A stretch of 64,000 nt of DNA from Fodinibius sediminis (GTDB lineage: Bacteria > Bacteroidota > Rhodothermia > Balneolales > Balneolaceae): the NCBI RefSeq assembly GCF_900182555.1, contig NZ_FXTH01000013.1, forward strand, positions 62,001-126,000, written 5' to 3'. The translations under genes and the position numbers were made by a program. Below, piece by piece: positions 1-64,000 of this stretch (position 1 is its first letter; the number at the start of each line of letters is the position of its first letter). The notes below the pieces were generated by a model that saw only the letters and a program-made list of their open reading frames with translations, was not told the origin of the DNA and made no database searches.

Positions 1-108
1 CCTAAGCGGTAGTACAGTAACCCAACGGGAAATCAGTAATCGTCTGTAAAGATGGTTATATAGAGGAAAAGGGTAAGGGCTGTCAAACTTGATGCAATAC
101 AATAAATT

Positions 109-2859
109 ATGATAGGGATTCCGTCGGATCAAAAATATGGTATTTATCTTTTCCTGGGACTTGCTGTCTTATGCAGTGGGATTTATACGTTTGTCGGACC
201 TGAAGAACAGGTTGATTACAACAGGGACATCAAGCCCATTTTCAATAAGAACTGCATTACCTGCCACGGAGGGGTAAAAAAATCGGGAGAATTCAGCCTG
301 CTTTTCCAGGAGGAGGCCTATAGTAAAAATGAGTCGGGGAAACGGGCGATTATACCGGGAAATCCCGGGGAAAGTGAAATGATCCGTCGCATCACGCATC
401 ATGATCCAGAGGTGCGTATGCCCCCGGAGGGGGATCCGCTGCCTGAAAAACAGGTTGCATTGCTGAATAGATGGATCGAACAGGGCGCACAATGGGGGGA
501 CCATTGGGCCTATCAGAAGCCGGAGGCCGCAGAGCCGCCAAAGGTCGATGGTAACTGGCCCAAAAATGGGATCGATCGGTTTGTACTTCAAAAATTGAAC
601 GAAAAAGAACTCGAACCATCTCCGCGTGCGGATAAACGAACCCTGCTGCGAAGGGTGACGCTTGATTTGACCGGGCTCCCGCCTACGCGGCAGGAAGTGG
701 ATGATTTTTTGAATGACCATAGCCCGGATGCCTACGAGAAGGTGGTTGATCGACTCCTTGATTCACCGCATTATGGAGAGCGCTGGGCGGCTATGTGGAT
801 GGATCTGGCTCGTTATGCTGATTCCAAGGGATACGAGAAGGATGGACATCGCAGCATCTGGCAATACCGTGACTGGCTGATCAAGGCCTTTAACGAGGAC
901 AAACCGTTTGATGAGTTTACAATCGAGCAGCTGGCGGGCGACTTGCTTCCCGATCCCACTAAAAGTCAACGTATTGCGACGGCCTTTCATCGCAATACAG
1001 TGAATAATGATGAAGGGGGGACGAATGACGAAGAGTTTCGAGTGGCAGCCGTCATCGACCGGGTAAATACTACCTGGAACGTTTGGCAAGGGACGACAAT
1101 GGAGTGCGTGCAGTGCCATGCCCATCCGTATGATCCCATTCGTCATGAGGACTTCTATAAATCGTATGCCTATTTTAATAATTCTGCTGATGAGGATGTC
1201 CCCAGCGAAGCACCTAACCTCAAAACATTTGACCGGGAAGAGGATCAGCAGCGACTGGATGACATAAAGCAGTGGATTGACAAACAGATCAAAAATCCGG
1301 AGGAATCAACGAAAAAAGTTCAAGATTTTACGAACCTGATTCGCCTGATGGAACCAAAGATTCACGCTCACTCATTCGACCAGATCAAGAACGGAACCAT
1401 TACCTCTTCCAACAGTTATCTGGCCGTGGAGCATGGTGGACATGCCCGGATCGCGGATGTGGATTTGACCGGCAAGGATCGCATGTTTATCAGCTACCGG
1501 ACCAGCAGGACAACCGGCAATGTGAAGATTCATAAAGGGGGGCCAGAGGGAGAGATAATCGGTCGGTGGGATGTCCGGGAGGATGACGGACCACGGGATT
1601 TTGATATCACTTCTATTCCCATCACTCCACAAACAGGGAAGCATAACCTCTATTTTGTATTCACGGATCCCGGAAACAAGGGATATGTCAATAATATTGA
1701 ATGGGTGCTATTTCACCAGTCGCTTCCCGGCAAGAGTAAAGCGGGCTATGAAGAGACCCGGGAGAAATTTAGTTCACTGCTCAATACAAATGAGGTGATT
1801 GAGACACCGGTGATGGTTGAGCTTGAGGGTAATCATGCTCGAACAACCCGCATCTTTGAGCGGGGCAACTGGATGGTTCATGGAGATACGGTTCGTCCAG
1901 GGGTACCCGAGGTCTTGAATCCCATGCCGGACGAATATCCGGAAAATCGGCTGGGGCTGGCACGCTGGCTGGTGAGCGGGGAAAATCCACTTACGGCCCG
2001 GGTGACCGTAAATCGGCTTTGGGCCAAGCTCTTTGGGACAGGTATCGTAGAAACCGTCTCTGACTTTGGCTCACAGGGCTACTTGCCCTCGCATCCAGGG
2101 CTGCTCGACTGGCTGGCCCTGCAGTTTATGAACAATCATGATTGGAGCTTCAAGAAACAGTTGAAACAGCTGGTGATGTCGGCGACCTATCAACAGGCCT
2201 CCGATATATCGCCTGAACTGCGGGAGCTTGATCCTGATAACCGATTATTGGCTCGAGGTCCAAGAATACGGCTTACAGCTGAACAGGTTCGCGACCAGGC
2301 TTTGGCCGTGGGGGGATTATTGAGTGATAAAATGTATGGACCCAGTGTGATGCCACCGCAGCCAGATGGATTGTGGCAGGTGGTCTATAGTGGACTTCAA
2401 TGGAAGACAAGTGAGGGGGAAGACAAGTATCGACGTGCATTATATACCTACTGGCGACGGACCAATCCCTATCCCTCCTTGATCGCTTTTGACGCTCCAA
2501 GCCGGGAAGTATGCGTAGCGCAAAGGGTCAATACGAATACACCCCTTCAGGCCTTGGTTACCTTGAATGATCCGGTTTATGTGGAGGCTGCCCGGGGATT
2601 GGCTGAGCGAATTATGAAAAACGCCCCGGAGAGTGCTGAAGAGCAATTGAAAATTGGCTACCGGCTTGCCATGATGCGGGATATTGATCCAGCCAAGCTG
2701 AAGGCTCTGAAGACACTCTACAGCGATACGAAAGTGCATTTTCAGCAGCATCCCAAAGAAGCGAAAGAACTAACAGGCAAGAGCAATCTACAACTGGCTA
2801 CTCTGACCGTTGTATCAAGTGCTATTATGAACTTGGATGAATTTATTACCAAATCTTAA
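109..2859 (+). CDS. DUF1549/DUF1553 (PSCyt1-PSCyt2-PSD1) cytochrome c-type protein
   Basis: A 916-residue protein of the family common in Planctomycetes and Verrucomicrobia and also found in Balneolota. A hydrophobic signal-anchor spans about residues 11-30. The N-terminal PSCyt1 domain has a haem c motif CITCH (49-53). The PSCyt2 (DUF1549) domain follows (about 150-360), with the signature LLRRVTLDLTGLPPT and a second CxxCH, CVQCH (333-337). A jelly-roll-like middle comes next, and DUF1553 (PSD1) fills about 600-880. The family is thought to act in the periplasm in carbohydrate oxidation; the exact reaction is not established. It lies 12 bases before a DUF1501 gene, the usual partner. The start is the first ATG that gives the signal anchor. 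Confidence 0.93.
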   Translation: MIGIPSDQKYGIYLFLGLAVLCSGIYTFVGPEEQVDYNRDIKPIFNKNCITCHGGVKKSGEFSLLFQEEAYSKNESGKRAIIPGNPGESEMIRRITHHDPEVRMPPEGDPLPEKQVALLNRWIEQGAQWGDHWAYQKPEAAEPPKVDGNWPKNGIDRFVLQKLNEKELEPSPRADKRTLLRRVTLDLTGLPPTRQEVDDFLNDHSPDAYEKVVDRLLDSPHYGERWAAMWMDLARYADSKGYEKDGHRSIWQYRDWLIKAFNEDKPFDEFTIEQLAGDLLPDPTKSQRIATAFHRNTVNNDEGGTNDEEFRVAAVIDRVNTTWNVWQGTTMECVQCHAHPYDPIRHEDFYKSYAYFNNSADEDVPSEAPNLKTFDREEDQQRLDDIKQWIDKQIKNPEESTKKVQDFTNLIRLMEPKIHAHSFDQIKNGTITSSNSYLAVEHGGHARIADVDLTGKDRMFISYRTSRTTGNVKIHKGGPEGEIIGRWDVREDDGPRDFDITSIPITPQTGKHNLYFVFTDPGNKGYVNNIEWVLFHQSLPGKSKAGYEETREKFSSLLNTNEVIETPVMVELEGNHARTTRIFERGNWMVHGDTVRPGVPEVLNPMPDEYPENRLGLARWLVSGENPLTARVTVNRLWAKLFGTGIVETVSDFGSQGYLPSHPGLLDWLALQFMNNHDWSFKKQLKQLVMSATYQQASDISPELRELDPDNRLLARGPRIRLTAEQVRDQALAVGGLLSDKMYGPSVMPPQPDGLWQVVYSGLQWKTSEGEDKYRRALYTYWRRTNPYPSLIAFDAPSREVCVAQRVNTNTPLQALVTLNDPVYVEAARGLAERIMKNAPESAEEQLKIGYRLAMMRDIDPAKLKALKTLYSDTKVHFQQHPKEAKELTGKSNLQLATLTVVSSAIMNLDEFITKS

Positions 2860-2871
2860 CCGGGAAATGAT

Positions 2872-4356
2872 ATGAGTATTTTTGATGAGCTGCGCCACAG
2901 GAAACTGGAATCACAGACACGCCGACACTTTTTAAAAAATTGTTCGCTGGGCCTGGGGGGACTTGCATTTGCCGCGATGACAGGATGCAATCCCTTTTCT
3001 TCCTCAAAAGGCCGGCAAAAGTCTCAGACCAACGAACACCCGCTGGCCCCAAAACCACCTCATTTTGCTCCCAAGGCGAAACGGGTTATTTATTTGCATA
3101 TGGCGGGAGCTCCCTCCCAGCTGGAATTGTTTGATTACAAGCCTGAGCTTCAGAAGCTGCATGGTAAGGATTGCCCTCCTTCCTTGTTGGAAGGAAAGGA
3201 ATTCGCCTTTATTGAAGGAGTACCCAAGATGATGGGGCCTCAGGCTAATTTTAAAAAACGGGGGGAGTCGGGGGTGATGGTATCAGATTTATTGCCCCAT
3301 TTTTCCTCCATCGTAGATGATGTTGCGATTATAAAATCGATGCATACTGATGAGTTCAATCATGCCCCGGCCCAGCTTCTAATGTTGACGGGCGGTCCGC
3401 GGTTGGGACGTCCCAGCATGGGGTCATGGGTAACCTATGGGTTAGGCAGTGAAAATGACAATCTGCCCGGCTTTATGGTGCTGGTTTCGGGAGGGAAAAC
3501 GCCAAGTGCGGGTAAAAGTGCATGGGGAAGTGGTTTTTTGCCTTCGGTTTATCAAGGCGTGCAATGTCGCTCGAAAGGTGATCCCATATTGTATGCATCT
3601 AATCCGGATGGGATAGACAAGAGTTTACGCAAAAAAGCAATCGAGGCGATTAACAATATCAACAGAAGAGAGTATGAAGAAGTGGGGGATGCCGAAATAT
3701 TGACCCGCATATCCCAATATGAGATGGCTTTTCGGATGCAGACGTCGGTGCCCGAGGTAATGAATATTGAGGATGAACCTGGGTATATTCATGAGATGTA
3801 CGGTACTGAACCGGGCAAGACTTCTTTTGCCAATAACTGCCTGTTGGCTCGGAGATTGATAGAAAAGGATGTTCGCTTTGTCCAGCTGTTCGACTGGGGC
3901 TGGGATTCTCATGGGACCAACGCCGAAACCGGTATCGATGCCGGTTTCCGTGATAAATGCCGAGAGGTCGACCAGCCGATGACCGCCCTGGTCAAAGACC
4001 TGAAACAGCGCGGACTGCTGGAAGAAACCCTTGTGGTATGGGGCGGTGAATTCGGACGTACGCCGATGCAGGAAAACAGGGATGGGCAGGAAATGCCGTT
4101 TATGGGCCGAGATCATCACACCGAAGCGTTTAGTGTCTGGATGGCCGGTGGAGGTGTCAAAGGAGGTATGACTTATGGTGAGACCGATGAAATAGGGTAC
4201 ACCGGTGTCAAGGATCGGGTACATATTCATGACCTGCAGGCTACCATACTCCACCAGATGGGACTTGACCACGAAGAATTGACGTATTTCCATCAGGGGC
4301 GTGATTTTAGGCTCACCGATGTGCATGGTCATGTGGTACAGGATATCCTGGCATGA
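2872..4356 (+). CDS. DUF1501 domain-containing Tat-exported protein
   Basis: A 494-residue DUF1501 protein, a member of the alkaline-phosphatase/sulfatase-like superfamily. The N-terminus has a twin-arginine signal (RRHFLKNC, residues 23-30), a hydrophobic stretch, and a possible lipobox ending in TGC near residue 39. The core contains the family motifs HMAGAPSQLELFDYKP, a WDSHG region and GGEFGRTP near residues 390-400. DUF1501 genes nearly always follow DUF1553 genes, as here, and the pair probably forms an exported complex. The biochemical role is not established. The 12-base gap implies co-transcription with the gene before it. Confidence 0.93.
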   Translation: MSIFDELRHRKLESQTRRHFLKNCSLGLGGLAFAAMTGCNPFSSSKGRQKSQTNEHPLAPKPPHFAPKAKRVIYLHMAGAPSQLELFDYKPELQKLHGKDCPPSLLEGKEFAFIEGVPKMMGPQANFKKRGESGVMVSDLLPHFSSIVDDVAIIKSMHTDEFNHAPAQLLMLTGGPRLGRPSMGSWVTYGLGSENDNLPGFMVLVSGGKTPSAGKSAWGSGFLPSVYQGVQCRSKGDPILYASNPDGIDKSLRKKAIEAINNINRREYEEVGDAEILTRISQYEMAFRMQTSVPEVMNIEDEPGYIHEMYGTEPGKTSFANNCLLARRLIEKDVRFVQLFDWGWDSHGTNAETGIDAGFRDKCREVDQPMTALVKDLKQRGLLEETLVVWGGEFGRTPMQENRDGQEMPFMGRDHHTEAFSVWMAGGGVKGGMTYGETDEIGYTGVKDRVHIHDLQATILHQMGLDHEELTYFHQGRDFRLTDVHGHVVQDILA

Positions 4357-4470
4357 AAGTAACCATTGGATGCCAAGGGTAAAGGCAGGTAACTTTTGGT
4401 TTCGCTTTTCCTATATCATAAAACAAGGGGCTTCCCCATTACGCTAACGCTAAGCAATTAATAATTGAAA

Positions 4471-5395
4471 ATGAGCATTGACCGTAAAACATTTATCTCT
4501 AATTTAGCCTTGGGAGGGGCTGGTGTATTGATGGGGCAATCCGCTGAGGATAGTCAGAATCAGGCGGCATTTGCCGTTCCCGATGAGTTCTCGATTACCT
4601 ATCTGGCCACCCGGTGGGGCTTCCCGGGAACATTCGAAGAATTCTGTGCTTCTGCAAAAGAAGCCGGGTACCACGGCATTGAAGTTTGGGTGCCGGGTAA
4701 TAAGAAAGAGCAAGAAGAGTTATTGCACCTCATCGATCAGTATGAGCTTAAAGCAGGTCTTTTGGTTGGGGCAGGGAGCAGTATCTTCAGGGAGCACTTC
4801 ACTGAATTCAAGAAAGATTTAGACAGGGCTGCAGCGCTGAACCCATTGTTTATCAACTGTCACTCGGGGCGTGATTTTTTCCCTTTTGAACAAAACAGGC
4901 AGATATATTGACTATACTGTTCAACTGAGTCAGTCAACAGGCATTGACATATATCATGAAACCCACCGGTCAAGGATGCTTTTTGCGGCGCATATTGCCC
5001 GACAGTTTATGGATCAGCTTCCAGGACTGCGGCTCACATTAGATATATCGCACTGGTGTAATGTGCATGAGTCGTTGCTGGATGACCAGCCCGAGGCGGT
5101 GCAGATGGCTCTGAAGCGAACCGATCATATACATTCTCGGGTCGGCCATCCGGAAGGGCCGCAGGTTACGGACCCCCGGGCCCCGGAATGGAAGCAGGCG
5201 GTAGAGAGGCACTTTTCCTGGTGGGATACGGTGGTAAAACAGAAGATCGATGCAGGGAAGAACCTTAGCATGACACCGGAGTTTGGCCCGCCGACGTACA
5301 TGCCTGCCGTGCCCTATACCGGACAACCCCTGGGCAACCAGTGGGAGATTAACAAACATATGATGGACCTGTGGAAGCAGCGTTACGGCCAATAA
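4471..5395 (+). pseudogene. Sugar phosphate isomerase/epimerase-like TIM barrel, frameshifted
   Basis: Two overlapping frames together make one xylose-isomerase-like (AP endonuclease 2 superfamily) protein. The first frame (4471-4911) carries a degraded Tat-like start (DRKTFISNLALGGAGV), then the barrel strands up to FINCHSGRDFFPF. The second frame, from about 4895 to 5395, continues with YIDYTVQLSQSTGIDIYHETH, LTLDISHW (metal-ligand Asp-His region) and a normal C-terminus. The join needs a single +1 shift near 4890-4910, with no slippery site or recoding signal visible. It is therefore a recent inactivating frameshift or an assembly error. An ATG at 4471 is preferred over the in-frame TTG at 4465. 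Confidence 0.85.
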
Positions 5396-5433
5396 CAGGT
5401 AGAAAAATGCGAAGAAAGATATGAGCGTGGTCC

Positions 5434-6273
5434 ATGGAGCAAGAAGTTTCTGATTTCGCATCATTTTGGGGTGTTTCCATCCGCTGATACTGCACCTGCC
5501 CATTGGGTTTTTGATAATGGCGACTATCCTGGAAGCGGTTTCGCGTTTTAACCAATTTAGGCGATACCATCAAGCAATGGAATTAATAATGGAATTAATA
5601 TCAAAGTTAGGAGCCATATAAGCGGCAATAGCTGCTATTCTTGGGCTCAGGAAGGCGGATATGGCGAACAGCTGCTAATGATCCACTAGTGGTCGGGTGG
5701 CCACTGGCATCAGAGGGAGCCTACCTGTTAAAACGGTACGGTAGAAATGGATCCTCTGTAGTTGTGGATCGGGTCTGCCTGTCCCGCGTGGCAATGATGA
5801 TATTGGCATCGGGCATAACTGGTCACTACGGGGGATTATTAACGCATGGTAGTGGTTACCTAACTCTGTATATGCCCAACGGCTTGTGAACTGTCGTCGG
5901 GTTGTCACCCAAAGAGGAAGAGGGGTTCAAAAAAATTACCAATCTTGAAAAAGCAGCAGTCTATAATGATATCATTCTCTCCATACTGGAGACGCGTTGT
6001 ACGTCCTGCCACAATCAGAGCAAGAAGAAGGGAGAGCTGCAAATGTACACGCGCCAGCTGCAGATGAAAGGAGAGCAAGGCGGGCCCATCGTTGTAGCAG
6101 GTGAAGCTAGTAAAAGTGAAATGACAAAGCGAATCAACCTTCGCGAGAGTCATGATGATCATATGCTCCCGGCAGGAAAGTGTTCCCTGACCAGCGAGCA
6201 TATAAAACTGTTGGAGTGGTGGGTCAACAATGCCGCCCCGTTTGAGAAAAAGATAGCAGGGTTGGTAATTTGA
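5434..6273 (+). pseudogene. Decayed DUF2231-like membrane / PSCyt1 cytochrome c gene
   Basis: Conceptual translation across three frames recovers a recognisable protein. A start ATG at 5434 (MEQEVSDFASFWG) shifts frame near 5470 into FHPLILHLPIGFLIMATILE, the hallmark of a DUF2231-like membrane domain. A TAA lies at 5619 inside it. Another shift near 5655 leads into a frame with TAG at 5687. From about 5700 the first frame reads LLKRYGRNGSSVVVDRV and GITGHYGGLLTHGSGYL, then meets TGA at 5887. The last part encodes a PSCyt1-like domain with haem motif CTSCH (5998-6012) and a MLPAGK segment. With at least two stops inside domains and two frameshifts, the gene is dead. It is the usual fourth partner of the DUF1553/DUF1501/isomerase module. 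Confidence 0.85.
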
Positions 6274-7025
6274 TGCCCGACCTTCAGGAATGCTTCAAAC
6301 GGGGCTGCAAGGAGCAAGGACTACGGGAGCCGGGTAGAGTAAAGCGGACTACTTATCCGGGCGGCTTAGAGAGCGATACAGGGGCAGGGATGTAAGTAGT
6401 ATCGAGGGAACCTATGACAATGTAAATATTGCCGTTACAGGCTTTGGTAGTTGGGGCTACAGCATAAACTGTAACCGAGACTTTGAACCGGCAGAGGCCC
6501 AACTGGCTGCAATAGCCCAGACATCATGTTTGCGGTTCCATTTATAGAGGGTAGAGATCGTTTTGACCGGTTGCTGGAAAAGCATAACAAACGAACCAAC
6601 CGATCCCCGACAATGTGCAACCACTGCCTTCACTGAGATGATACGGGACTATAAGGCCGAGGATATGGGTTGTAGGCAGGGAAATCTTTTGCGAGGTGCT
6701 GCGGCCCCAGGAACAAAGCATATTAAGCCAGGTTCTGATGAATTGATTATATTCCAAGACTCTCTTTTGATAAATTAGGCTCTGCATTGTGAAAAGGTGC
6801 AGGGCCTTTCCCTGCGAACCAAGCCGCCAAGCAATATTAAAAGGACACGGTAGCCCCGGGGGCTTTTTTATTTACGCACAGGATCCGGCCACTACAAGAG
6901 TGAAAGTAATAGGAGGGGTAACTTAGTATTGTATGACCCAAATCGTACCCAAATTTCTATTTTTGAATTTTTTGAGATGTGGAAAAACTATTGAGCAATG
7001 CCGTAACTTATTGACAGGGAAGGAG
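6274..7025. other. Gene-free degenerate region
   Basis: No credible intact gene. The stretch just after 6273 can be read in another frame as further protein-like sequence (MPDLQECFKRG...), probably the rotting 3' part of the preceding pseudogene. Near 6440 there is a short run reading VTGFGSWGYSINCNRDFEP whose family I cannot name. The reading frames are broken throughout. A terminator-like hairpin lies at 6852-6870. Confidence 0.6.
6852..6870 (+). terminator. Short GC-rich hairpin with T-tract
   Basis: AGCCC and GGGCT pair around a three-base loop and are followed by six T. The stem is only 5 bp, so efficiency is uncertain. Its position fits the end of the decayed operon that starts at 109. 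Confidence 0.5.
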
Positions 7026-7110
7026 TACCTGAGGGGGGACTCGAACCCCCACGACCGCAATGGCCACCGGATTTTGAATCCGGCGCGTCTACCAATTCCG
7101 CCACTCAGGC
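7026..7110 (-). tRNA. tRNA-Leu (CAA)
   Basis: Read on the minus strand from 7110, an 85-base class II tRNA. The acceptor GCCTGAG pairs with CTCAGGT (first pair G-U). The D-arm contains GGTAGACGC. The anticodon stem CCGGA/TCCGG encloses loop TTCAAAA, anticodon CAA. A variable arm is followed by the T-arm GGGGGTTCGAGTCCCCC. The discriminator is A at 7026, as expected for Leu, and CCA is not encoded. Confidence 0.95.
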
Positions 7111-7222
7111 TTCACATAAAGCGAGCTTTTCAGAAACCAAATATAAGGCATTGGTCCGTACTTGTACAACACCGATTTTATTTTTTATAAGTCAACGTGG
7201 ATGAGAAGCGGGGAGAACAAAT

Positions 7223-7257
7223 AAAAAGCCCGCTGCCTCAGGTGACAGCGGGCTTTT
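7223..7257 (-). terminator. Bidirectional rho-independent terminator
   Basis: GCCCGCTG at 7228-7235 pairs with CAGCGGGC at 7246-7253. The stem is flanked by five A on one side and four T on the other, so it can work in either direction. It sits 24 bases past the stop of the minus-strand DUF4168 gene, which it most likely serves. Confidence 0.88.
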
Positions 7258-7280
7258 GGTGAAATAGGTGAGTCAGCCGG

Positions 7281-7850
7281 TTAGTTTCCGGCAGGAGCTT
7301 CCGGCATACCCTGCTGCGTCCGGTTCTGCATTTTACTTTGAATTTTCTGACGCAACTCGGGATCCTGTTGTGCTGCCTGGCTGATCTGCTGAAATCGCTG
7401 GATTTCCATCCCGGCTTCTTCCACAGCGGCAATAACTTCCTGCTGAATTTCTCCCTGTACCTGCTGAAGGGAGTCGGAAACGTTCTGAAACTTCTCCATC
7501 TGCTCGTCGCTGATGTTCGTGCTATCCTGTGCTTGTTGTCCCATTTGGTTGGATTGAGCAATTTTTTGATAGGTCTCGATATTAAGACCTTCACTTTCTA
7601 TCACGCCAATCATGGTTTCCCGGGCTTTCATCTGCACTTCCCGGGCACCCATTGCCGCGTCCACGAATGTCTCCGCCTCTTCATCAGAAACTTCGATATC
7701 GGGGGCTGGCTGCTGAAGCTGTCCCATGGGATTAGGGGATTGCTGCTGTTGCTGGGGCGACGGTGAAGTTGAATCCTCCGCATCATTTTGACAGCCTATT
7801 AGGGCAAGTACCACGGCAAGGATCGAAAAATATTTCAAGATATGAGTCAT
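7281..7850 (-). CDS. DUF4168 domain-containing lipoprotein
   Basis: A 189-residue protein. The chosen ATG at 7850 gives a clean lipoprotein signal, ILAVVLALIGC, with the lipobox Cys near residue 19; a longer frame upstream lacks any signal and overlaps the next gene. A low-complexity linker rich in Gln and Pro follows. Then comes a DUF4168-type helical domain (about 60-180) with EVSDEEAETFVDAA and two helices separated by a Gln-rich segment. The function of DUF4168 is unknown; members are exported and often stress-linked. The gene ends at a strong bidirectional terminator and starts 100 bases downstream of the DUF3127 gene, so the two may be co-transcribed. Confidence 0.85.
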   Translation of the reverse strand: MTHILKYFSILAVVLALIGCQNDAEDSTSPSPQQQQQSPNPMGQLQQPAPDIEVSDEEAETFVDAAMGAREVQMKARETMIGVIESEGLNIETYQKIAQSNQMGQQAQDSTNISDEQMEKFQNVSDSLQQVQGEIQQEVIAAVEEAGMEIQRFQQISQAAQQDPELRQKIQSKMQNRTQQGMPEAPAGN

Positions 7851-7950
7851 TATTATAAAATAAGAGTTCGTTTTATTGCTTTTCGTATGAGCCCAACGAA
7901 TGGATGCTTCATTTATTCCCTGTTTACACCGTTGGTTGCAAAGCGTGAAT

Positions 7951-8316
7951 CTAGAAGGGGATGTCATCGTCTGTTTCGGAAAGATCGATGGTCGGTTCTT
8001 CATCATTAAAAGGGATATCACTGTTCGGCGATCCGGTCTGTGCGCCTGCTCCCTTCTCAATTTTCCAGGCTTTGACATCGGTATACCAGTTCCCCTTGTA
8101 TTCGCGGCTCTGAATATCGATGTGTGCTACCAGCTCTTCTCCTTCCTCTACATTAGCCTGGTCGATCTGATCGCCCCACTGGGTAATACAAACCTTTTTT
8201 GGGTATTGTCCCCCGGTTTCCAGGATAAAGTCTCGTTTACGCCAGGGACCATTCTTGCCGGTTCCCGATTGTTCTTCTAATATCTTTTTTACGGTACCTT
8301 TTATTTGTAAATCCAT
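7951..8316 (-). CDS. DUF3127 domain-containing protein (OB-fold-like)
   Basis: A 121-residue protein matching DUF3127, a small family largely confined to Bacteroidota and relatives. Visible features are the opening MDLQIKGTVKKILEEQSGTG, the W(R/K)KRDFILET strand pair, a central CITQWGDQ segment, and a disordered acidic tail ending DDDIPF. An acidic tail ending in a DDDIPF-type motif resembles the C-terminus of single-stranded DNA-binding proteins, so a nucleic-acid or SSB-like role is a reasonable inference. The full family length is present. Confidence 0.88.
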   Translation of the reverse strand: MDLQIKGTVKKILEEQSGTGKNGPWRKRDFILETGGQYPKKVCITQWGDQIDQANVEEGEELVAHIDIQSREYKGNWYTDVKAWKIEKGAGAQTGSPNSDIPFNDEEPTIDLSETDDDIPF

Positions 8317-8508
8317 GAAATCTGTTATGCAGTCGTTCTGTTTGCCATAAGCTTAAGGATAAGGCCTCCACTCCCGGCATGCAACCATTAACGGCATTAT
8401 TAAAAAATCTTTTTCCTCGTTGCCCCGTGGAACTGGATGAACTCGGGCAAATAAAATGGTAGTTTGTACCGCTCAATCAGATCAATTCATTTTAACATCA
8501 TCAAAACG

Positions 8509-9747
8509 ATGTCTCAGTCTGTTTTAATACTGGGTTCGGTATGGCCGGAACCGGGTTCCTCGGCAGCCGGACGCCGTATGATGCAGCTCATTTCGTTATT
8601 TCAGCAAGAGGGGTGGAAGATTATCTTCGGAACGACAGCTGCTGAAAGCCCCCATGCGGCTGATCTTGAAGGACGTGGTATTCGCAGCCTCGCTTTGTCT
8701 GTCAACAGTTCCAGCTTTGATGATATTCTTCACTCCCTGAACCCTTCCATGGTACTGTTTGACCGGTTCATAATGGAGGAACAGTTTGGCTGGCGGGTAG
8801 CCGAGCAGTGTCCGGATGCACTGCGCATCCTGGATACCGAGGATTTGCACTGCCTGCGTCGTGCACGCGGACGGGCAGTGAAAGCGGGTAGGCCTTTCAG
8901 GCTACAAGAACTGTTACAGGATGATTCGGCTAAACGAGAGGTAGCCAGTATATTACGATGTGACCTTTCGCTCATTATTTCCAGTTTTGAAATGGACTTG
9001 CTGCAGGGGATGTTTGGAGTTGATGGGGCACTGCTGCACTACTTGCCGTTCTTGCTGGAACCGTTGGATGAAGACTCGCAGCGACGCTGGCCCTCTTTCG
9101 CGGAGCGCCGCCACTTTGTGACGATAGGCAATTTCCGGCATCCGCCCAACTGGGATGCTGTGCGGTATTTAAAACAGGATATCTGGCCGCTGATCCGAAG
9201 GAGACTCCCGGAGGAAGAATTGCATATTTATGGAGCCTACCCCTCACAGAAAGTGTGGCAGCTTCACAAACCGGAGGAAGGGTTTGTTATTCAAGGACGG
9301 GCGGAGGATGCAGCAGCTGTAGTTCGGCAGGCCAGGGTTTCTCTTGCACCGCTGCGGTTTGGGGCGGGGCTCAAAGGCAAGCTGGTTGAAGCCATGCAGT
9401 GTGGAACACCCAGTGTGACGACAACCGTGGGAGCGGAAGGGATGGCCGGGGATCTGCCATGGAGCGGAGATATCGCTGAAAAGAAACGGGATATTGCCTC
9501 CGCCGCTGTTAAGCTCTACACCGACCGGAATGTATGGCAGGAAGCCCAGCAAAAGGGAAGGGATATTATCAACCGGAGGTTTACCGGTGATGATTTTTCC
9601 GAGCGGTTTATCGATCGGTTGCGGTCCATTCAAAAGAATATGGAAGCACACCGGCAAAGCAATTTCATGGGGAGCCTGCTGATGCATCATACTGCTGCCA
9701 GCACCAAGTACATGTCTAAATGGATTGAAGAGAAAAACAGGAAATAG
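8509..9747 (+). CDS. Glycosyltransferase, GT4-like
   Basis: A 412-residue glycosyltransferase with the GT-B layout. The N-terminal Rossmann half starts VLILGSVWPEPGSSAAGRRM, a form seen in family 4-like enzymes. The C-terminal half contains VTIGNFRHPPNWDAVRYL, ELHIYGAY and the nucleotide-sugar site APLRFGAGLKGKLVEAMQCG (about residues 282-301) with a conserved Glu. It probably transfers a sugar in envelope polysaccharide or lipid glycan synthesis; the acceptor cannot be deduced. The ATG at 8509 was preferred over an upstream ATG at 8464 because the fold begins directly after it. Confidence 0.85.
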   Translation: MSQSVLILGSVWPEPGSSAAGRRMMQLISLFQQEGWKIIFGTTAAESPHAADLEGRGIRSLALSVNSSSFDDILHSLNPSMVLFDRFIMEEQFGWRVAEQCPDALRILDTEDLHCLRRARGRAVKAGRPFRLQELLQDDSAKREVASILRCDLSLIISSFEMDLLQGMFGVDGALLHYLPFLLEPLDEDSQRRWPSFAERRHFVTIGNFRHPPNWDAVRYLKQDIWPLIRRRLPEEELHIYGAYPSQKVWQLHKPEEGFVIQGRAEDAAAVVRQARVSLAPLRFGAGLKGKLVEAMQCGTPSVTTTVGAEGMAGDLPWSGDIAEKKRDIASAAVKLYTDRNVWQEAQQKGRDIINRRFTGDDFSERFIDRLRSIQKNMEAHRQSNFMGSLLMHHTAASTKYMSKWIEEKNRK

Positions 9748-9823
9748 TCCCGGTGAAAAATTTCCGCGGATGCATATTGACAAGGGGCCAAGCCGGAGAC
9801 GGTTACTAACTTCAGGTGAATTT

Positions 9824-10012
9824 ATGATACTCATTTTAATTGCATTTGCTGTTGGCGTAGTGATGCTTGTCTGGTTTTGGAAAGTACCTGTGCAGGGGTT
9901 GGTCAGGGCTTTGGAAAGGGGAGGGAGCAGTACGTTTGAAGCCTATATGGTTGTTGTTCTTTTGGGGGGTGGACTGGCTGCTTTTGTCTTCGTAATATAC
10001 AGTATAATGTAA
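9824..10012 (+). CDS. Small two-helix membrane protein, unknown
   Basis: A 62-residue protein with two predicted transmembrane helices, ILILIAFAVGVVMLVWFW and YMVVVLLGGGLAAFVFVIY, joined by a short basic/polar loop. The ATG at 9824 has an AGGTGA ribosome-binding sequence six bases upstream. A longer frame from 9725 overlaps the glycosyltransferase by 23 bases and looks non-coding at its start. It follows the glycosyltransferase closely. I do not recognise the family. Confidence 0.6.
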   Translation: MILILIAFAVGVVMLVWFWKVPVQGLVRALERGGSSTFEAYMVVVLLGGGLAAFVFVIYSIM

Positions 10013-10531
10013 CATTATAACAATGGTGATTAAAAAGATAGGTCTATCTATTAAAGTATATTATAGATACTGAAATAGTTATCTTTCTTCGCTGCATTCA
10101 TACCGATGGATGGGCGATTATATTGCCTGTTGGCCGTTTGGCTGCAGGATAATAAAGAAGACTTCGAAACAGACAAGTTATATAGATAATATCTATGAGT
10201 GTTAAATATTTAAAAATAAATCATTTAAAACTTTTACATAAAGTAAAATATAGGGGACAGCTTGTTCGGTAAAATTCTGTTATACGTTGAGGGCAACAGG
10301 TCAATACAGCGGTAAGGAAAACTTCAGTGGAGGTAGCTTCTGCGGATGATGCTTATCCGGTAAATGAAAATTCAGCGGGGAGGCAGGTATAATCTGAATG
10401 TAGGAACAAGGCCCTGGGATGAAAGCTTGCTCTACGGTATTCATGCTGTAGGGCAAAGGTAGACCGTTACCTGTCCAGGCGGGCTACCTTGGAATTTGGA
10501 ACCTGACGGGACGACAGGTGATATCAGCTTG
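10013..10531. other. Intergenic region, 519 bases
   Basis: Lies between the 3' ends of two convergent genes. The left part is AT-rich and contains the 17-base word ATAAAGTAAAATATAGG (10238-10254), which recurs at 59170-59186. No tRNA, known small RNA, riboswitch or convincing reading frame was found. Confidence 0.5.
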
Positions 10532-11539
10532 CTAATAACCGCTGGGATTCTGGGACTGCCAGCGCCAGGAGTCCTTGCACATATCGACCAGGGATCGCGA
10601 GGCTTTCCAGCCCAGCTCTTCTTGGGCTTTGGTCGGGTCTGCATAACAGCTGGCGATATCCCCGGGTCGGCGATCGGTGATCTGGTAGGGCACTTTTTTC
10701 CCCGACGCTTCTTCGAAGGCTTTGATGACATCAAGTACGCTGTATCCCTGGCCCGTACCAAGATTGTAGGTGACGACCCCGGGCTTCTCAGATAATTTTT
10801 CCAGGGCCTTGAGGTGACCGATCGCCAGATCCACCACATGAATATAATCGCGCACCCCGGTGCCGTCGTGAGTGGGATAATCATCGCCGAAGACCGAAAG
10901 TTTCTCAAGTTTGCCTACAGCCACCTGCGTAATGTATGGCATCAGGTTATTTGGAATGTCGTTGGGATCCTCACCAATGCGTCCGCTGGGATGAGCCCCG
11001 ACAGGGTTAAAATAACGGAGCAGGGCAATGTTCCAGCTTGGATTGGCGACATGCAGGTCGCGCAGTATTTTTTCTATAAACAGTTTTGTTCGCCCATAGG
11101 GATTGGTGGCGGTAACCGGGAAGTCTTCTTTAATGGGAACCGTGTGGGGATCCCCGTAGACCGTGGCCGATGAACTGAAAACCAGTTCGGACACCCCGTA
11201 TTTCTGCATGATTTCGCACAGGTAAAGGGTGCCGGTTACATTATTATGATAGTAGGAGAGCGGCTTGCTTACCGACTCACCTACGGCTTTATACCCCGCA
11301 AAGTGAATGACAGCATCGATATCATGGTTTGTAAAAATGTTATCAAGGGCTTGTTTATCCAGTAGGTCGGCTTTGTAGAACGTCAGTGATCTGCCGGTGA
11401 TCTCCTGGACTCGCTGCAGGGCCGTTTCTTTACTGTTGCTGAGATTGTCGACGACGATGACTTCATCGCCGCGTGAGAGGAGCTCTGCGACGGTGTGGCT
11501 GCCTATGTATCCGGCACCACCTGTAACTAAAATATTCAT
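10532..11539 (-). CDS. galE: UDP-glucose 4-epimerase
   Basis: A 335-residue extended short-chain dehydrogenase that interconverts UDP-glucose and UDP-galactose in the cytoplasm. It opens with the NAD-binding GGAGYIGSH (residues 7-15), has DNLSNS after strand 2, [10 protein letters not shown], the catalytic SSATVYG and YGRTK (Tyr-x3-Lys), [12 protein letters not shown], and the C-terminal substrate-binding TDRRPGD. The length is normal for GalE. It lies alone on the minus strand, so it may supply sugar nucleotides for envelope glycans rather than a galactose operon. Confidence 0.96.
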
Positions 11540-11598
11540 ATGGGGTATTACTGGTTTTAGTTCGGATTAGGTATTCTGGATTGAGGGAACCTCTTGAC

Positions 11599-11967
11599 TT
11601 AATTCTGTGGCTCGCTTACGCCGTGAGGTTCCGGCCGGCCGTCTTCTCCAAGATGTACAAAGACGATTTTGTCAATTTTTATAATGGTATCTTTGTTGAA
11701 TTTGTTTCGAACTTCACAGCGAATGGTGATGGAACTCTTGCCGAATGAGACGGTCTCCATGCCGATTTCAATGATGTCACCAATTCTTGCGGAACTGACA
11801 AAATCAATTTCAGTCATATATTTGGTGACGATATTTCCTTTTCCAAGCTGGCATGTAACATAGATGGCAGCCTCTTCATCAATCCAGCTCAATACGGATC
11901 CGCCAAACAGGGTACCGGAGGCGTTGAGATCTTCCGGTTTAATCAGTTTTCGGCTATAAAAGCGCAT
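11599..11967 (-). CDS. Hot-dog fold acyl-CoA thioesterase
   Basis: A 122-residue single hot-dog domain of the YciA/BACH type. The catalytic region is GTLFGGSVLSWIDEEAAIYV (residues 18-37), with the conserved Asp/Glu in WIDE. Later strands are ITIRCEVRNK and KIDKIVFVHL. It hydrolyses acyl-CoA thioesters, but chain-length preference cannot be read from sequence. It is 59 bases upstream of galE on the same strand and may share a transcript with it. Confidence 0.88.
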   Translation of the reverse strand: MRFYSRKLIKPEDLNASGTLFGGSVLSWIDEEAAIYVTCQLGKGNIVTKYMTEIDFVSSARIGDIIEIGMETVSFGKSSITIRCEVRNKFNKDTIIKIDKIVFVHLGEDGRPEPHGVSEPQN

Positions 11968-12487
11968 AATAGATTAGGTTCTGAGGTTTGAGTGAATCCA
12001 ATAATAACCAATAATGAGGATAATGCTTAGTAAAACTCTGTCAATTTGCTAAACGCTGAAGAGGGTATTTCTGCATCAGCTTTCGGTATTTGCTCTGCTT
12101 GGTTTTGAAGGAAATTGGGGCACAGATGATGAAAAATTTGTGGCTATTTATTTGCATAGAATGAGGTAAAATGTTTATTTGCGTCGTGCAACCGATTGCA
12201 TCTTACAGGCAGTCTGGTTGGAAGATCCTGTCTTGGGCATCGCCTTGACAGGACGGCTGGGGTATGGTACAGGGGACACGCCCCGCGCATTACAATTGGA
12301 AGCGGCAGGGATCAAGAATGAATTTCTTCGCCAATCTGCTGCAGTCGGTGAAATGATAGTTTAAAACTGATGGGATTGAAGGGATGCTGACATTGACTTC
12401 AGAAGGGTAAGCATGGTTAAGCTGATTCTGAGACGCCTCTCTTTACTGGATCTTGAGATCACAATTATCCAAACAATATACAACCAT
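11968..12487. other. Intergenic region, 520 bases
   Basis: Divergent spacer between the thioesterase (minus) and the cupin operon (plus), so it should hold promoters for both. I found no clear TAnnTTTG element. A frame at 12179-12364 (61 codons) has no start context and no recognisable domain and is not called as a gene. Confidence 0.5.
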
Positions 12488-12943
12488 ATGATTATATCTG
12501 ATTTAAACGAGACCGAAGGACGCCGGTTCCCGGCACGAAGACTGACCAAAAATATTGTGGGTGGGAGCTCCTCTATAGAGGCAGAGAATTTTTCGCTCGG
12601 CATGGTAACCCTGGATCCCAAGGGGGGGCAGGTGCCGTGGCATAACCATGAACAGGAGGAGATCTACCTGGTTCTTGAAGGGACAGGTGAAATATGTGTG
12701 GGGGAGGAGCGCAAGGAGATCCAGCCCGGTCAGACGGTATATATTTCCTCCAATGAATTTCATCAGTTGACCAATATCGGCGAGGAGCCGCTCAAGTTTA
12801 TTTACTGTTACGGTCCGGCCGGGGATGTGGCCCACTGGCGGCAGGAACTGGAGGGAACCCTGCCCAGAGAAGGCCAGGAAGTGCCCTCGCTTCCCAAGGG
12901 AGCCTGGCCCCAGTGCACCGAAGCCGCTGATGAATACAAATAA
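12488..12943 (+). CDS. Small cupin, possibly KdgF-like
   Basis: A 151-residue single-domain cupin. Cupin motif 1 reads PWHNHEQEEIYLVLEGTGE (metal ligands His, His and Glu), and motif 2 reads PGQTVYISSNEFHQLTN with the fourth His. A C-terminal tail of about 40 residues is rich in Pro and Gly. Because it heads an operon with a GH88-type hydrolase and an SDR, it may linearise unsaturated uronates as KdgF cupins do; this is inference from context. The ATG at 12488 was chosen because the fold starts just after it; an earlier ATG at 12413 would add 25 residues without cupin character. Confidence 0.85.
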   Translation: MIISDLNETEGRRFPARRLTKNIVGGSSSIEAENFSLGMVTLDPKGGQVPWHNHEQEEIYLVLEGTGEICVGEERKEIQPGQTVYISSNEFHQLTNIGEEPLKFIYCYGPAGDVAHWRQELEGTLPREGQEVPSLPKGAWPQCTEAADEYK

Positions 12944-12974
12944 GGAATTAAAAAATTAAAGGACGGAATCCGGA

Positions 12975-14135
12975 ATGAGTGAAGAGCTGACTACGCACAC
13001 AGTAGGAATAATCATGAATGGAGTGACCGGGAGAATGGGGACCAACCAGCATCTGCTGCGTTCTATTCTGCCCATCATGGAGCAGGGGGGCGTCAAGATC
13101 AGTGAGGATGAAGTGATTATGCCTGATCCTGTTCTGGTGGGACGAAATCCGGTGAAATTGCAGAAACTTTCTGACAGGACCGGCATTGAAGCATGGACGA
13201 CAGACCTGGATGCGGTGCTGGAGGATGAACGCTACTCCCTTTATTTTGATGCCCAGCGAACGGATCTGCGGTTTAAAAGCGTAAAGAAAGCCGTGGCTGC
13301 CGGCAAGCATATCTACTGTGAGAAACCCACGGCACTAACAACCGAAGAGGCGGTCAGGCTTCACCATATTGCTGAAGAGGGAGGAGTGAAACACGGGGTG
13401 GTGCAGGATAAATTATGGCTTCCCGGCCTGGTGAGATTGAAGCAGCTCAGAGAGGAAGGCTTTTTTGGAGAAATCCTTTCGGTCAAGGCTGATTTTGGCT
13501 ACTGGGTTTTCGAAGGGGATACCGTCTCCCCGCAGCGCCCGTCCTGGAACTACCGGAAGGAGGATGGAGGGGGGATCATTCTCGATATGTTCTGCCACTG
13601 GCGATATGTGCTTGATAACCTTTTTGGTGAGGTCAAATCGGTTTCCTGTCTCGGTACGACCCATATTGGCAGGCGCTACGAAGACGATGGGACCCCTTAC
13701 GAGGCGACGGCCGACGATGCGGCCTATGCCATCTTTGAGCTGGAAGGCGGTGTCGTTGCACAATTTAATTCATCCTGGACAACCAGGGTCCGCCGCGATG
13801 ATTTGGTTACTTTTCAGGTTGACGGCACCAGGGGGTCGGCAGTGGCAGGCCTTCGGGATGTATGGATTCAGCCCGGCTCTGCGACGCCAAAACCGGTTTG
13901 GAATCCTGATGTGGAATCTGATCATGACTTCCATAAAGACTGGATGCAGATGCCCGATCAGCAGGATTTTGACAATGCATTTAAGGTGCAGTGGGAGTTG
14001 TTTCTGCGACATGTGGTTAAAGATGAACCGTTCCGGTGGAACCTCCTCGAAGCAGCGAAGGGAGTACAGCTGGCTGAGATAGGTTATGAGGCGTCCGAAA
14101 AACGGGCATGGATTGACGTACCGTCACTGAAGTAA
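12975..14135 (+). CDS. Gfo/Idh/MocA family oxidoreductase
   Basis: A 386-residue NAD(P)-dependent sugar or polyol dehydrogenase. The N-terminal Rossmann domain begins VGIIMNGVTGRMGTN. The hallmark EKP motif appears in HIYCEKPTALTTEEA (about residues 113-127). The C-terminal alpha/beta domain contains GGGIILDMFCHWRYVLDN, supplying the catalytic His/Asp region, and VVAQFNSSW. No signal peptide is visible, so it should be cytoplasmic. It sits 31 bases after the cupin. Its substrate in this cluster is unknown; oxidation of a released sugar or uronate is possible. Confidence 0.92.
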   Translation: MSEELTTHTVGIIMNGVTGRMGTNQHLLRSILPIMEQGGVKISEDEVIMPDPVLVGRNPVKLQKLSDRTGIEAWTTDLDAVLEDERYSLYFDAQRTDLRFKSVKKAVAAGKHIYCEKPTALTTEEAVRLHHIAEEGGVKHGVVQDKLWLPGLVRLKQLREEGFFGEILSVKADFGYWVFEGDTVSPQRPSWNYRKEDGGGIILDMFCHWRYVLDNLFGEVKSVSCLGTTHIGRRYEDDGTPYEATADDAAYAIFELEGGVVAQFNSSWTTRVRRDDLVTFQVDGTRGSAVAGLRDVWIQPGSATPKPVWNPDVESDHDFHKDWMQMPDQQDFDNAFKVQWELFLRHVVKDEPFRWNLLEAAKGVQLAEIGYEASEKRAWIDVPSLK

Positions 14136-14308
14136 AAGCGAAATCAGAACGCTGTTCCTTCGGGCAGCACGCGAGGAAGCCGGGCAGTGAGCTGGAACTG
14201 GGATATACCCCTGGCAAGGGCTGTTCTGCATGCACAGCATACCACAAGGGAATGGGCGGAACAGCTGACGAAAAATGGCAATTTGAATTCAGAAGAAATA
14301 AAGAAAGG

Positions 14309-15706
14309 ATGAAGATTCAACAAGATCTTGGGGTTAAGGATCTGCAGCAATCCCTGCAGCGGTTTTGGCAGGTTTCTGCACAGAAGATTCGATCGATTCG
14401 CAGGGAGTACGATACCTCCCGGGGATCACCGGTGTTTACCGAGGATGGAGCATATACTACGCGGGGCTGGACCGAGTGGACACAGGGATTTCAATTCGGA
14501 TCGGAAATTCTACAGTTTGATGCAACAGGTGAGAAAGAGTTCTTGGAATGGGGACGGGAGGCAACACTGAATAAAATGGCCCCTCATATTACCCATATGG
14601 GCGTTCACGATCACGGATTTAATAATGTGAGCACCTACGGGGCGTTGTGGCGCCTGTGCCGGGAAGGGCGTATTGAAGCTTCGCAGTGGGAACGAAATTT
14701 CTATAACCTGGCCCTTAAAAGTACAGGTGCGGTTCAGGCCAGCCGGTGGACACCAACGGCCAGCGGAGAGGGCTTTATCCATTCCTTTAACGGTCCGCAT
14801 TCACTTTTTGTGGATACGGTTCGAACCCTGCGGGCACTGGCGCTCAGCTACCAGCTGGGACACCTGCTGTATGGAGAACATGACGAGCAGATTTCCCTGC
14901 TGGGACGCTTGATCGAACACGCCCGTTCCACGGCCAACTATAATATTTATTACGGGGAGGGAAGAGATAATTATGACCAGCGGGGGCGAACCGCACACGA
15001 AGCGGTATTTAATGTCACCGACGGACAGTATCGCTGTCCAAATTCTCAGCAGGGGTTCTCCCCTTTTTCTACCTGGACCCGCGGACTGTCGTGGGCGATG
15101 TGCGGTTTTTCCGAACAGCTGGAGTTTCTGGATATACTGCAGGATGAAGAGCTGGATCCCTACGGTGGACGGAAGGCTATTGAGGCAATGATGCGCAAAG
15201 CTGCTTCTGCAACCTGTGATTTCTATATTGAGAATTCTTCTCTGGATGGAATTCCGTACTGGGATACGGGGGCGCCCCAGTTGCATAAGCTGGGCGACTA
15301 TACTGGTGCGCCGGCTGATCCCTACAATGACTATGAACCCGTCGACAGTTCGGCAGCAGCGATAGGGGCCCAGGGATTGCTCAGGCTGGGGGATTATTTG
15401 AAAGCCAAGGGCGAGCAGGACCAGGGCCGTCGGTACTGGCATGCAGGTCTCACTGTTGCGCAGACATTACTGGAGGAACCTTACTTAAGTACTGAAGAAA
15501 GCCACCAGGGACTCCTGCTTCATTCCGTGTACCACCGGCCCAATGGCTGGGACTACATCCCGCCCGACCAAAATATTCCCTGCGGGGAGTCAAGTATGTG
15601 GGGCGATTACCATATGCGGGAATTGGCTTTGTACCTCTCGCGCATGGCAAGCGGAAGCACCTATTACACTTTTTTTACTGGAACGGAACAAAAGGAGGCC
15701 CGATGA
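14309..15706 (+). CDS. GH88-type unsaturated uronyl hydrolase
   Basis: A 465-residue (alpha/alpha)6-barrel enzyme resembling glycoside hydrolase family 88. The family-type features are VHDHGFNNVSTYG (first catalytic-region Asp), SLFVDTVRTLRALALSY (second Asp region), a long helix pair around FSTWTRGLSWAMCGF (about residues 257-271), and the late PYWDTGAP and DYEPVDSSAAAI. GH88 enzymes hydrate and cleave the 4,5-unsaturated uronic acid left on oligosaccharides by polysaccharide lyases. No signal peptide is seen, so it should act in the cytoplasm on imported oligosaccharides. The alternative start at 14252 would add 19 residues. Its last four bases overlap the next gene. Confidence 0.82.
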   Translation: MKIQQDLGVKDLQQSLQRFWQVSAQKIRSIRREYDTSRGSPVFTEDGAYTTRGWTEWTQGFQFGSEILQFDATGEKEFLEWGREATLNKMAPHITHMGVHDHGFNNVSTYGALWRLCREGRIEASQWERNFYNLALKSTGAVQASRWTPTASGEGFIHSFNGPHSLFVDTVRTLRALALSYQLGHLLYGEHDEQISLLGRLIEHARSTANYNIYYGEGRDNYDQRGRTAHEAVFNVTDGQYRCPNSQQGFSPFSTWTRGLSWAMCGFSEQLEFLDILQDEELDPYGGRKAIEAMMRKAASATCDFYIENSSLDGIPYWDTGAPQLHKLGDYTGAPADPYNDYEPVDSSAAAIGAQGLLRLGDYLKAKGEQDQGRRYWHAGLTVAQTLLEEPYLSTEESHQGLLLHSVYHRPNGWDYIPPDQNIPCGESSMWGDYHMRELALYLSRMASGSTYYTFFTGTEQKEAR

Positions 15707-16473
15707 ATTCTGTTGCTTTAATTACGGGAGGCTCGCGCGGAATAGGCAGGGGCATCGCCCGTAAGCTGTGCGAGAATGGTTATGATGTTGCTGTCAACGG
15801 TGTTCGGGAGGAAGACCGCGTCGGCGATGTGCTGGAGGAGCTTCGTTCTTTCGGTACCGAGGTGATATACTGCCGCGGCGATGTCGGTTCCAGGACCGGC
15901 CGGGATGCGATAATGGATAAGATGCGTTCGCATTTTGGGCGGATGAATGTGCTTGTAAATAATGCAGGGGTTGCGCCCAGGGAACGCAAGGATCCCCTGG
16001 AGGCAACGGAGGAAAGCTTTGACCGCGTGATGCGAATTAATTTGAAGGGTCCTTATTTCCTGACGCAGGCAGTAGCCCGCTGGATGGTTGAACAGAAAGA
16101 AAAATCAGCGTCCTATGCAGGTACCATTGTCAATGTGGGATCGATATCAGCGACCATTGTCTCCCCGAACAGGGGTGAGTACTGTATTTCGAAAGCAGGG
16201 CTGGCCATGCACAACAAAATATGGGCTGTGCGCCTGGCCGAGTATGATATCCCGGTATACGAGGTTCGTCCCGGTATTATTAAAACAGATATGACGTCGG
16301 CGGTGACGGATAAATACGATCGACTGATTGCCGACGGACTGACCGTACAGCCGCGCTGGGGATATCCTGAAGATGTCGGAAAAGGCGTGCTGTCGCTGGT
16401 GCAGGGAGACTTTCCCTATTCCAGCGGCGAAGTCATTATGATTGACGGGGGACTCTCAGTACAGCGTTTATAA
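15703..16473 (+). CDS. Short-chain dehydrogenase/reductase
   Basis: A 256-residue classical SDR. It has the cofactor motif TGGSRGIGRG, NNAGV, the catalytic Ser in NVGSIS, Tyr-x3-Lys as YCISK, and a C-terminal GGLSVQRL. The start ATG overlaps the stop of the GH88 gene (ATGA), with a strong AGGAGG-type site at 15692-15698. This coupling suggests that the two enzymes act in sequence. KduD and the DEH reductases of alginate and pectin degradation are SDRs, so reduction of the keto-uronate released by GH88 is the favoured role; a generic 3-oxoacyl reductase is the alternative. Confidence 0.92.
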   Translation: MNSVALITGGSRGIGRGIARKLCENGYDVAVNGVREEDRVGDVLEELRSFGTEVIYCRGDVGSRTGRDAIMDKMRSHFGRMNVLVNNAGVAPRERKDPLEATEESFDRVMRINLKGPYFLTQAVARWMVEQKEKSASYAGTIVNVGSISATIVSPNRGEYCISKAGLAMHNKIWAVRLAEYDIPVYEVRPGIIKTDMTSAVTDKYDRLIADGLTVQPRWGYPEDVGKGVLSLVQGDFPYSSGEVIMIDGGLSVQRL

Positions 16474-16520
16474 CAAAGGGGATATGTCATAAACAATCGA
16501 AAATTAAAGATAACAGGGAA

Positions 16521-18083
16521 ATGCAGCAGGAAGTCTCAGAAAAAGAAAAGGACAGTCAGCAACCGGATGACCAAAAATTTGACATGGGGGAGTCCGCAGG
16601 AGAGTCGTTCGGCATCATTAAATGGGCAGGCTTTATAGGAGGCCTGGCATTATTCCTGCTGATGCTTTTTTCATCGACTCCCCAGGGATTGAGCCTGGCC
16701 GGATGGCGTACCGCGGCGGTGGCGGTATTGATGGCTACCTGGTGGGTGGCGGAGGTTATTCCCATTTCCGGTACGGCGCTTCTGCCTCTCGTGCTGTTCC
16801 CCGTGTTCGGCGTGGCTGACATTGAAACAACCGCTGCTCCTTATGCCGACCCGATGATTTACCTCTTTTTAGGCGGTTTTATTATTGCCATTGCCATGCA
16901 GCGATGGGATCTGCACCGGAGAATAGCACTGAATATTATCGGTTTCATCGGAACTAAGCCGAGAAATATTATAGCGGGCTTCATCATTTCATCTGCCTTC
17001 ATGAGTATGTGGGTAAGTAATACCGCCGCTACGATGATGATGCTGCCCATAGCTCTTTCGGTTATTCAACTGGCAAAAAATGCAGACGAGAGCGGGGCCG
17101 TACAGCCGGAATATCGTAATTTTGCTCTCACCCTGATGCTTGCAATTGCTTATGCTGCCAATGTAGGCGGACTGGGTACCGTCATCGGTACCCCTACGAA
17201 TGCACTCATGATTGCTTTTGTGAATGATGCCTATGCCATGGAAATTACCTTCGCCCAGTGGATGTCGGTAGGTATCCCGCTGGTTCTGGTCGGTCTGCCG
17301 GTGATTTTTTATGTACTGACAAACTGGGTTTTTCCCATGCGTCTTCAACGTCTTCCGGGAGGAAAAGCCTACATCGAGGAGGAGGTAAATCGGCTCGGTA
17401 AGATTTCAAGGCCGGAAATCATGGTTGCTGCGGTATTCGTACTTACTGCCATGCTCTGGATGTCGCGTCCGCTGCTGGTGCAGCTGATCCCAGGCCTTTC
17501 GGATGCAGGGATCGCCATTTTCGGCGCACTGCTGCTTTTTCTTATCCCGGTGAACCTGCGTAAAGGCATATTCTTGATGAGATGGCGGGATGTAGAGGAG
17601 CTTCCATGGGGCGTGCTGATTCTTTTTGGAGGCGGGCTGACGCTGGCTGGCGCCATACAACGCACCGGATTGGCCGAATGGGTTGGCGGTTATTTTGAAG
17701 TGCTTGGCGGATGGCCGGTCATCCTCAGTATTCTGGTGATCTCCATGGTTATTATCATGTTTACAGAACTGGCCAGCAACTCGGCAACGGCGGCGGCTTT
17801 TCTGCCGGTCATCGGTTCGGTGGCCATTGGAATCGGGCAGAACCCATTGCTGTTTGCTGTGCCGGTAACGATGGTCGCCAGCTGCGCCTTCATGCTTCCC
17901 GTTGCTACACCTCCTAATGCCATTGTCTACGGAAGCGGCGTGATGACCATACCAGAAATGTCAAAAGCGGGCCTTGCACTGAATCTCTGTTTCGTTATCC
18001 TGATTACCCTCATGACCTACTTTGTGTTTTCAGCTATCCTGGGAATCAGGATTGGCCACGTACCTGCTCTCATTCTCCCTTAA
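16521..18083 (+). CDS. SLC13/DASS family anion:sodium symporter
   Basis: A 520-residue inner membrane transporter with about 11-12 hydrophobic segments. Signature motifs are WWVAEVIPISGTALLP, SNTAATMMMLPI (about residues 172-183), ELASNSATAAAFLPV and VATPPNAIVYGSG; these contain the two SNT-type sodium and substrate sites of the DASS family. Members import dicarboxylates, citrate, sulfate or related acids. Here, between the SDR and extracytoplasmic proteins, it probably takes up an acidic sugar or a dicarboxylate. The polar N-terminal 30 residues are longer than usual. Confidence 0.94.
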   Translation: MQQEVSEKEKDSQQPDDQKFDMGESAGESFGIIKWAGFIGGLALFLLMLFSSTPQGLSLAGWRTAAVAVLMATWWVAEVIPISGTALLPLVLFPVFGVADIETTAAPYADPMIYLFLGGFIIAIAMQRWDLHRRIALNIIGFIGTKPRNIIAGFIISSAFMSMWVSNTAATMMMLPIALSVIQLAKNADESGAVQPEYRNFALTLMLAIAYAANVGGLGTVIGTPTNALMIAFVNDAYAMEITFAQWMSVGIPLVLVGLPVIFYVLTNWVFPMRLQRLPGGKAYIEEEVNRLGKISRPEIMVAAVFVLTAMLWMSRPLLVQLIPGLSDAGIAIFGALLLFLIPVNLRKGIFLMRWRDVEELPWGVLILFGGGLTLAGAIQRTGLAEWVGGYFEVLGGWPVILSILVISMVIIMFTELASNSATAAAFLPVIGSVAIGIGQNPLLFAVPVTMVASCAFMLPVATPPNAIVYGSGVMTIPEMSKAGLALNLCFVILITLMTYFVFSAILGIRIGHVPALILP

Positions 18084-18104
18084 CCTGAAAATAACGATAA
18101 GAAT

Positions 18105-19328
18105 ATGCAGCTCGGAAAAACAGTTTATTCATGCCTGGCCGTCGTCCTCTGGCTGGCCGTCGTCGCTAATGGCTTGCTGGCCCAGGATTACAATGTAACA
18201 GTTTCAGCCGGTGGATTTGACCGCCAGGAAACTATCGTGTCCTTTTTGTTCCCGGATGAGTTAGCAGAAGGGGTGTATCGGATGACAAGCGAAGGGGGAA
18301 CATCTGTTTACCTTCAGGTCAACAATCGGAACAGGGGTACATTTATTTTGGATGAGCTTGCGGCGGGTTCTTCGCGCACCTATCGGATGTCGGCTGATCC
18401 TGTGGCAACGCAAGGGGGGGAAGGCGTACAATTTTCCATTGAACCAAACACCATCACTTTCAAAGACGATGACCGCAGGGTGCTTTCCTATTACCATGGT
18501 ACAAATGAACCACCCCGCGAGCTCGATGAGCGATATAAACGCGGAGGTTACATCCATCCTGTATATTCGCCTGGAGGAACCGTGCTTTCCAATGATCTGG
18601 ATACAGACATGCACCCTCACCATTATGGCATCTGGTCGGCCTGGACCAATACGGAATTTCAGGGACGAACGCCTGACTTCTGGAATGTGCACGACAATAC
18701 CGCGCGAATTGACCACGACTCTCTTGAAGTGGCGTGGCAGGGCCCGGTATATGGAGGGCTGAAGGCTAAAAACCACTATGTTGACCTCTCTTCTTCTGCT
18801 CCGGTTATTGCGCTCAATGAGGAGTGGAAAATGACGATCTATGATGCTTCAGAGAAGGGGGAATACCTGCTTTTTGATCTTGATGTGACGCATTCCGTCA
18901 ATACTGCTCAGCCCCTTGTCTTGCCGGAATACCATTATGGCGGCATGGCTTTCAGGGGGCACAGGAATTGGGATAACCCGGACAATGTGACGTTCCTGAC
19001 ATCGCAGGGCTATGGACGAATCGAGGCAAACGAAACGCGGGCCCGGTGGGCTCACATGGGGGGGATGGTGGATGGGAAAAAAGCGGGCATTGCTGTGCTG
19101 AGTCATCCCGGTAATTTCCGCTCCCCGCAACCGGTTCGCATTCATCCCGAGACACCATATTTCGTATATGCCCCCATGCAGCTTGGCAGAATGTCGATCG
19201 TGCCGGGTTCGCCTTATGTGATGCGTTACCGCTATGTGACGTACGATGGGGATCCCGATCCGGAGCAGCTGAACCGGATGTGGAATGATTACGCCTACCC
19301 GCCGGGCGTAACGGTTGAAAACAAATAA
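18105..19328 (+). CDS. DUF6807 (PmoA-related) exported protein
   Basis: A 407-residue protein with a Sec signal peptide (VVLWLAVVANGLLAQ, cleavage after about residue 27). The body matches the DUF6807 family, annotated in databases as PmoA-related: YKRGGYIHPVYSPGGTVLSN, DMHPHHYGIWSAW, DFWNVHDNTARI, and late APMQLGRMSIVPGSPYVMRY. The family is a beta-rich fold common in glycan-degrading loci, and the methane oxygenase label is not supported by any evidence here. The His-rich DMHPHHYG segment could bind a metal or substrate. It lies 21 bases after the transporter. Confidence 0.88.
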   Translation: MQLGKTVYSCLAVVLWLAVVANGLLAQDYNVTVSAGGFDRQETIVSFLFPDELAEGVYRMTSEGGTSVYLQVNNRNRGTFILDELAAGSSRTYRMSADPVATQGGEGVQFSIEPNTITFKDDDRRVLSYYHGTNEPPRELDERYKRGGYIHPVYSPGGTVLSNDLDTDMHPHHYGIWSAWTNTEFQGRTPDFWNVHDNTARIDHDSLEVAWQGPVYGGLKAKNHYVDLSSSAPVIALNEEWKMTIYDASEKGEYLLFDLDVTHSVNTAQPLVLPEYHYGGMAFRGHRNWDNPDNVTFLTSQGYGRIEANETRARWAHMGGMVDGKKAGIAVLSHPGNFRSPQPVRIHPETPYFVYAPMQLGRMSIVPGSPYVMRYRYVTYDGDPDPEQLNRMWNDYAYPPGVTVENK

Positions 19329-19483
19329 ATGGAAAGGTTTCCCGCCATTTTTTACAGCGCATGTGAATAAACAAGTAATGAAATTCAGAGAAGTTGGATA
19401 GAATGCATAGATTTTTTGCCCGCTTTTTTCGTGGCACTGGTGATGGCAGGACCATAGGCTCGACTGATAGCTGGAAATTTTTA

Positions 19484-22237
19484 ATGGATAAGACCGTGGC
19501 TGCTTTGTTGCTCGCAATGGTTCTGGTGGGCGGGTGTACTCCGGAGCCGCCGGCTATCAGGGAGGTTGATTTTGAAAATGCGGAATTTGCTCCCTTTGTG
19601 GAACCGGACTTTCCTTTTATCACTACCTCTCTTGATGCAAGGGCGCTCGGACCTTCCTTTCCCGGCAACAACCTGGTTCCACGCTGCCTGGCGCTGCGTC
19701 TCGGGGAGGAGGCGTATGCCTGTTTTGATACGGACATGCTGCGCTGGTCGGTAGCCTGGACGGGCGAATTTCTTCCCATGGTCACGATGGGACAGATTTC
19801 TTATAATGATTTTCATAATAAATCCAATGAGCTTCCTGAAATTCTCGGTGATCCAAAGTTTGCAACGGGGCTTTATCCCGGTTGGTCCGGTGCCGACTCC
19901 CGGTTTTCGGATCCCCGCCCCCCGCGGAAAGATCTGGATGCGCCGACCTGGGGGGCTCTTCCGGAAGAAATAGGACAGTGGAATGGAGTATATCTGCAGG
20001 GGCAGCAGGTCGTGATGTCGTACAGGGTGAAGCAGGCAGAAGTATTCGAAAAACCCGGCAGTATCAAAGTGGGAGATGAAGTCGCTTTTAGCCGAACCAT
20101 ACAGCTGGGGGAGCGGGACGAAGTCCTTTCCTTGGTGGCCGCGGAGGTGGCTAATGGCACCCACAGTGAAATTACGGATCACTCGGCTTTCATCTACCAT
20201 GGGGAGAATCAGGATTCAGTCACAGCCATTGGATTGCCACATGCCAGCGAGGAGGTTCGCCTGGATATTACTGAAGATCGTTACGCTTCGGTTGAGGTTT
20301 CTCCAGGGGCTGATTTGACATTTTCCCTTGTGGTGTGGAGCGGCCCTGCCGCCCAGCAAGATCGGTTTCAACGGATGCTTAAGGAGGCCGATACGTCGAT
20401 GCCTGATTTTCGCGGGGGTGGCCCGCCCCATTGGACGGAAACGGTCTCCACAAGGGGGCAGCTATCTCCGGATACCTCTGCTTATGTGGTTGATCAGCTT
20501 ACTCTTCCGATTCCTAATCCCTGGAACCGGAATGTCCGGGTGGTGGATGTGGCCTTCTTTGAAGACAACCGTGCCGCTGTCGTTACCTTTTCGGGAGATA
20601 TATGGATCGTAGAGGGCATTGACGAGGATCTGGAACACCTGACCTGGCGACGATATGCTTCGGGGTTGTATGAGACCCAGAGCGTGGAAGTAGTCGAAGG
20701 TACCGTGTACGCCTACGGAAAGGGCGGCATAACCAGGTTTCATGATTTGAATGAAGATGGCACCGCCGACTATTATGAGAGTTTTTCAAACCAGATGGCC
20801 CAATCTATTGAAACGCGCGAGTGGGCCACAGATATGGTTGCTGCGCCGGAAGGCGGTTTCTATGTTGCCAAGGCGGGGGGACTGGATATGGGACCGAGCG
20901 CATCCTATCCCCCGGTTGCCAGTGGATTCCGGGCCGGTTCCCGTCACAGCGGTTCGGTGCTGAAAGTTTCGGCCGATGGTTCTGTTCGTATGTATGCAAC
21001 CGGGCTTCGGGGACCTTACCTGGGGATGAACCCCGAGACGGGGGCATTGACGGCTTCCGACCAGCAGGGGCATTTCGTACCGTCTACCCCGCTTCTTCAT
21101 ATTGATGAAGGAGACTATTTTGGCGTACCGGCTACCTCGCATCTTCCGCCGGAATCGGAGTCGCCTGCCGTAACGCCGCCCCTGGTTTGGTTTCCCCACA
21201 GTGTGGACCGGTCGGGGATTAGCCAGGTCTGGGTAAACAGCAAGCGGATGGGGCCGCTGAACGGGGATCTGGTTCACCTTTCTTACGGGCGACCAGGTTT
21301 GTTTAAAATCCTTATTGACAGTACAAGTGAGGCGATGCAGGGAGGCATTGTTGATATACCGGCGGCATACCCGGCCCCGACCATGAAAGGAGCTATTAGT
21401 CCGCAGGATAGACAGCTTTATGTTGGTGGTTTTTCCCTTTGGGGAACCAACGCAAGCGGCATTAGTGCACTGATCCGGCTCCGCTACACGGGCCGGCCGA
21501 GTTTGCTCCCCCAGGAGTTCCAAGCCCGTGAAGAAGGGGTAGTGCTCCGCTTTGATGCGATACTGGATGAAGAGTCGGCCACCAATCCGGGAAACTATCA
21601 GGCAAGAAGATGGAATTACAAGCGTACAGAGGAATATGGATCCGGGCACTTCAAGCTGGATGGAACGGCTGGTGAAGAGGTGATGCCGGTTTTTTCCGCC
21701 CATCTGTCCGATGATAGGAAGGCCGTATTTCTGGCGATGCCGAAAATGGAGAAAGTCATGCAGATGCAGGTTTCCTTCGATCTCGAAACGGCGGATGGTG
21801 CCCCCATAAGCGATGACTTGTGGTTTACAGTCACGGATATTGAAAAGCTGGACCAGGTTGCCGCAGGCTTTGGCGAGGTTGATCTGGATGCCCTTTCTAT
21901 TGAGGAAGATACCTCATTGGCCGCTGGCAGGCCCGCCGAACCTGCTTCAGCCGGGGAAGGAGAAGAGCTGTTTCAGCAGCTGGGATGTATGGGATGCCAT
22001 TCCACGGATGGAACAACCGAGGGCATGCTCGGTCCGACGCTGCAGGGGCTATTCGGGAAGGAGCAGCATTTTGAAGACGGGTCTTCTACAACAGTGGATG
22101 AAGCCTATATCAGGGAGGCCTTGATGGAACCCGGAAAGAAAATTGTTGAAGGATATGCCGGGGAAATGCCCTCATTTCTGGGCATACTGTCAGAAAAGGA
22201 AGTTGAGTCCATTATTTTGTATATAGAAACATTATAG
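19484..22237 (+). CDS. DUF6797 domain lipoprotein with C-terminal cytochrome c
   Basis: A 917-residue lipoprotein. The ATG at 19484 gives the signal ALLLAMVLVGGC with a lipobox Cys. The N-terminal half is a DUF6797-type domain (LDARALGPSFPGNNLVPRCL onward). A beta-propeller-like region runs from about residue 340 to 660 (VVDVAFFEDNRAAVVTFSGD, ADYYESF). A linker leads to a C-terminal monohaem cytochrome c domain with CMGCH (835-839) and a distal methionine in GEMPSF. Such proteins pass electrons from sugar oxidation to the respiratory chain, but the substrate is not known. It is probably anchored facing the periplasm. Confidence 0.88.
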   Translation: MDKTVAALLLAMVLVGGCTPEPPAIREVDFENAEFAPFVEPDFPFITTSLDARALGPSFPGNNLVPRCLALRLGEEAYACFDTDMLRWSVAWTGEFLPMVTMGQISYNDFHNKSNELPEILGDPKFATGLYPGWSGADSRFSDPRPPRKDLDAPTWGALPEEIGQWNGVYLQGQQVVMSYRVKQAEVFEKPGSIKVGDEVAFSRTIQLGERDEVLSLVAAEVANGTHSEITDHSAFIYHGENQDSVTAIGLPHASEEVRLDITEDRYASVEVSPGADLTFSLVVWSGPAAQQDRFQRMLKEADTSMPDFRGGGPPHWTETVSTRGQLSPDTSAYVVDQLTLPIPNPWNRNVRVVDVAFFEDNRAAVVTFSGDIWIVEGIDEDLEHLTWRRYASGLYETQSVEVVEGTVYAYGKGGITRFHDLNEDGTADYYESFSNQMAQSIETREWATDMVAAPEGGFYVAKAGGLDMGPSASYPPVASGFRAGSRHSGSVLKVSADGSVRMYATGLRGPYLGMNPETGALTASDQQGHFVPSTPLLHIDEGDYFGVPATSHLPPESESPAVTPPLVWFPHSVDRSGISQVWVNSKRMGPLNGDLVHLSYGRPGLFKILIDSTSEAMQGGIVDIPAAYPAPTMKGAISPQDRQLYVGGFSLWGTNASGISALIRLRYTGRPSLLPQEFQAREEGVVLRFDAILDEESATNPGNYQARRWNYKRTEEYGSGHFKLDGTAGEEVMPVFSAHLSDDRKAVFLAMPKMEKVMQMQVSFDLETADGAPISDDLWFTVTDIEKLDQVAAGFGEVDLDALSIEEDTSLAAGRPAEPASAGEGEELFQQLGCMGCHSTDGTTEGMLGPTLQGLFGKEQHFEDGSSTTVDEAYIREALMEPGKKIVEGYAGEMPSFLGILSEKEVESIILYIETL

Positions 22238-22525
22238 GAGGGTAACGGCCTGCTTGGCGTTTGTTAAAGCCGGGCCTGGGTCAAGTTATCAGATAGAGCG
22301 ACCGGTCCTCCTCACTGTGGCTGTGAGCGTTGAGCACAGGCAGACGCATGGAGGGAAGATCAGAAATACAACAGCTGTTATTACCCAATGGGTTAAAAAG
22401 ATACATATAATGATAATATCGTAAGACTGAGGCGAATAGGTTTCAGTTATGAACAGAGAGAGGTACAGATAATTATGATAAAAATAGATGGAGTACTTAT
22501 AGCATTCCTAAGAGCAAGCTTCCCC
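22238..22525. other. Spacer between DUF6797 gene and esterase gene
   Basis: 288 bases. It holds a purine-rich run GAGAGAGG near 22453-22460 that could serve an upstream start at 22475 for the next gene. There is no terminator, so read-through from the operon is likely, though a separate promoter cannot be excluded. Confidence 0.4.
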
Positions 22526-24748
22526 ATGCATTCCCGGAGCCAATTCCAGGGCAGGACCCTGAAGACGGTGATCCTGTTGTTCTCCTTTGCTTTTTGCTGC
22601 AGTGGTCCACTGTCAGCACAGGATGAGCTCAATGTTATTCGGGGTGAATCTTCCAATAACAGCTGGATTCAGTTTACGGATGCTCCCAATGCATTATATC
22701 ACCATCTTGCGGGGCAGGCCTTTGAGATGTTGGACAAACGGGCCTCTGCCGTCTCGGAACTTGAGACCGTATCGGACTGGAAGAGGCGCCGGCAAAGTGT
22801 ACGGGAGCGTCTGGAACAGGTTGTGGGCCCATTCCCTCCCAAGACGCCGTTGAATGCCAGGGTGGTGCGGACAATTCAAAAAAATGACTACAAAGTGGAG
22901 CATGTTATTTTTGAGTCACAACCGGAATTTTATGTAACCTCCTCTCTTTTCCTTCCTCGGAACCGGCCGGAAGAAGCTCCGGCTGTCATATATCTCAGCG
23001 GACATACTCCGGATGGGTACCGGGATGAAACTTATCAGCATAAGATCATAAATCTTGTGAAAAAGGGATTCATTGTTTTTGCCATCGACCCGCTGGGTCA
23101 GGGAGAACGGATGCAGTACCTGGACCCGGAAACGGGAGAATCTGTCGTGGGGAGTGCTACACGGGAACATTCATACGCCGGCGCCCAGGCTTTTCTAACC
23201 GGGAACTCGCTGGCCCGATATATGATTTGGGATGGTATCCGAGCCGTGGACTATCTGTTGACCCGGGATGAGGTAGATTCGAATCGCATTGGCGTGACGG
23301 GGCGTTCGGGGGGCGGAACGCAGTCGGCTTATCTTGCAGCTTTTGATGAACGCATTCATGCAGCTGCCCCGGAGGCCTATATAACCAGTTTCAAGCGGTT
23401 GCTGCAATCTATTGGTCCCCAGGATGCCGAACAGAATTTTTATCACGGTATTGCTTCAGGCCTGGATCATGCAGACCTGTTGGAAGTGCGGGCGCCCAAA
23501 CCTGCACTTGTGATTACCACGACGGAAGATTTTTTCAGCATCCAGGGAGCCCGCGAGACGGCGCGGGAGGTGAGCAAGGCCTACAAGGCCTATGGCAAGC
23601 CGGAGAATTTCAATATGGTTGAGGATGGGGGAGGCCATGGCTCTACCCGGAACAACAGGGAAGCGATGTATGCCTTTTTTCAAGAGCATTTGGATAATCC
23701 GGGAGATCCCAGTGATCAGGAGGTTACAGTTTTAAATGAGGAAGAAATTAGGGTCACTCGTACCGGCCAGGTGGCTACTTCGTTTGGTGGGGAGAACGTC
23801 TTTAGTCTGAACCGGAAGCAAGCCCGTGAAAAGATCAGTAAGCTGCGGGAATCGCGGCAGAATCTTGGTGTACATCTTCCCGCGGTGCTGGCTTCTGCCA
23901 AAGATCTTGCAGGTTACCAGCCGCCGGCAGCGGTTGATAACCCGGTCTTTACCGGCCGTATTCCGCGGGATGGCTATGTGATAGAAAAGTACTTTGTGAA
24001 AGGAGAGGGTGCCTATCCCGTCCCTTACCTCCTTTTAAAACCTGATCATCCCAATGGCAGGGGAATACTTTATTTACATCCCGACGGCAAGGCAGCAGAA
24101 GCATCGGTCGGAGGAGAAATGGAGTGGTTGGCAGAAAAGGGGTTCACCGTGCTGGCCCCTGACCTGGTGGGAACCGGTGAGACAGGTCCCGGAGCACTGG
24201 CTAATTATATGACTCAAGTCAAGAATTTTGGTGCCACTTCTTTTGATGACTGGACAGCAGCTGTACTTGTAGGCCGGAGTATCGCGGGAGTGCAGGCAGC
24301 AGACGCCGTCCGCCTTACGGGGCTGCTGGCACAGCAGTCCGGAATACAAGCCGTCTATGGGGTGGCCCGGCAAGAGGTGGCACCGGTCCTTTTGCATGCA
24401 GCCGCCTTTGAATCCGTGATAGAGCGGGTGGCGCTTATTGAACCGTATGCTTCCTATGAAGGTATTACCCAAACCGAGTTCTACAATCCCGTGTTTCATA
24501 GTAGTACCGTAGCAGGCTCACTGCCGGCATATGATCTGCCGGATCTGGCTGCCACGCTTGCTCCCCGGAAACTGTTGATGGCGGGGATGACCGATGCAGC
24601 TGGTGGGTCTTTGTCGAAACAGCATCTCGACGAGGGGATGGCTGTAGTCCGTGCCGCTTATGACAAGCAGAAGGCTTTGGGGCGATTGACTATCACGGGG
24701 CATCCGGAAACAGACTTGCAGGGACTGCTTGAGGATTGGATAAAATAA
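22526..24748 (+). CDS. Exported tandem alpha/beta hydrolase (acetyl-esterase-like)
   Basis: A 740-residue protein (757 if the ATG at 22475 is used). The start at 22526 places a Sec signal (VILLFSFAFCCSGPLSAQ) at the N-terminus. Domain 1 is an acetyl-xylan-esterase/peptidase-like alpha/beta hydrolase with oxyanion region IYLSGHTPDGY and nucleophile motif GRSGGG (Ser261). A likely catalytic His lies in GGGHGSTR. Domain 2 (about 450-740) repeats the fold (GRGILYLHPDGKA, VLAPDLVGTGETG), but the nucleophile elbow reads YGVARQ, with Ala where Ser is expected. It probably removes acyl or uronoyl groups from glycans in the periplasm. A terminator follows immediately. Confidence 0.85.
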   Translation: MHSRSQFQGRTLKTVILLFSFAFCCSGPLSAQDELNVIRGESSNNSWIQFTDAPNALYHHLAGQAFEMLDKRASAVSELETVSDWKRRRQSVRERLEQVVGPFPPKTPLNARVVRTIQKNDYKVEHVIFESQPEFYVTSSLFLPRNRPEEAPAVIYLSGHTPDGYRDETYQHKIINLVKKGFIVFAIDPLGQGERMQYLDPETGESVVGSATREHSYAGAQAFLTGNSLARYMIWDGIRAVDYLLTRDEVDSNRIGVTGRSGGGTQSAYLAAFDERIHAAAPEAYITSFKRLLQSIGPQDAEQNFYHGIASGLDHADLLEVRAPKPALVITTTEDFFSIQGARETAREVSKAYKAYGKPENFNMVEDGGGHGSTRNNREAMYAFFQEHLDNPGDPSDQEVTVLNEEEIRVTRTGQVATSFGGENVFSLNRKQAREKISKLRESRQNLGVHLPAVLASAKDLAGYQPPAAVDNPVFTGRIPRDGYVIEKYFVKGEGAYPVPYLLLKPDHPNGRGILYLHPDGKAAEASVGGEMEWLAEKGFTVLAPDLVGTGETGPGALANYMTQVKNFGATSFDDWTAAVLVGRSIAGVQAADAVRLTGLLAQQSGIQAVYGVARQEVAPVLLHAAAFESVIERVALIEPYASYEGITQTEFYNPVFHSSTVAGSLPAYDLPDLAATLAPRKLLMAGMTDAAGGSLSKQHLDEGMAVVRAAYDKQKALGRLTITGHPETDLQGLLEDWIK

Positions 24749-24780
24749 AAGCCGCACCCGGAAAGACAGGTGCGGCTTTT
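24747..24780. terminator. Bidirectional terminator between convergent genes
   Basis: AAAAGCCGCACC pairs with GGTGCGGCTTTT around a ten-base loop. It starts at the stop codon of the esterase gene and lies 19 bases beyond the end of the minus-strand outer membrane protein gene. The A and T tracts allow use in both directions. Confidence 0.93.
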
Positions 24781-24799
24781 ATTCGTTTTAATCAGAATG

Positions 24800-25291
24800 T
24801 TAGAAGTAGAATGTACCGGTGATCGCTGCAGCAGTGAAGATGCTGTCATCATTGTTATCATCGATGAGGAAGTTAAGCTGTCCTTCCACGCCAAGGCTGA
24901 AATGTTCGTCCAGAAAATATTCGCCACCGCCGGAAGCTCCGATTAGAAAATCAGAGTCATCATCGTCAACAGGTTCGTCAAAGGACGTATGCTGAAGGAT
25001 GCCTTGGGCACCGATATAGGTGGCAAAATCATCACCCAGCGACTGGTAAAACCGGGGATTGATCCCGACGTTCAGCGTAGTAAAATCGTCTTCCTCATGC
25101 GTGAAGCCGACAACCGGGGCAATAACAATGCTTTCAGAGGCCCAGATGGGTATTTTAATATTGGTCTGGCTGCTTTGCAGTGAGGCAGAGAGCCCGACGG
25201 TGCCGCTGTCAGGCCGGTCTTGTGCAAAGGCCGTTGTGGTTCCCATTAAAATGGCAGCGATAAGTAATAATGTTTTTGTAGCTGTTTTCAT
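24800..25291 (-). CDS. Small outer membrane beta-barrel protein
   Basis: A 163-residue protein with a signal peptide (LLLIAAILMGTTTAFAQ) and a body of alternating hydrophobic strands separated by acidic Asp-rich turns, ending in aromatic residues (TGTFYF) as needed for outer-membrane insertion. The length and pattern resemble the eight-stranded OmpA/opacity-type barrel. The cargo or partner is unknown. The ATG at 25291 was chosen because it starts the signal peptide. This start codon is part of a 9-bp inverted repeat that could fold over it in the mRNA. Confidence 0.82.
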   Translation of the reverse strand: MKTATKTLLLIAAILMGTTTAFAQDRPDSGTVGLSASLQSSQTNIKIPIWASESIVIAPVVGFTHEEDDFTTLNVGINPRFYQSLGDDFATYIGAQGILQHTSFDEPVDDDDSDFLIGASGGGEYFLDEHFSLGVEGQLNFLIDDNNDDSIFTAAAITGTFYF

Positions 25292-25332
25292 AAGAAGCAA
25301 TGATTTGATTATTAATTACGACAGCTTCTTAT
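25290..25332 (-). promoter_or_regulatory. Inverted repeat covering the start codon of the outer membrane protein gene
   Basis: ATAAGAAGC (25290-25298) and GCTTCTTAT (25324-25332) are perfect complements, 25 bases apart. On the minus-strand mRNA the downstream arm ends in the AU of the AUG and covers the bases just before it. A hairpin would therefore hide the translation start. It could instead be a protein-binding dyad. Confidence 0.55.
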
Positions 25333-25359
25333 AATGATGAAAATGGGGTTATGTTCCCG

Positions 25360-25986
25360 TCAGGAATTACGGAGGGCATTGCGGCAGTATGCCATATCTT
25401 CCTGGGCCGGCTCATAGTCGGGCGCAATGGCCAGACATTGTTCATAGTATGCTATGGCCTCTTCATACTGGCCAATATGCTTAAGCATTAGGCCAATGTT
25501 GTTGTAGGCTTCGTAAAAGTCGGGATTAAGTTCTATGGCTTTCCTGTAGCATCGGCCGGCTTCTACGGTATTGTTCGAACGGAGGTGGTGATTACCGAGA
25601 TTGAAATAACCCATTGCTCCATCAGGATTTATCTCAGTGATATACTCAAAAAGTTCGCGCGCGCGTTCGGTTTCTTCAGCAAGCTCATAAATATCAGCCA
25701 GGTTGTTAAGGGCTGGGACATAATCCGGCTGGATTTCCAGCGCATCCAGATAGTGATTAACCGCCTGGTCAATCTTTTTAAGCTCAAAAAAGGTATTGGC
25801 AAGATTGAAGTGTGTTTTATAGTCCTGAGGGGCTGCCTTCAGCGACTGTCGGTAGGCTTCAACCGCCTCTTGATAATTACCCAGCATGTGATGGCCGATT
25901 CCCAGCTCATTGAGCAGGGATGGGTCGTTTGGGCTTTCTTCCAACTCCGTTAGTATTTCGTCGATCTGCTCTTCAATCTGATTCAT
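25360..25986 (-). CDS. Tetratricopeptide repeat protein
   Basis: A 208-residue protein made almost entirely of TPR units. At least five are clear, for example LGIGHHMLGNYQEAVEAYRQ, NLADIYELAEETERARELFE and NIGLMLKHIGQYEEAIAYYE. There is no signal peptide, so it is cytoplasmic and likely a scaffold for protein contacts. Partner unknown. It precedes the outer membrane protein gene by 68 bases on the same strand. Confidence 0.92.
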   Translation of the reverse strand: MNQIEEQIDEILTELEESPNDPSLLNELGIGHHMLGNYQEAVEAYRQSLKAAPQDYKTHFNLANTFFELKKIDQAVNHYLDALEIQPDYVPALNNLADIYELAEETERARELFEYITEINPDGAMGYFNLGNHHLRSNNTVEAGRCYRKAIELNPDFYEAYNNIGLMLKHIGQYEEAIAYYEQCLAIAPDYEPAQEDMAYCRNALRNS

Positions 25987-26037
25987 AGCTACCCAAAATA
26001 CAAAAAGATGCGTTATATCTCACGCGAAATGTCACTT

Positions 26038-26661
26038 CTATGGCTTGCCTATAAATTGAAAGTAGGTCCATAATCCGAAATAAGCCCGATGGATTTCTAC
26101 TGTCAGAGGGTGGAAATATTTCTTCAGAAGGGGCAGGGCGTGTCCGCTCAGATCAGCATGATTTATGTCCATCCAGTGTCGAAACCACCGAAACGGAGTC
26201 GTGTTGAAATCAACAACCGCAAGATAACCATTGGGTTTCATGTCCTTGAGTATGGAGTCGAAGACCTGCTGCGTACGGTCTTCAAGCATGGTAAGTGAGT
26301 AAGAGAGCAGAATTAGATCGAAGGAGTCACCACTAAAGCTTTCAGCATTGTAGGACTCCAGCCTGAGTTCTGCCCGTGTTGAGGATCCAAGACGCTGGCC
26401 TGCTTTTGCCAGCATGTTTGGCGAAAGGTCGATTCCCATGATCCGGGCATCCGGGAAGTAATATTCAAGGCGGGCGATATTCTGGCCGGTACCACAGCCA
26501 ATTTCGAGTATGCGGGCTTGCGGGGGTAAATCGGGTAGCATGCTGAGGAGCTCTTCCCGGCCAAAGAGGAAGCTCCAGCGTGTCGCATCGTAAATGGGAG
26601 CATGCAGCCGGTAATACCGTGCTAGCTTGCTGGTGTCGTGGGAGCCGAAAGAGTTTGTCAT
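26038..26661 (-). CDS. btaB: SAM-dependent methyltransferase, BtaB-like
   Basis: A 207-residue class I methyltransferase with motif I LEIGCGTGQNIARLE, the acidic GIDLSPNM, and DLILLSYSLTMLED. The start overlaps the btaA stop by four bases (ATGA), which ties it to betaine lipid synthesis. In known systems BtaB methylates the diacylglyceryl-homoserine made by BtaA three times, giving the phosphorus-free lipid DGTS. The length fits bacterial BtaB. The C-terminal RWFRHWMDINHADLSG segment fits the family. The assignment rests mostly on pairing with BtaA. Confidence 0.82.
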   Translation of the reverse strand: MTNSFGSHDTSKLARYYRLHAPIYDATRWSFLFGREELLSMLPDLPPQARILEIGCGTGQNIARLEYYFPDARIMGIDLSPNMLAKAGQRLGSSTRAELRLESYNAESFSGDSFDLILLSYSLTMLEDRTQQVFDSILKDMKPNGYLAVVDFNTTPFRWFRHWMDINHADLSGHALPLLKKYFHPLTVEIHRAYFGLWTYFQFIGKP

Positions 26662-27821
26662 TGTACGATACCTAAGTGAGTGCTTCCGTAAGTGCCAACA
26701 CGGTCTTTGGTGTGCAACCGTTTTGTCAAAGCGGGCTGAAATTCAAGACGTCTATGGACAAAAGGGGGTAAAAAGTCAGTGGAGGTTCCTGCTGAGCGGA
26801 ATAAAATCCGGGTTCCCCGTACAGAATTATTCAGGATATGATGCCATACCTCGGCAAGCTGATCCGGATCCTTTATCATCCAGTCGAGGTGGTCAAGCAG
26901 TACAAAGTGAGTATAGCGACCCGGGTTTTTCAGGAGAAATTGGAGTAGAGAGGAGGTATATGTTCTTATTATGTGTTCTTGCTGCTTAATACGTTCATAA
27001 TGTTTTCTCAGCAGGTAGTTGGGACAGCAATCGGGCGTATAGGATCCAGTCAGGTAAACACGCCAGAAATAGTTGTCCTGAATCGGTCGCCTGGTGAAAA
27101 TATGGCGTAATACCCTGTGGATATATCCTGAGATGCCTCCGTCTTCTTTTTCGTTTATAAGTTCCCGTTGGCAGGCCGGCACTCCCAGCATGTTCATAGT
27201 GATCTGCTGATCGGCGAGCCATTTAAAAAAGCCGCTCCACAGGGAGTCTTCAACTTTATAAAAATAATAGGTCTGTTCTTTAATACTCTGGGCATCAAGA
27301 AGTTTATTGATTTTTACATGGAGCCCCTTCCGCTGTATTTTCTTGCGGATCATGAATGCCACTTTGCCCGATGTTCCGTGGTAGTAGAAGCTGGGAACCG
27401 CGGGAGAGGGGCTGAAAAAATTTATGTTACGATCCCAGTAACGCCGGGTCGGGGCTCCGAGCCGCGGCCTGAGGTGGTGATGGTAGGTGCGGGCAGCCTC
27501 TTCTTTTATGCCTTCTCCGAAAAAGTCCCACAGCAGGGAGAAATCACCGTTTTGAAAGAGGGCTCGTTTCAACTCGAAGAGCGCATTCTGGGCCTGGTTT
27601 TCATCTACGCAGTGAATTTCCCGGGGAGCGTCAAGCAGGTAATCGAAGGCATTACAACCGGCACTTGTAAGCATTACGAGGTTGCTTTGTTCATTGATTT
27701 GCAGCATCTCCCGATCCAGCCGTGGATCCTCCCAGCAGGTATTGTACACCAACTTGTTGGATGTGACGGAGTTGAAGAGCCGGTCTTGCAGGTTTTTTAC
27801 AATGTTTGTGAACTTTTCCAT
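26658..27821 (-). CDS. btaA: DUF3419 family, BtaA-like 3-amino-3-carboxypropyl transferase
   Basis: A 387-residue DUF3419 protein. Family motifs are YNTCWEDPRLDREML, MLTSAGCNAFDYLL (SAM-binding loop, about residues 44-57), IHCVDENQAQNALFELKR and late FVLLDHLDWM. BtaA moves the 3-amino-3-carboxypropyl group of SAM to diacylglycerol, the first step of DGTS betaine lipid synthesis at the inner membrane. The ATG at 27821 was chosen; one at 27845 would add eight residues. A gap of about 230 bases separates it from the divergent gene at 28053, and no promoter was pinned down. Confidence 0.88.
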   Translation of the reverse strand: MEKFTNIVKNLQDRLFNSVTSNKLVYNTCWEDPRLDREMLQINEQSNLVMLTSAGCNAFDYLLDAPREIHCVDENQAQNALFELKRALFQNGDFSLLWDFFGEGIKEEAARTYHHHLRPRLGAPTRRYWDRNINFFSPSPAVPSFYYHGTSGKVAFMIRKKIQRKGLHVKINKLLDAQSIKEQTYYFYKVEDSLWSGFFKWLADQQITMNMLGVPACQRELINEKEDGGISGYIHRVLRHIFTRRPIQDNYFWRVYLTGSYTPDCCPNYLLRKHYERIKQQEHIIRTYTSSLLQFLLKNPGRYTHFVLLDHLDWMIKDPDQLAEVWHHILNNSVRGTRILFRSAGTSTDFLPPFVHRRLEFQPALTKRLHTKDRVGTYGSTHLGIVQ

Positions 27822-28052
27822 GGTTTTCAAAACTAAAAGGTCCATATGTATATTATGTGAAAGAATTGTAACCCTTTTGTAAAAAGGGCCGGCCGGTGAA
27901 ACCAACAGTTTTTGTCCGTATCACTGGCCTGAGAAGGGAAATAGTCGTATGCTAGTCAGGTAATAGTCCGCTCGCACGGGGTTGGAAAAATTACCATGCA
28001 ATCCACGTTGAAATTTGTATCTTTCAGCTGAACCGCAAATAAAATGTTTGTT

Positions 28053-28280
28053 ATGGCTAGCGACGATCAGAACAAGGAATCCGTGTCCGAGGAGAAAGCG
28101 AAAAAATATGAACAGATTCTTGGCCGCCTGAAAAAAGAGCGCAAGGCGGTGGAGGATATGGTGAACCGTGATTACCGGGAGGCTCGGCGCTATGTTCGTT
28201 CTCACCCGGAAGAAGGCGTACTGGCCGCTTTCGTGGGGGGGATAGCCCTTGGGTATGTCATTGGAAAACTTAGCAGGTAA
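28053..28280 (+). CDS. Small tail-anchored protein, DUF883/ElaB-like
   Basis: A 75-residue protein: a charged amphipathic helix rich in Lys and Glu, then YVRSHPEEGVLAAFVGGIALGYVIGKLSR, split as a basic stretch and one glycine-rich transmembrane helix at the C-terminus. This layout matches DUF883/YqjD-type inner membrane proteins that can bind ribosomes, though similarity is by shape rather than clear motif. An alternative ATG lies three codons upstream at 28044. Confidence 0.7.
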   Translation: MASDDQNKESVSEEKAKKYEQILGRLKKERKAVEDMVNRDYREARRYVRSHPEEGVLAAFVGGIALGYVIGKLSR

Positions 28281-28335
28281 ATTATAAAATACATTGTCTG
28301 CCAATAAGTTATAACTAATAAACCAAAGAATTGCC

Positions 28336-29470
28336 GTGAATATTACGACTATCAACGCCGATCATCTGGATGAATTATTTGAGCGTGTGGATGCGCTCAG
28401 GGGGTATCTTTGACTATGGTCAGCGCAAAGTTAGAATCATAGAACTGCAGGAACAGACACAGGACCCCAATTTTTGGGATGATCCCGACGAGGCCCGCCG
28501 CATCATGAAGAAGCTGGACCACGAGAAGACAATGGTGGCGCAGTGGGATGAACTGGACGAGCTACGCGAGAGTATCAAGGTCTACCAGCAGTTTATGGAT
28601 GAAGGGGAAGATGTTGAAGGGGAGCTCAAGAAGGAGATCGACAGCCTGGAGCACAAACTGGAGGCCCTGGAGCTCAAGAATATGCTGAGAGGCGAGGACG
28701 ATCACCGGGATGCGATTCTTACCTTTAATCCGGGTGCGGGAGGCACAGAAAGCCAGGATTGGGCAGAGATGCTTTACCGAATGTATACCCGCTGGGCAAA
28801 GAAAAATGACTTCCAGATTTCGGTTATTGAGTATCAGCAGGGAGACGTTGCAGGGTTGAAAAGCGCGACGGTGGAGGTCAGTGGCGAGTTTGCCTATGGG
28901 TACCTCAAGGCGGAAAGCGGGGTGCACCGGCTGGTTCGCATTTCGCCTTTTGACAGTAATTCGCGGCGCCATACGTCTTTTTGTTCTGTTTTCGTATCTC
29001 CGGTCATTGATGATACCATCGAAGTCGATATCAATGAGGGAGATGTGGAGCTTCAGCGTTTCCACTCGAGCGGTGCCGGGGGACAGAATGTTAACAAGGT
29101 GGAAACCGGGGTTCGCCTGATATGGGAGGGGAAACTCTCGGATGGTTCTGAGGAGCGCGTGGTGGCGGAATGCCAACAGGAACGCTCGCAGTTGCAAAAC
29201 CGTGAAAAGGCGATGGTACTGCTGAAGTCCAAGATTTACGAGCTTGAAAAGCAGATCAAGGAGCATGAAAAGCAGAAGCTGGAAGATTCCAAGAGCAAAA
29301 TTGAATGGGGCTCACAGATTCGATCCTATGTCTTCCATCCCTATAATATGGTGAAAGATCATCGTACCGATTATGAAACCTCGGACGTGGATGGCGTCAT
29401 GGATGGAGATATTGATGAATTTATCAATGAATACCTTCTTTCTATTTCGGCAACAGAAAAAACGGAATGA
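28336..29470 (+). CDS. prfB: Peptide chain release factor 2 (programmed +1 frameshift)
   Basis: RF2 ends translation at UGA and UAA. Frame one runs from GTG at 28336 for 25 codons (NITTINADHLDELFERV... ALRGYL) to an in-frame TGA at 28411. Translation resumes in the +1 frame at GAC (28412), reading DYGQRKVRIIELQ, and continues to 29470; the mature protein has about 377 residues. Domain landmarks are the SPF codon-recognition motif in ISPFDSNSRRH and the catalytic GGQ in SSGAGGQNVNKVETGVRL. The classic recoding signal is intact, so this is autoregulated by RF2 level. The last four bases overlap coaE. Confidence 0.96.
28399..28413 (+). promoter_or_regulatory. RF2 programmed frameshift site
   Basis: An internal Shine-Dalgarno-like AGGGGG (28399-28404) is three bases before CTT TGA C (28408-28414). 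This is the classic bacterial prfB arrangement: slow decoding of UGA when RF2 is scarce lets the tRNA slip from CUU to UUU. Confidence 0.96.
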
Positions 29471-30075
29471 TGGTAACTGTGGGCATTACCGGCGGTATCG
29501 GCAGCGGTAAATCAACGGTCTGTGATGTTTGGTCCGGCATGGGGGGGTATGTTCTCAATGCCGATGAGCTGGCAAAAGAACTGATGGTCAATGACCAGGA
29601 GATTCGCAGGCAGCTGGTTAATATTTTTGGCGAACAGACATATACAGAAAGTGGAGCATTAAATCGTACCTACCTGGCAAAGGAGGCTTTCCAGAAGGGA
29701 CGGGTGCGGGAGTTGAATGCTATAGTGCATCCCAGGATGCCGGCCGCTGTTAAGAAGCATATGAGAGCGGCCGAGGAGCAGGGGTTCGAGGTGGGGATCT
29801 ATGAGGCGGCCTTGCTGCTGGAAAGCCGCCAACTTGATTTTTTTGATTATCTGGTGCTGGTGCTGGCTGACGAGGAAAAACGCCTGCGGTGGGTCCGCCA
29901 GCGCGATGGGACCAGCGTCGGGGAGGTCCAGGACCGTATTGACAAGCAGCGGGATTATGCAAAAGCAGAGAATCAGGTGGATATTGTCATACGGAACGAG
30001 GGAACGCTCGAGGAGTTAAAGGAGAAGGCAGCAGATGTGTTCCGGGGCTTTTTAGCGGTTCGGGATATGCGCTGA
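29467..30075 (+). CDS. coaE: Dephospho-CoA kinase
   Basis: A 202-residue P-loop kinase that phosphorylates dephospho-CoA in the last step of coenzyme A synthesis. It has the Walker A motif GITGGIGSGKST (residues 6-17), the ADELAKEL segment, VHPRMPAAVKKHM, YEAALLLES and the lid region RLRWVRQRDGTS. The length is typical. The ATG overlaps the prfB stop (ATGA), so the two are translationally coupled. A second in-frame ATG at 29470 could also serve. Confidence 0.95.
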   Translation: MMVTVGITGGIGSGKSTVCDVWSGMGGYVLNADELAKELMVNDQEIRRQLVNIFGEQTYTESGALNRTYLAKEAFQKGRVRELNAIVHPRMPAAVKKHMRAAEEQGFEVGIYEAALLLESRQLDFFDYLVLVLADEEKRLRWVRQRDGTSVGEVQDRIDKQRDYAKAENQVDIVIRNEGTLEELKEKAADVFRGFLAVRDMR

Positions 30076-30123
30076 GCCTGAAAACACACAGCAGTATTAC
30101 CAATGTAAAACAGGGTGGGAGGT

Positions 30124-31155
30124 ATGGCATATCAGAAGAAAAGCCGGGTTGTTACTTTAGAAGAGTATATTATCCAGGCCCAGAATAAATTTCCAGGGGC
30201 CACCGGCGAGTTGTCACAGCTGCTGAGGGATATCGGCCTGGCTTCAAAAATTATATCCAGGGAGGTAAACAAGGCTGGTATTACAAACATTCTCGGGGAA
30301 GATGGCAGTAAAAATGTACATGGAGAATCTGTAAAGAAACTGGATATTTTTGCCGACGAGCAGCTTATCAATGCACTGAACCGATCAGAGATTACCTGCA
30401 TGGTCATCTCTGAAGAGAATGACGGTATTGTGGAGCTGGATAATGACGGGGGAAAGTATATTGTATATATGGATCCGCTCGACGGTTCTTCTAATATCGA
30501 TGTCAACGTGTCTATCGGCAGCATTTTTTCCATTTATATTCGCCAGCATCCGGGGTCAGACAGGCTGTCCGAACAGGAGGCGCTGCAGCCGGGCATCAAA
30601 CAGGTGGCAGCGGGCTATGTGCTGTACGGATCCAGTACTATGCTGGCCTATACAACCGGACTGGGGGTATCGGTTTTTACCCTCGACCCCAGCATAGGAG
30701 AATTTATCCTCTCGGATGGGGATGTGCACATTCCCGATTATGGAACCATCTACAGCGTGAATGAAGGAAGCTATCATTCCTGGGACCAGGGACTCAAACA
30801 GTATGTGAAATACTGCCAGGTGGAAGACTCCCCAACCCGGCGCCCCTACAAGGCACGTTATATCGGTTCGATGGTGGCCGACGTACACCGAACGCTGGTT
30901 AAGGGGGGGATCTTCATTTATCCCAACAGCAGTCTATATCCGAGCGGCAAGCTGCGGCTGATGTATGAATGCAATCCGCTCAGCTTTCTGATTGAACAGG
31001 CGGGGGGAATGGCCATTGACGGCCGGGGGCGTATTCTCGAAATTCATCCGGAGTCTATCCACCAGAGAACGCCCATTTTTATAGGATCACGGGATAATGT
31101 GTTGAAAGTCAAAGAATTTTTGGATAAATATCCCGCTGAATCAACAAAAGTTTAA
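30124..31155 (+). CDS. fbp: Fructose-1,6-bisphosphatase class 1
   Basis: A 343-residue class I enzyme that hydrolyses fructose 1,6-bisphosphate in gluconeogenesis. Metal-site motifs are ISEENDG and MDPLDGSSNIDVNVSIG (about residues 116-132), and RYIGSMVADVHRTL and KLRLMYECNPLSFLIEQAGG are present. A GTG at 30115 would add three residues. The ATG at 30124 is preferred although the GGGAGG run is unusually close to it. It follows coaE by 48 bases. Confidence 0.96.
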   Translation: MAYQKKSRVVTLEEYIIQAQNKFPGATGELSQLLRDIGLASKIISREVNKAGITNILGEDGSKNVHGESVKKLDIFADEQLINALNRSEITCMVISEENDGIVELDNDGGKYIVYMDPLDGSSNIDVNVSIGSIFSIYIRQHPGSDRLSEQEALQPGIKQVAAGYVLYGSSTMLAYTTGLGVSVFTLDPSIGEFILSDGDVHIPDYGTIYSVNEGSYHSWDQGLKQYVKYCQVEDSPTRRPYKARYIGSMVADVHRTLVKGGIFIYPNSSLYPSGKLRLMYECNPLSFLIEQAGGMAIDGRGRILEIHPESIHQRTPIFIGSRDNVLKVKEFLDKYPAESTKV

Positions 31156-31166
31156 ACGCAGAGTTT

Positions 31167-31925
31167 ATGGATTACAGTCGACGAAGTTTTTTGCGAGAAA
31201 TCACGACGGCCTCACTTGGTGCGGCAGGCGCTTACTGGTTGCCGACATTGGCTCCTGAAAAGACAGCCGGGAACAAGGCATTTGATGCCATCCCCCAAGA
31301 AGGGAGAGTTCTTTTTCAGGGAGACTCCATCACGGATGCCGGGCGGGATCGTGAAGCGGAGGCAGCCAATACAGGCCTTGGCAGAGGCTATGCCTTCCTG
31401 GCAGCGGCCCAGCTGAGAAAGACCCTGGCCGAGCGCAATGTCCAGTGCTTTAATCGGGGTATCAGTGGTCACAAAGTGTTTCAGCTGGCGGATCGCTGGC
31501 AGACGGATACCTATGATCTGGATCCTGATCTTCTGAGTATTCTTATTGGCGTCAATGACTTCTGGCATACCCTCAATGACTATGATGGCACGGTCGAGGT
31601 GTATGAGCGGGATTTCAGAAACCTCCTTATCCAAACCAGGGAACAGCTGCCGGACGCCCGCCTGATCATTGGAGAACCGTTCGTAATTCTTGAAGGATCT
31701 GCTGTGAGTGAGGAGGAGTGGATGCCCGACTTCAGGGAATACCAGCAGGTGGCTAAGGAGATTGCCATGGAATTTGAGGCCGGTTTCATTCCCTATCAAT
31801 CCGTCTTTAATGAAGCTTCCAAGCATGTGGAGTCCACCTACTGGACGGCAGATGGGGTGCATCCCACGCTGGCGGGCTCGCAGTTAATGGCGGAAGCGTG
31901 GCTGCAGACCGCCCAGCGCCTCTAA
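31167..31925 (+). CDS. Exported SGNH/GDSL hydrolase
   Basis: A 252-residue hydrolase with a twin-arginine-like leader (SRRSFLREITTASLGAAGAY). The four SGNH blocks are visible: GDSIT (catalytic Ser), NRGISGH, GVNDFW and DGVHPT (catalytic Asp and His). Such enzymes act as esterases on acylated sugars, lipids or arylesters in the periplasm. It starts 11 bases after fbp and may be co-transcribed. The natural substrate is unknown. Confidence 0.92.
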   Translation: MDYSRRSFLREITTASLGAAGAYWLPTLAPEKTAGNKAFDAIPQEGRVLFQGDSITDAGRDREAEAANTGLGRGYAFLAAAQLRKTLAERNVQCFNRGISGHKVFQLADRWQTDTYDLDPDLLSILIGVNDFWHTLNDYDGTVEVYERDFRNLLIQTREQLPDARLIIGEPFVILEGSAVSEEEWMPDFREYQQVAKEIAMEFEAGFIPYQSVFNEASKHVESTYWTADGVHPTLAGSQLMAEAWLQTAQRL

Positions 31926-31971
31926 GTTTTTGAAACATCGCTTCGGCCGAGAGGTACAGGCAAGATAGATG

Positions 31972-32466
31972 TTAAAGGGCAACCTTCATGCCTTCCTGGA
32001 TATCGTGGGATACGCAGTAGCCGGCGTTAACCTCTATAACATACTGAGCCGGTTGGCTGGAGGTCAGGTTTTTTTCGGAAAATGGCTGGGTGCTGTGGTG
32101 GATGCGCACGATCTCTTTGTTGGCGTTGACAAAAATGATGTCGAGAGGGAGGGGCGTATTGGCCATCCAGAAACTGCGCGGCTTGTTTTCATCGAAAATG
32201 AACAGCATCCCCTTGGAGGCGGGCAGGTTTTGTACATCCATCAGTCCCTGGCTCCGTTCCTTGTCATCATCTGCGAGGGCGGCCTCGATCGTTGAAATCG
32301 TATCTCCCTGGACCGTTAAAAAAGAAACGGTCGTTACATACTCAAGCGTGCGACTCCCGCGGCTCCCATTTTCGGGCTTAGGATCGGGTTGGTCCGTAGA
32401 TTGAGAACAGCTTCCGATCGTGAGAGCAAGGGATGCTGCGACAATAGCTGGTAACAAATATTTCAT
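31972..32466 (-). CDS. DUF192 domain lipoprotein
   Basis: A 164-residue protein. The leader AASLALTIGSC gives a lipobox Cys at about residue 20, then a polar linker. The DUF192 domain (about 52-160) shows ERSQGLMDV, GMLFIFDENKPRSFWMANT, PLDIIFVNANKEIV and AQYVIEVNAGYC. DUF192 is a small all-beta exported domain of unknown function. It is convergent with the SGNH hydrolase and divergent from rimP. Confidence 0.93.
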   Translation of the reverse strand: MKYLLPAIVAASLALTIGSCSQSTDQPDPKPENGSRGSRTLEYVTTVSFLTVQGDTISTIEAALADDDKERSQGLMDVQNLPASKGMLFIFDENKPRSFWMANTPLPLDIIFVNANKEIVRIHHSTQPFSEKNLTSSQPAQYVIEVNAGYCVSHDIQEGMKVAL

Positions 32467-32658
32467 CAGGTATTTGATATGTATTTTTAGGTTTCTGGCC
32501 GGAAGGAATGGCGTACGGCATGATAAAAATATTTAATAACAAATGGAATCTGTTGACTTTGTCCCGCCCATGGCATTAATAATATACTAATATCCACTCA
32601 TAAACCGTTATTCCTGCGTTGCCTGCAGGCGCACTGGTCTTGATCACAAAGTGCAGGG

Positions 32659-32689
32659 TTGTTTTTTTAGCGGATTAACGGTATCTTTG
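32659..32689 (+). promoter_or_regulatory. Bacteroidota-type promoter of the rimP-nusA-infB operon
   Basis: TTG (32659-32661), a 20-base spacer, then TATCTTTG (32682-32689), a full match to the TAnnTTTG -7 box. Transcription should start about 6-8 bases later, directly before a hairpin at 32698. The same layout and spacer are found before rpsO and tRNA-Ser in this window. Confidence 0.8.
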
Positions 32690-32697
32690 ATTGCTTT

Positions 32698-32729
32698 AAG
32701 TGAGCGCCGAAAGGTTCTCACTTTTTTTT
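32698..32729 (+). terminator. Leader terminator/attenuator before rimP
   Basis: AAGTGAG pairs with CTCACTT; CC/GG pairs inside it close a GAAA tetraloop, and a run of eight T follows. It is a full intrinsic terminator, yet it lies at the start of the predicted transcript and upstream of rimP, so read-through must be controlled. NusA, encoded in the operon, affects pausing at such hairpins, so feedback is plausible. Confidence 0.78.
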
Positions 32730-32750
32730 GTACCTGTAATCACGAAAATT

Positions 32751-33212
32751 GTGTCAAACAACGTAATAGATAAAATTTCTGAGCTGGCGGAGTCCGTACT
32801 CTCGACCACTGATTTTTTTCTGGTTGATGTAGAAATCAAAGGCGGGGATATCCCTGAAATATGGGTTTCGGTCGACGGTGAAGAGCGCGGCGTTAATATG
32901 GATGAATGTGCTGAAATAAGCAATGAGCTCAGCTTCCTGATGGAGGCTCATGACCTTTTTTCCGGCCGCTACCGCATCAATGTATCCTCGCCGGGGTTGG
33001 ATCGTCCGTTGGTTGACCGGCGGCAGTATCCCAAGAACAGGGGGCGTCGCGCACGCGTTTCCTACAGGCAGGACGGAGAGGACCTGAAGGTGGAAGGAAC
33101 CCTGCAGGATGTTTCCGACAAAGGCATCGTGGTTAAGATAAATGAACAAACGACCGTGGAGCTGCCTTTTGATGATCTGGTAGAAACAAAAATTATTCCT
33201 TCTTTTAAATAA
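32751..33212 (+). CDS. rimP: Ribosome maturation factor RimP
   Basis: A 153-residue protein needed for 30S subunit maturation. Features are FLVDVEIKGG, the conserved YRINVSSPGLDRPL (about residues 72-85) and a C-terminal SH3-like domain with KVEGTLQDVSDKGIVVKI. The start is GTG at 32751, where MSNNV begins; frames further upstream overlap the attenuator. It leads the rimP-nusA-infB operon, 24 bases before nusA. Confidence 0.93.
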   Translation: MSNNVIDKISELAESVLSTTDFFLVDVEIKGGDIPEIWVSVDGEERGVNMDECAEISNELSFLMEAHDLFSGRYRINVSSPGLDRPLVDRRQYPKNRGRRARVSYRQDGEDLKVEGTLQDVSDKGIVVKINEQTTVELPFDDLVETKIIPSFK

Positions 33213-33236
33213 CTTTAAGCAGATAGGAGCTTACTG

Positions 33237-34490
33237 ATGTCAAACAACGTATCGAAACAGATTATTCAATCTTTTGCCGAAATTGCAAAGGATAAAGATA
33301 TTGACAAAGATTTATTGTTGTCCATACTTGAGGATGTTTTTCGGACGATGATCCGCAAAAAGTATGGTTCTGACGAGGCCTTTGAAGTTATTTTGAATGC
33401 TGACCGGGGCGAGATTCAGATCCTGCACATCCGGGAAGTGGTGCCTGCCGAGGAACTGACTGACGAAGTACAGGAGATTACCATTGAGGAAGCCCGGAAA
33501 CATGATCCAGACCTGGAGCTCTACGATGAGTTTGCCCAGGAGCTTTCCATTCAGGATTTTGGCCGCCGAGCCGTTATGATGGCCCGACAGCAGCTGGCCC
33601 AGCGGATCCGTGAGATCGAAAAAGACAATATCTTTGAAGAATATTCTGACCGTGTGGGTGAGATTGTACTTGGAGACGTCTATCAGATTCGAAGCCGGGA
33701 GATGCTGGTGAACCACAATGGCGTGGAACTGGTACTGCCCAAGCAGGAACAGATTTACAAGGATCGTTACCGCAAGGGGGATACGATCCGGGCAGTTGTG
33801 AAGGAGGTTAAGCGTTACAACGGCAACCCGTCGGTTATCATATCCCGGACGTCTCCACTGTTTTTGGAGCGGTTGTTTGAAAACGAAATTCCCGAAGTTT
33901 TTGACGGTATTATTGATCTGGTGCGTATAGCCCGTGAGCCCGGCGACCGCTCCAAGGTGGCTGTGATGTCGCACGATGAGCGGGTTGATCCCGTCGGGGC
34001 CTGCGTAGGTATGAAAGGGATCCGTATCCATGCCATTGTGCGTGAGCTTCAGAACGAGAATATTGATGTCATCAATTACACCGATGACAAGTACGAATTT
34101 ATCAAGCGGGCCCTGCAGCCCGCCAAGGTATTGAGCGTGGATCTCAGTGAAGATGGCAAACTGGCCAAGGTGCTGGTGCCGGCTGATGAGGTATCCAAGG
34201 CGATCGGCAAGGGCGGCGTGAACATTCGTCTGGCATCAAAGCTCACAGATTGCGAAATTGATGTCTACCGTGAGGTGGAGGAAGAAGACGATATTGACCT
34301 GCAGGAATTTGAAATCGATTTCGGACCCGAGGTCATACAGCTTCTTCACGACATTGGTTGTGATACGGCCCGACAGGTTCTGGAGCTCGATGAGGAAGAA
34401 ATAGTCCGCCGAACGGAAGGGAAGATCACTGATGACCAGGCGGAGCGCATCATCGATATTATTGCATATGAATTTGAAGATGAGGAGTAA
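33237..34490 (+). CDS. nusA: Transcription termination/antitermination factor NusA
   Basis: A 417-residue RNA polymerase cofactor. The N-terminal polymerase-binding domain (1-130) is followed by an S1 domain (GEIVLGDVYQI), two KH domains with GACVGMKGIRIHAIVREL and AIGKGGVNIRLASKLT, and a short C-terminal helix-hairpin-helix (LLHDIGCDTARQVLEL). It lacks the duplicated acidic repeats of the E. coli protein, as is usual outside proteobacteria. Its first 14 bases after the start-codon purine match those of rimP. Confidence 0.97.
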   Translation: MSNNVSKQIIQSFAEIAKDKDIDKDLLLSILEDVFRTMIRKKYGSDEAFEVILNADRGEIQILHIREVVPAEELTDEVQEITIEEARKHDPDLELYDEFAQELSIQDFGRRAVMMARQQLAQRIREIEKDNIFEEYSDRVGEIVLGDVYQIRSREMLVNHNGVELVLPKQEQIYKDRYRKGDTIRAVVKEVKRYNGNPSVIISRTSPLFLERLFENEIPEVFDGIIDLVRIAREPGDRSKVAVMSHDERVDPVGACVGMKGIRIHAIVRELQNENIDVINYTDDKYEFIKRALQPAKVLSVDLSEDGKLAKVLVPADEVSKAIGKGGVNIRLASKLTDCEIDVYREVEEEDDIDLQEFEIDFGPEVIQLLHDIGCDTARQVLELDEEEIVRRTEGKITDDQAERIIDIIAYEFEDEE

Positions 34491-34606
34491 GAAGGAAGGG
34501 AACTAAGATTTCTCTTCAGCGAGTTTTACCTTATACTTACAGGGGAAGGCTTCAAGACTCCCATCGCAGTTAACATACGAAATATACTTTACAGAAATAC
34601 ATTTAT

Positions 34607-37516
34607 ATGTCGCCAAACGATAAACCCAAACGGTTATTTAAAGTTGCATCCGAATTCAACGTATCTACCTCTTCGATTGTAGGTTCGCTATCGGATCAAG
34701 GCTTTGAAGTGGCCAATAAGCCGAATACCAAGATCACACCTGAAATGTATGAGGTGCTGGAAGAGGTATACGGCGTAGACAAAGCCAATAGCCAGCAGCA
34801 TGAAAAAGCCAGGGAGGAATATGCCAGTCGACGTGACCAGATTCGGGCCAGCCGAAATGAAAGTGTTTCAATAGAAGATACGCTTGAGCCGTTGGAAGAA
34901 GAGCTTCCGCTGGAACCGGAGGATGAGGAGCCGGAAGAGATCGCCGGACTTACACCCCTCGACGAGTCTGAGGAAGAAGCGGAAGGGCAGCCGGAATTGG
35001 AGCCCGAAGAGCCGGAAACAGTTGAAGCCGAAGAAAAACCGGAACCTGTCGAAGAAAAGTCCAGGGAAGAAACGACGGCTGAAGAGGAATCTGTGGAAGA
35101 ACCCGCAGTGGAAGCCGGGGAAGAAGAAGTTCCTGATGAAGCCGAAGAGGAAACCGAAGTTGCAGCGGAAACCGGGGAGGAACCGGAAGATGAGATCGAA
35201 GAGGACGAGGAGTTCGAGGAAGATGAAGAAGCGTACGAAGATGAGGAAGCCTACGAGGATGAAGACGAAGAGGAGGACGAAGAGTTCGATGAAGACGAAG
35301 AAGAGTACGAAGAGGAGGACGAAGAGTTCGAGGAAGATGAGGAAGATGAGGAAGATGAGGAAGATGAGGATGAAGAAACGAAGGAAGAGGGCGTAATCCG
35401 TGGACGCGCAGGACGCTTGAAGGGCACCAAGGTTGTAGGAAAAGTCAAGATTGATGAGAGCAAGCCCAAACGCCGTAAGAAAAGGAAGCGCAAGAAAGAT
35501 CGCCGTGAGGATGATTCTGACAAGGGGAAAAAGAAATCCAAAAAGAAGAGTAAGAAGAAAAAGTCTCGCCGCCGCAGCAAGCGTGTTGACGAGGAGGATG
35601 TAGAACAGAAAATGAAAGAGACACTGCGAAAAATGCAGTCGTCTGAAACGGTTGGAAGCCGTCGTCAGAAACGCCGTCGCCAGCGTAAGGAAGAACGCGA
35701 AGAGGAAGAGCAGCTGCAGGCGGAAATGGAAGAGCTGGAAGAAAGTATCCTGGAAGTGGCCGAGTTCATTACGGTAAGTGATTTGGCCGAGCTGATGGGT
35801 GTGAAAGCGAATGAGGTGATTACAACCTGCATGAACCTGGGTATGATGGTTTCCATCAACCAGCGTCTGGATGCCAGCACCATTGAACTGGTGACCGAAG
35901 AATTTGGCTACGAAGTGGAGTTTGTCGATGCGGATGAAGCAATTGAGGAGATACAGCTGGAGGAGGATAGTCCGGAAGATCTGGAACCGCGGGCGCCCAT
36001 CATTACTGTCATGGGGCACGTTGATCACGGAAAAACATCATTGCTGGATTACATTCGTAAATCACAGGTTGCCGAGGGCGAAGCCGGCGGGATTACCCAG
36101 CACGTTGGTGCATACGAAGTGCAGACGGATGACGGAAGACCGATAACTTTCCTGGATACCCCGGGACACGAGGCATTTACGGCCATGCGATCGCGTGGGG
36201 CCCAGGCAACCGATATTGTTATTTTGGTGGTGGCCGCGGACGATGCGGTCATGCCGCAGACGATCGAGGCTATCAACCACGCCAAGGCCGGAGGGGTTCC
36301 CATCATCGTTGCTATCAACAAGATGGATAAGCCGGGAGCAAATCCGGACAAGATCAAGCAACAGCTGGCCGAATACGATGTTATTGTGGAGGAATACGGA
36401 GGGAAAAACCAGGCCGCCGAAGTTTCCGCAAAGACCGGTGAGGGAATTCCTGAACTGTTGGAGAAAGTCCTGATTGAAGCCGAACTGATGGAGTTGAAGG
36501 CTAATCCAAATCGTACGGCCAACGGGGTGGTACTGGAAGCCCGTGTAGACAAAGGAAAGGGTATCGTTGCTAATGTGCTGGTACAGAATGGAACGCTGGA
36601 GGTAGGCGATGCTTACGTGGCAGGTCCCTGTTTCGGTCGTGTTCGCGCCATGGAGAACGAGCTTGGAAACCGGGTTGAAAATGCCGGACCTTCAGTGCCG
36701 GTACAGTTGACTGGTTTCGATGATATCCCGCAGGCCGGCGACAAGCTGGTTGTGCTGGAGGATGAAAAGAAAGCCAAGGAAATTGCAAACCAGCGCCAGC
36801 AGATCCGCCGCGAGCAGGAGCTGCGCAAATCCAAGCACTTGACCCTCGACGACCTGTCGCGACGACTGGCTCTCGGTGAGGTTTCTGATCTGAATATTAT
36901 TATCAAGGCCGATGTTGACGGCTCCATTGAAGCACTTTCGGGCGCACTCCAGAAACTCAGTAATGACGAGGTTTCTGTAAATATTATCCACACGGGTGCC
37001 GGCGCCATTACCGAGTCGGACGTATTGCTGGCCTCAGCTTCCGATGCTATTATCATCGGATTCCAGGTACGTCCTACCGCCAACGCGCGGGCCGTGGCCG
37101 ATAATGAAGAGATTGATATTCGACTCTTCAGCGTGATCTATGATGCCGTTGACGAAGTCAAGGATGCCATGGAAGGCATGCTTTCACCGGAAATCAGTGA
37201 AAAACTGAGTGGAAATGCTGAAGTCCGTGAAATCTTCAAGGTTTCCAAGGTGGGAACCATCGCCGGATGTTACGTCACCGATGGCAAGATCAATCGGAAT
37301 AACCCGGTGCGTGTGGTGCGTGATGGGGTTGTTATCTATGATGGCGAAATAGATGCGCTCAAGCGCTTTAAAGACGATGTCAAGGAAGTGCAAACAGGCT
37401 ATGAATGCGGCATAAGCATTGTGAATTACAACGATATCAAAGTGGGGGATGTCATTGAGAACTACGAAATCGTCGAAGAGCGTCGTAGCCTCGAGGATGT
37501 AAGGGATAACGATTAA
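34607..37516 (+). CDS. infB: Translation initiation factor IF-2
   Basis: A 969-residue GTPase that delivers initiator tRNA to the 30S subunit. After a small helical N-domain, residues about 84-262 form an extreme Glu/Asp-rich tract, then a Lys/Arg-rich tract (about 280-330). The IF2N domain follows ([20 protein letters not shown]). The G domain has GHVDHGKTS (about 470), [21 protein letters not shown] and SAKTGEGI. Domains II-IV follow, with the C-terminal tRNA-binding part ending near [20 protein letters not shown]. The acidic tract is longer than in most homologues and is built of near-perfect GAAGATGAG-type DNA repeats. Confidence 0.97.
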
Positions 37517-37551
37517 TCTATCCATCTAACGCATAAGAATCTGGTATTGTC

Positions 37552-37926
37552 ATGAGCATTCGCACCGAACGACTGGGGGCTGTGATTCAGGAAGACCTCG
37601 GTAAAATCATCCAGAAAAGCTATCAGTCAAGCGGTTCTTTCATAACGGTTACCAAGGTAGAGGTGACTCCTGACCTGCTGATTGCAAAGGTCCATCTCAG
37701 CGTCTATGCACCGGGCAAGGACGAGGATGCTATTTTTGATCACCTGCAGGAAAAAAAAGCAAGTATCCGCAAGGACCTTGCGCAGAAAATCCGGCACCAG
37801 GTACGCCGCATTCCTGAGCTTCTGTTCATTAATGACCAGACGGCCGAGTATGTAGAGAAAATGGAAAATCTGTTCCAGGAAATCCGCCGGGAACGAGAAG
37901 AGCGCCATGGTGATGAGGAACAGTAG
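37552..37926 (+). CDS. rbfA: 30S ribosome-binding factor RbfA
   Basis: A 124-residue KH-type protein that binds 16S rRNA helix 1 during 30S maturation. Visible features are SIRTERLGAVIQEDLGKII, VTKVEVTPDLLIAKVHLSVY and VRRIPELLFINDQTAEY. It lies 35 bases after infB. In most bacteria truB comes next; here ribF follows directly. Confidence 0.94.
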   Translation: MSIRTERLGAVIQEDLGKIIQKSYQSSGSFITVTKVEVTPDLLIAKVHLSVYAPGKDEDAIFDHLQEKKASIRKDLAQKIRHQVRRIPELLFINDQTAEYVEKMENLFQEIRREREERHGDEEQ

Positions 37927-37991
37927 TGAAAGCCATGGCCGGCGCAAGCATGTGATCCCCGATCTAAACAGCTAACAGATGTATTGATGCG

Positions 37992-38927
37992 ATGGCTGAG
38001 CTCATTTTGCTGAAGAATGTGAAACGAAACTCCAACACCGTTCTGACGGTTGGCACCTTTGACGGAGTGCATGCCGGACATCGTGCCATTCTGGACACGG
38101 TTGTTGAAAAAGCGAAGGAACGCGGGGCACGAAGCGTATTGGTCACTTTTGATCCCCATCCCAGGGACATTATAAACCCCGGTGATGCAGGTATCAAACT
38201 GTTGACAACTATCCAGGAGCGCTCAGAGATTCTGAATGAACTGGGCATCGACGAGATGGTGGTCATTCCCTTCGATCGAGATTTTTCTTTGCTCAGCTCC
38301 GAGGAATTCGTCCGCAATGTCATTTTTGAAAAGATTGGCGTAAGCGAATTTGTCATTGGTTATGACCACCAGTTCGGTCGGAACAGGGAGGGAACTATTG
38401 AAACAATAGAAAAGCTGGGAAAAGAGCTGGGCTTCGATTCCTATGTGGTTTCCCGGCGGGAGATCGGGGAGCAGACCGTAAGCAGTACGGCCATCCGCAA
38501 AGCTATTGCCGAAGAGGGCAATGTGGAACAGGCTTCCGATTTTTTACAGCGGCCATACCGGCTCAATGGGACGGTCGTACACGGGGACAAGCGGGGGAAG
38601 GAGATTGGATATCCCACCGCCAACATCAAGCCGGAACATCCAAAGAAAGTCATTCCCAGGGATGGAGTCTATGCCGTGCGAATGCGGGTCATGGGCAATT
38701 GGTTCAAGGGGATGATGAATATTGGCACCCGGCCTACCTTCGAAGGCAAGGTACGCACACTTGAAGTCAACCTCTTTGACTTTGACGAGAATATCTACGG
38801 AAAGGAGGTGCAAGTGCGCTTTTTTTACCGGATCAGGGATGAGCTCAAGTTTGATGGGGTCAATGAACTTTTACAGCAGCTTCAAAACGATGAACAGCAG
38901 GCTAAGGAATTACTTGCAGGGCATTAA
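37992..38927 (+). CDS. ribF: Bifunctional riboflavin kinase/FAD synthetase
   Basis: A 311-residue enzyme that makes FMN and FAD from riboflavin. The N-terminal nucleotidyltransferase domain has GTFDGVHAGHRAIL (residues 18-31) and VIGYDHQFGRNREGT; VSSTAIRKAI is also present. The C-terminal flavokinase domain has VVHGDKRGKEIGYPTANIK and FKGMMNIGTRPTF. The length is typical. It follows rbfA by 65 bases with no truB between. Confidence 0.96.
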   Translation: MAELILLKNVKRNSNTVLTVGTFDGVHAGHRAILDTVVEKAKERGARSVLVTFDPHPRDIINPGDAGIKLLTTIQERSEILNELGIDEMVVIPFDRDFSLLSSEEFVRNVIFEKIGVSEFVIGYDHQFGRNREGTIETIEKLGKELGFDSYVVSRREIGEQTVSSTAIRKAIAEEGNVEQASDFLQRPYRLNGTVVHGDKRGKEIGYPTANIKPEHPKKVIPRDGVYAVRMRVMGNWFKGMMNIGTRPTFEGKVRTLEVNLFDFDENIYGKEVQVRFFYRIRDELKFDGVNELLQQLQNDEQQAKELLAGH

Positions 38928-38930
38928 ATA

Positions 38931-38961
38931 TTGCAAAGGATTTGTTAATAACTTATCTTTG
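38931..38961 (+). promoter_or_regulatory. Bacteroidota-type promoter of rpsO
   Basis: TTG (38931-38933), a 20-base spacer, then TATCTTTG (38954-38961), a complete TAnnTTTG box. It starts just after the ribF stop codon and would give rpsO its own transcript with a leader of about 55 bases. Confidence 0.78.
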
Positions 38962-39024
38962 ACTGCTATTTAGTTTAGAAAAACAGGCAGTTTGAAGTAA
39001 AGCAAATTAGAACATAATTATCAC

Positions 39025-39294
39025 ATGGCGATAACAAAAGAACGCAAAGAAGAAATTATCGAAAAATTTGGCGGAACCAGCGACAATACCGGATCCTCCG
39101 AAGCTCAGATTGCAATTTTTACTGAGCGCATCAACGACTTGACAGAGCATCTAAAAGATCACAAGCAGGACCATGCGTCCCGACGTGGTTTGTTAAAACT
39201 GGTAGGGAAAAGAAGAAAGCTACTCAATTATCTCAAGAAGAAAGATATTGAGAAATATCGGGAGCTCATCAGTGAGCTGGGAATTCGCAAGTAA
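39025..39294 (+). CDS. rpsO: 30S ribosomal protein S15
   Basis: An 89-residue four-helix protein that binds 16S rRNA and bridges the subunits. Signature features: [40 protein letters not shown] (the conserved HxxDxxSRRGL) and [13 protein letters not shown]. Full length. The gene is followed by a terminator and then by pnp, a conserved order. Confidence 0.97.
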
Positions 39295-39305
39295 GCAGAC
39301 GTAGG

Positions 39306-39333
39306 GAGGCACGCTCAAAACGTGCCTCTTTGT
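39306..39333 (+). terminator. Intrinsic terminator after rpsO
   Basis: GAGGCACG (39306-39313) pairs with CGTGCCTC (39321-39328) around a seven-base loop. The T-tract is interrupted (TTTGTT), so part of the transcription may continue into pnp. Confidence 0.85.
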
Positions 39334-39464
39334 TATATAATTTAGTTAGCATTTCGTGTGGTAAATCCTTCATCTACCTTTTTGTTGGTATTGGAAATAT
39401 AGCCATTCCACACATGTTGAAGAGATGACAGCATTTATCAAATTTAAATTGAACAGATATTAAT

Positions 39465-41585
39465 ATGAAAGAAGATTTTAGAAGTGTAGAATTTGCACCC
39501 GGGAAATCACTATCCATCGAAACCGGCCGTATCGCCAAACAAGCAGACGGGGCAGTGGTTGTTCGTATGGGGGATACCATGGTATTGTGTACCGCCGTCA
39601 GTGCCAAAGAACCTAACCCGGGACAGAGTTTTTTCCCGCTTACAGTCGATTTGCGTGAGAGTTTCTCAGCGGGGGGTAAGTTTCCCGGCGGATTTATCAA
39701 ACGGGAAGGACGCCCCAACGATAAAGAAATTATATCCAGCCGGTTAATTGACCGCAGCCTTCGGCCCCTCTTTCCGGATGGCTACCGCTGCGATACTCAG
39801 ATTATCTGCTCAGTCCTTTCCTCCGATGGAGAGCACAACGGCGATGTTCTGGGTGGTGTAGGAGCTTCGGCAGCACTCCATATTTCGGATGTGCCATTTG
39901 CCGGACCGATTGCCGAGGTCAGAGTAGGTCGGATTGATGGTGAGTTTGTTATTAATCCCACCATCAGTGAAATGGAGAACAGTGACATTGATATGGTCAT
40001 TGGTGGTACGGCCGAAAGCGTTCTGATGATGGAAGGGGAAATGGAAGAGATCTCAGAGAAGGAGATGCTTGATGCCATCAAAGAAGCACACAAAGCCATT
40101 AAGAAACTCTGTGCATTTCAGGAAGAGCTGCGGGAGGAATTTGGCAAACCCAAACGGGAATTTGTTCCCGATCCCGTCGACGAAGACCTTGAAACCAGGG
40201 TACATGAACTGGCGGATGAAAAAATTCGAGAGGTTGTAAGTACCGGGCTGGGCAAAGAGGACTACGGCGACAAGCTGGATGAAGTCAAAGAAGCCGTGGT
40301 TAATGAGCTTACGGAACAGGAAGAATATGCCGAGGAAGGCGGAACGATTAAAGAGATTCTCAGCAAAATTGAGAAAGAGGAGCTTCGCAAGCTTATCCTC
40401 GAAAAAAATCGCCGTATTGACGGGCGATCCCCGGAAGATATTCGCGATATCTGGACACAGGTTGGCTACTTGGCCCGAACCCATGGTTCAGCAATCTTTA
40501 CCCGTGGAGAGACCCAGGCGCTGGTTTCGGTAACACTGGGAACCAAACAGGATGCCCAGGCTATCGATACCCTGCTGACCGAGGAGGACAAGACGTTTTT
40601 CCTTCACTATAATTTCCCCAACTACAGTGTCGGTGAAGCAGGATTTATGAGAGGGCCGGGCCGACGTGAAATTGGTCATGGACACCTGGCGGAACGATCC
40701 ATCAGTAAGCTGATGCCTTCTTTTGATGAGTTTGGATATGTGATACGGGTGATCTCGGATATCACAGAATCCAATGGTTCTTCCTCAATGGCTTCGGTCT
40801 GTGGAGGATCAATGGCTCTTATGGATGCGGGCGTGCCGCTTAAGAAGCCGGTAGCCGGCATTGCAATGGGAATGATTGTCGGAGATGACAAATCTGTTGT
40901 ACTCTCCGATATCCGCGGTGAAGAGGATTTCATGGGCGACATGGACTTCAAGACTGCCGGAAGCCGCGATGGCATCACTGCTTGCCAGATGGATATGAAG
41001 GTCAGCGGTATCTCCTATGAGAAACTGGAGGAAGCTCTGGAACAGGCCCGCGAGGGACGCATGCACATCCTGGGTAAAATGGAAGAATCCATCTCTGAAC
41101 CGAGTGAGCATATTTCTGAATTTGCTCCGCAGTTCATTAACATGGAGATTGATGCCGATGAAATCGGTTCCGTTATTGGACCGGGTGGAAAAGTGATTCA
41201 GACCCTGCAGAAGGAGACAGATACCGAGATTTGGGTAGAAGAGGATGAGGAGCGCAATAAAGGTAAGATTACGATTACCGCGGACGCCCTGTCCAAGGCC
41301 GAGGAAGCGAAGAAGCGTATTGAAGGCATTGTCGGACACCTCGAAGAGGGAGCGACCTATCACGGAACGGTGAAGGCCATTAAAGACTATGGTGCTTTTG
41401 TTGAAATTGTACCTGGAAAGGACGGCCTTTTGCATGTTTCTGAAATAAATCACAGCCACGTTAAAAATGTGAGTGATGTACTGTCGGTAGGCGATGAGAT
41501 AGACGTTAAACTGCTCAAGATTGAGCACGGCAACAAGCTGCGTTTATCCCGTAAAGCACTGCTTTCCAAAGAGGACGAAGAGTAA
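39465..41585 (+). CDS. pnp: Polyribonucleotide nucleotidyltransferase (PNPase)
   Basis: A 706-residue phosphorolytic 3'-5' exoribonuclease of the RNA degradosome. Two RNase PH domains are visible: FFPLTVDLRES and FIKREGRPNDKE in the first, and RGETQALVSVTLG, FFLHYNFPNYSVGE and RREIGHGHLAERS in the second. A KH domain (IGSVIGPGGKVIQTLQKET) and an S1 domain (GTVKAIKDYGAFVEIVPGKD) close the protein. Length and layout are normal. The start is the ATG at 39465. Confidence 0.98.
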   Translation: MKEDFRSVEFAPGKSLSIETGRIAKQADGAVVVRMGDTMVLCTAVSAKEPNPGQSFFPLTVDLRESFSAGGKFPGGFIKREGRPNDKEIISSRLIDRSLRPLFPDGYRCDTQIICSVLSSDGEHNGDVLGGVGASAALHISDVPFAGPIAEVRVGRIDGEFVINPTISEMENSDIDMVIGGTAESVLMMEGEMEEISEKEMLDAIKEAHKAIKKLCAFQEELREEFGKPKREFVPDPVDEDLETRVHELADEKIREVVSTGLGKEDYGDKLDEVKEAVVNELTEQEEYAEEGGTIKEILSKIEKEELRKLILEKNRRIDGRSPEDIRDIWTQVGYLARTHGSAIFTRGETQALVSVTLGTKQDAQAIDTLLTEEDKTFFLHYNFPNYSVGEAGFMRGPGRREIGHGHLAERSISKLMPSFDEFGYVIRVISDITESNGSSSMASVCGGSMALMDAGVPLKKPVAGIAMGMIVGDDKSVVLSDIRGEEDFMGDMDFKTAGSRDGITACQMDMKVSGISYEKLEEALEQAREGRMHILGKMEESISEPSEHISEFAPQFINMEIDADEIGSVIGPGGKVIQTLQKETDTEIWVEEDEERNKGKITITADALSKAEEAKKRIEGIVGHLEEGATYHGTVKAIKDYGAFVEIVPGKDGLLHVSEINHSHVKNVSDVLSVGDEIDVKLLKIEHGNKLRLSRKALLSKEDEE

Positions 41586-41621
41586 CTTTATAGCTTCTCT
41601 TTCCAAGACATCCAGTATAAT

Positions 41622-41658
41622 AAAGCGCCATCTCGTGTTGCGGGATGGCGCTTTTTTT
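41622..41658 (+). terminator. Intrinsic terminator after pnp
   Basis: GCGCCATC (41625-41632) pairs with GATGGCGC (41644-41651), followed by seven T. It ends the translation/RNA-processing gene block; the M16 protease gene starts 19 bases later. Confidence 0.93.
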
Positions 41659-41676
41659 AACCCTATATTATGAAAT

Positions 41677-42936
41677 ATGAGTCAACAAGATCAACAGCAG
41701 GACCTGGTTAACAAGACGGAACTCGATAATGGCCTGACCATTGTAACGGAACATTTTGAAAGTGTGAAAAGTGTGTCTGTGGGTATCTGGGCAAAAACCG
41801 GGAGCCGCAACGAAACACCCCGGCAGTCGGGAGTCACCCATTTCCTGGAGCATATGCTTTTTAAGGGTACAGAAACACGCTCCTCCTACGATATTGCCAT
41901 GAGCATGGAGTCGGTGGGGGGCTATCTGAATGCTTTTACCTCATCCGAGTATACCTGCTATTATTCACGCTGCCTCAATACTCAGCTTGACCGCGCCCTG
42001 GATGTCCTTTCTGATATGGTCCTCCATCCTTCATTTCCGGAGGAGGAGATCCGGAAAGAGAAGAAGGTTGTCATTGAAGAGATGAAGATGTACCGTGACA
42101 GCCCGAATGATTTTCTTTTTGAACAATTCGTGAGTCATGCCTTCCAGGGCCATCCTCTCGGCCAACCTACGCTTGGTTTTGAAGACACAGTGTCTGCTTT
42201 CAGCCGTCAGGACCTGTACGACTATATGGAGGGGCGCTATCAGCCTTCCAACCTGCTGCTGGCGGTAGCAGGTAATGTAGAGCATGACCGGGTGGTAAGA
42301 CTGGTGTCGGGGGTCTTTGAAGACATCCCTTCTGAGGGTTTGAAAGAGCTGGACCAGACGCTGCCAGACTATGAGATTGATCAGCTTGAATTGACAAAAC
42401 CTATAGAGCAAACGCACCTGATCACGGGTCGCCGGGGCCTTGACTACAACCATGATGACCGGTATCGGCTGTTGCTGGCGAATACCGTGCTGGGCGGTGG
42501 AATGAGTTCAAGATTGCATCAAAATGTACGGGAGAAATATGGCTATTGCTATACTATTACCTCCTTCAATCAATCATACAGGGATACCGGTTTATACGGT
42601 ATCTATGTGGGGACAGACGAAGACTATGTAGACCATGTACGTGAGCTTATCCAGGATGAGTTGGATAAACTGAAACAGGATCCAATCCCGGAGCAGGAGC
42701 TTGCAGAAGCAAAATCCCAGCTGAAAGGGAAACTGCTGCTTTCGCTGGAGAGCATGAGCAACCGCATGTCGCGGCTTGCCAAGAGTGAAATCTACTATAA
42801 CCGTTTTGTCACTATGGATGAATTAATCCAGAAGATTGACGAAGTGCAGGCTGATGAAATTCAATATTTTGCGCAGGACTTTTTTGCCGGGGAAATGTTT
42901 TCTGAAGCTATCCTGTCTCCTGAGCACCAGAACTAA
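41677..42936 (+). CDS. M16 family zinc metallopeptidase (processing-peptidase-like)
   Basis: A 419-residue M16 protease. The inverted zinc motif HFLEH is at residues 55-59, with a downstream Glu in KKVVIEEMKMYRD (third ligand). The C-terminal half contains the second M16 domain with RYRLLLANTVLGGGMSSRL. There is no signal peptide. Homologues follow pnp in many genomes and degrade peptides or process leaders. The compact single-chain form resembles the mitochondrial processing peptidase beta-type. Confidence 0.95.
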   Translation: MSQQDQQQDLVNKTELDNGLTIVTEHFESVKSVSVGIWAKTGSRNETPRQSGVTHFLEHMLFKGTETRSSYDIAMSMESVGGYLNAFTSSEYTCYYSRCLNTQLDRALDVLSDMVLHPSFPEEEIRKEKKVVIEEMKMYRDSPNDFLFEQFVSHAFQGHPLGQPTLGFEDTVSAFSRQDLYDYMEGRYQPSNLLLAVAGNVEHDRVVRLVSGVFEDIPSEGLKELDQTLPDYEIDQLELTKPIEQTHLITGRRGLDYNHDDRYRLLLANTVLGGGMSSRLHQNVREKYGYCYTITSFNQSYRDTGLYGIYVGTDEDYVDHVRELIQDELDKLKQDPIPEQELAEAKSQLKGKLLLSLESMSNRMSRLAKSEIYYNRFVTMDELIQKIDEVQADEIQYFAQDFFAGEMFSEAILSPEHQN

Positions 42937-43032
42937 TACCTTTTGCTTCATTATATAAAAGGATCCATCCCGGGATGCCAAAGCCAACGTATTGGAACTG
43001 GAATGGATCACTTTTATGGCTGGCTACAGCCG

Positions 43033-43758
43033 CTACAAGCTCAGGCCAACGACAATATAAAATTGTTCGGTATACGGATTCAGTATGGCTGCACCGCTGA
43101 GGGGCAGGCTGAAGCGTTCGGTAACGACTATCTCTTTGGCTGCCCCGATGCCGATATTTACAATTTTAAAATCTCCGTCTGACGTATGCCAGCCGTCTCC
43201 ACCGCCTATGAAGAGCTCAGCGGAACCGGGAGCGTAGCCGATTTGGTAGTACATATCGCCGCCGGCCGATCCTGCTCCACCGGGCGATTCATTGACGATA
43301 TAATTTGCGGAAAGGGAAAAATCGTCGATCACATAGCCTCCGTTGAGCTCAACGGCATGGCTGGAGATATCACCATTATCAGGGGCGCTAGTATACGAGA
43401 AGAAGGGTGTGCCCGGATAGTAATAATCGGTGATACCCAGGCTCAGCCCGAAGTCAAAACGATAACTTGTATACAGGTCCATCTCCTGGAAGCCGGTACT
43501 GGCTTCATTCGAACTTGTAATGCCATCAATAGCCTGTGATCCCCAGGCTCCTATAGCAAAACCGTTGGTACTGAATTCGATGTAAGGTTGAATGGAGGGG
43601 CCGGAATAGGCTACGCCGCGCCATACATAGGTGCTGTATAAATCCACCCCCGGATTTATGTTCTGGGCATTTGCAGGCTGAATAAGAGCTCCGAAGAGAA
43701 GCATAAGTGATGCGAAGAAAAAACAGGTAATCGTTTCTGTATTTGTAGGAATGGTCAT
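43033..43758 (-). CDS. TorF family putative porin (Gcw_chp)
   Basis: A 241-residue outer membrane protein with a signal peptide (FFFASLMLLFGALIQPANAQ). The body has the Gcw_chp features: DLYSTYVWRGVAYSGPSIQP, the repeated beta-strand pairs YTSYRFDFGLSLGITDYYYPG, and a terminal strand QFYIVVGLSL. It lies downstream of amt on the same strand, with 156 bases between. Context suggests a role in outer membrane passage of ammonium or small amines, which is inference. Confidence 0.85.
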   Translation of the reverse strand: MTIPTNTETITCFFFASLMLLFGALIQPANAQNINPGVDLYSTYVWRGVAYSGPSIQPYIEFSTNGFAIGAWGSQAIDGITSSNEASTGFQEMDLYTSYRFDFGLSLGITDYYYPGTPFFSYTSAPDNGDISSHAVELNGGYVIDDFSLSANYIVNESPGGAGSAGGDMYYQIGYAPGSAELFIGGGDGWHTSDGDFKIVNIGIGAAKEIVVTERFSLPLSGAAILNPYTEQFYIVVGLSL

Positions 43759-43914
43759 GATATAAAATTTAAATATTGTGAAAATGGGAACATCTTTTGA
43801 AGACCGGCGGGAAATATACCCTGCCTGGTATACTCCCGTCAGTCGGTCGATGTAATTGGGTATTGTGATTTGCGATATAGAAGGTCAACCGCGATCGGTT
43901 TGCTAATTCTTAAT

Positions 43915-45258
43915 TTAAACCTCGCCCGGGATGAATTCGTCGGTCCCTACAAACTCGGGGTAGGCACGGTTGTCGTGCTCATGCAGGTCAAGGCCTTTGG
44001 CTTCAAGCTGGCCGTTTACGCGAAGCCCTACCGTGTTGCTGATAATACTGAAGAGCACATAACTGACGCCAAATGTCCAGACGAAAGCTGCGGCTATACC
44101 GATTAGCTGCACACCCAGAACGGATGGATCAAAGCCCCCGGTGCCAAAGATGCCGCTGGTAGTGTCAAAGAGTCCGGCTGCAAATGTGCCCCATGCTCCG
44201 CAGACGCCGTGTACGGCAATGGCCCCTACCGGATCATCCACATATTTGTCGAGAAATTCTGTTGCATAGACCACCACAACACCTGCAATAGCCCCGGTAA
44301 TAATGGCAGACCCCGGACTAAGAGTTGCACAACCCGCAGTAATGGCTACCAGGCCACCCAGCACGCCGTTTAGAGTCATGGGCGCATCAGGTTTGCCAAA
44401 TTGCACCCATGTAACAAACATAGCCAGGGTCGCACCTGCACCGGCGGCAAGAAAGGTATTCATGGCGATTAATGCGATATCCGTATTCCCCGTTGTCGTG
44501 GAACCGGCATTGAACCCAAACCATCCGAACCAGAGAATAAAAACGCCCAGGGCTGCCAGAGGCAGGCTGTGACCGGGAATGTGGTTTGGTTTGCCCTGAT
44601 CGTCGTACTTACCGACCCGGGGACCAACGACAAGGGCTCCGGCTAACGCCGCCCATCCGCCGACAGAGTGTACCACCGTTGAGCCAGCGAAGTCTATGAA
44701 TCCAAGGTTCTCCAACCATCCGCTTCCATTGAACAGGCTTCCCCAAGCCCAGGAGCCGAAGATGGGGTAGATGACAGCGGTGATGATAATCGAAAAGATC
44801 AGGTAACCTGTGAATTTAGTTCGTTCTGCAACGGCTCCCGATACGATGGTTGCCGCGGTGGCGGCAAAAACAGCCTGGAACAGAAAGAACGCCCAGGTCC
44901 AGGTGGTATCCTGGCCTTCGATTCCGCTCAGAAAAAATCCGTCGGTTCCAATCCACCCGCCAGCGCTGGTTCCAAACATCAGGCCAAAGCCTACAGCAAA
45001 AAAAACGAGTCCGCCCGCCCCAACATCCATGAAATTCTTCATGATGATATTGACAGCATTTTTGGATCGTGTAAACCCGGTTTCAAGTAGTGAGAAACCG
45101 GCTTGCATGAAGAAGACCAGAATTGCGGCGATAATGGTCCATACATAATTGAGATTGGTTTGGGTTGCAGCCTCCGCAGCAGCTGCTGAATCAATTGCGA
45201 AAGCACTTGTTGCTCCTGCAAAGAGAAAAGCTAAAGTGATAGTGCAATATTTAGTCAT
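43915..45258 (-). CDS. amt: Ammonium transporter
   Basis: A 447-residue Amt/MEP/Rh channel with a cleavable N-terminal signal (ITLAFLFAGATSAFA) and 11 transmembrane helices. Family features are FMQAGFSLLETGFTRSKNA, the first pore His in TVVHSVGGWAAL (preceded by Asp in FIDFAGS), FGWFGFNAGST, and the second pore His in AVHGVCGAWGTFA. It moves ammonium across the inner membrane. No glnK gene is adjacent, unlike the usual glnK-amt pair. Its 5' side is very AT-rich and holds an inverted repeat. Confidence 0.96.
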   Translation of the reverse strand: MTKYCTITLAFLFAGATSAFAIDSAAAAEAATQTNLNYVWTIIAAILVFFMQAGFSLLETGFTRSKNAVNIIMKNFMDVGAGGLVFFAVGFGLMFGTSAGGWIGTDGFFLSGIEGQDTTWTWAFFLFQAVFAATAATIVSGAVAERTKFTGYLIFSIIITAVIYPIFGSWAWGSLFNGSGWLENLGFIDFAGSTVVHSVGGWAALAGALVVGPRVGKYDDQGKPNHIPGHSLPLAALGVFILWFGWFGFNAGSTTTGNTDIALIAMNTFLAAGAGATLAMFVTWVQFGKPDAPMTLNGVLGGLVAITAGCATLSPGSAIITGAIAGVVVVYATEFLDKYVDDPVGAIAVHGVCGAWGTFAAGLFDTTSGIFGTGGFDPSVLGVQLIGIAAAFVWTFGVSYVLFSIISNTVGLRVNGQLEAKGLDLHEHDNRAYPEFVGTDEFIPGEV

Positions 45259-45635
45259 TTGGATATGCCTGTATTTTTAATTTAGGTTAATGATATAAAA
45301 GAGTTAATAAATGTTACTCTTTATCGAACAGGCACAAAGTATTTTACGATAATATAATAATCAACTTAAATAATTAATTTTATAAACTAAATAAATTAAA
45401 AAAATAAAGTAAATTTAATTAAATATTAAATAATAAAGGTTTATAAAATTATATAACTAATTTATGTATTTATTGTATGTTGATCAGGTCTGCTTGTTCA
45501 ATCACACGGTTGAAAAGGTGGCGGGCCGTCAAGATCGATTTTCATCGGCATTTTCCGGTGGGGGCAATCGGTTTAGGTTATTGATGAACCAGGGATATAT
45601 ACCGGGGTCGGGGGGGAGAGGGGGCTCCGCAATGC
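45259..45635. other. AT-rich region upstream of amt
   Basis: About 45290-45480 is composed almost wholly of A and T, more so than elsewhere in the window. It contains an inverted repeat at 45298-45322. The other end, 45604-45624, has a run of guanine blocks. No gene was found. It most likely holds the amt promoter and a nitrogen-responsive site. Confidence 0.5.
45298..45322 (-). promoter_or_regulatory. Inverted repeat upstream of amt
   Basis: AAAGAGT (45298-45304) and ACTCTTT (45316-45322) are perfect complements around an 11-base spacer, 40-64 bases before the amt start. It could be an operator or a leader hairpin. Confidence 0.45.
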
Positions 45636-46949
45636 TTAGCTGGACAGGTAGGCACCTATGCTCTCAGCAATAGTGTGCAGCGTCCGTCGCCTTTTGTCAT
45701 CGTCGGTTTCAAGCAGTGTCAGGCGAAATCCATTCTTATCACTGGCAAATCCGGTAAGGGGGACGACGCAAATGCCGGTAGAGGCCAGCAGGTAGTATAC
45801 AAATCGTTTGTCCAGGGATATTTCCTCCAGATTGTCGTTCAGCAGGTCACGGATCCCATCATCCCCAATCGTCAGCTGCTGGTGATCTTCCAGAACGTTT
45901 TCTTCAAAAAGAACCGTCATGTAGAATGCTCCCTGTGGTTTTATGACCCGGATGCCTTCTACTTCGGATAAAATACGATAGGCCTCTTCGGCACGATTGG
46001 CGTATAGGTTCCGCCGTGCGGTCAGGTGCTTGGGATAGCGGGGATCGCCCATTACAAGGGGAATGGAAAGCTGGGGAAGGTTCGTGGAACTGACTTCCAG
46101 CATCTTGGCATTGATGAGCGTGTCGATATAGGTTTTAAATGCAGGGTACTTATCCTGATTGTATACTTCCATCCATCCACACCGCGCTCCGGGCCAGGGG
46201 TACTCTTTGGAGATGCCCCGCAAAGCGATGCCGGGGACGTCACCGATAACCTGGCTGAGGGCAGCGGTATCCGAGCCGTTATAGATGATGTTGGCATAGA
46301 TTTCATCACAAATCATGAACAGCCGGTGCTCGCGGGCAATATCCACCATCTCTTTGAGAATCTTCCGCGGGTAGACAGCTCCCGTTGGGTTATCAGGATT
46401 GATCAGCAGCAGACCGGCGATGGAGTCGTTGTATTTGACCTTTTTGCGCAGGTCTTCGATATCCGGCATCCAGTTGTTATCCGGATCAAGTTTGTAGGTC
46501 AGGTGCTTGTAGCCGGAGTGGGCTGCCTCGGCCGAAGAGTGGGTAGAGTAGGCCGGCGAAGGACCAATTACACGTGCTTCCTTCTTCAGGTAGCCAAACA
46601 CTTTTCCAACGGCATCCCCCAGCCCGTTGAAGAAGGTGATGTCATCGGCAGAAATTTCACAGCCACCACGCTGGTTTGCCAGATCTGCCAGAAATTCGCG
46701 GGCCTGGGGGTTTCCCTGCGTACTGCTGTAACCATAGCTGTAATCCTCTTCCACCAATTTGATGATGATTTCCTTGATCCAGCCGGCAATTTTTTCACCC
46801 TTTTCTATGGGGTCGCCGATATTTTCCCATGTAATCGGCAGCCCCAGGTCCTGGAACTGGTGGGCTAAGCGAACGATCTCGCGTATCTCGTAGGTAAGCT
46901 GGCCTGAGCCGTCATGTAAGAATTTGCGACGTAATTTTCCGTCTTGCAT
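45636..46949 (-). CDS. Pyridoxal phosphate aminotransferase, class I/II
   Basis: A 437-residue fold-type I enzyme. The phosphate-binding start is DYSYGYSSTQGNPQAREFL; the cofactor stack NPDNPTGAVYP (about residues 185-195), ICDEIYANI and the PLP-binding Lys in RGISKEYPWPGARCGW are all present. The ATG at 46949 starts MQDGKLRRKFL; a longer frame adds 15 unlikely residues. Alanine/aspartate-type transamination is probable but the specificity cannot be told. Confidence 0.92.
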   Translation of the reverse strand: MQDGKLRRKFLHDGSGQLTYEIREIVRLAHQFQDLGLPITWENIGDPIEKGEKIAGWIKEIIIKLVEEDYSYGYSSTQGNPQAREFLADLANQRGGCEISADDITFFNGLGDAVGKVFGYLKKEARVIGPSPAYSTHSSAEAAHSGYKHLTYKLDPDNNWMPDIEDLRKKVKYNDSIAGLLLINPDNPTGAVYPRKILKEMVDIAREHRLFMICDEIYANIIYNGSDTAALSQVIGDVPGIALRGISKEYPWPGARCGWMEVYNQDKYPAFKTYIDTLINAKMLEVSSTNLPQLSIPLVMGDPRYPKHLTARRNLYANRAEEAYRILSEVEGIRVIKPQGAFYMTVLFEENVLEDHQQLTIGDDGIRDLLNDNLEEISLDKRFVYYLLASTGICVVPLTGFASDKNGFRLTLLETDDDKRRRTLHTIAESIGAYLSS

Positions 46950-47097
46950 GGTATAACTGGTGGAGCTGATGCTGAATTTATAAACAAGTTGCAAGGTTAA
47001 TAAGTATGATGCGCAAATGAAAGTTTAATTCACCTTTTGTTGCAAATAATCACAGGCTTCTGCTGCCGCTTATTTACGGGTCCCAGGCGTGGTTTGA

Positions 47098-47214
47098 ATG
47101 GAATCTGGTACCGGTGAAGAGCATCGAAGATCTACCCCGATTCTTTTGATTGTAGTTGTTATAACTGCTATCCTTGGGTACACTTTTTTATTAGTCGCTG
47201 ACCGAAGGTTATAA
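47098..47214 (+). CDS. Possible 38-residue single-span membrane protein
   Basis: A short frame in the gap before asnS. A polar N-terminus (ESGTGEEHRRSTP) precedes a strongly hydrophobic helix, ILLIVVVITAILGYTFLLVA, and a basic tail DRRL. The pattern is what small membrane proteins show and is unlikely in random sequence, yet no homologue is known to me. A ribosome-binding site is not evident. No gene covers this spot on the other strand. Confidence 0.4.
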   Translation: MESGTGEEHRRSTPILLIVVVITAILGYTFLLVADRRL

Positions 47215-47264
47215 TCACGTCAAAGAGGTTTAAAACAGGTTAAACAATTAAATATGCAGTTCTG

Positions 47265-48761
47265 ATGGTTTATATATCTAATCTTTCCGATCATGAAGAC
47301 CAAAAAGTAACGCTCAAAGGATGGATTTATAATTCCCGCAGCAGCAAGAATCTTTTTTTCCTGGAGGTCCGTGATGGATCAGGCATCTGCCAGTGCGTGG
47401 TAGCCAAAGACAGTGTTTCTGAAGAGGCCTGGGAGGCTGCGGATTCGCTGCGTCAGGAAAGCTCCCTGGAGATTACCGGAATTGTGGTTGAGGATGAGCG
47501 CAGCATTGGCGGGTATGAATTGCAGGTTACCAATTTGGAGGTAATTCAGATTGCCGAAGATTATCCCATCACCCCCAAGGAGCACGGCGTCGATTTTCTG
47601 ATGGAGAACCGGCATCTCTGGCTGCGAAGCCAACGGCAGTGGGCGGCGATGCGCGTACGCAACGAAATTATCTATGCTATACATATGTTCTTCCAGGAGC
47701 GGGGGTTTGTGCAGATGGATGCCCCCATTTTTACAGGAAATGCGGCCGAGGGTACGACCAACCTTTTTGAGACGGCCTACTTTGATGAGGAGGCCTACCT
47801 TACCCAGTCGGGACAGCTCTATGGGGAGGCCATGGCGATGGCCCACGGCCTGATTTACACTTTTGGACCAACCTTCAGGGCCGAAAAGAGCAAGACCCGC
47901 CGCCACTTAACGGAGTTCTGGATGATCGAGCCGGAAATGGCGTTTTATGACCTCAATATGAATATGGAACTGGCGGAGGATTTTATAAAATTTGTCGTTA
48001 ATCGGGTGTTGGAGCGGCGTCACAGCGAGCTTGAGATTCTGGAACGCGATACTGAGAAGCTGAAGAAAACAGTTGCTGACGACTTTCCGCGCATTTCCTA
48101 TACTGAAGCGGTGGAGACACTCAGAAGCGATAAGATGGCAAAGATGCTTGATCAGATGGTCGAAGATCGAGAGCAGAAGCGGGAGGAACTTAAGCAAGAG
48201 CGTGAAGAGCTTAAGAAAGAGCATGGGCAGGCCAAAAAATGGCGCAAGGCCCAGATCGACCAGCGTGTCAAAGATATTGGTGGCCGTCTGGACCAGATTG
48301 AAGAGGATCTGCGCAATATTCCGGACTGGCGTGATTCAGCTCTGAATTTTGAGTGGGGCGAAGATTTTGGAGGCAGTGACGAAACGCTGCTGACCATGCA
48401 GTACGATACGCCGGTCCTGGTGCACCGGTATCCTGCAGAGATAAAAGCTTTTTACATGAAGCGTGACCCGGAAGATGAGAAGCTGGCCCTGGCTGTCGAC
48501 ATGCTGGCTCCGGAGGGATACGGCGAGATTATAGGAGGCAGTGAACGCGAGGCAGACCTGGAAACACTGAGAAAGCGACTGACCGAGCACGGTCTTTCCG
48601 AAGAGGTCTTTGGATGGTACCTTGACCTCAGGAAATACGGGAGTGTACCGCATTCGGGCTTCGGTCTCGGACTGGAGCGAACGGTGGCCTGGCTCTGCGG
48701 GCTGGACCATGTGCGCGAGACAATCCCCTTTCCTCGCATGATGGGACGACTGACCCCCTGA
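47265..48761 (+). CDS. asnS: Asparagine-tRNA ligase
   Basis: A 498-residue class IIb synthetase. The N-terminal OB-fold anticodon-binding domain contains [22 protein letters not shown]. Class II motifs follow: motif 1 near [17 protein letters not shown], motif 2 [21 protein letters not shown], and motif 3 [16 protein letters not shown]. Residues about 290-352 form an additional, very charged, coiled-coil-like insertion. Motifs on either side are intact, so the enzyme should be active. Confidence 0.96.
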
Positions 48762-48790
48762 TTCCTAATCCATAACCGATAAACGAGCAC

Positions 48791-49858
48791 TTGGCCAAGA
48801 AGACCAGTATAGAGCGGTATTCGGAGCTCCTGAAAGAATTAAAGTCAGGAGATCGGAAAGCTGTATATTTTTTCTTCGGTGAGGAGGAGTTCTTCCTGGA
48901 CAAACTACAGGAAACGGTCGAAGGACTGGTGCCCGAGGATCAAAAGGACTTTAATTTTGATCTGCTCTATGGGCGGGATATAACAGTGGAAAAGCTCCTG
49001 TCCATAATCCGCAGCTATCCCATGATGGCGGAACAGCGGGTTGTAATTCTACGGGACTTCCACCAGCTGAGCAGCTACACCCCGGGTCAGGATAGCACTT
49101 ACGAGGGCAGTGTGAACGATTTGATTCCGTATTTGCAGCAGCCCAACCCAAGTACGCTTTTCGTATGCATCGATCCCAAAAAGCCCGCTGGGAACACAAA
49201 GATTGGAAAAGCACTTAAAAAGAGTAAAGATACTGGTGTTCATGAATTTAAAGAGGTGCCCGATTACCGGTTGCCGGACTGGATTATCAGCTGGGCCCGG
49301 AGTGAGCATTCCAAAAAGATAGAGCCACCGGCGGCCCAGATGCTGGCGCAATATGTGGGCAACAGTTTGCAGTTACTGTCCACTGAAATAGATAAGGTGT
49401 GCACTTTTGTGGACACTTCCGATACGGTAAAAGAAAGCCATATAAAAAAAATAATCGGTCTTTATCGCGAATATTCGGTGTTTGAGCTCAAAGACGCCAT
49501 GATTTCGCGGAATCTGGACAAGTCCCTGTTTATTGCGGAACAGATGTTGCAACACTCTAAGACGAACACGGGAGAAATTATTCGTTCCGTGGGGTTCTTT
49601 TATAATCTGTTTTCAAATATCTGGCAGATTCAGCGTCTGTCCGCACAGGGTAATAGCAAAAAACAAGTTCAAGACACGCTGGGTATCAGCAGCAGCTGGT
49701 ACTTTAACAAGCTGTGGAAAGACGCTTCAGCCTTCAGGCTGTCGGAAATGCCACGAATATTTGAAGCACTGTTGGATGCCGACCGAGCAGCAAAAGGCTT
49801 TTCAACAATGGACCCCGCCACGATCCTTCTCCTGATGATAAAACGGATCATCGACTGA
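48791..49858 (+). CDS. holA: DNA polymerase III subunit delta
   Basis: A 355-residue clamp-loader subunit that opens the beta clamp. The AAA+-like N-terminus has AVYFFFGEEEFFLDKL and YPMMAEQRVVILRDF; the middle has TLFVCIDPKKPAGNTKIGKA; the C-terminal domain has SVFELKDAMISRNLDKSLFI and TGEIIRSVGFFYNLF. The start is a TTG at 48791, 29 bases after asnS; there is no nearer in-frame ATG. The length is normal. Confidence 0.93.
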   Translation: MAKKTSIERYSELLKELKSGDRKAVYFFFGEEEFFLDKLQETVEGLVPEDQKDFNFDLLYGRDITVEKLLSIIRSYPMMAEQRVVILRDFHQLSSYTPGQDSTYEGSVNDLIPYLQQPNPSTLFVCIDPKKPAGNTKIGKALKKSKDTGVHEFKEVPDYRLPDWIISWARSEHSKKIEPPAAQMLAQYVGNSLQLLSTEIDKVCTFVDTSDTVKESHIKKIIGLYREYSVFELKDAMISRNLDKSLFIAEQMLQHSKTNTGEIIRSVGFFYNLFSNIWQIQRLSAQGNSKKQVQDTLGISSSWYFNKLWKDASAFRLSEMPRIFEALLDADRAAKGFSTMDPATILLLMIKRIID

Positions 49859-49920
49859 TACCTCTGACGGTCGTCGATGAAAACTAAAATTGTCATTTGG
49901 AAAAAACTTAGGGTCAAACT

Positions 49921-50535
49921 ATGGAAGCGATATCCAGAGCTAAACTGCAACAGCTTTCTGATGAAGATTTAATGGAGCATTTTCAATCTGGCTATGAGGA
50001 AGCATTTAATCTGTTAGTTGAAAGATATCAGGATCGATTACATAATTTTCTGTACCGCTATACACACAATCACCAGGACTGCGAGGATTTGGTGCAGGAA
50101 ACCTTCTTCCGGGTTTTTCGAAGCCGACATTCCTACGAGCGCATCGCTAAGTTTTCTACCTGGATGTATACCATCGCGATAAACCTGGCGAAAAGTCTGT
50201 ATAAGAAGAAAAAAAGAATGACAACGGTGACCATTCACAAGGATCCTGACGACTCGGAGGATCGCCCCATGAAACTCGAAGATGACCGTATCTTGCCTGA
50301 CGACTCGCTGCACGAAAAGATGTGTATGGATGAGCTCGAGAAGGCCCTGATGGAACTGAGCGAAGACTTCCGTGAGGTCGTGGTGCTGCGTGATATTCAG
50401 CAGCTGTCGTATGAGGAAATTGCTGATATTGCGGACCTTCCCATGGGAACGGTAAAGTCACGTATCAACCGCGGACGAGCTCACCTGCAGGAACTCCTGG
50501 AAAATCACGTTTATCCGGGAACAATTTCTGCGTAG
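49921..50535 (+). CDS. ECF RNA polymerase sigma factor
   Basis: A 204-residue sigma-70 family, group 4 factor. Region 2 is seen in YRYTHNHQDCEDLVQETFFRVFR (split around residue 55) and FSTWMYTIAINLAKSLYKKKK. Region 4 is seen in LMELSEDFREVVVLRDIQQLSYEEIA followed by DLPMGTVKSRINRGRAHLQE. It directs transcription of a regulon after release from an anti-sigma factor, presumably the product of the next gene. Confidence 0.95.
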   Translation: MEAISRAKLQQLSDEDLMEHFQSGYEEAFNLLVERYQDRLHNFLYRYTHNHQDCEDLVQETFFRVFRSRHSYERIAKFSTWMYTIAINLAKSLYKKKKRMTTVTIHKDPDDSEDRPMKLEDDRILPDDSLHEKMCMDELEKALMELSEDFREVVVLRDIQQLSYEEIADIADLPMGTVKSRINRGRAHLQELLENHVYPGTISA

Positions 50536-50589
50536 ATCCGGTATGAGGGTAATAGATGAACTTGTTAAACATTTATTACCCTCTTTCTT

Positions 50590-50835
50590 ATGGATCTCAC
50601 TGAATTTGACCGTGATGAAATACTCACAAATTTTCTTACGGATTACATAGATGGAACGCTGGGCCGCGCGGAGCGTAGATCGTTTGAGGAGTACCTGGCG
50701 AACAACGTGAAAGAACGTAAGTTTGTACGTAAAGCCATCGAAGGCAAGAAAGCGTTGTCACAACTGGCAGAAGGCATGAAGTCTGCCGCAGGTAATACCA
50801 GTCTTTCCTCGCTCACAGCTACCGATGAGCACTAA
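50590..50835 (+). CDS. Short anti-sigma-like protein lacking zinc ligands
   Basis: An 81-residue protein 54 bases after the sigma factor gene. The segment FLTDYIDGTLGRAERRSFEEYL copies the first helix pair of anti-sigma ZAS domains (LxxYLDGELsxxExxxxExHL), but the following region, where the HxxxCxxC ligands should be, reads ANNVKERKFVRKA and contains no Cys or His. No transmembrane helix exists. It may be a cytoplasmic, zinc-free anti-sigma factor. Its last 17 bases overlap the 3' end of purC on the other strand. Confidence 0.72.
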   Translation: MDLTEFDRDEILTNFLTDYIDGTLGRAERRSFEEYLANNVKERKFVRKAIEGKKALSQLAEGMKSAAGNTSLSSLTATDEH

Positions 50836-51787
50836 AGATCTTTTCGAGTTCCCGGTTCAGATTTTCAAGCTGGATGGGAGTGGGGTCAAATGATTTCCCG
50901 GTAAGCTTGCCAAAAAGTTCGGCATACCGCTCAAAGACTTTTTTCCGCAATGTATCCGGCAGGTCGGGAAGCGTCTGTCCCTCTTTTCCCTGGAAATGGT
51001 GATCCATCAGCCATTCTCTGAGAAATTCCTTGGATAACTGTTTCTGGGGTTTCCCCTCTTTCAGGCGCTGTTCGTATTCATCCGCGTAGAAGTAGCGTGA
51101 TGAATCAGCGGTGTGTACTTCATCTATAAGCGTGAGTTCACCATTATAGAGCCCAAACTCATATTTGGTATCCACCAGGATCAGTCCCTGTTCGCGGGCT
51201 ATCTGCTGACCTCGTTCAAAGATCTGGAAGGCCCTGGTTCTGATTTCTTCCCAGAGGTCGGGAGCCACAATTTCGCGTTCCAGGATCTCCTGTTCGGAAA
51301 TATCCTCGTCATGTCCCTCCTCTGCCTTGGTGGCTGGTGTCAGGATCGGTTCTTCAAATCGTTGGTTCTCGACCATCCCTTCGGGCAGGTCCACCCCGCA
51401 GAGTACCCGTTTGCCGGATTGGTAGACCCGGGCAGCATGGCCGGTGAGGCAGGCCCGGATTACAACTTCAATAGGTATGGGGGTGCATTTTTTGGCAATG
51501 GTCACATTGGGGTGGGGCACATCAATAATATGCGTGGAAACAAGATCGTCCACCTTGCCGAAGGAAAAGGCTGCCAGCTTATTGAGAATTTGTCCCTTAT
51601 AGGGAATGGCTTGTTTCATGATATGGTCGAAGGCAGAAATGCGATCGGAAGCCACGATTCCCAGCTTATCCTCCCCGAGGGCATAGACGTCGCGGACCTT
51701 GCCACGATAAGGGGGCGCTCCCCCCGGCACGTCAGTTTGGATTATGCAATTGTCGAGCACTTCGCTTGTTATGGGAGAATTATCCAC
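50819..51787 (-). CDS. purC: Phosphoribosylaminoimidazole-succinocarboxamide synthase
   Basis: A 322-residue SAICAR synthetase of purine synthesis. Features are YRGKVRDVYALGEDKLGIVASDRISAFD (split around VASDR), the substrate-binding VVIRACLTGHAARVYQSGK, ILVDTKYEFGLYNGELTLID and the EVHTADSSRYF loop. The length is that of the larger class. The gene is alone on this strand and convergent with the anti-sigma-like gene, sharing 17 bases with it. Confidence 0.97.
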   Translation of the reverse strand: MDNSPITSEVLDNCIIQTDVPGGAPPYRGKVRDVYALGEDKLGIVASDRISAFDHIMKQAIPYKGQILNKLAAFSFGKVDDLVSTHIIDVPHPNVTIAKKCTPIPIEVVIRACLTGHAARVYQSGKRVLCGVDLPEGMVENQRFEEPILTPATKAEEGHDEDISEQEILEREIVAPDLWEEIRTRAFQIFERGQQIAREQGLILVDTKYEFGLYNGELTLIDEVHTADSSRYFYADEYEQRLKEGKPQKQLSKEFLREWLMDHHFQGKEGQTLPDLPDTLRKKVFERYAELFGKLTGKSFDPTPIQLENLNRELEKIFSAHR

Positions 51788-51965
51788 GGTAGAAATATTG
51801 GTTTAAATATTAACAGGCTGGAAAATCGAAAAAAGTTGATAAGAATTGAAATATATCTTGGATTTCTTCTCTATAGACAAATGTTAAGATTTAAAATCAT
51901 AAAGGAACTATTCCCATCATTTTTTACATTGAATATGAGTAACTATTGAATGTAATATCATTTCG

Positions 51966-52943
51966 ATGAATGATTTTCTGCGCATACCCTATACGCTGAT
52001 CCGGCCGCTTTACCGGCGTACCTCCTTCCATCGGTCGGTGATTGACGAGGTCGGTGACGAGCGCCTGCAGCAAGCTTATGCCCGCTGCCGGCAGATCACG
52101 CGCAAACATGCCAAGACATTCTATATGGCTACGCGGTTTCTGCCAAACCACAAACAGCGCGGGATATTTGCTATCTACAGTCTCTGCCGATATGTCGATG
52201 ATCTGGTGGATGAAGCGGAAGATCTGGTGGAAAATCATCAGCTGAGCCGTGGTGATATTGAGAGACGGTTGGATGCATGGAAACAGAAGCTGCGCGATAC
52301 CTATGACGGGAAGTCGTTTGACAATCCCATTCTCATTGCTTTCTCGGATGTACTGCGGCGTCATCATATTCCCATCGAACTGCCCTTTGAGCTGATGGAT
52401 GGGGTTTGCATGGATCTTTTTAAAAACAGGTACGCCTCCTTTGACGAATTGTATGACTATTCATTCAAGGTGGCTTCTATTGTTGGACTGATGACCACCC
52501 GGGTATTTGGGTACCGGTCCAACGAAGCCCTTGGATATGCGGTTGATCTCGGAATTGCTATGCAGCTGACAAATATTCTCAGGGACGTGGGGGAGGATCT
52601 TAAAAAGGATCGGATTTACCTGCCCCAGGATGAACTGAAAAAATTTGGAGTGAGCGAGTCCGATCTTTTTAATCATCAGCTCACGGAAGCCGTTCGTGCT
52701 TTGCTCTCTTACCAGATCGAGCGGGCACGGCGCTACTACGAACGCTCTGACAAGGGGATTGTTATGCTTTCCGAAGACAGCCGGCTGCCGGTGTACCTGG
52801 CTCATTACAACTACAGCCGCATTCTGAATAAGATCGAAGAGAATAATTATAACGTCTTTGATTTTCGTGCCTACCTCAATACCACCGAGAAACTCTTTAT
52901 TATTCCCCAGCTTTTTTATCGAACAGCGATGTCGAGCTCATGA
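51966..52943 (+). CDS. Phytoene/squalene synthase family protein
   Basis: A 325-residue head-to-head prenyl synthase. The first Asp-rich motif is YSLCRYVDDLVDEAED, the second is NILRDVGEDLKKDRIYLPQ, and KTFYMATRFLP precedes them. It joins two prenyl diphosphates, giving phytoene for carotenoids or squalene for hopanoids; sequence alone does not separate these. No crtI or squalene genes are in the window. Confidence 0.92.
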   Translation: MNDFLRIPYTLIRPLYRRTSFHRSVIDEVGDERLQQAYARCRQITRKHAKTFYMATRFLPNHKQRGIFAIYSLCRYVDDLVDEAEDLVENHQLSRGDIERRLDAWKQKLRDTYDGKSFDNPILIAFSDVLRRHHIPIELPFELMDGVCMDLFKNRYASFDELYDYSFKVASIVGLMTTRVFGYRSNEALGYAVDLGIAMQLTNILRDVGEDLKKDRIYLPQDELKKFGVSESDLFNHQLTEAVRALLSYQIERARRYYERSDKGIVMLSEDSRLPVYLAHYNYSRILNKIEENNYNVFDFRAYLNTTEKLFIIPQLFYRTAMSSS

Positions 52944-53037
52944 TGGGGAATACTTTGCCTCACTATTTACACTAAAGAGTCCTAACTGTTATATTCCCTG
53001 TAAATATCGAGTGCTCATTAATTTTTAGAGGAATGTG

Positions 53038-53751
53038 ATGAACAAGGAGATAAAAAAATGGCGGAGCCCCAGCCTGGGAAGGGATATGGAACTGGTCATC
53101 TATGGAACCTCGGGCACGCCTATCCTGGGCTTTCCCACACGAGGGGCCTCCTGTTACCAGTGGGGGGAATTCGGGATGGTAAATGCGATCTCTTACCAGA
53201 TCGAAAATGGCTATAACCAGCTTTTTTGCGTTTCCTCGATTGACGGGGAAAGTTTTTTAAATAAACATGCCACTCCCCGGCAGCGGCTGGTGCGCCATCA
53301 TCAGTATGAATTATACTTGGTAGAGGAAGTGGTGCCCTACATTGAAGAGCACAACGCCATTGATTATTTAATCGTAGCCGGTACCGATCTGGGGGGATAC
53401 CATGCCATCAATACAGCACTGAAGTATCCGTTCGTTTTTGATAAAGCTATCGGGATGAGTGGCATTTATGATATTAAAGGTTTCCTGCACGGTTATTATG
53501 AGGATGACGTCTATTACAATAATCCCACGGACTATATTCCCAACCTGAGTCGACAGTCGCTGCTGGACAAGATACGGGATATTGACTTCCGGCTGGTGAG
53601 CTACAGCCGGGATCCGCGCATTGACTATGCCCGCCGGATGAGTAATGTATTCCGTATGAAGTTTATCAGGCATGAGCTGGATATCTGGGACAAGGATACG
53701 GACCAGGAGTGGGACCAGTGGCAGCAGATGCTTAAAACTCATATTATTTAA
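53038..53751 (+). CDS. Esterase-family alpha/beta hydrolase with altered nucleophile
   Basis: A 237-residue protein of the esterase D-like family, with GFPTRGASCYQWGEFGMV near the N-terminus and FDKAIGMSGIYD after the nucleophile elbow. The elbow reads AGTDLGGYHA: Asp117 stands where serine is usual (GxSxGG). The protein may be inactive as an esterase or use an Asp nucleophile. The ATG at 53038 has AGAGGA upstream. It ends seven bases before accC. Confidence 0.8.
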   Translation: MNKEIKKWRSPSLGRDMELVIYGTSGTPILGFPTRGASCYQWGEFGMVNAISYQIENGYNQLFCVSSIDGESFLNKHATPRQRLVRHHQYELYLVEEVVPYIEEHNAIDYLIVAGTDLGGYHAINTALKYPFVFDKAIGMSGIYDIKGFLHGYYEDDVYYNNPTDYIPNLSRQSLLDKIRDIDFRLVSYSRDPRIDYARRMSNVFRMKFIRHELDIWDKDTDQEWDQWQQMLKTHII

Positions 53752-53757
53752 CACCTT

Positions 53758-55260
53758 ATGGCTGATATTTCAAAGATTTTAGTAGCCAACCGGGGGGAGA
53801 TAGCTTCCCGGATTATGCGCACATGCAAAGAGCTGGGGAAAAAGACCGTGGCGGTGTACTCCACGCCCGATGCCGAGGCACCCCATGTCCTGATGGCCGA
53901 TGAATCGATACATATCGGCCCGGCAGCTTCCTCGGAGAGTTACCTGGTGATTGACCGTATCATACGGGCGGCCAGGGAATCCGGGGCCGATGCCATTCAC
54001 CCGGGGTACGGGTTTTTAAGTGAGAATGCCGACTTCAGCCGCCGGTGCCGCGAGGAGGGGCTCGTCTTTATCGGTCCGGGGCCCGAAGCGATCCGAACGA
54101 TGGGAGATAAGACCGCTGCCCGCAAGCTGATGAGCCAAGCCGACGTCCCGTTTCCACCGGGTACCAAAAATGAGCTGAAGGATATTGATAAGGCAAAGCA
54201 GGTTGCCGATGAGATTGGCTATCCTGTGCTGGTCAAGGCAGCGGCCGGCGGCGGTGGAAAAGGAATGAGAATTGTGGAAGACGAACAGGCATTCCGGGCC
54301 GGCATCAAAGCGGCGAAATCGGAAGCCCGCAACGCCTTTGGCGATGACCGCGTCTATATTGAAAAATACCTGGTGGAGCCCCGGCATGTGGAATTTCAGA
54401 TAATGGCCGATGAGCATGGCAATGTGCTGCATATTTTTGACCGGGAGTGTTCCATACAGCGCCGGCACCAGAAAGTGATTGAGGAGGCACCTTGTCCCAT
54501 GCTGACGCCAGAGCTGCGTTCCGAGATGGCACAGGCGGCCATTTCTGCAGCACGTGCCGTGGATTATGTGGGTGCAGGGACTATCGAGTTCCTGGTTGAC
54601 GCAGATCGCAACTTTTATTTTCTGGAGATGAACACCCGGCTGCAGGTGGAGCACCCGGTAACGGAGCTTGTTACGGGGCTGGATCTGGTAGCGCTTCAGC
54701 TATGGGTGGCAGAAGGCAAGGCGTTACCCTTTGGGCAGGAGGATATACGGCTGGATGGTCATGCGATTGAATGCCGTATTTATGCCGAAGATCCACGCGA
54801 AGATTTCCTTCCCAGTACGGGGACCCTGACCAAGCATCGTATCCCGGCAGGCAACGGTATCCGGGTCGACGCCGGGGTGGAAGAGGGCCAGACGATCACC
54901 ATCAATTATGATCCGATGATATCCAAGCTCTGTGCCCACGGCAAAGACCGGGATCACGCCATCCGCCGCATGTTGCGGGCCCTGGATGAATATGAGATAG
55001 CCGGCTGCCGTACAACCATCCCGTTTTGTAAATATGTTCTTACTCACGAGAGCTTTGTGAATGGCATGTACGATACCCATTTTGTGGGCGACCATTTTAG
55101 TACCGGGATACTGGATGAATTTCAGCAGATGCCTTCCGAGGTACAGGCGCTGGCAGCCTCTCTGTTAAAAGAGGCCGGCAATGGAAATCTTTCCCCGGAT
55201 CACCCACCGGCATCCTCAGGCGGCGGGACCTCGGAATGGTGGAAACGAAGAAAAAAATAA
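53758..55260 (+). CDS. accC: Biotin carboxylase subunit
   Basis: A 500-residue ATP-grasp enzyme that carboxylates biotin. N-terminal KILVANRGEIASRIM, GYGFLSENADFSRRC; ATP-binding VLVKAAAGGGGKGMRIV (about residues 158-174); catalytic FLEMNTRLQVEHPVTELVTG; and the biotin carboxylase C-domain with GHAIECRIYAEDP. About 45 residues are added at the C-terminus (SSGGGTSEWWKRRKK), longer than the standard 450. No biotinyl domain is fused and no accB neighbour exists here, so it may belong to an acetyl-CoA or a propionyl/acyl-CoA carboxylase. Confidence 0.93.
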   Translation: MADISKILVANRGEIASRIMRTCKELGKKTVAVYSTPDAEAPHVLMADESIHIGPAASSESYLVIDRIIRAARESGADAIHPGYGFLSENADFSRRCREEGLVFIGPGPEAIRTMGDKTAARKLMSQADVPFPPGTKNELKDIDKAKQVADEIGYPVLVKAAAGGGGKGMRIVEDEQAFRAGIKAAKSEARNAFGDDRVYIEKYLVEPRHVEFQIMADEHGNVLHIFDRECSIQRRHQKVIEEAPCPMLTPELRSEMAQAAISAARAVDYVGAGTIEFLVDADRNFYFLEMNTRLQVEHPVTELVTGLDLVALQLWVAEGKALPFGQEDIRLDGHAIECRIYAEDPREDFLPSTGTLTKHRIPAGNGIRVDAGVEEGQTITINYDPMISKLCAHGKDRDHAIRRMLRALDEYEIAGCRTTIPFCKYVLTHESFVNGMYDTHFVGDHFSTGILDEFQQMPSEVQALAASLLKEAGNGNLSPDHPPASSGGGTSEWWKRRKK

Positions 55261-55273
55261 CGGGCGGATTATT

Positions 55274-55627
55274 ATGAAAACACTGATTAGGATTGAAGAA
55301 CTGGGAATCTTCGGGCTTTCCATCATTCTGTTTGCCCAGACTACCTTCGCCTGGTGGTGGTTTCCGCTGCTGTTGCTGGCACCTGACATCAGCATGGTAG
55401 GTTATTTGGCTAATCCCCGTATTGGTGCAGCGGTTTATAACCTTTTCCACCATAAGGCGGTGGCAGTTGGTTGTATTATCGCCGGTTATCTGTTATCCAT
55501 GCCGTGGGCAGGACTCGCAGGTATTATCATGCTGGGCCACGCAGCCATGGATCGGTTGCTGGGATTCGGGCTGAAGTACCCGGATTCGTTTCATCATACC
55601 CATCTCGGGCAAATTGGCCAATATTAA
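55274..55627 (+). CDS. DUF4260-like membrane protein
   Basis: A 117-residue protein with about four transmembrane helices: FGLSIILFAQTTFAWWWFPLL, DISMVGYLANPRIGAAVYNL, AVAVGCIIAGYLL and AGLAGIIMLGHAAMDRLLGFG. It ends with DSFHHTHLGQIG, the family's conserved tail. Function unknown. The ATG at 55274 lies 13 bases after accC, so it is likely in the same transcript. Confidence 0.88.
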   Translation: MKTLIRIEELGIFGLSIILFAQTTFAWWWFPLLLLAPDISMVGYLANPRIGAAVYNLFHHKAVAVGCIIAGYLLSMPWAGLAGIIMLGHAAMDRLLGFGLKYPDSFHHTHLGQIGQY

Positions 55628-55756
55628 CACCAGGATTTATTATTTTAAAGTCTTCTGCTGACGGTTAATGCAGTACGGCCTGCCGACAGCTTTTGTTACA
55701 GGACCGTAATATCAGGACTGAATCACTTCCAATAGAATTCTATAAAAAAATTCAAC

Positions 55757-56686
55757 GTGAAAAACAACGAACAAGGTCTTTTTACCCAACTCAAAAAACT
55801 GGATACTGAACAGCGTAACACCAATACCCGTGAGATCGATTTGGCCGATTCACTTGAAATTGCCCGCCTGATTAATGCGGAAGATAAAAAGGTGGCGTTT
55901 GAGGTGGAAAAAAAACTGCCTGAGATTGCCAGGGGCATTGATCTGGTCAAGGAAGCGTTCGACAAGGGCGGACGGCTGATTTACGCAGGAGCGGGAACCA
56001 GCGGGCGGCTGGGAATACTGGATGCCTCGGAATGTCCACCTACCTTCGGGACCGACCCGGGTCAGGTAATAGGACTGATTGCCGGGGGAGAAGAAGCGGT
56101 TTTCCGGTCGCAGGAACGGGCCGAAGATTTTGAGTCCAACGGCCGTGAAGCACTGCAGGAGATCAACCTGGCTGCCGAGGATATTGTCTGCGGCATTGCC
56201 GCCAGCGGACGAACGCCTTATGTACACGGTGCCCTCAAAGAGGCCCGTGAAACCGGTTGCCATACCATTTTTGTCACCACGGTACCCGCCTCTCAAATTA
56301 CCATTGAGGTGGATGTGATGATCGATATCCCGGTAGGCCCCGAAGTCATCATGGGCAGCACCCGAATGAAGAGCGGGACAGCCCAGAAGATGGTGCTCAA
56401 TATGCTGACGACGGGATCGATGATTCGCAAAGGCAAGGTCTATGAAAATGTGATGGTGGATCTGCAGCTCTCCAACGAAAAACTTACGGAACGATCCAAG
56501 CGCATTGTCATGTCTTTTACCGGGATTGACTACCAGGAGGCCGGTGAATGGCTCGAAAAGGCGGGGGGACATGTCAAAACGGCCCTGGTGATGATTCTGG
56601 GCGGATTGGATCGATCGGAAGCGGAGCAAAAACTGGCACAGCATGATGGCTTTATCCGGAAAGTGCTGCAGGAAACAAAGCAGTAA
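55757..56686 (+). CDS. murQ: N-acetylmuramic acid 6-phosphate etherase
   Basis: A 309-residue SIS-domain lyase that removes the lactyl ether from MurNAc-6-phosphate during cell wall recycling. Motifs: YAGAGTSGRLGILDASECPPTFG (split across about residues 75-97), GIAASGRTPYVHGAL, and MGSTRMKSGTAQKMVLNML. The start is GTG at 55757. It lies six bases before the plsC-like gene and is probably co-transcribed. Confidence 0.97.
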   Translation: MKNNEQGLFTQLKKLDTEQRNTNTREIDLADSLEIARLINAEDKKVAFEVEKKLPEIARGIDLVKEAFDKGGRLIYAGAGTSGRLGILDASECPPTFGTDPGQVIGLIAGGEEAVFRSQERAEDFESNGREALQEINLAAEDIVCGIAASGRTPYVHGALKEARETGCHTIFVTTVPASQITIEVDVMIDIPVGPEVIMGSTRMKSGTAQKMVLNMLTTGSMIRKGKVYENVMVDLQLSNEKLTERSKRIVMSFTGIDYQEAGEWLEKAGGHVKTALVMILGGLDRSEAEQKLAQHDGFIRKVLQETKQ

Positions 56687-56692
56687 TGACTG

Positions 56693-57406
56693 ATGAAAAC
56701 ACTTTTCAGTATTTTCTTATGGATATATTGGGCGGTGTGCATTATCGTTTTTTTCGGGGTGGTGCTGGTATTATACCTTCTGACATTTCCTTTTGACCGA
56801 TTTCACAGGATTCCGAATAAGGTACTTAAGGGGCTCGGGCGGGTCATGTTGAAGGTGAATCCGGGGTGGTCCATTGCCATGCGAGGAGCGGAACAGGAAA
56901 AGATAGCGAGGCCTACCATTGTAGTGGCAAACCATCAGAGTTTCCTGGATATGCCGCTGCTCTACCTGCTGCCATGGTCGATGAAATGGGTAGCTAAAAA
57001 GAGTCTTTTTCGTATTCCCATCCTGGGGTGGGTTATCTATATGACGGGGCAGCTGGGCATCGACCGCCGAAATATGCGGTCAGCCCAAAAGCTGGATGCC
57101 CTGGTTGCGCCCGTGAAGGCCGGTATTCCAGCCATGATTTTTCCGGAAGGGACACGTAGTCGAACAGGAGAACTTCAGCGGTTTAAAAACGGGGCCTTCA
57201 GGCTGGCAAAGGAATATGATTTTAATATCCTTCCGGTGGTATTGCAGGGGGGGAATCAAGCAATGCCGAGGGGAAGCTGGCGGGTGGCCCCCAAACAGCA
57301 TTTTGATATAGCAGTGTTGGATCCGATTGATCCCGGGCAGTTCGGATCGGTAAATGAATTAAAGGAGGAGGCTTTTTCGTTAATACAGAAAGAGCTGTAC
57401 GCCTAA
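56693..57406 (+). CDS. plsC: 1-acyl-glycerol-3-phosphate acyltransferase family
   Basis: A 237-residue membrane acyltransferase for phosphatidic acid synthesis. An N-terminal membrane helix (FLWIYWAVCIIVFFGVVLVLYLL, about 6-28) precedes the catalytic NHQSFLDMP (HxxxxD) and the glycerol-phosphate pocket FPEGTRSRTGEL. The length is normal. Specificity for lyso-PA is inferred from the family. Confidence 0.92.
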   Translation: MKTLFSIFLWIYWAVCIIVFFGVVLVLYLLTFPFDRFHRIPNKVLKGLGRVMLKVNPGWSIAMRGAEQEKIARPTIVVANHQSFLDMPLLYLLPWSMKWVAKKSLFRIPILGWVIYMTGQLGIDRRNMRSAQKLDALVAPVKAGIPAMIFPEGTRSRTGELQRFKNGAFRLAKEYDFNILPVVLQGGNQAMPRGSWRVAPKQHFDIAVLDPIDPGQFGSVNELKEEAFSLIQKELYA

Positions 57407-57425
57407 CAATAGCTGTTTCACAAAT

Positions 57426-58127
57426 TTGATTTCCTTGGACGAAGCCTCCTCAAATAACTACCGGAAAAATTCTGTCTACCGGGTGAGATTTCTGGCTGCT
57501 GTAGTTGTCGCAGAGATTATCATGCTGATGATGATTAAGCTGTGGCCGGTACCGGCACAGCCTGATCAATCGCTGAAGGAACGCGATTTCTCCGAAGAGG
57601 TCATTCAGCTCGAGGATGCCGTCATCACCCGGCAGACGAGCGGTCCGCCGCCGCCTCCCAAACCTACAGCTCCCATTCCCGAGCCTGCTGATGAGATCAT
57701 CGAAGAGGAGATTACGGAGCTTGACGATATTCAATTCTCAGAGATTACAGATTCACTTTCCAGTGAACTCCTGAGAGGGCAGGGCAGCGAGGCAGGCCCC
57801 ATAGCCGGGAGTCCCCAGCAGCCGCCGCGCATCATTCGGATCGTCGAACCCACAACCCCCGATGCAGCACAAAAGGCCAATATCAAGGCGGAACTCACCG
57901 TACGTATGCTGGTGGGCACCGACGGGAGGGTGGAGGATGCCAGTATCGAGAAGATTCGTCTCTATGAGCGTCCCGGCTCCCGCGAGTTCAGGATTGTGGA
58001 GAATATCGGCTACGGTATTGCTGAGACCACGCTGGATGCCGCAATGCAGTGGAGGTTCCAGCCGGCCCGCAGTAACGGCGAGCCGGTACGAACCTATTCC
58101 AGGCAGATTTTTACATATGGTTTTTAG
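57426..58127 (+). CDS. tonB: Energy transducer TonB
   Basis: A 233-residue TonB protein linking the inner membrane proton gradient to outer membrane receptors. One membrane helix (FLAAVVVAEIIMLMMI) is followed by a periplasmic Pro/Glu spacer with PPPPPKPTAPIPEPA, and a C-terminal TonB domain with VRMLVGTDGRVEDASIEKI and DAAMQWRFQPARSNGEPV. The start is TTG at 57426 (another TTG lies at 57435); no ATG fits the frame. The partner exbB/exbD genes are not in the window. Confidence 0.88.
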   Translation: MISLDEASSNNYRKNSVYRVRFLAAVVVAEIIMLMMIKLWPVPAQPDQSLKERDFSEEVIQLEDAVITRQTSGPPPPPKPTAPIPEPADEIIEEEITELDDIQFSEITDSLSSELLRGQGSEAGPIAGSPQQPPRIIRIVEPTTPDAAQKANIKAELTVRMLVGTDGRVEDASIEKIRLYERPGSREFRIVENIGYGIAETTLDAAMQWRFQPARSNGEPVRTYSRQIFTYGF

Positions 58128-58156
58128 TCATATTCTGAATGATCTGCTATTTATCA

Positions 58157-58187
58157 TTGCATCGCCCTGAAAATTAGCCTATATTTG
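58157..58187 (+). promoter_or_regulatory. Bacteroidota-type promoter of tRNA-Ser
   Basis: TTG (58157-58159), a 20-base spacer, then TATATTTG (58180-58187), a full TAnnTTTG box, 12 bases before the 5' end of the tRNA. Confidence 0.85.
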
Positions 58188-58199
58188 CGATCTTTCTTA

Positions 58200-58287
58200 G
58201 GAGAGGTGGCCGAGCGGTCGAAGGCGCACGCTTGGAAAGCGTGTGTGCCCTTACCGGGTACCGAGGGTTCGAATCCCTCTCTCTCCG
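58200..58287 (+). tRNA. tRNA-Ser (GGA)
   Basis: An 88-base class II tRNA. The acceptor GGAGAGG pairs with TCTCTCC (one G-U pair). The anticodon stem CACGC/GCGTG encloses TTGGAAA, anticodon GGA. A long variable arm follows, then T-arm GAGGG TTCGAAT CCCTC. The discriminator base is G at 58287, the rule for serine. CCA is not encoded. Confidence 0.97.
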
Positions 58288-58309
58288 CATTTAAATCACT
58301 TTTTCCGGC

Positions 58310-58801
58310 TCAGGCTTCAGCCAGGTAACCTTCCAGCCGATCCCAGGTTTCTGTGAATCCTTCTATGACCCCCATTTCTACAACGGATTCCAGGGCATCC
58401 GGCGAGTCAAACAGGGTGCGGCTTACAAGCTTTGTATCCTCCTTCTTATCAATGAATTCCACCGTAATCTGCATGCCCGGCATCTCACGGTTGATCGAGC
58501 CTTCGCTGTCGGTAAAGTAATCGTTGTAGACAATTTTTGAGGGGTTCTCAATGTGCTGGTAAATTGCTTTTCCCCATGATTCATCGCCCGGGTTGGGCCC
58601 CCGCAGGCAGTAGCGCCATTCTCCGCCCTCCCGGAAATCCATGGTACATTCTTCCATCGGCCATTGATGGGTTCCCCACCAGTGTTTGAGGTGGCTGCAG
58701 TCTGTATATGCATTGAATACGAGTTCACGCGGGGCCTTGAAAACACGCGAAATTATAAGCTCCCGTCCCTTTTTTTCCACATCCATTGTATTATTAGTCA
58801 T
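58310..58801 (-). CDS. SRPBCC (AHSA1-like) protein
   Basis: A 163-residue START-like domain protein of the AHSA1 type: FKAPRELVFNAYTDCSHLKHWWG, split as RELVFNAYTD and HLKHWWG, then CTMDFREGGEWRY and a long C-terminal helix with GFTETWDRLEGYL. It probably binds a hydrophobic ligand. The ATG at 58801 overlaps the ArsR gene by eight bases. The pair is a common two-gene operon whose inducer is mostly unknown. Confidence 0.9.
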   Translation of the reverse strand: MTNNTMDVEKKGRELIISRVFKAPRELVFNAYTDCSHLKHWWGTHQWPMEECTMDFREGGEWRYCLRGPNPGDESWGKAIYQHIENPSKIVYNDYFTDSEGSINREMPGMQITVEFIDKKEDTKLVSRTLFDSPDALESVVEMGVIEGFTETWDRLEGYLAEA

Positions 58802-59138
58802 CGTTGTTTTCCTCTTTTGCTTGTAATTGTTGAAGGTAGTTGTCGAGCCGGTCAAAACTGACTTCGAAAAATTCACGGTATTGTTCCATCCACTGATCGA
58901 TCTCCCTGAGGGGATCCGGCCGGAGATGACAGGGCCGATACTGCGCTTCCCGACTCCTTTCGACAAGCCCGGCTTTCTCCAGGACTTTTAGGTGCTTGGT
59001 GATGGCAGGCATCGTCATATCGAAAGGTTCGGCAAGATCAGAAACTGTTTTCTGGCCAGTGGTGAGCTGCGCCAGAATAGCACGGCGTGTAGGGTCAGCA
59101 AGTGCTGAAAAGGTATTGCTGAGCTGATCGGTTGACAT
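58794..59138 (-). CDS. ArsR family transcriptional regulator
   Basis: A 114-residue winged-helix repressor: FSALADPTRRAILAQLTTGQ, the recognition segment MTMPAITKHLKVLEKAGLV and a C-terminal dimer helix. The usual metal-binding Cys motif (ELCVCDL-type) is missing, so it does not look like a metal sensor. It precedes the SRPBCC gene with an 8-base overlap and probably regulates this operon. Confidence 0.92.
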   Translation of the reverse strand: MSTDQLSNTFSALADPTRRAILAQLTTGQKTVSDLAEPFDMTMPAITKHLKVLEKAGLVERSREAQYRPCHLRPDPLREIDQWMEQYREFFEVSFDRLDNYLQQLQAKEENNDD

Positions 59139-59578
59139 TATCCTTATTTTACCTATTGGTTATTTAACTATAAAGTAAAATATAGGATGCGGCTGTAATT
59201 GTCAAACAGGCAGAATACAGATTTATAAATGCAGGAATACGGCTGATCGGCGGGCAGAAGAAGAAAACGGGAAAAAGACGGTATCAGCTGAAGGAGGCCG
59301 CTGATTGGTTCTTGCTTATCTTCACGGGTATAATTACTGTTGTATATAAGCTCCTGAAACACCGCATAAGGAGATCCTGTTGTATCATCAGCGAACCGGT
59401 GGTCAAGAGTCTCCAGTTGTACGCATCTTTGCTTGTACATCATGCTGACGTACAGCCCCGAGATAATATGGTGGATTGATGCCATCTGCGCACAGTTCTC
59501 ACCGTTAGTTTTCTGATCATTAAGAAATGACTGTAAAAACCCGGCGGGTAGGACGAGCACGCCACCTGACTGTTATGG
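59139..59578. other. Intergenic region, 440 bases
   Basis: Contains the 17-base word shared with 10238-10254, at 59170-59186, just upstream of the ArsR start; it could be part of the ArsR promoter/operator. A minus-strand frame at 59168-59560 is not convincing. No RNA gene was found. Confidence 0.5.
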
Positions 59579-60139
59579 TTATTCTGCCGCAGGATTCTTT
59601 GCTGCGTAACGAAAAAGCAGGGCTGATGCAAGGAACATCAGTATGAAGAAGCCGTTGATGCCCATGATCTCGATCACAGAGCTCCCGGCTGACTGTTGCA
59701 TACCGGCAATAAGTGCAACGACGGTGAGCAATGCCTGTGCAAGTGCTGTCGCAAATAGTGCGCCTGCCATTGCATACGGCCGGAAACGGCCGATGAGGGC
59801 ACCGGTGATTCCGACAGCGGGTACTCCGAAATACCACAGGTTAAAAGGGTTGTTCTCCGAACCGATGAGTCCGACGGCAAGGTTCGACCAGACAAGGAAG
59901 AGCCCGGTGAAGAGGGCGATGCCGACGGCGACCCGGTAAGTGATGTTACCCGACTTTCTTGTGACCCGTTTGTAGGTGAGACCGGTACCCAAAAGCAGGG
60001 TTCCGGCAACAAGGAAATCGGTCAGGGTCCAGGTTACTTCATCGGTAAATTGCATTGCCAGCAGGGGAATCAACAATAGGAAGCCCGTAAGAAGGGCGGG
60101 GCGGGCAATAGATTGATATAAGGTGCGATCTGTATTCAT
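59579..60139 (-). CDS. Multi-span membrane protein, unknown
   Basis: A 186-residue protein with about six hydrophobic helices, among them LLTGFLLLIPLLAMQF, FLVAGTLLLGTGLTY, VAVGIALFTGLFLVWSNLAVG and GINGFFILMFLASALLFRY. Charged loops are short. I do not recognise a family or motif. The ATG at 60139 follows a gap of about 180 bases to the kelch-like gene's end. Confidence 0.82.
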   Translation of the reverse strand: MNTDRTLYQSIARPALLTGFLLLIPLLAMQFTDEVTWTLTDFLVAGTLLLGTGLTYKRVTRKSGNITYRVAVGIALFTGLFLVWSNLAVGLIGSENNPFNLWYFGVPAVGITGALIGRFRPYAMAGALFATALAQALLTVVALIAGMQQSAGSSVIEIMGINGFFILMFLASALLFRYAAKNPAAE

Positions 60140-60315
60140 GGGTATTCCCTCTCGTTATTTTATCCATCGTTGTTGTTCTTTGTGCTGTGGTTACAACGAT
60201 TTGGTGGAGTTCTCATTTTTACAGCTCTTAAGGATGCTCGCCAAAACGAGTCTTTCCTCTCCATGGACAATATCTGCTATTGGGGGTTCTTTTGCCAGAA
60301 AATTTTCTTCCCGTG

Positions 60316-61587
60316 CTAATCCTTTGCCAGTTCAGATGCATCGATTGTCCATACAAAGCTGTTGGCATCAGCATTTATATCATAAAACATGAAAAAGGAT
60401 CCCTTTGAAGAGAGGGCAGTGATGTTATGAGTAAATTCAAGCTCGTACTCATAGGGAAAGGGAGGAAGCTCCTGCCATTCATAAGATTGCAGGTCGAGCG
60501 CCCACAGGTCGTAATATGCAACTTTGCCCGGTGAATGGTAGCGGTAGCTTAATCCAAGGTATGCTTTTTCATCGTGGACAAAGGTTACGATCCAATCGCT
60601 TTTATTGCCGGGATAGGCCGCTACTTTTGTCCAGCCTCCGGTCACCTCATTAAACCGGAGAATGTGAAAGTTCTCGGTAACAGCATAAATGGCATCGTCA
60701 GTATGGAATGAGTTTATAAAAGTGTTCAAATTGTAATCGGCCAGTTTTGTACTTTCTCCCGTCAAGGGATCGAAGGAATAAGAGTACCTGCTGGAAAAGT
60801 AATAGCCGGTGTTCTGTATCGCAGCACCAAACATATCTCCGCCCCGGTACGCTGGAACAGTAATGGTCCCGAACAACTCCCATTCTTCCGAAATTGCGTC
60901 ATACCGGTAGGAAAGTGTCTCATCAGAGGCGAAATAGGCGATATTGTCGATTGAAAAAGCCACGTAGTGCCTTCCCGTTGTGCCACCGCCCCCCTGAAAG
61001 GAAGGGAGTTCGTTCAGCGAAGCATTCAGAATGTCATAACTGTAAAATTGGCCGCTTTGATAGATAAAATGAGGGGTGTTGTTTACTATTACTCCAAACG
61101 TTTGATCAAAACCCAGGCTTGGTTTCGATACGATTTCTTTTCCACACCACGGTTTTGTATTGGCGGACCCCCGGCTGACAAATACCTGGGATTTTGAGTA
61201 ATATTCTTCGTCCTCGACTTCAACAAAGGCACTTACCCTGTAACGCAGGCCGCAAATTAAATCAGTGGTCATAGTCGTGTCAAAAGTTGAACGGTTGAGC
61301 TGGTCACTGAATTCAACCATTCTTCTGCCATCCCGGCTGGTGATACTGAATCCATAATTCTGGACAAACGGATATTTGTCAAAGGGCATTCTGAGCCTAA
61401 AGGTGGCGCCATGCTCATTGACCTCCGTAATTTCGGGCTTGAGGGTGGCAAAATTATCTTCAGTTAGAAAACGCCTTTCAGCTACTTCGCTGGATTCACA
61501 AGAATAGAAAAACAGGATGAAGAGGAGGGCCGCTGCCAGTATTCTTTTACAGTTCAACCTACGGAAATGGGCGACATAGAGGTTCAT
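60316..61587 (-). CDS. Kelch-like repeat lipoprotein
   Basis: A 423-residue protein. The leader ILAAALLFILFFYSC gives a lipobox Cys. An Ig/fibronectin-like domain (about 40-130) is followed by repeats of about 50 residues with a W-x-L/x-x-P pattern (YDAISEEWELFGTI, NEVTGGWTKVAAYPG, DLQSYEWQELPPFP), typical of kelch beta-propeller blades. Surface exposed; may bind glycan or protein. The start could also be at 61599. Confidence 0.8.
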   Translation of the reverse strand: MNLYVAHFRRLNCKRILAAALLFILFFYSCESSEVAERRFLTEDNFATLKPEITEVNEHGATFRLRMPFDKYPFVQNYGFSITSRDGRRMVEFSDQLNRSTFDTTMTTDLICGLRYRVSAFVEVEDEEYYSKSQVFVSRGSANTKPWCGKEIVSKPSLGFDQTFGVIVNNTPHFIYQSGQFYSYDILNASLNELPSFQGGGGTTGRHYVAFSIDNIAYFASDETLSYRYDAISEEWELFGTITVPAYRGGDMFGAAIQNTGYYFSSRYSYSFDPLTGESTKLADYNLNTFINSFHTDDAIYAVTENFHILRFNEVTGGWTKVAAYPGNKSDWIVTFVHDEKAYLGLSYRYHSPGKVAYYDLWALDLQSYEWQELPPFPYEYELEFTHNITALSSKGSFFMFYDINADANSFVWTIDASELAKD

Positions 61588-62037
61588 CGTGGTGGTCATC
61601 TGTGTGTGGGTAGGATGAGCTTGTCTGCATTGATTGAAATTGAACAGAGGCTGAACGGGAGGCTTGGACACGGAATGCCGCAAGGAGGAAGGAAAAACAA
61701 TTAAAAATCGACCCTTCGCTGTAGAACCCGTCATCCCCGTTTATGAACCACCCCGATTCGTAAGTCATACTAATGTAGTAGTTTAGGGCAGGAGAGGCAA
61801 GTAGTGACAGGCAGCGCCCTGGTTGAGTCGGGATCCAGGGCTGACACTGCGATGAATACCACATATAGTTTCTGTTCTTCAGGTTGTTTGCCCGTTTACG
61901 CAGCATGTTGACTTACCAGCTGAAAGGCATCACCTGCATACTGACGCGGTTCATGGGTGCGGCACCCTGTAACACAGTGGCATCCTTTGAGTGCGGATGT
62001 GGCTGCTCAAAATGAGCTGCCTGCAATCAGTCTGGCG
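61588..62037. other. Intergenic region, 450 bases
   Basis: Gap between the kelch-like lipoprotein and the glycoside hydrolase genes on the minus strand. Frames present here carry no recognisable domain. No terminator was identified after the hydrolase gene. Confidence 0.5.
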
Positions 62038-63882
62038 CTATTGTCCCCGGACCAGGGCTACCCAGTCTTGCTGCTGATCTGATGACGGGCGGCCGATGTT
62101 CTGTATCCCCGACCCGCGGATGGTTTCCACGCTGCCGGTTTGAAGCGTACCCCCCGTTCGGGGATTATACCAGTGAATGGACAGGCTTTTTTCGGCATCG
62201 CCAATGTCCAGGTCGGCCGTTCCGCCGCGGGGCAAATAAATGGCGTAGATGCTGTCGCCGGCGAGAACGTAATCATCCTCGGCCGCCGTCAAACTATCGG
62301 CGCTCTGCATCTCATGGAAGGGGAGATGGTCGCGAAAAAAAGACAGCGCATAGTGCGTATAATCCCACATACGATCCCGCGCCCGCCAGTTTTCGTTATT
62401 CAGGTCGTTATGGGGATTGTCATAGCCGAAATACCACTCAACACCGCCCCCGCCGGCCATAAGGTTGCCCCAGAGAACGTATTTCCGAACAGAATCCTGG
62501 TTGTTATTCTCAACGAAGTCCGGGTCGACACCGCGGCTGGCCGGTCCTATCTCATCGATATTCACCACCCACTGTCTGCCGGCCGAATCAGACTTTGCAA
62601 GCCACGCTTTGGTTTCGCTGTGGGCGTTCATGATATTCCCGATCTGTATTGAAGGTCCATCCAGGTGCTCGAAGCCCAACAGCGGACTCATAATTTCGTA
62701 TCGGCTATGCGGGGCGGAATGGGTATGGAGCACCACAAAAGAGGGGTAGGGGTTGTGGGTTTTGATATAGTGTATCATGTCTTTTTGCTGTCGCGTGTTT
62801 TGCCCGTTGGGGCTGAAGCTCGCGGGACCGTTTTCTTCTCCCATATTCCAGGTCACGGCCAGGTGATGTCCAAACCGGGCGATCAGCTCCCGGTAGTATA
62901 GCTTGCGTTGGAGCCCGGTGTCCCCGTCGTCGAGCAGGCGTTCGTTTTCCGTTTCCTGGGTCACAAAATGGATCATCAGCCCAAGCTGCTGCATGTGATC
63001 GAATACAACTTCCCACTGGTCCAGCTTGCTGACATCAAAACGGCGCCGTTCAGCCGGATCGGTATACGGCCAGACGTCCTTGCCGTCACCTTCAATATTC
63101 ATGGTGAGCATATACACCGAATTCATTCCCTTGGAGGCCAGATAGTTTAAGGCCCCGATAATTTCTTTTCCCTTTCCGTTTTGCCAGGCGGGGTCGTCAG
63201 GGGACCAGTCATCAGCGTGTGGCCCGTAGTGATGCAGTTGGTCCGTGGTTCGGGCCTCACCAGAACGATTTTCACCTTCTCCCATACGGTAGGTGTTGTC
63301 GAACTGGTAATAGGCCAGAAAATTTTCCGGGCTGTCGGCTCCGCCCTTGAGGAAATAGTCATCCGTTCCGGCAAATTTCAGGTATCGTTCATCTGAGTGA
63401 ATCAAGCGGCCTTTGGCCCGGAAGTCCCGCCCGGTTTTATCGGAGGGACCAACCGTAAACGACCCGGTTGTGCCGTCGAGCGGAGCAACGGCGCTGCCGG
63501 CACCGGCACTATCATTTATGGCAATACGGTCACCGGTTCTGAAGGAGATTTGATAGTCCCATTTGCCGGTGGCATTCGGCCGGAATCGGATCTGCCATTT
63601 ATTTCCGGAGGAGGCACTGGTTTCGGATGCATTTCCATCAGCGGCATAAAAACCGGGCACGGTTATCTCCCGGTCGCCATGAGTGAACGTAGCCTGGAGG
63701 CGATAATCCAGGAAAGGATTCTCTGCTCCGCTTTCACTTAGCTCAGGTCCCGGGAGGGTAAGGGTAACCTTGTGCCACTGTTTGAGCTCACCGGAAAGAG
63801 GGGCGTCGGTACTCTGTTTACAACCGGAAATAAGGACAGACAGGATACAAATTATCAGGAGGTATTGGTCGCGAATAATCAT
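62038..63882 (-). CDS. DUF5060-type glycoside hydrolase lipoprotein
   Basis: A 614-residue protein with a lipoprotein leader (IICILSVLISGC). An N-terminal beta-sandwich like DUF5060 (about 30-150: GKWDYQISFRTGD) is followed by a TIM-barrel related to DUF4038 hydrolases. Candidate acid residues are in TWNMGEENGPA (acid/base-like Glu) and VVNIDEIGPA (nucleophile-like Glu). A C-terminal small beta domain ends with WVALVRGQ. It should cleave a polysaccharide at the outer surface. The true substrate is unknown. Confidence 0.85.
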   Translation of the reverse strand: MIIRDQYLLIICILSVLISGCKQSTDAPLSGELKQWHKVTLTLPGPELSESGAENPFLDYRLQATFTHGDREITVPGFYAADGNASETSASSGNKWQIRFRPNATGKWDYQISFRTGDRIAINDSAGAGSAVAPLDGTTGSFTVGPSDKTGRDFRAKGRLIHSDERYLKFAGTDDYFLKGGADSPENFLAYYQFDNTYRMGEGENRSGEARTTDQLHHYGPHADDWSPDDPAWQNGKGKEIIGALNYLASKGMNSVYMLTMNIEGDGKDVWPYTDPAERRRFDVSKLDQWEVVFDHMQQLGLMIHFVTQETENERLLDDGDTGLQRKLYYRELIARFGHHLAVTWNMGEENGPASFSPNGQNTRQQKDMIHYIKTHNPYPSFVVLHTHSAPHSRYEIMSPLLGFEHLDGPSIQIGNIMNAHSETKAWLAKSDSAGRQWVVNIDEIGPASRGVDPDFVENNNQDSVRKYVLWGNLMAGGGGVEWYFGYDNPHNDLNNENWRARDRMWDYTHYALSFFRDHLPFHEMQSADSLTAAEDDYVLAGDSIYAIYLPRGGTADLDIGDAEKSLSIHWYNPRTGGTLQTGSVETIRGSGIQNIGRPSSDQQQDWVALVRGQ

Positions 63883-64000
63883 TTATCGTAGGTTAGTTTT
63901 ATCTGAATAAGTTTGAATGGTTTAAAGCGGTAAAATGACCTTGCAATCGGCTTGCTTTCTTCATGGTTAATCGAATGTTGCTGGTATTGTCCGGGGATGG

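Follow-up and report, generated by a model that had tools for sequence, protein, structure and literature searches.

The rimP-nusA-infB operon of Fodinibius sediminis lies on the + strand of the window, the whole 64,000-nucleotide stretch of contig NZ_FXTH01000013.1 that was analyzed. It is preceded by a short leader in which a promoter-like sequence, a hairpin, and a T tract follow one another closely:

32659..32661, + strand: TTG, −33-type promoter element, 20 nt from the −7 box (sequence)
32682..32689, + strand: TATCTTTG, −7-type promoter element of the form TAnnTTTG (sequence)
32698..32723, + strand: hairpin with a 7-bp outer stem, a C.U 1x1 mismatch (32705/32716), a 3-bp inner stem, and a GAAA loop (32709-32712) (fold, alignment, and pair counts)
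32722..32729, + strand: T8 tract of the terminator (sequence)
32751..33212, + strand: rimP, with the GTG start placed by comparison
33237..34490, + strand: nusA, the proposed regulator (TIGR01953, over cut-off)
34607..37516, + strand: infB, encoding IF-2 (TIGR00487, over cut-off)

Gene order after the leader is rimP, then nusA, then infB. NusA and IF-2 were assigned by profile matches over the NCBIfam cut-offs; RimP falls below every listed cut-off, and its best matches are RimP models. The rimP frame is open upstream through the hairpin and contains an in-frame GTG at 32700, while the matches of relatives favor the start at 32751, 21 nt after the end of the T8 tract.

The first-pass annotation of this DNA had described a TTG-N20-TATCTTTG promoter (32659-32689) followed by a hairpin and eight T, and direct reading of the letters bears this out. 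Promoters that combine a TTG −33-type with a −7-type element are known from Bacteroidota. The hairpin itself had been given as a 7-bp stem with a GAAA loop; the outer stem of 7 bp and the loop stand, and the description had omitted the C.U mismatch and the 3-bp inner stem. Read 5' to 3', the structure consists of AAGTGAG (32698-32704), C (32705), GCC (32706-32708), the GAAA loop, GGT (32713-32715), T (32716), CTCAC (32717-32721), and the T8 tract, whose first two T can pair with the AA of AAGTGAG. Folding of 32695-32760 (66 nt) gave −15.3 kcal/mol (z −2.40), a value reached by 3 of 200 shuffles. A simple terminator scan of the window did not list the leader hairpin, because it admits loops of up to 8 and the interrupted stem goes beyond that; the scan returned seven terminator-like sites, fewer than its shuffles (10.2). 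Combining box and hairpin was more selective: on both strands of the window, 37 TAnnTTTG boxes were found and a single one, that of the rimP leader, has a terminator-like hairpin (≤−8 kcal/mol) 3–30 nt later. With the looser box TAnnTT, such a hairpin follows in 11 of 428 cases.

Conservation of the hairpin before rimP in related genomes had been suggested as a check of the first-pass annotation. By NusA the genome stands close to Fodinibius (Balneolaceae), with 96% to its best named match. Loci were chosen by NusA similarity in two sets, one made up of the 30 best among 92 NusA-bearing genomes and the other of the 80 best among 122 matches; the two sets share some genomes and yield 110 loci, 87 of them distinct. 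Among these best matches the pattern GTG[AG]G...C[TC]C[AG]C followed by T7–9 is kept before rimP in 110 of 110 loci, with a tract of T7 in 24, T8 in 82, and T9 in 4. The hairpin and T tract lie 17–45 nt before the RimP start (as extrapolated from the match), and in every locus RimP and NusA share a strand, with the RimP match 13–66 nt ahead of NusA. Invariant positions in the 87-leader alignment are T-A--T-T of the −7 box, GTG-G, C-C-C, and six T, and one group of relatives carries a GTGGGC...CCCGC stem. The hairpin is also specific to its place in the operon. At a threshold of −10 kcal/mol, terminator-like hairpins were found before rimP in 110/110 loci versus 0/110 for nusA and 0/107 for infB; at −6 kcal/mol the corresponding counts were 110/110, 3/110 at the nusA start, and 1/107 after nusA, where infB begins.

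The same picture extends through the order. A nusA N-terminal match was present in 88 genomes of the order; among the matches listed, 85 of these carry the exact pattern 375–643 nt upstream of nusA. The remaining three comprise one genome with a compensated stem (G059, GTGAA/TTCAC), one in which the element is present on reading (G092), and one that lies outside the matches listed (G081). When whole genomes were searched, 37 of 38 (the window's own included) matched the pattern, 30 of them once and 7 twice, compared with 4 of 38 for a reversed-pattern control; allowing one T fewer, 92 of 97 genomes matched, and the reversed control then rose to 41 of 97. The pattern occurs once in the 4.4-Mb genome of F. 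sediminis, and the idea of a regulon was rejected for this genome on the ground of that single match. Another contig of one relative (G024:C17:3052-4859) holds a second copy of the leader hairpin together with NusA matches, one of which has two internal TGA; this is either an extra copy or contamination.

As a comparator we used the 3' terminator of rpsO, although it shows some conservation of its own. Across 19 genomes holding both, identity over hairpin and tail was 0.90 for the leader versus 0.70 for rpsO, and the leader was the more conserved of the two in 170 of 171 pairs. The rpsO-pnp hairpin (window 39301-39333) is itself fairly conserved, reading AGGCACG...CGTGCCT in many relatives and other letters in some genera.

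Pair counts point in the same direction, with the qualification that the structure was derived from the same sequence alignment: 98.0% of cells are paired, versus 93.9% in shuffles and at most 66.5% when the structure is slid, and the covariation score is 0.221, versus 0.139 shuffled and at most 0.077 slid. Pairs changed on both sides numbered 3, against 1.9 in shuffles (equaled or exceeded in 91 of 500), and there were 7 further pair types (equaled or exceeded in 354 of 500). As neither count exceeds the shuffles, much of the conservation is of letters. The outer-stem changes are an A-U to G-C replacement in a six-row group, a G-C to A-U replacement in one genome (G059), and a U-A/U-G alternation, so that covariation of the outer stem is thin. 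The leader hairpin is no product of chance.

The interrupted stem is a regular feature of the element. A stem of 5 bp, a 1x1 mismatch, and 3 bp is present in 65 of the 87 distinct leaders; the other 22 are without this structure, and fully paired stems occur among them. The opposed bases in the 65 leaders are C.U (29), C.A (22), C.C (12), U.U (1), and U.C (1). At least 13 changes of the 3' base can be counted on a quick NusA tree, none of them to a standard pair, and the position is unpaired in all 65. Loops of this main class are 4–6 nt long, and 47 of its 52 tetraloops are GNRA. Pairing the 1x1 position in silico gave a mean core energy of −16.2 kcal/mol, compared with −10.3 kcal/mol for the stems as they are. 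The mismatch probably weakens the terminator to a degree at which it relies on a factor such as NusA. Neither this mismatch nor the GNRA loops of the leader stem were found described in the literature searched.

All 84 distinct leaders have TAnnTT within the 30 nt that precede the stem (shuffle mean 30, maximum 41); a looser six-letter score of at least 5 was reached by 63 of 84 (shuffle mean 43, maximum 57) and is less telling. Placing +1 four nt after the box, as deduced from motif 1 centered at −7 in Bacteroides thetaiotaomicron, gives a predicted RNA to the end of the T run with a median of 36 nt (range 26–60). Before GTGAG the predicted RNA is 4–8 nt in 61 of 84 leaders, with a median of 7. 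At our locus, roughly 5–7 nt of RNA would precede the stem and the terminated RNA would be about 36 nt. The first-pass annotation had put the hairpin at the very 5' end of the transcript, which agrees with this prediction. The arrangement is not uniform, however, since the best-scoring box lies so that 28–29 nt precede the stem in 12 of 84 distinct leaders and since the gap from box to stem is longer outside the order (median 18.5 nt, 58 loci).

To place the leader in a wider context, we sampled the phylum. From 148 genomes, 87 stretches were taken and two without a RimP match were dropped (one a 127-nt contig end), leaving 85 loci; 10 of these, counting the window itself, belong to the window's order. 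Terminator-like hairpins of ≤−6 kcal/mol were present in the 280 nt around the estimated rimP start in 84 of 85 loci (shuffle mean 13.5), and 72 loci had one at ≤−10 kcal/mol (shuffle mean 2.1). Some of these, mainly in GC-rich genomes of the same class, may be other terminators. Stem letters vary by group, with GAGGGGAC/GTCCCCTC, TCGCCCC/GGGCGA, and, in several phylum members, GTGGG/CCCAC. After 5 of the 84 loci with fewer than 50 nt upstream were dropped, a perfect TAnnTTTG was found within 70 nt in 44 of 79 (shuffle mean 4.1, maximum 10), and at least five of the six box letters in 67 of 79 (shuffle mean 43, maximum 57).

The survey also turned up variant arrangements. Nine same-class rimP leaders outside the order (L122-L125, L146, L149, L150, L152, and L153) have two terminator-like hairpins each, and in several of them the second has a C-rich 5' arm, recalling the tandem pair of Escherichia coli, where two such hairpins can be read before rimP. 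At eleven further loci (L158, L163, L169, L171, L174, L176, L180, L181, L193, L200, and L204) the best leader hairpin is inverse, with a C-rich 5' arm (CGCCC...GGGCG).

Taken together, the hairpin and T tract very probably form a genuine on/off brake, one of a kind already known from other bacteria, and not a novel type of switch. The first-pass reading as a promoter-proximal terminator or attenuator is well supported by comparison, through conservation, pairing, box position, and uniqueness. We consider it likely that this promoter-proximal intrinsic terminator acts as an attenuator of the rimP-nusA-infB operon, belonging to the rimP-leader class and with NusA as the most likely factor. Transcription would start a few nt before the hairpin, judging from the −7 box consensus, and polymerase would make the hairpin and T tract at once. 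A fraction of transcripts would then end as an RNA of about 36 nt, and the rest would read through into rimP, the proportion being set by factors on the polymerase or the hairpin; the expectation in the first-pass annotation that most transcripts end there is a prediction. Because only about 5–7 nt of RNA are predicted before the stem, there would be no upstream antiterminator; box, spacer, hairpin, and T tract are so short that control could come only through factors bound to polymerase or to the hairpin. NusA, when abundant, would stimulate termination and so provide negative feedback. NusA is favored because of precedent, since this effect has been reported in Bacillus subtilis and proposed for Streptococcus agalactiae and for rimP-leaders generally, and since NusA has been cited as repressing the operon in E. 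coli; by analogy, the NusA autoregulation put forward in the first-pass annotation would be the best hypothesis.

The alternative that survives best keeps the attenuator and replaces the sensed factor by NusG, RimP, IF-2, another RNA-binding protein, nucleotide levels, or sigma retention. We regard this as a possible, if distinctly less probable, reading. A sequence-specific binder could well make use of the near-invariant stem letters and of the mismatch and GNRA-type loops that mark the main class, and RimP feedback was also considered by Naville and Gautheret (PMC2965389), but the direct precedent is NusA (PMC12288461). Returning to the NusA-responsive attenuator, a narrower version is a minimal attenuator fused to its promoter, which would make its stop/go decision at about +30 to +36, just after polymerase leaves the promoter, and read the speed of sigma-NusA exchange or the amount of free NusA with neither aptamer nor antiterminator, the mismatch and GNRA-type loop serving to tune the hairpin or mark it for NusA. 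This is speculative, and we think it rather unlikely.

Other functions for the hairpin fare worse. It is improbable that the hairpin serves as a 5' stem-loop shielding the mRNA from decay, termination being a by-product; the stem does lie close to the predicted 5' end, but protection has no need for T7–9 directly 3' of the stem, the very feature kept in all 110 loci. About as improbable is a terminator that solely blocks upstream read-through, with rimP transcription starting after the hairpin. Terminators between genes are common, but all 84 distinct leaders have a promoter-like box on the upstream side of the hairpin, so that this promoter would be blocked by the terminator. Upstream on the + strand, the nearest likely gene ends at 31925, and the + strand ORFs of 104–108 aa in between (31969-32404) lie opposite a − strand ORF (31972-32466) and look spurious. 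Finally, a DNA operator spanning about +6 to +30 and occupied by a dimeric repressor is very unlikely: an inverted repeat with conserved letters does adjoin the promoter, but its T7–9 keeps to one side and one strand throughout the 110 loci, its main-class loops keep to 4–6 nt with mostly GNRA tetraloops, its stem shows U-A/U-G and compensated pairs, and its own genome has one copy.

The attenuator reading extends the rimP-leader, with a nearly invariant sequence, through an order and, in a looser form, through the sampled phylum. NusA feedback could thereby be studied beyond the usual model bacteria with a template of about 40 nt. Rfam at gathering and loose thresholds gave no relevant family for the leader. 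RF01770 (rimP, 102 positions), likewise located upstream of rimP, had no match at the locus with E up to 10; its nine matches in the genome were all below cut-off, none on the leader's contig. An L20-leader match (17.2 bits versus a gathering score of 58.7) was rejected as a generic terminator match. Literature searches for a rimP or nusA attenuator in Bacteroidota or Balneolales did not find the Balneolales form. PMC13236596 mentions neither rimP nor nusA, the main text of PMC7247131 mentions none of rimP, nusA, and infB, and in PMC7815308 rimP appears once, in a group of fusions whose expression is lower in a Rho mutant. The relevant find was a structured 5' element before rimP in Flavobacterium psychrophilum, of the same phylum, conserved in other Flavobacteriaceae and without an Rfam hit (PMC9723704); the account of it there does not use the term attenuator.

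In B. subtilis, a terminator likewise lies in the nusA 5' leader, and NusA-stimulated termination limits NusA (reviewed in PMC12288461), an effect reported there that would be expected here by analogy; the rimP (ylxS) leader of that species is 180 nt (PMC2965389), whereas ours measures about 36 nt up to the point where the T tract ends. The S. agalactiae gbs0413-gbs0418 leader terminates 31 nt after the start, before rimP-nusA-infB, as seen by RNA-seq, and NusA feedback was proposed for it (PMC4448216); it belongs to a different phylum and shares the geometry of our leader. The rimP-leader class of Naville and Gautheret (2010, PMC2965389), for which NusA control was proposed generally and where repression of the E. 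coli operon by NusA is cited, has in common with our leader a short hairpin and T stretch before rimP-nusA-infB. In the general form described there, the terminator lies 4–130 nt from the gene, which covers our 21 nt and the 17–45 nt of relatives, and no antiterminator is visible; at our locus about 5–7 nt of RNA are predicted before the stem. Its hosts include Firmicutes and Gammaproteobacteria among others, versus Balneolales here, and the word 'Bacteroid' is absent from the main text. The class motif is GGGc...gCCC, whereas the stem here is GTGAG-C-GCC-GNRA-GGU-N-CTCAC; the motif is loosely approached by the G-rich stems of one relative group and several phylum members noted above. Judged by its sequence, the leader is thus predicted to function like the rimP-leader class and is distinct from RF01770, its anatomy fitting that class except that GGGc...gCCC is only loosely matched.
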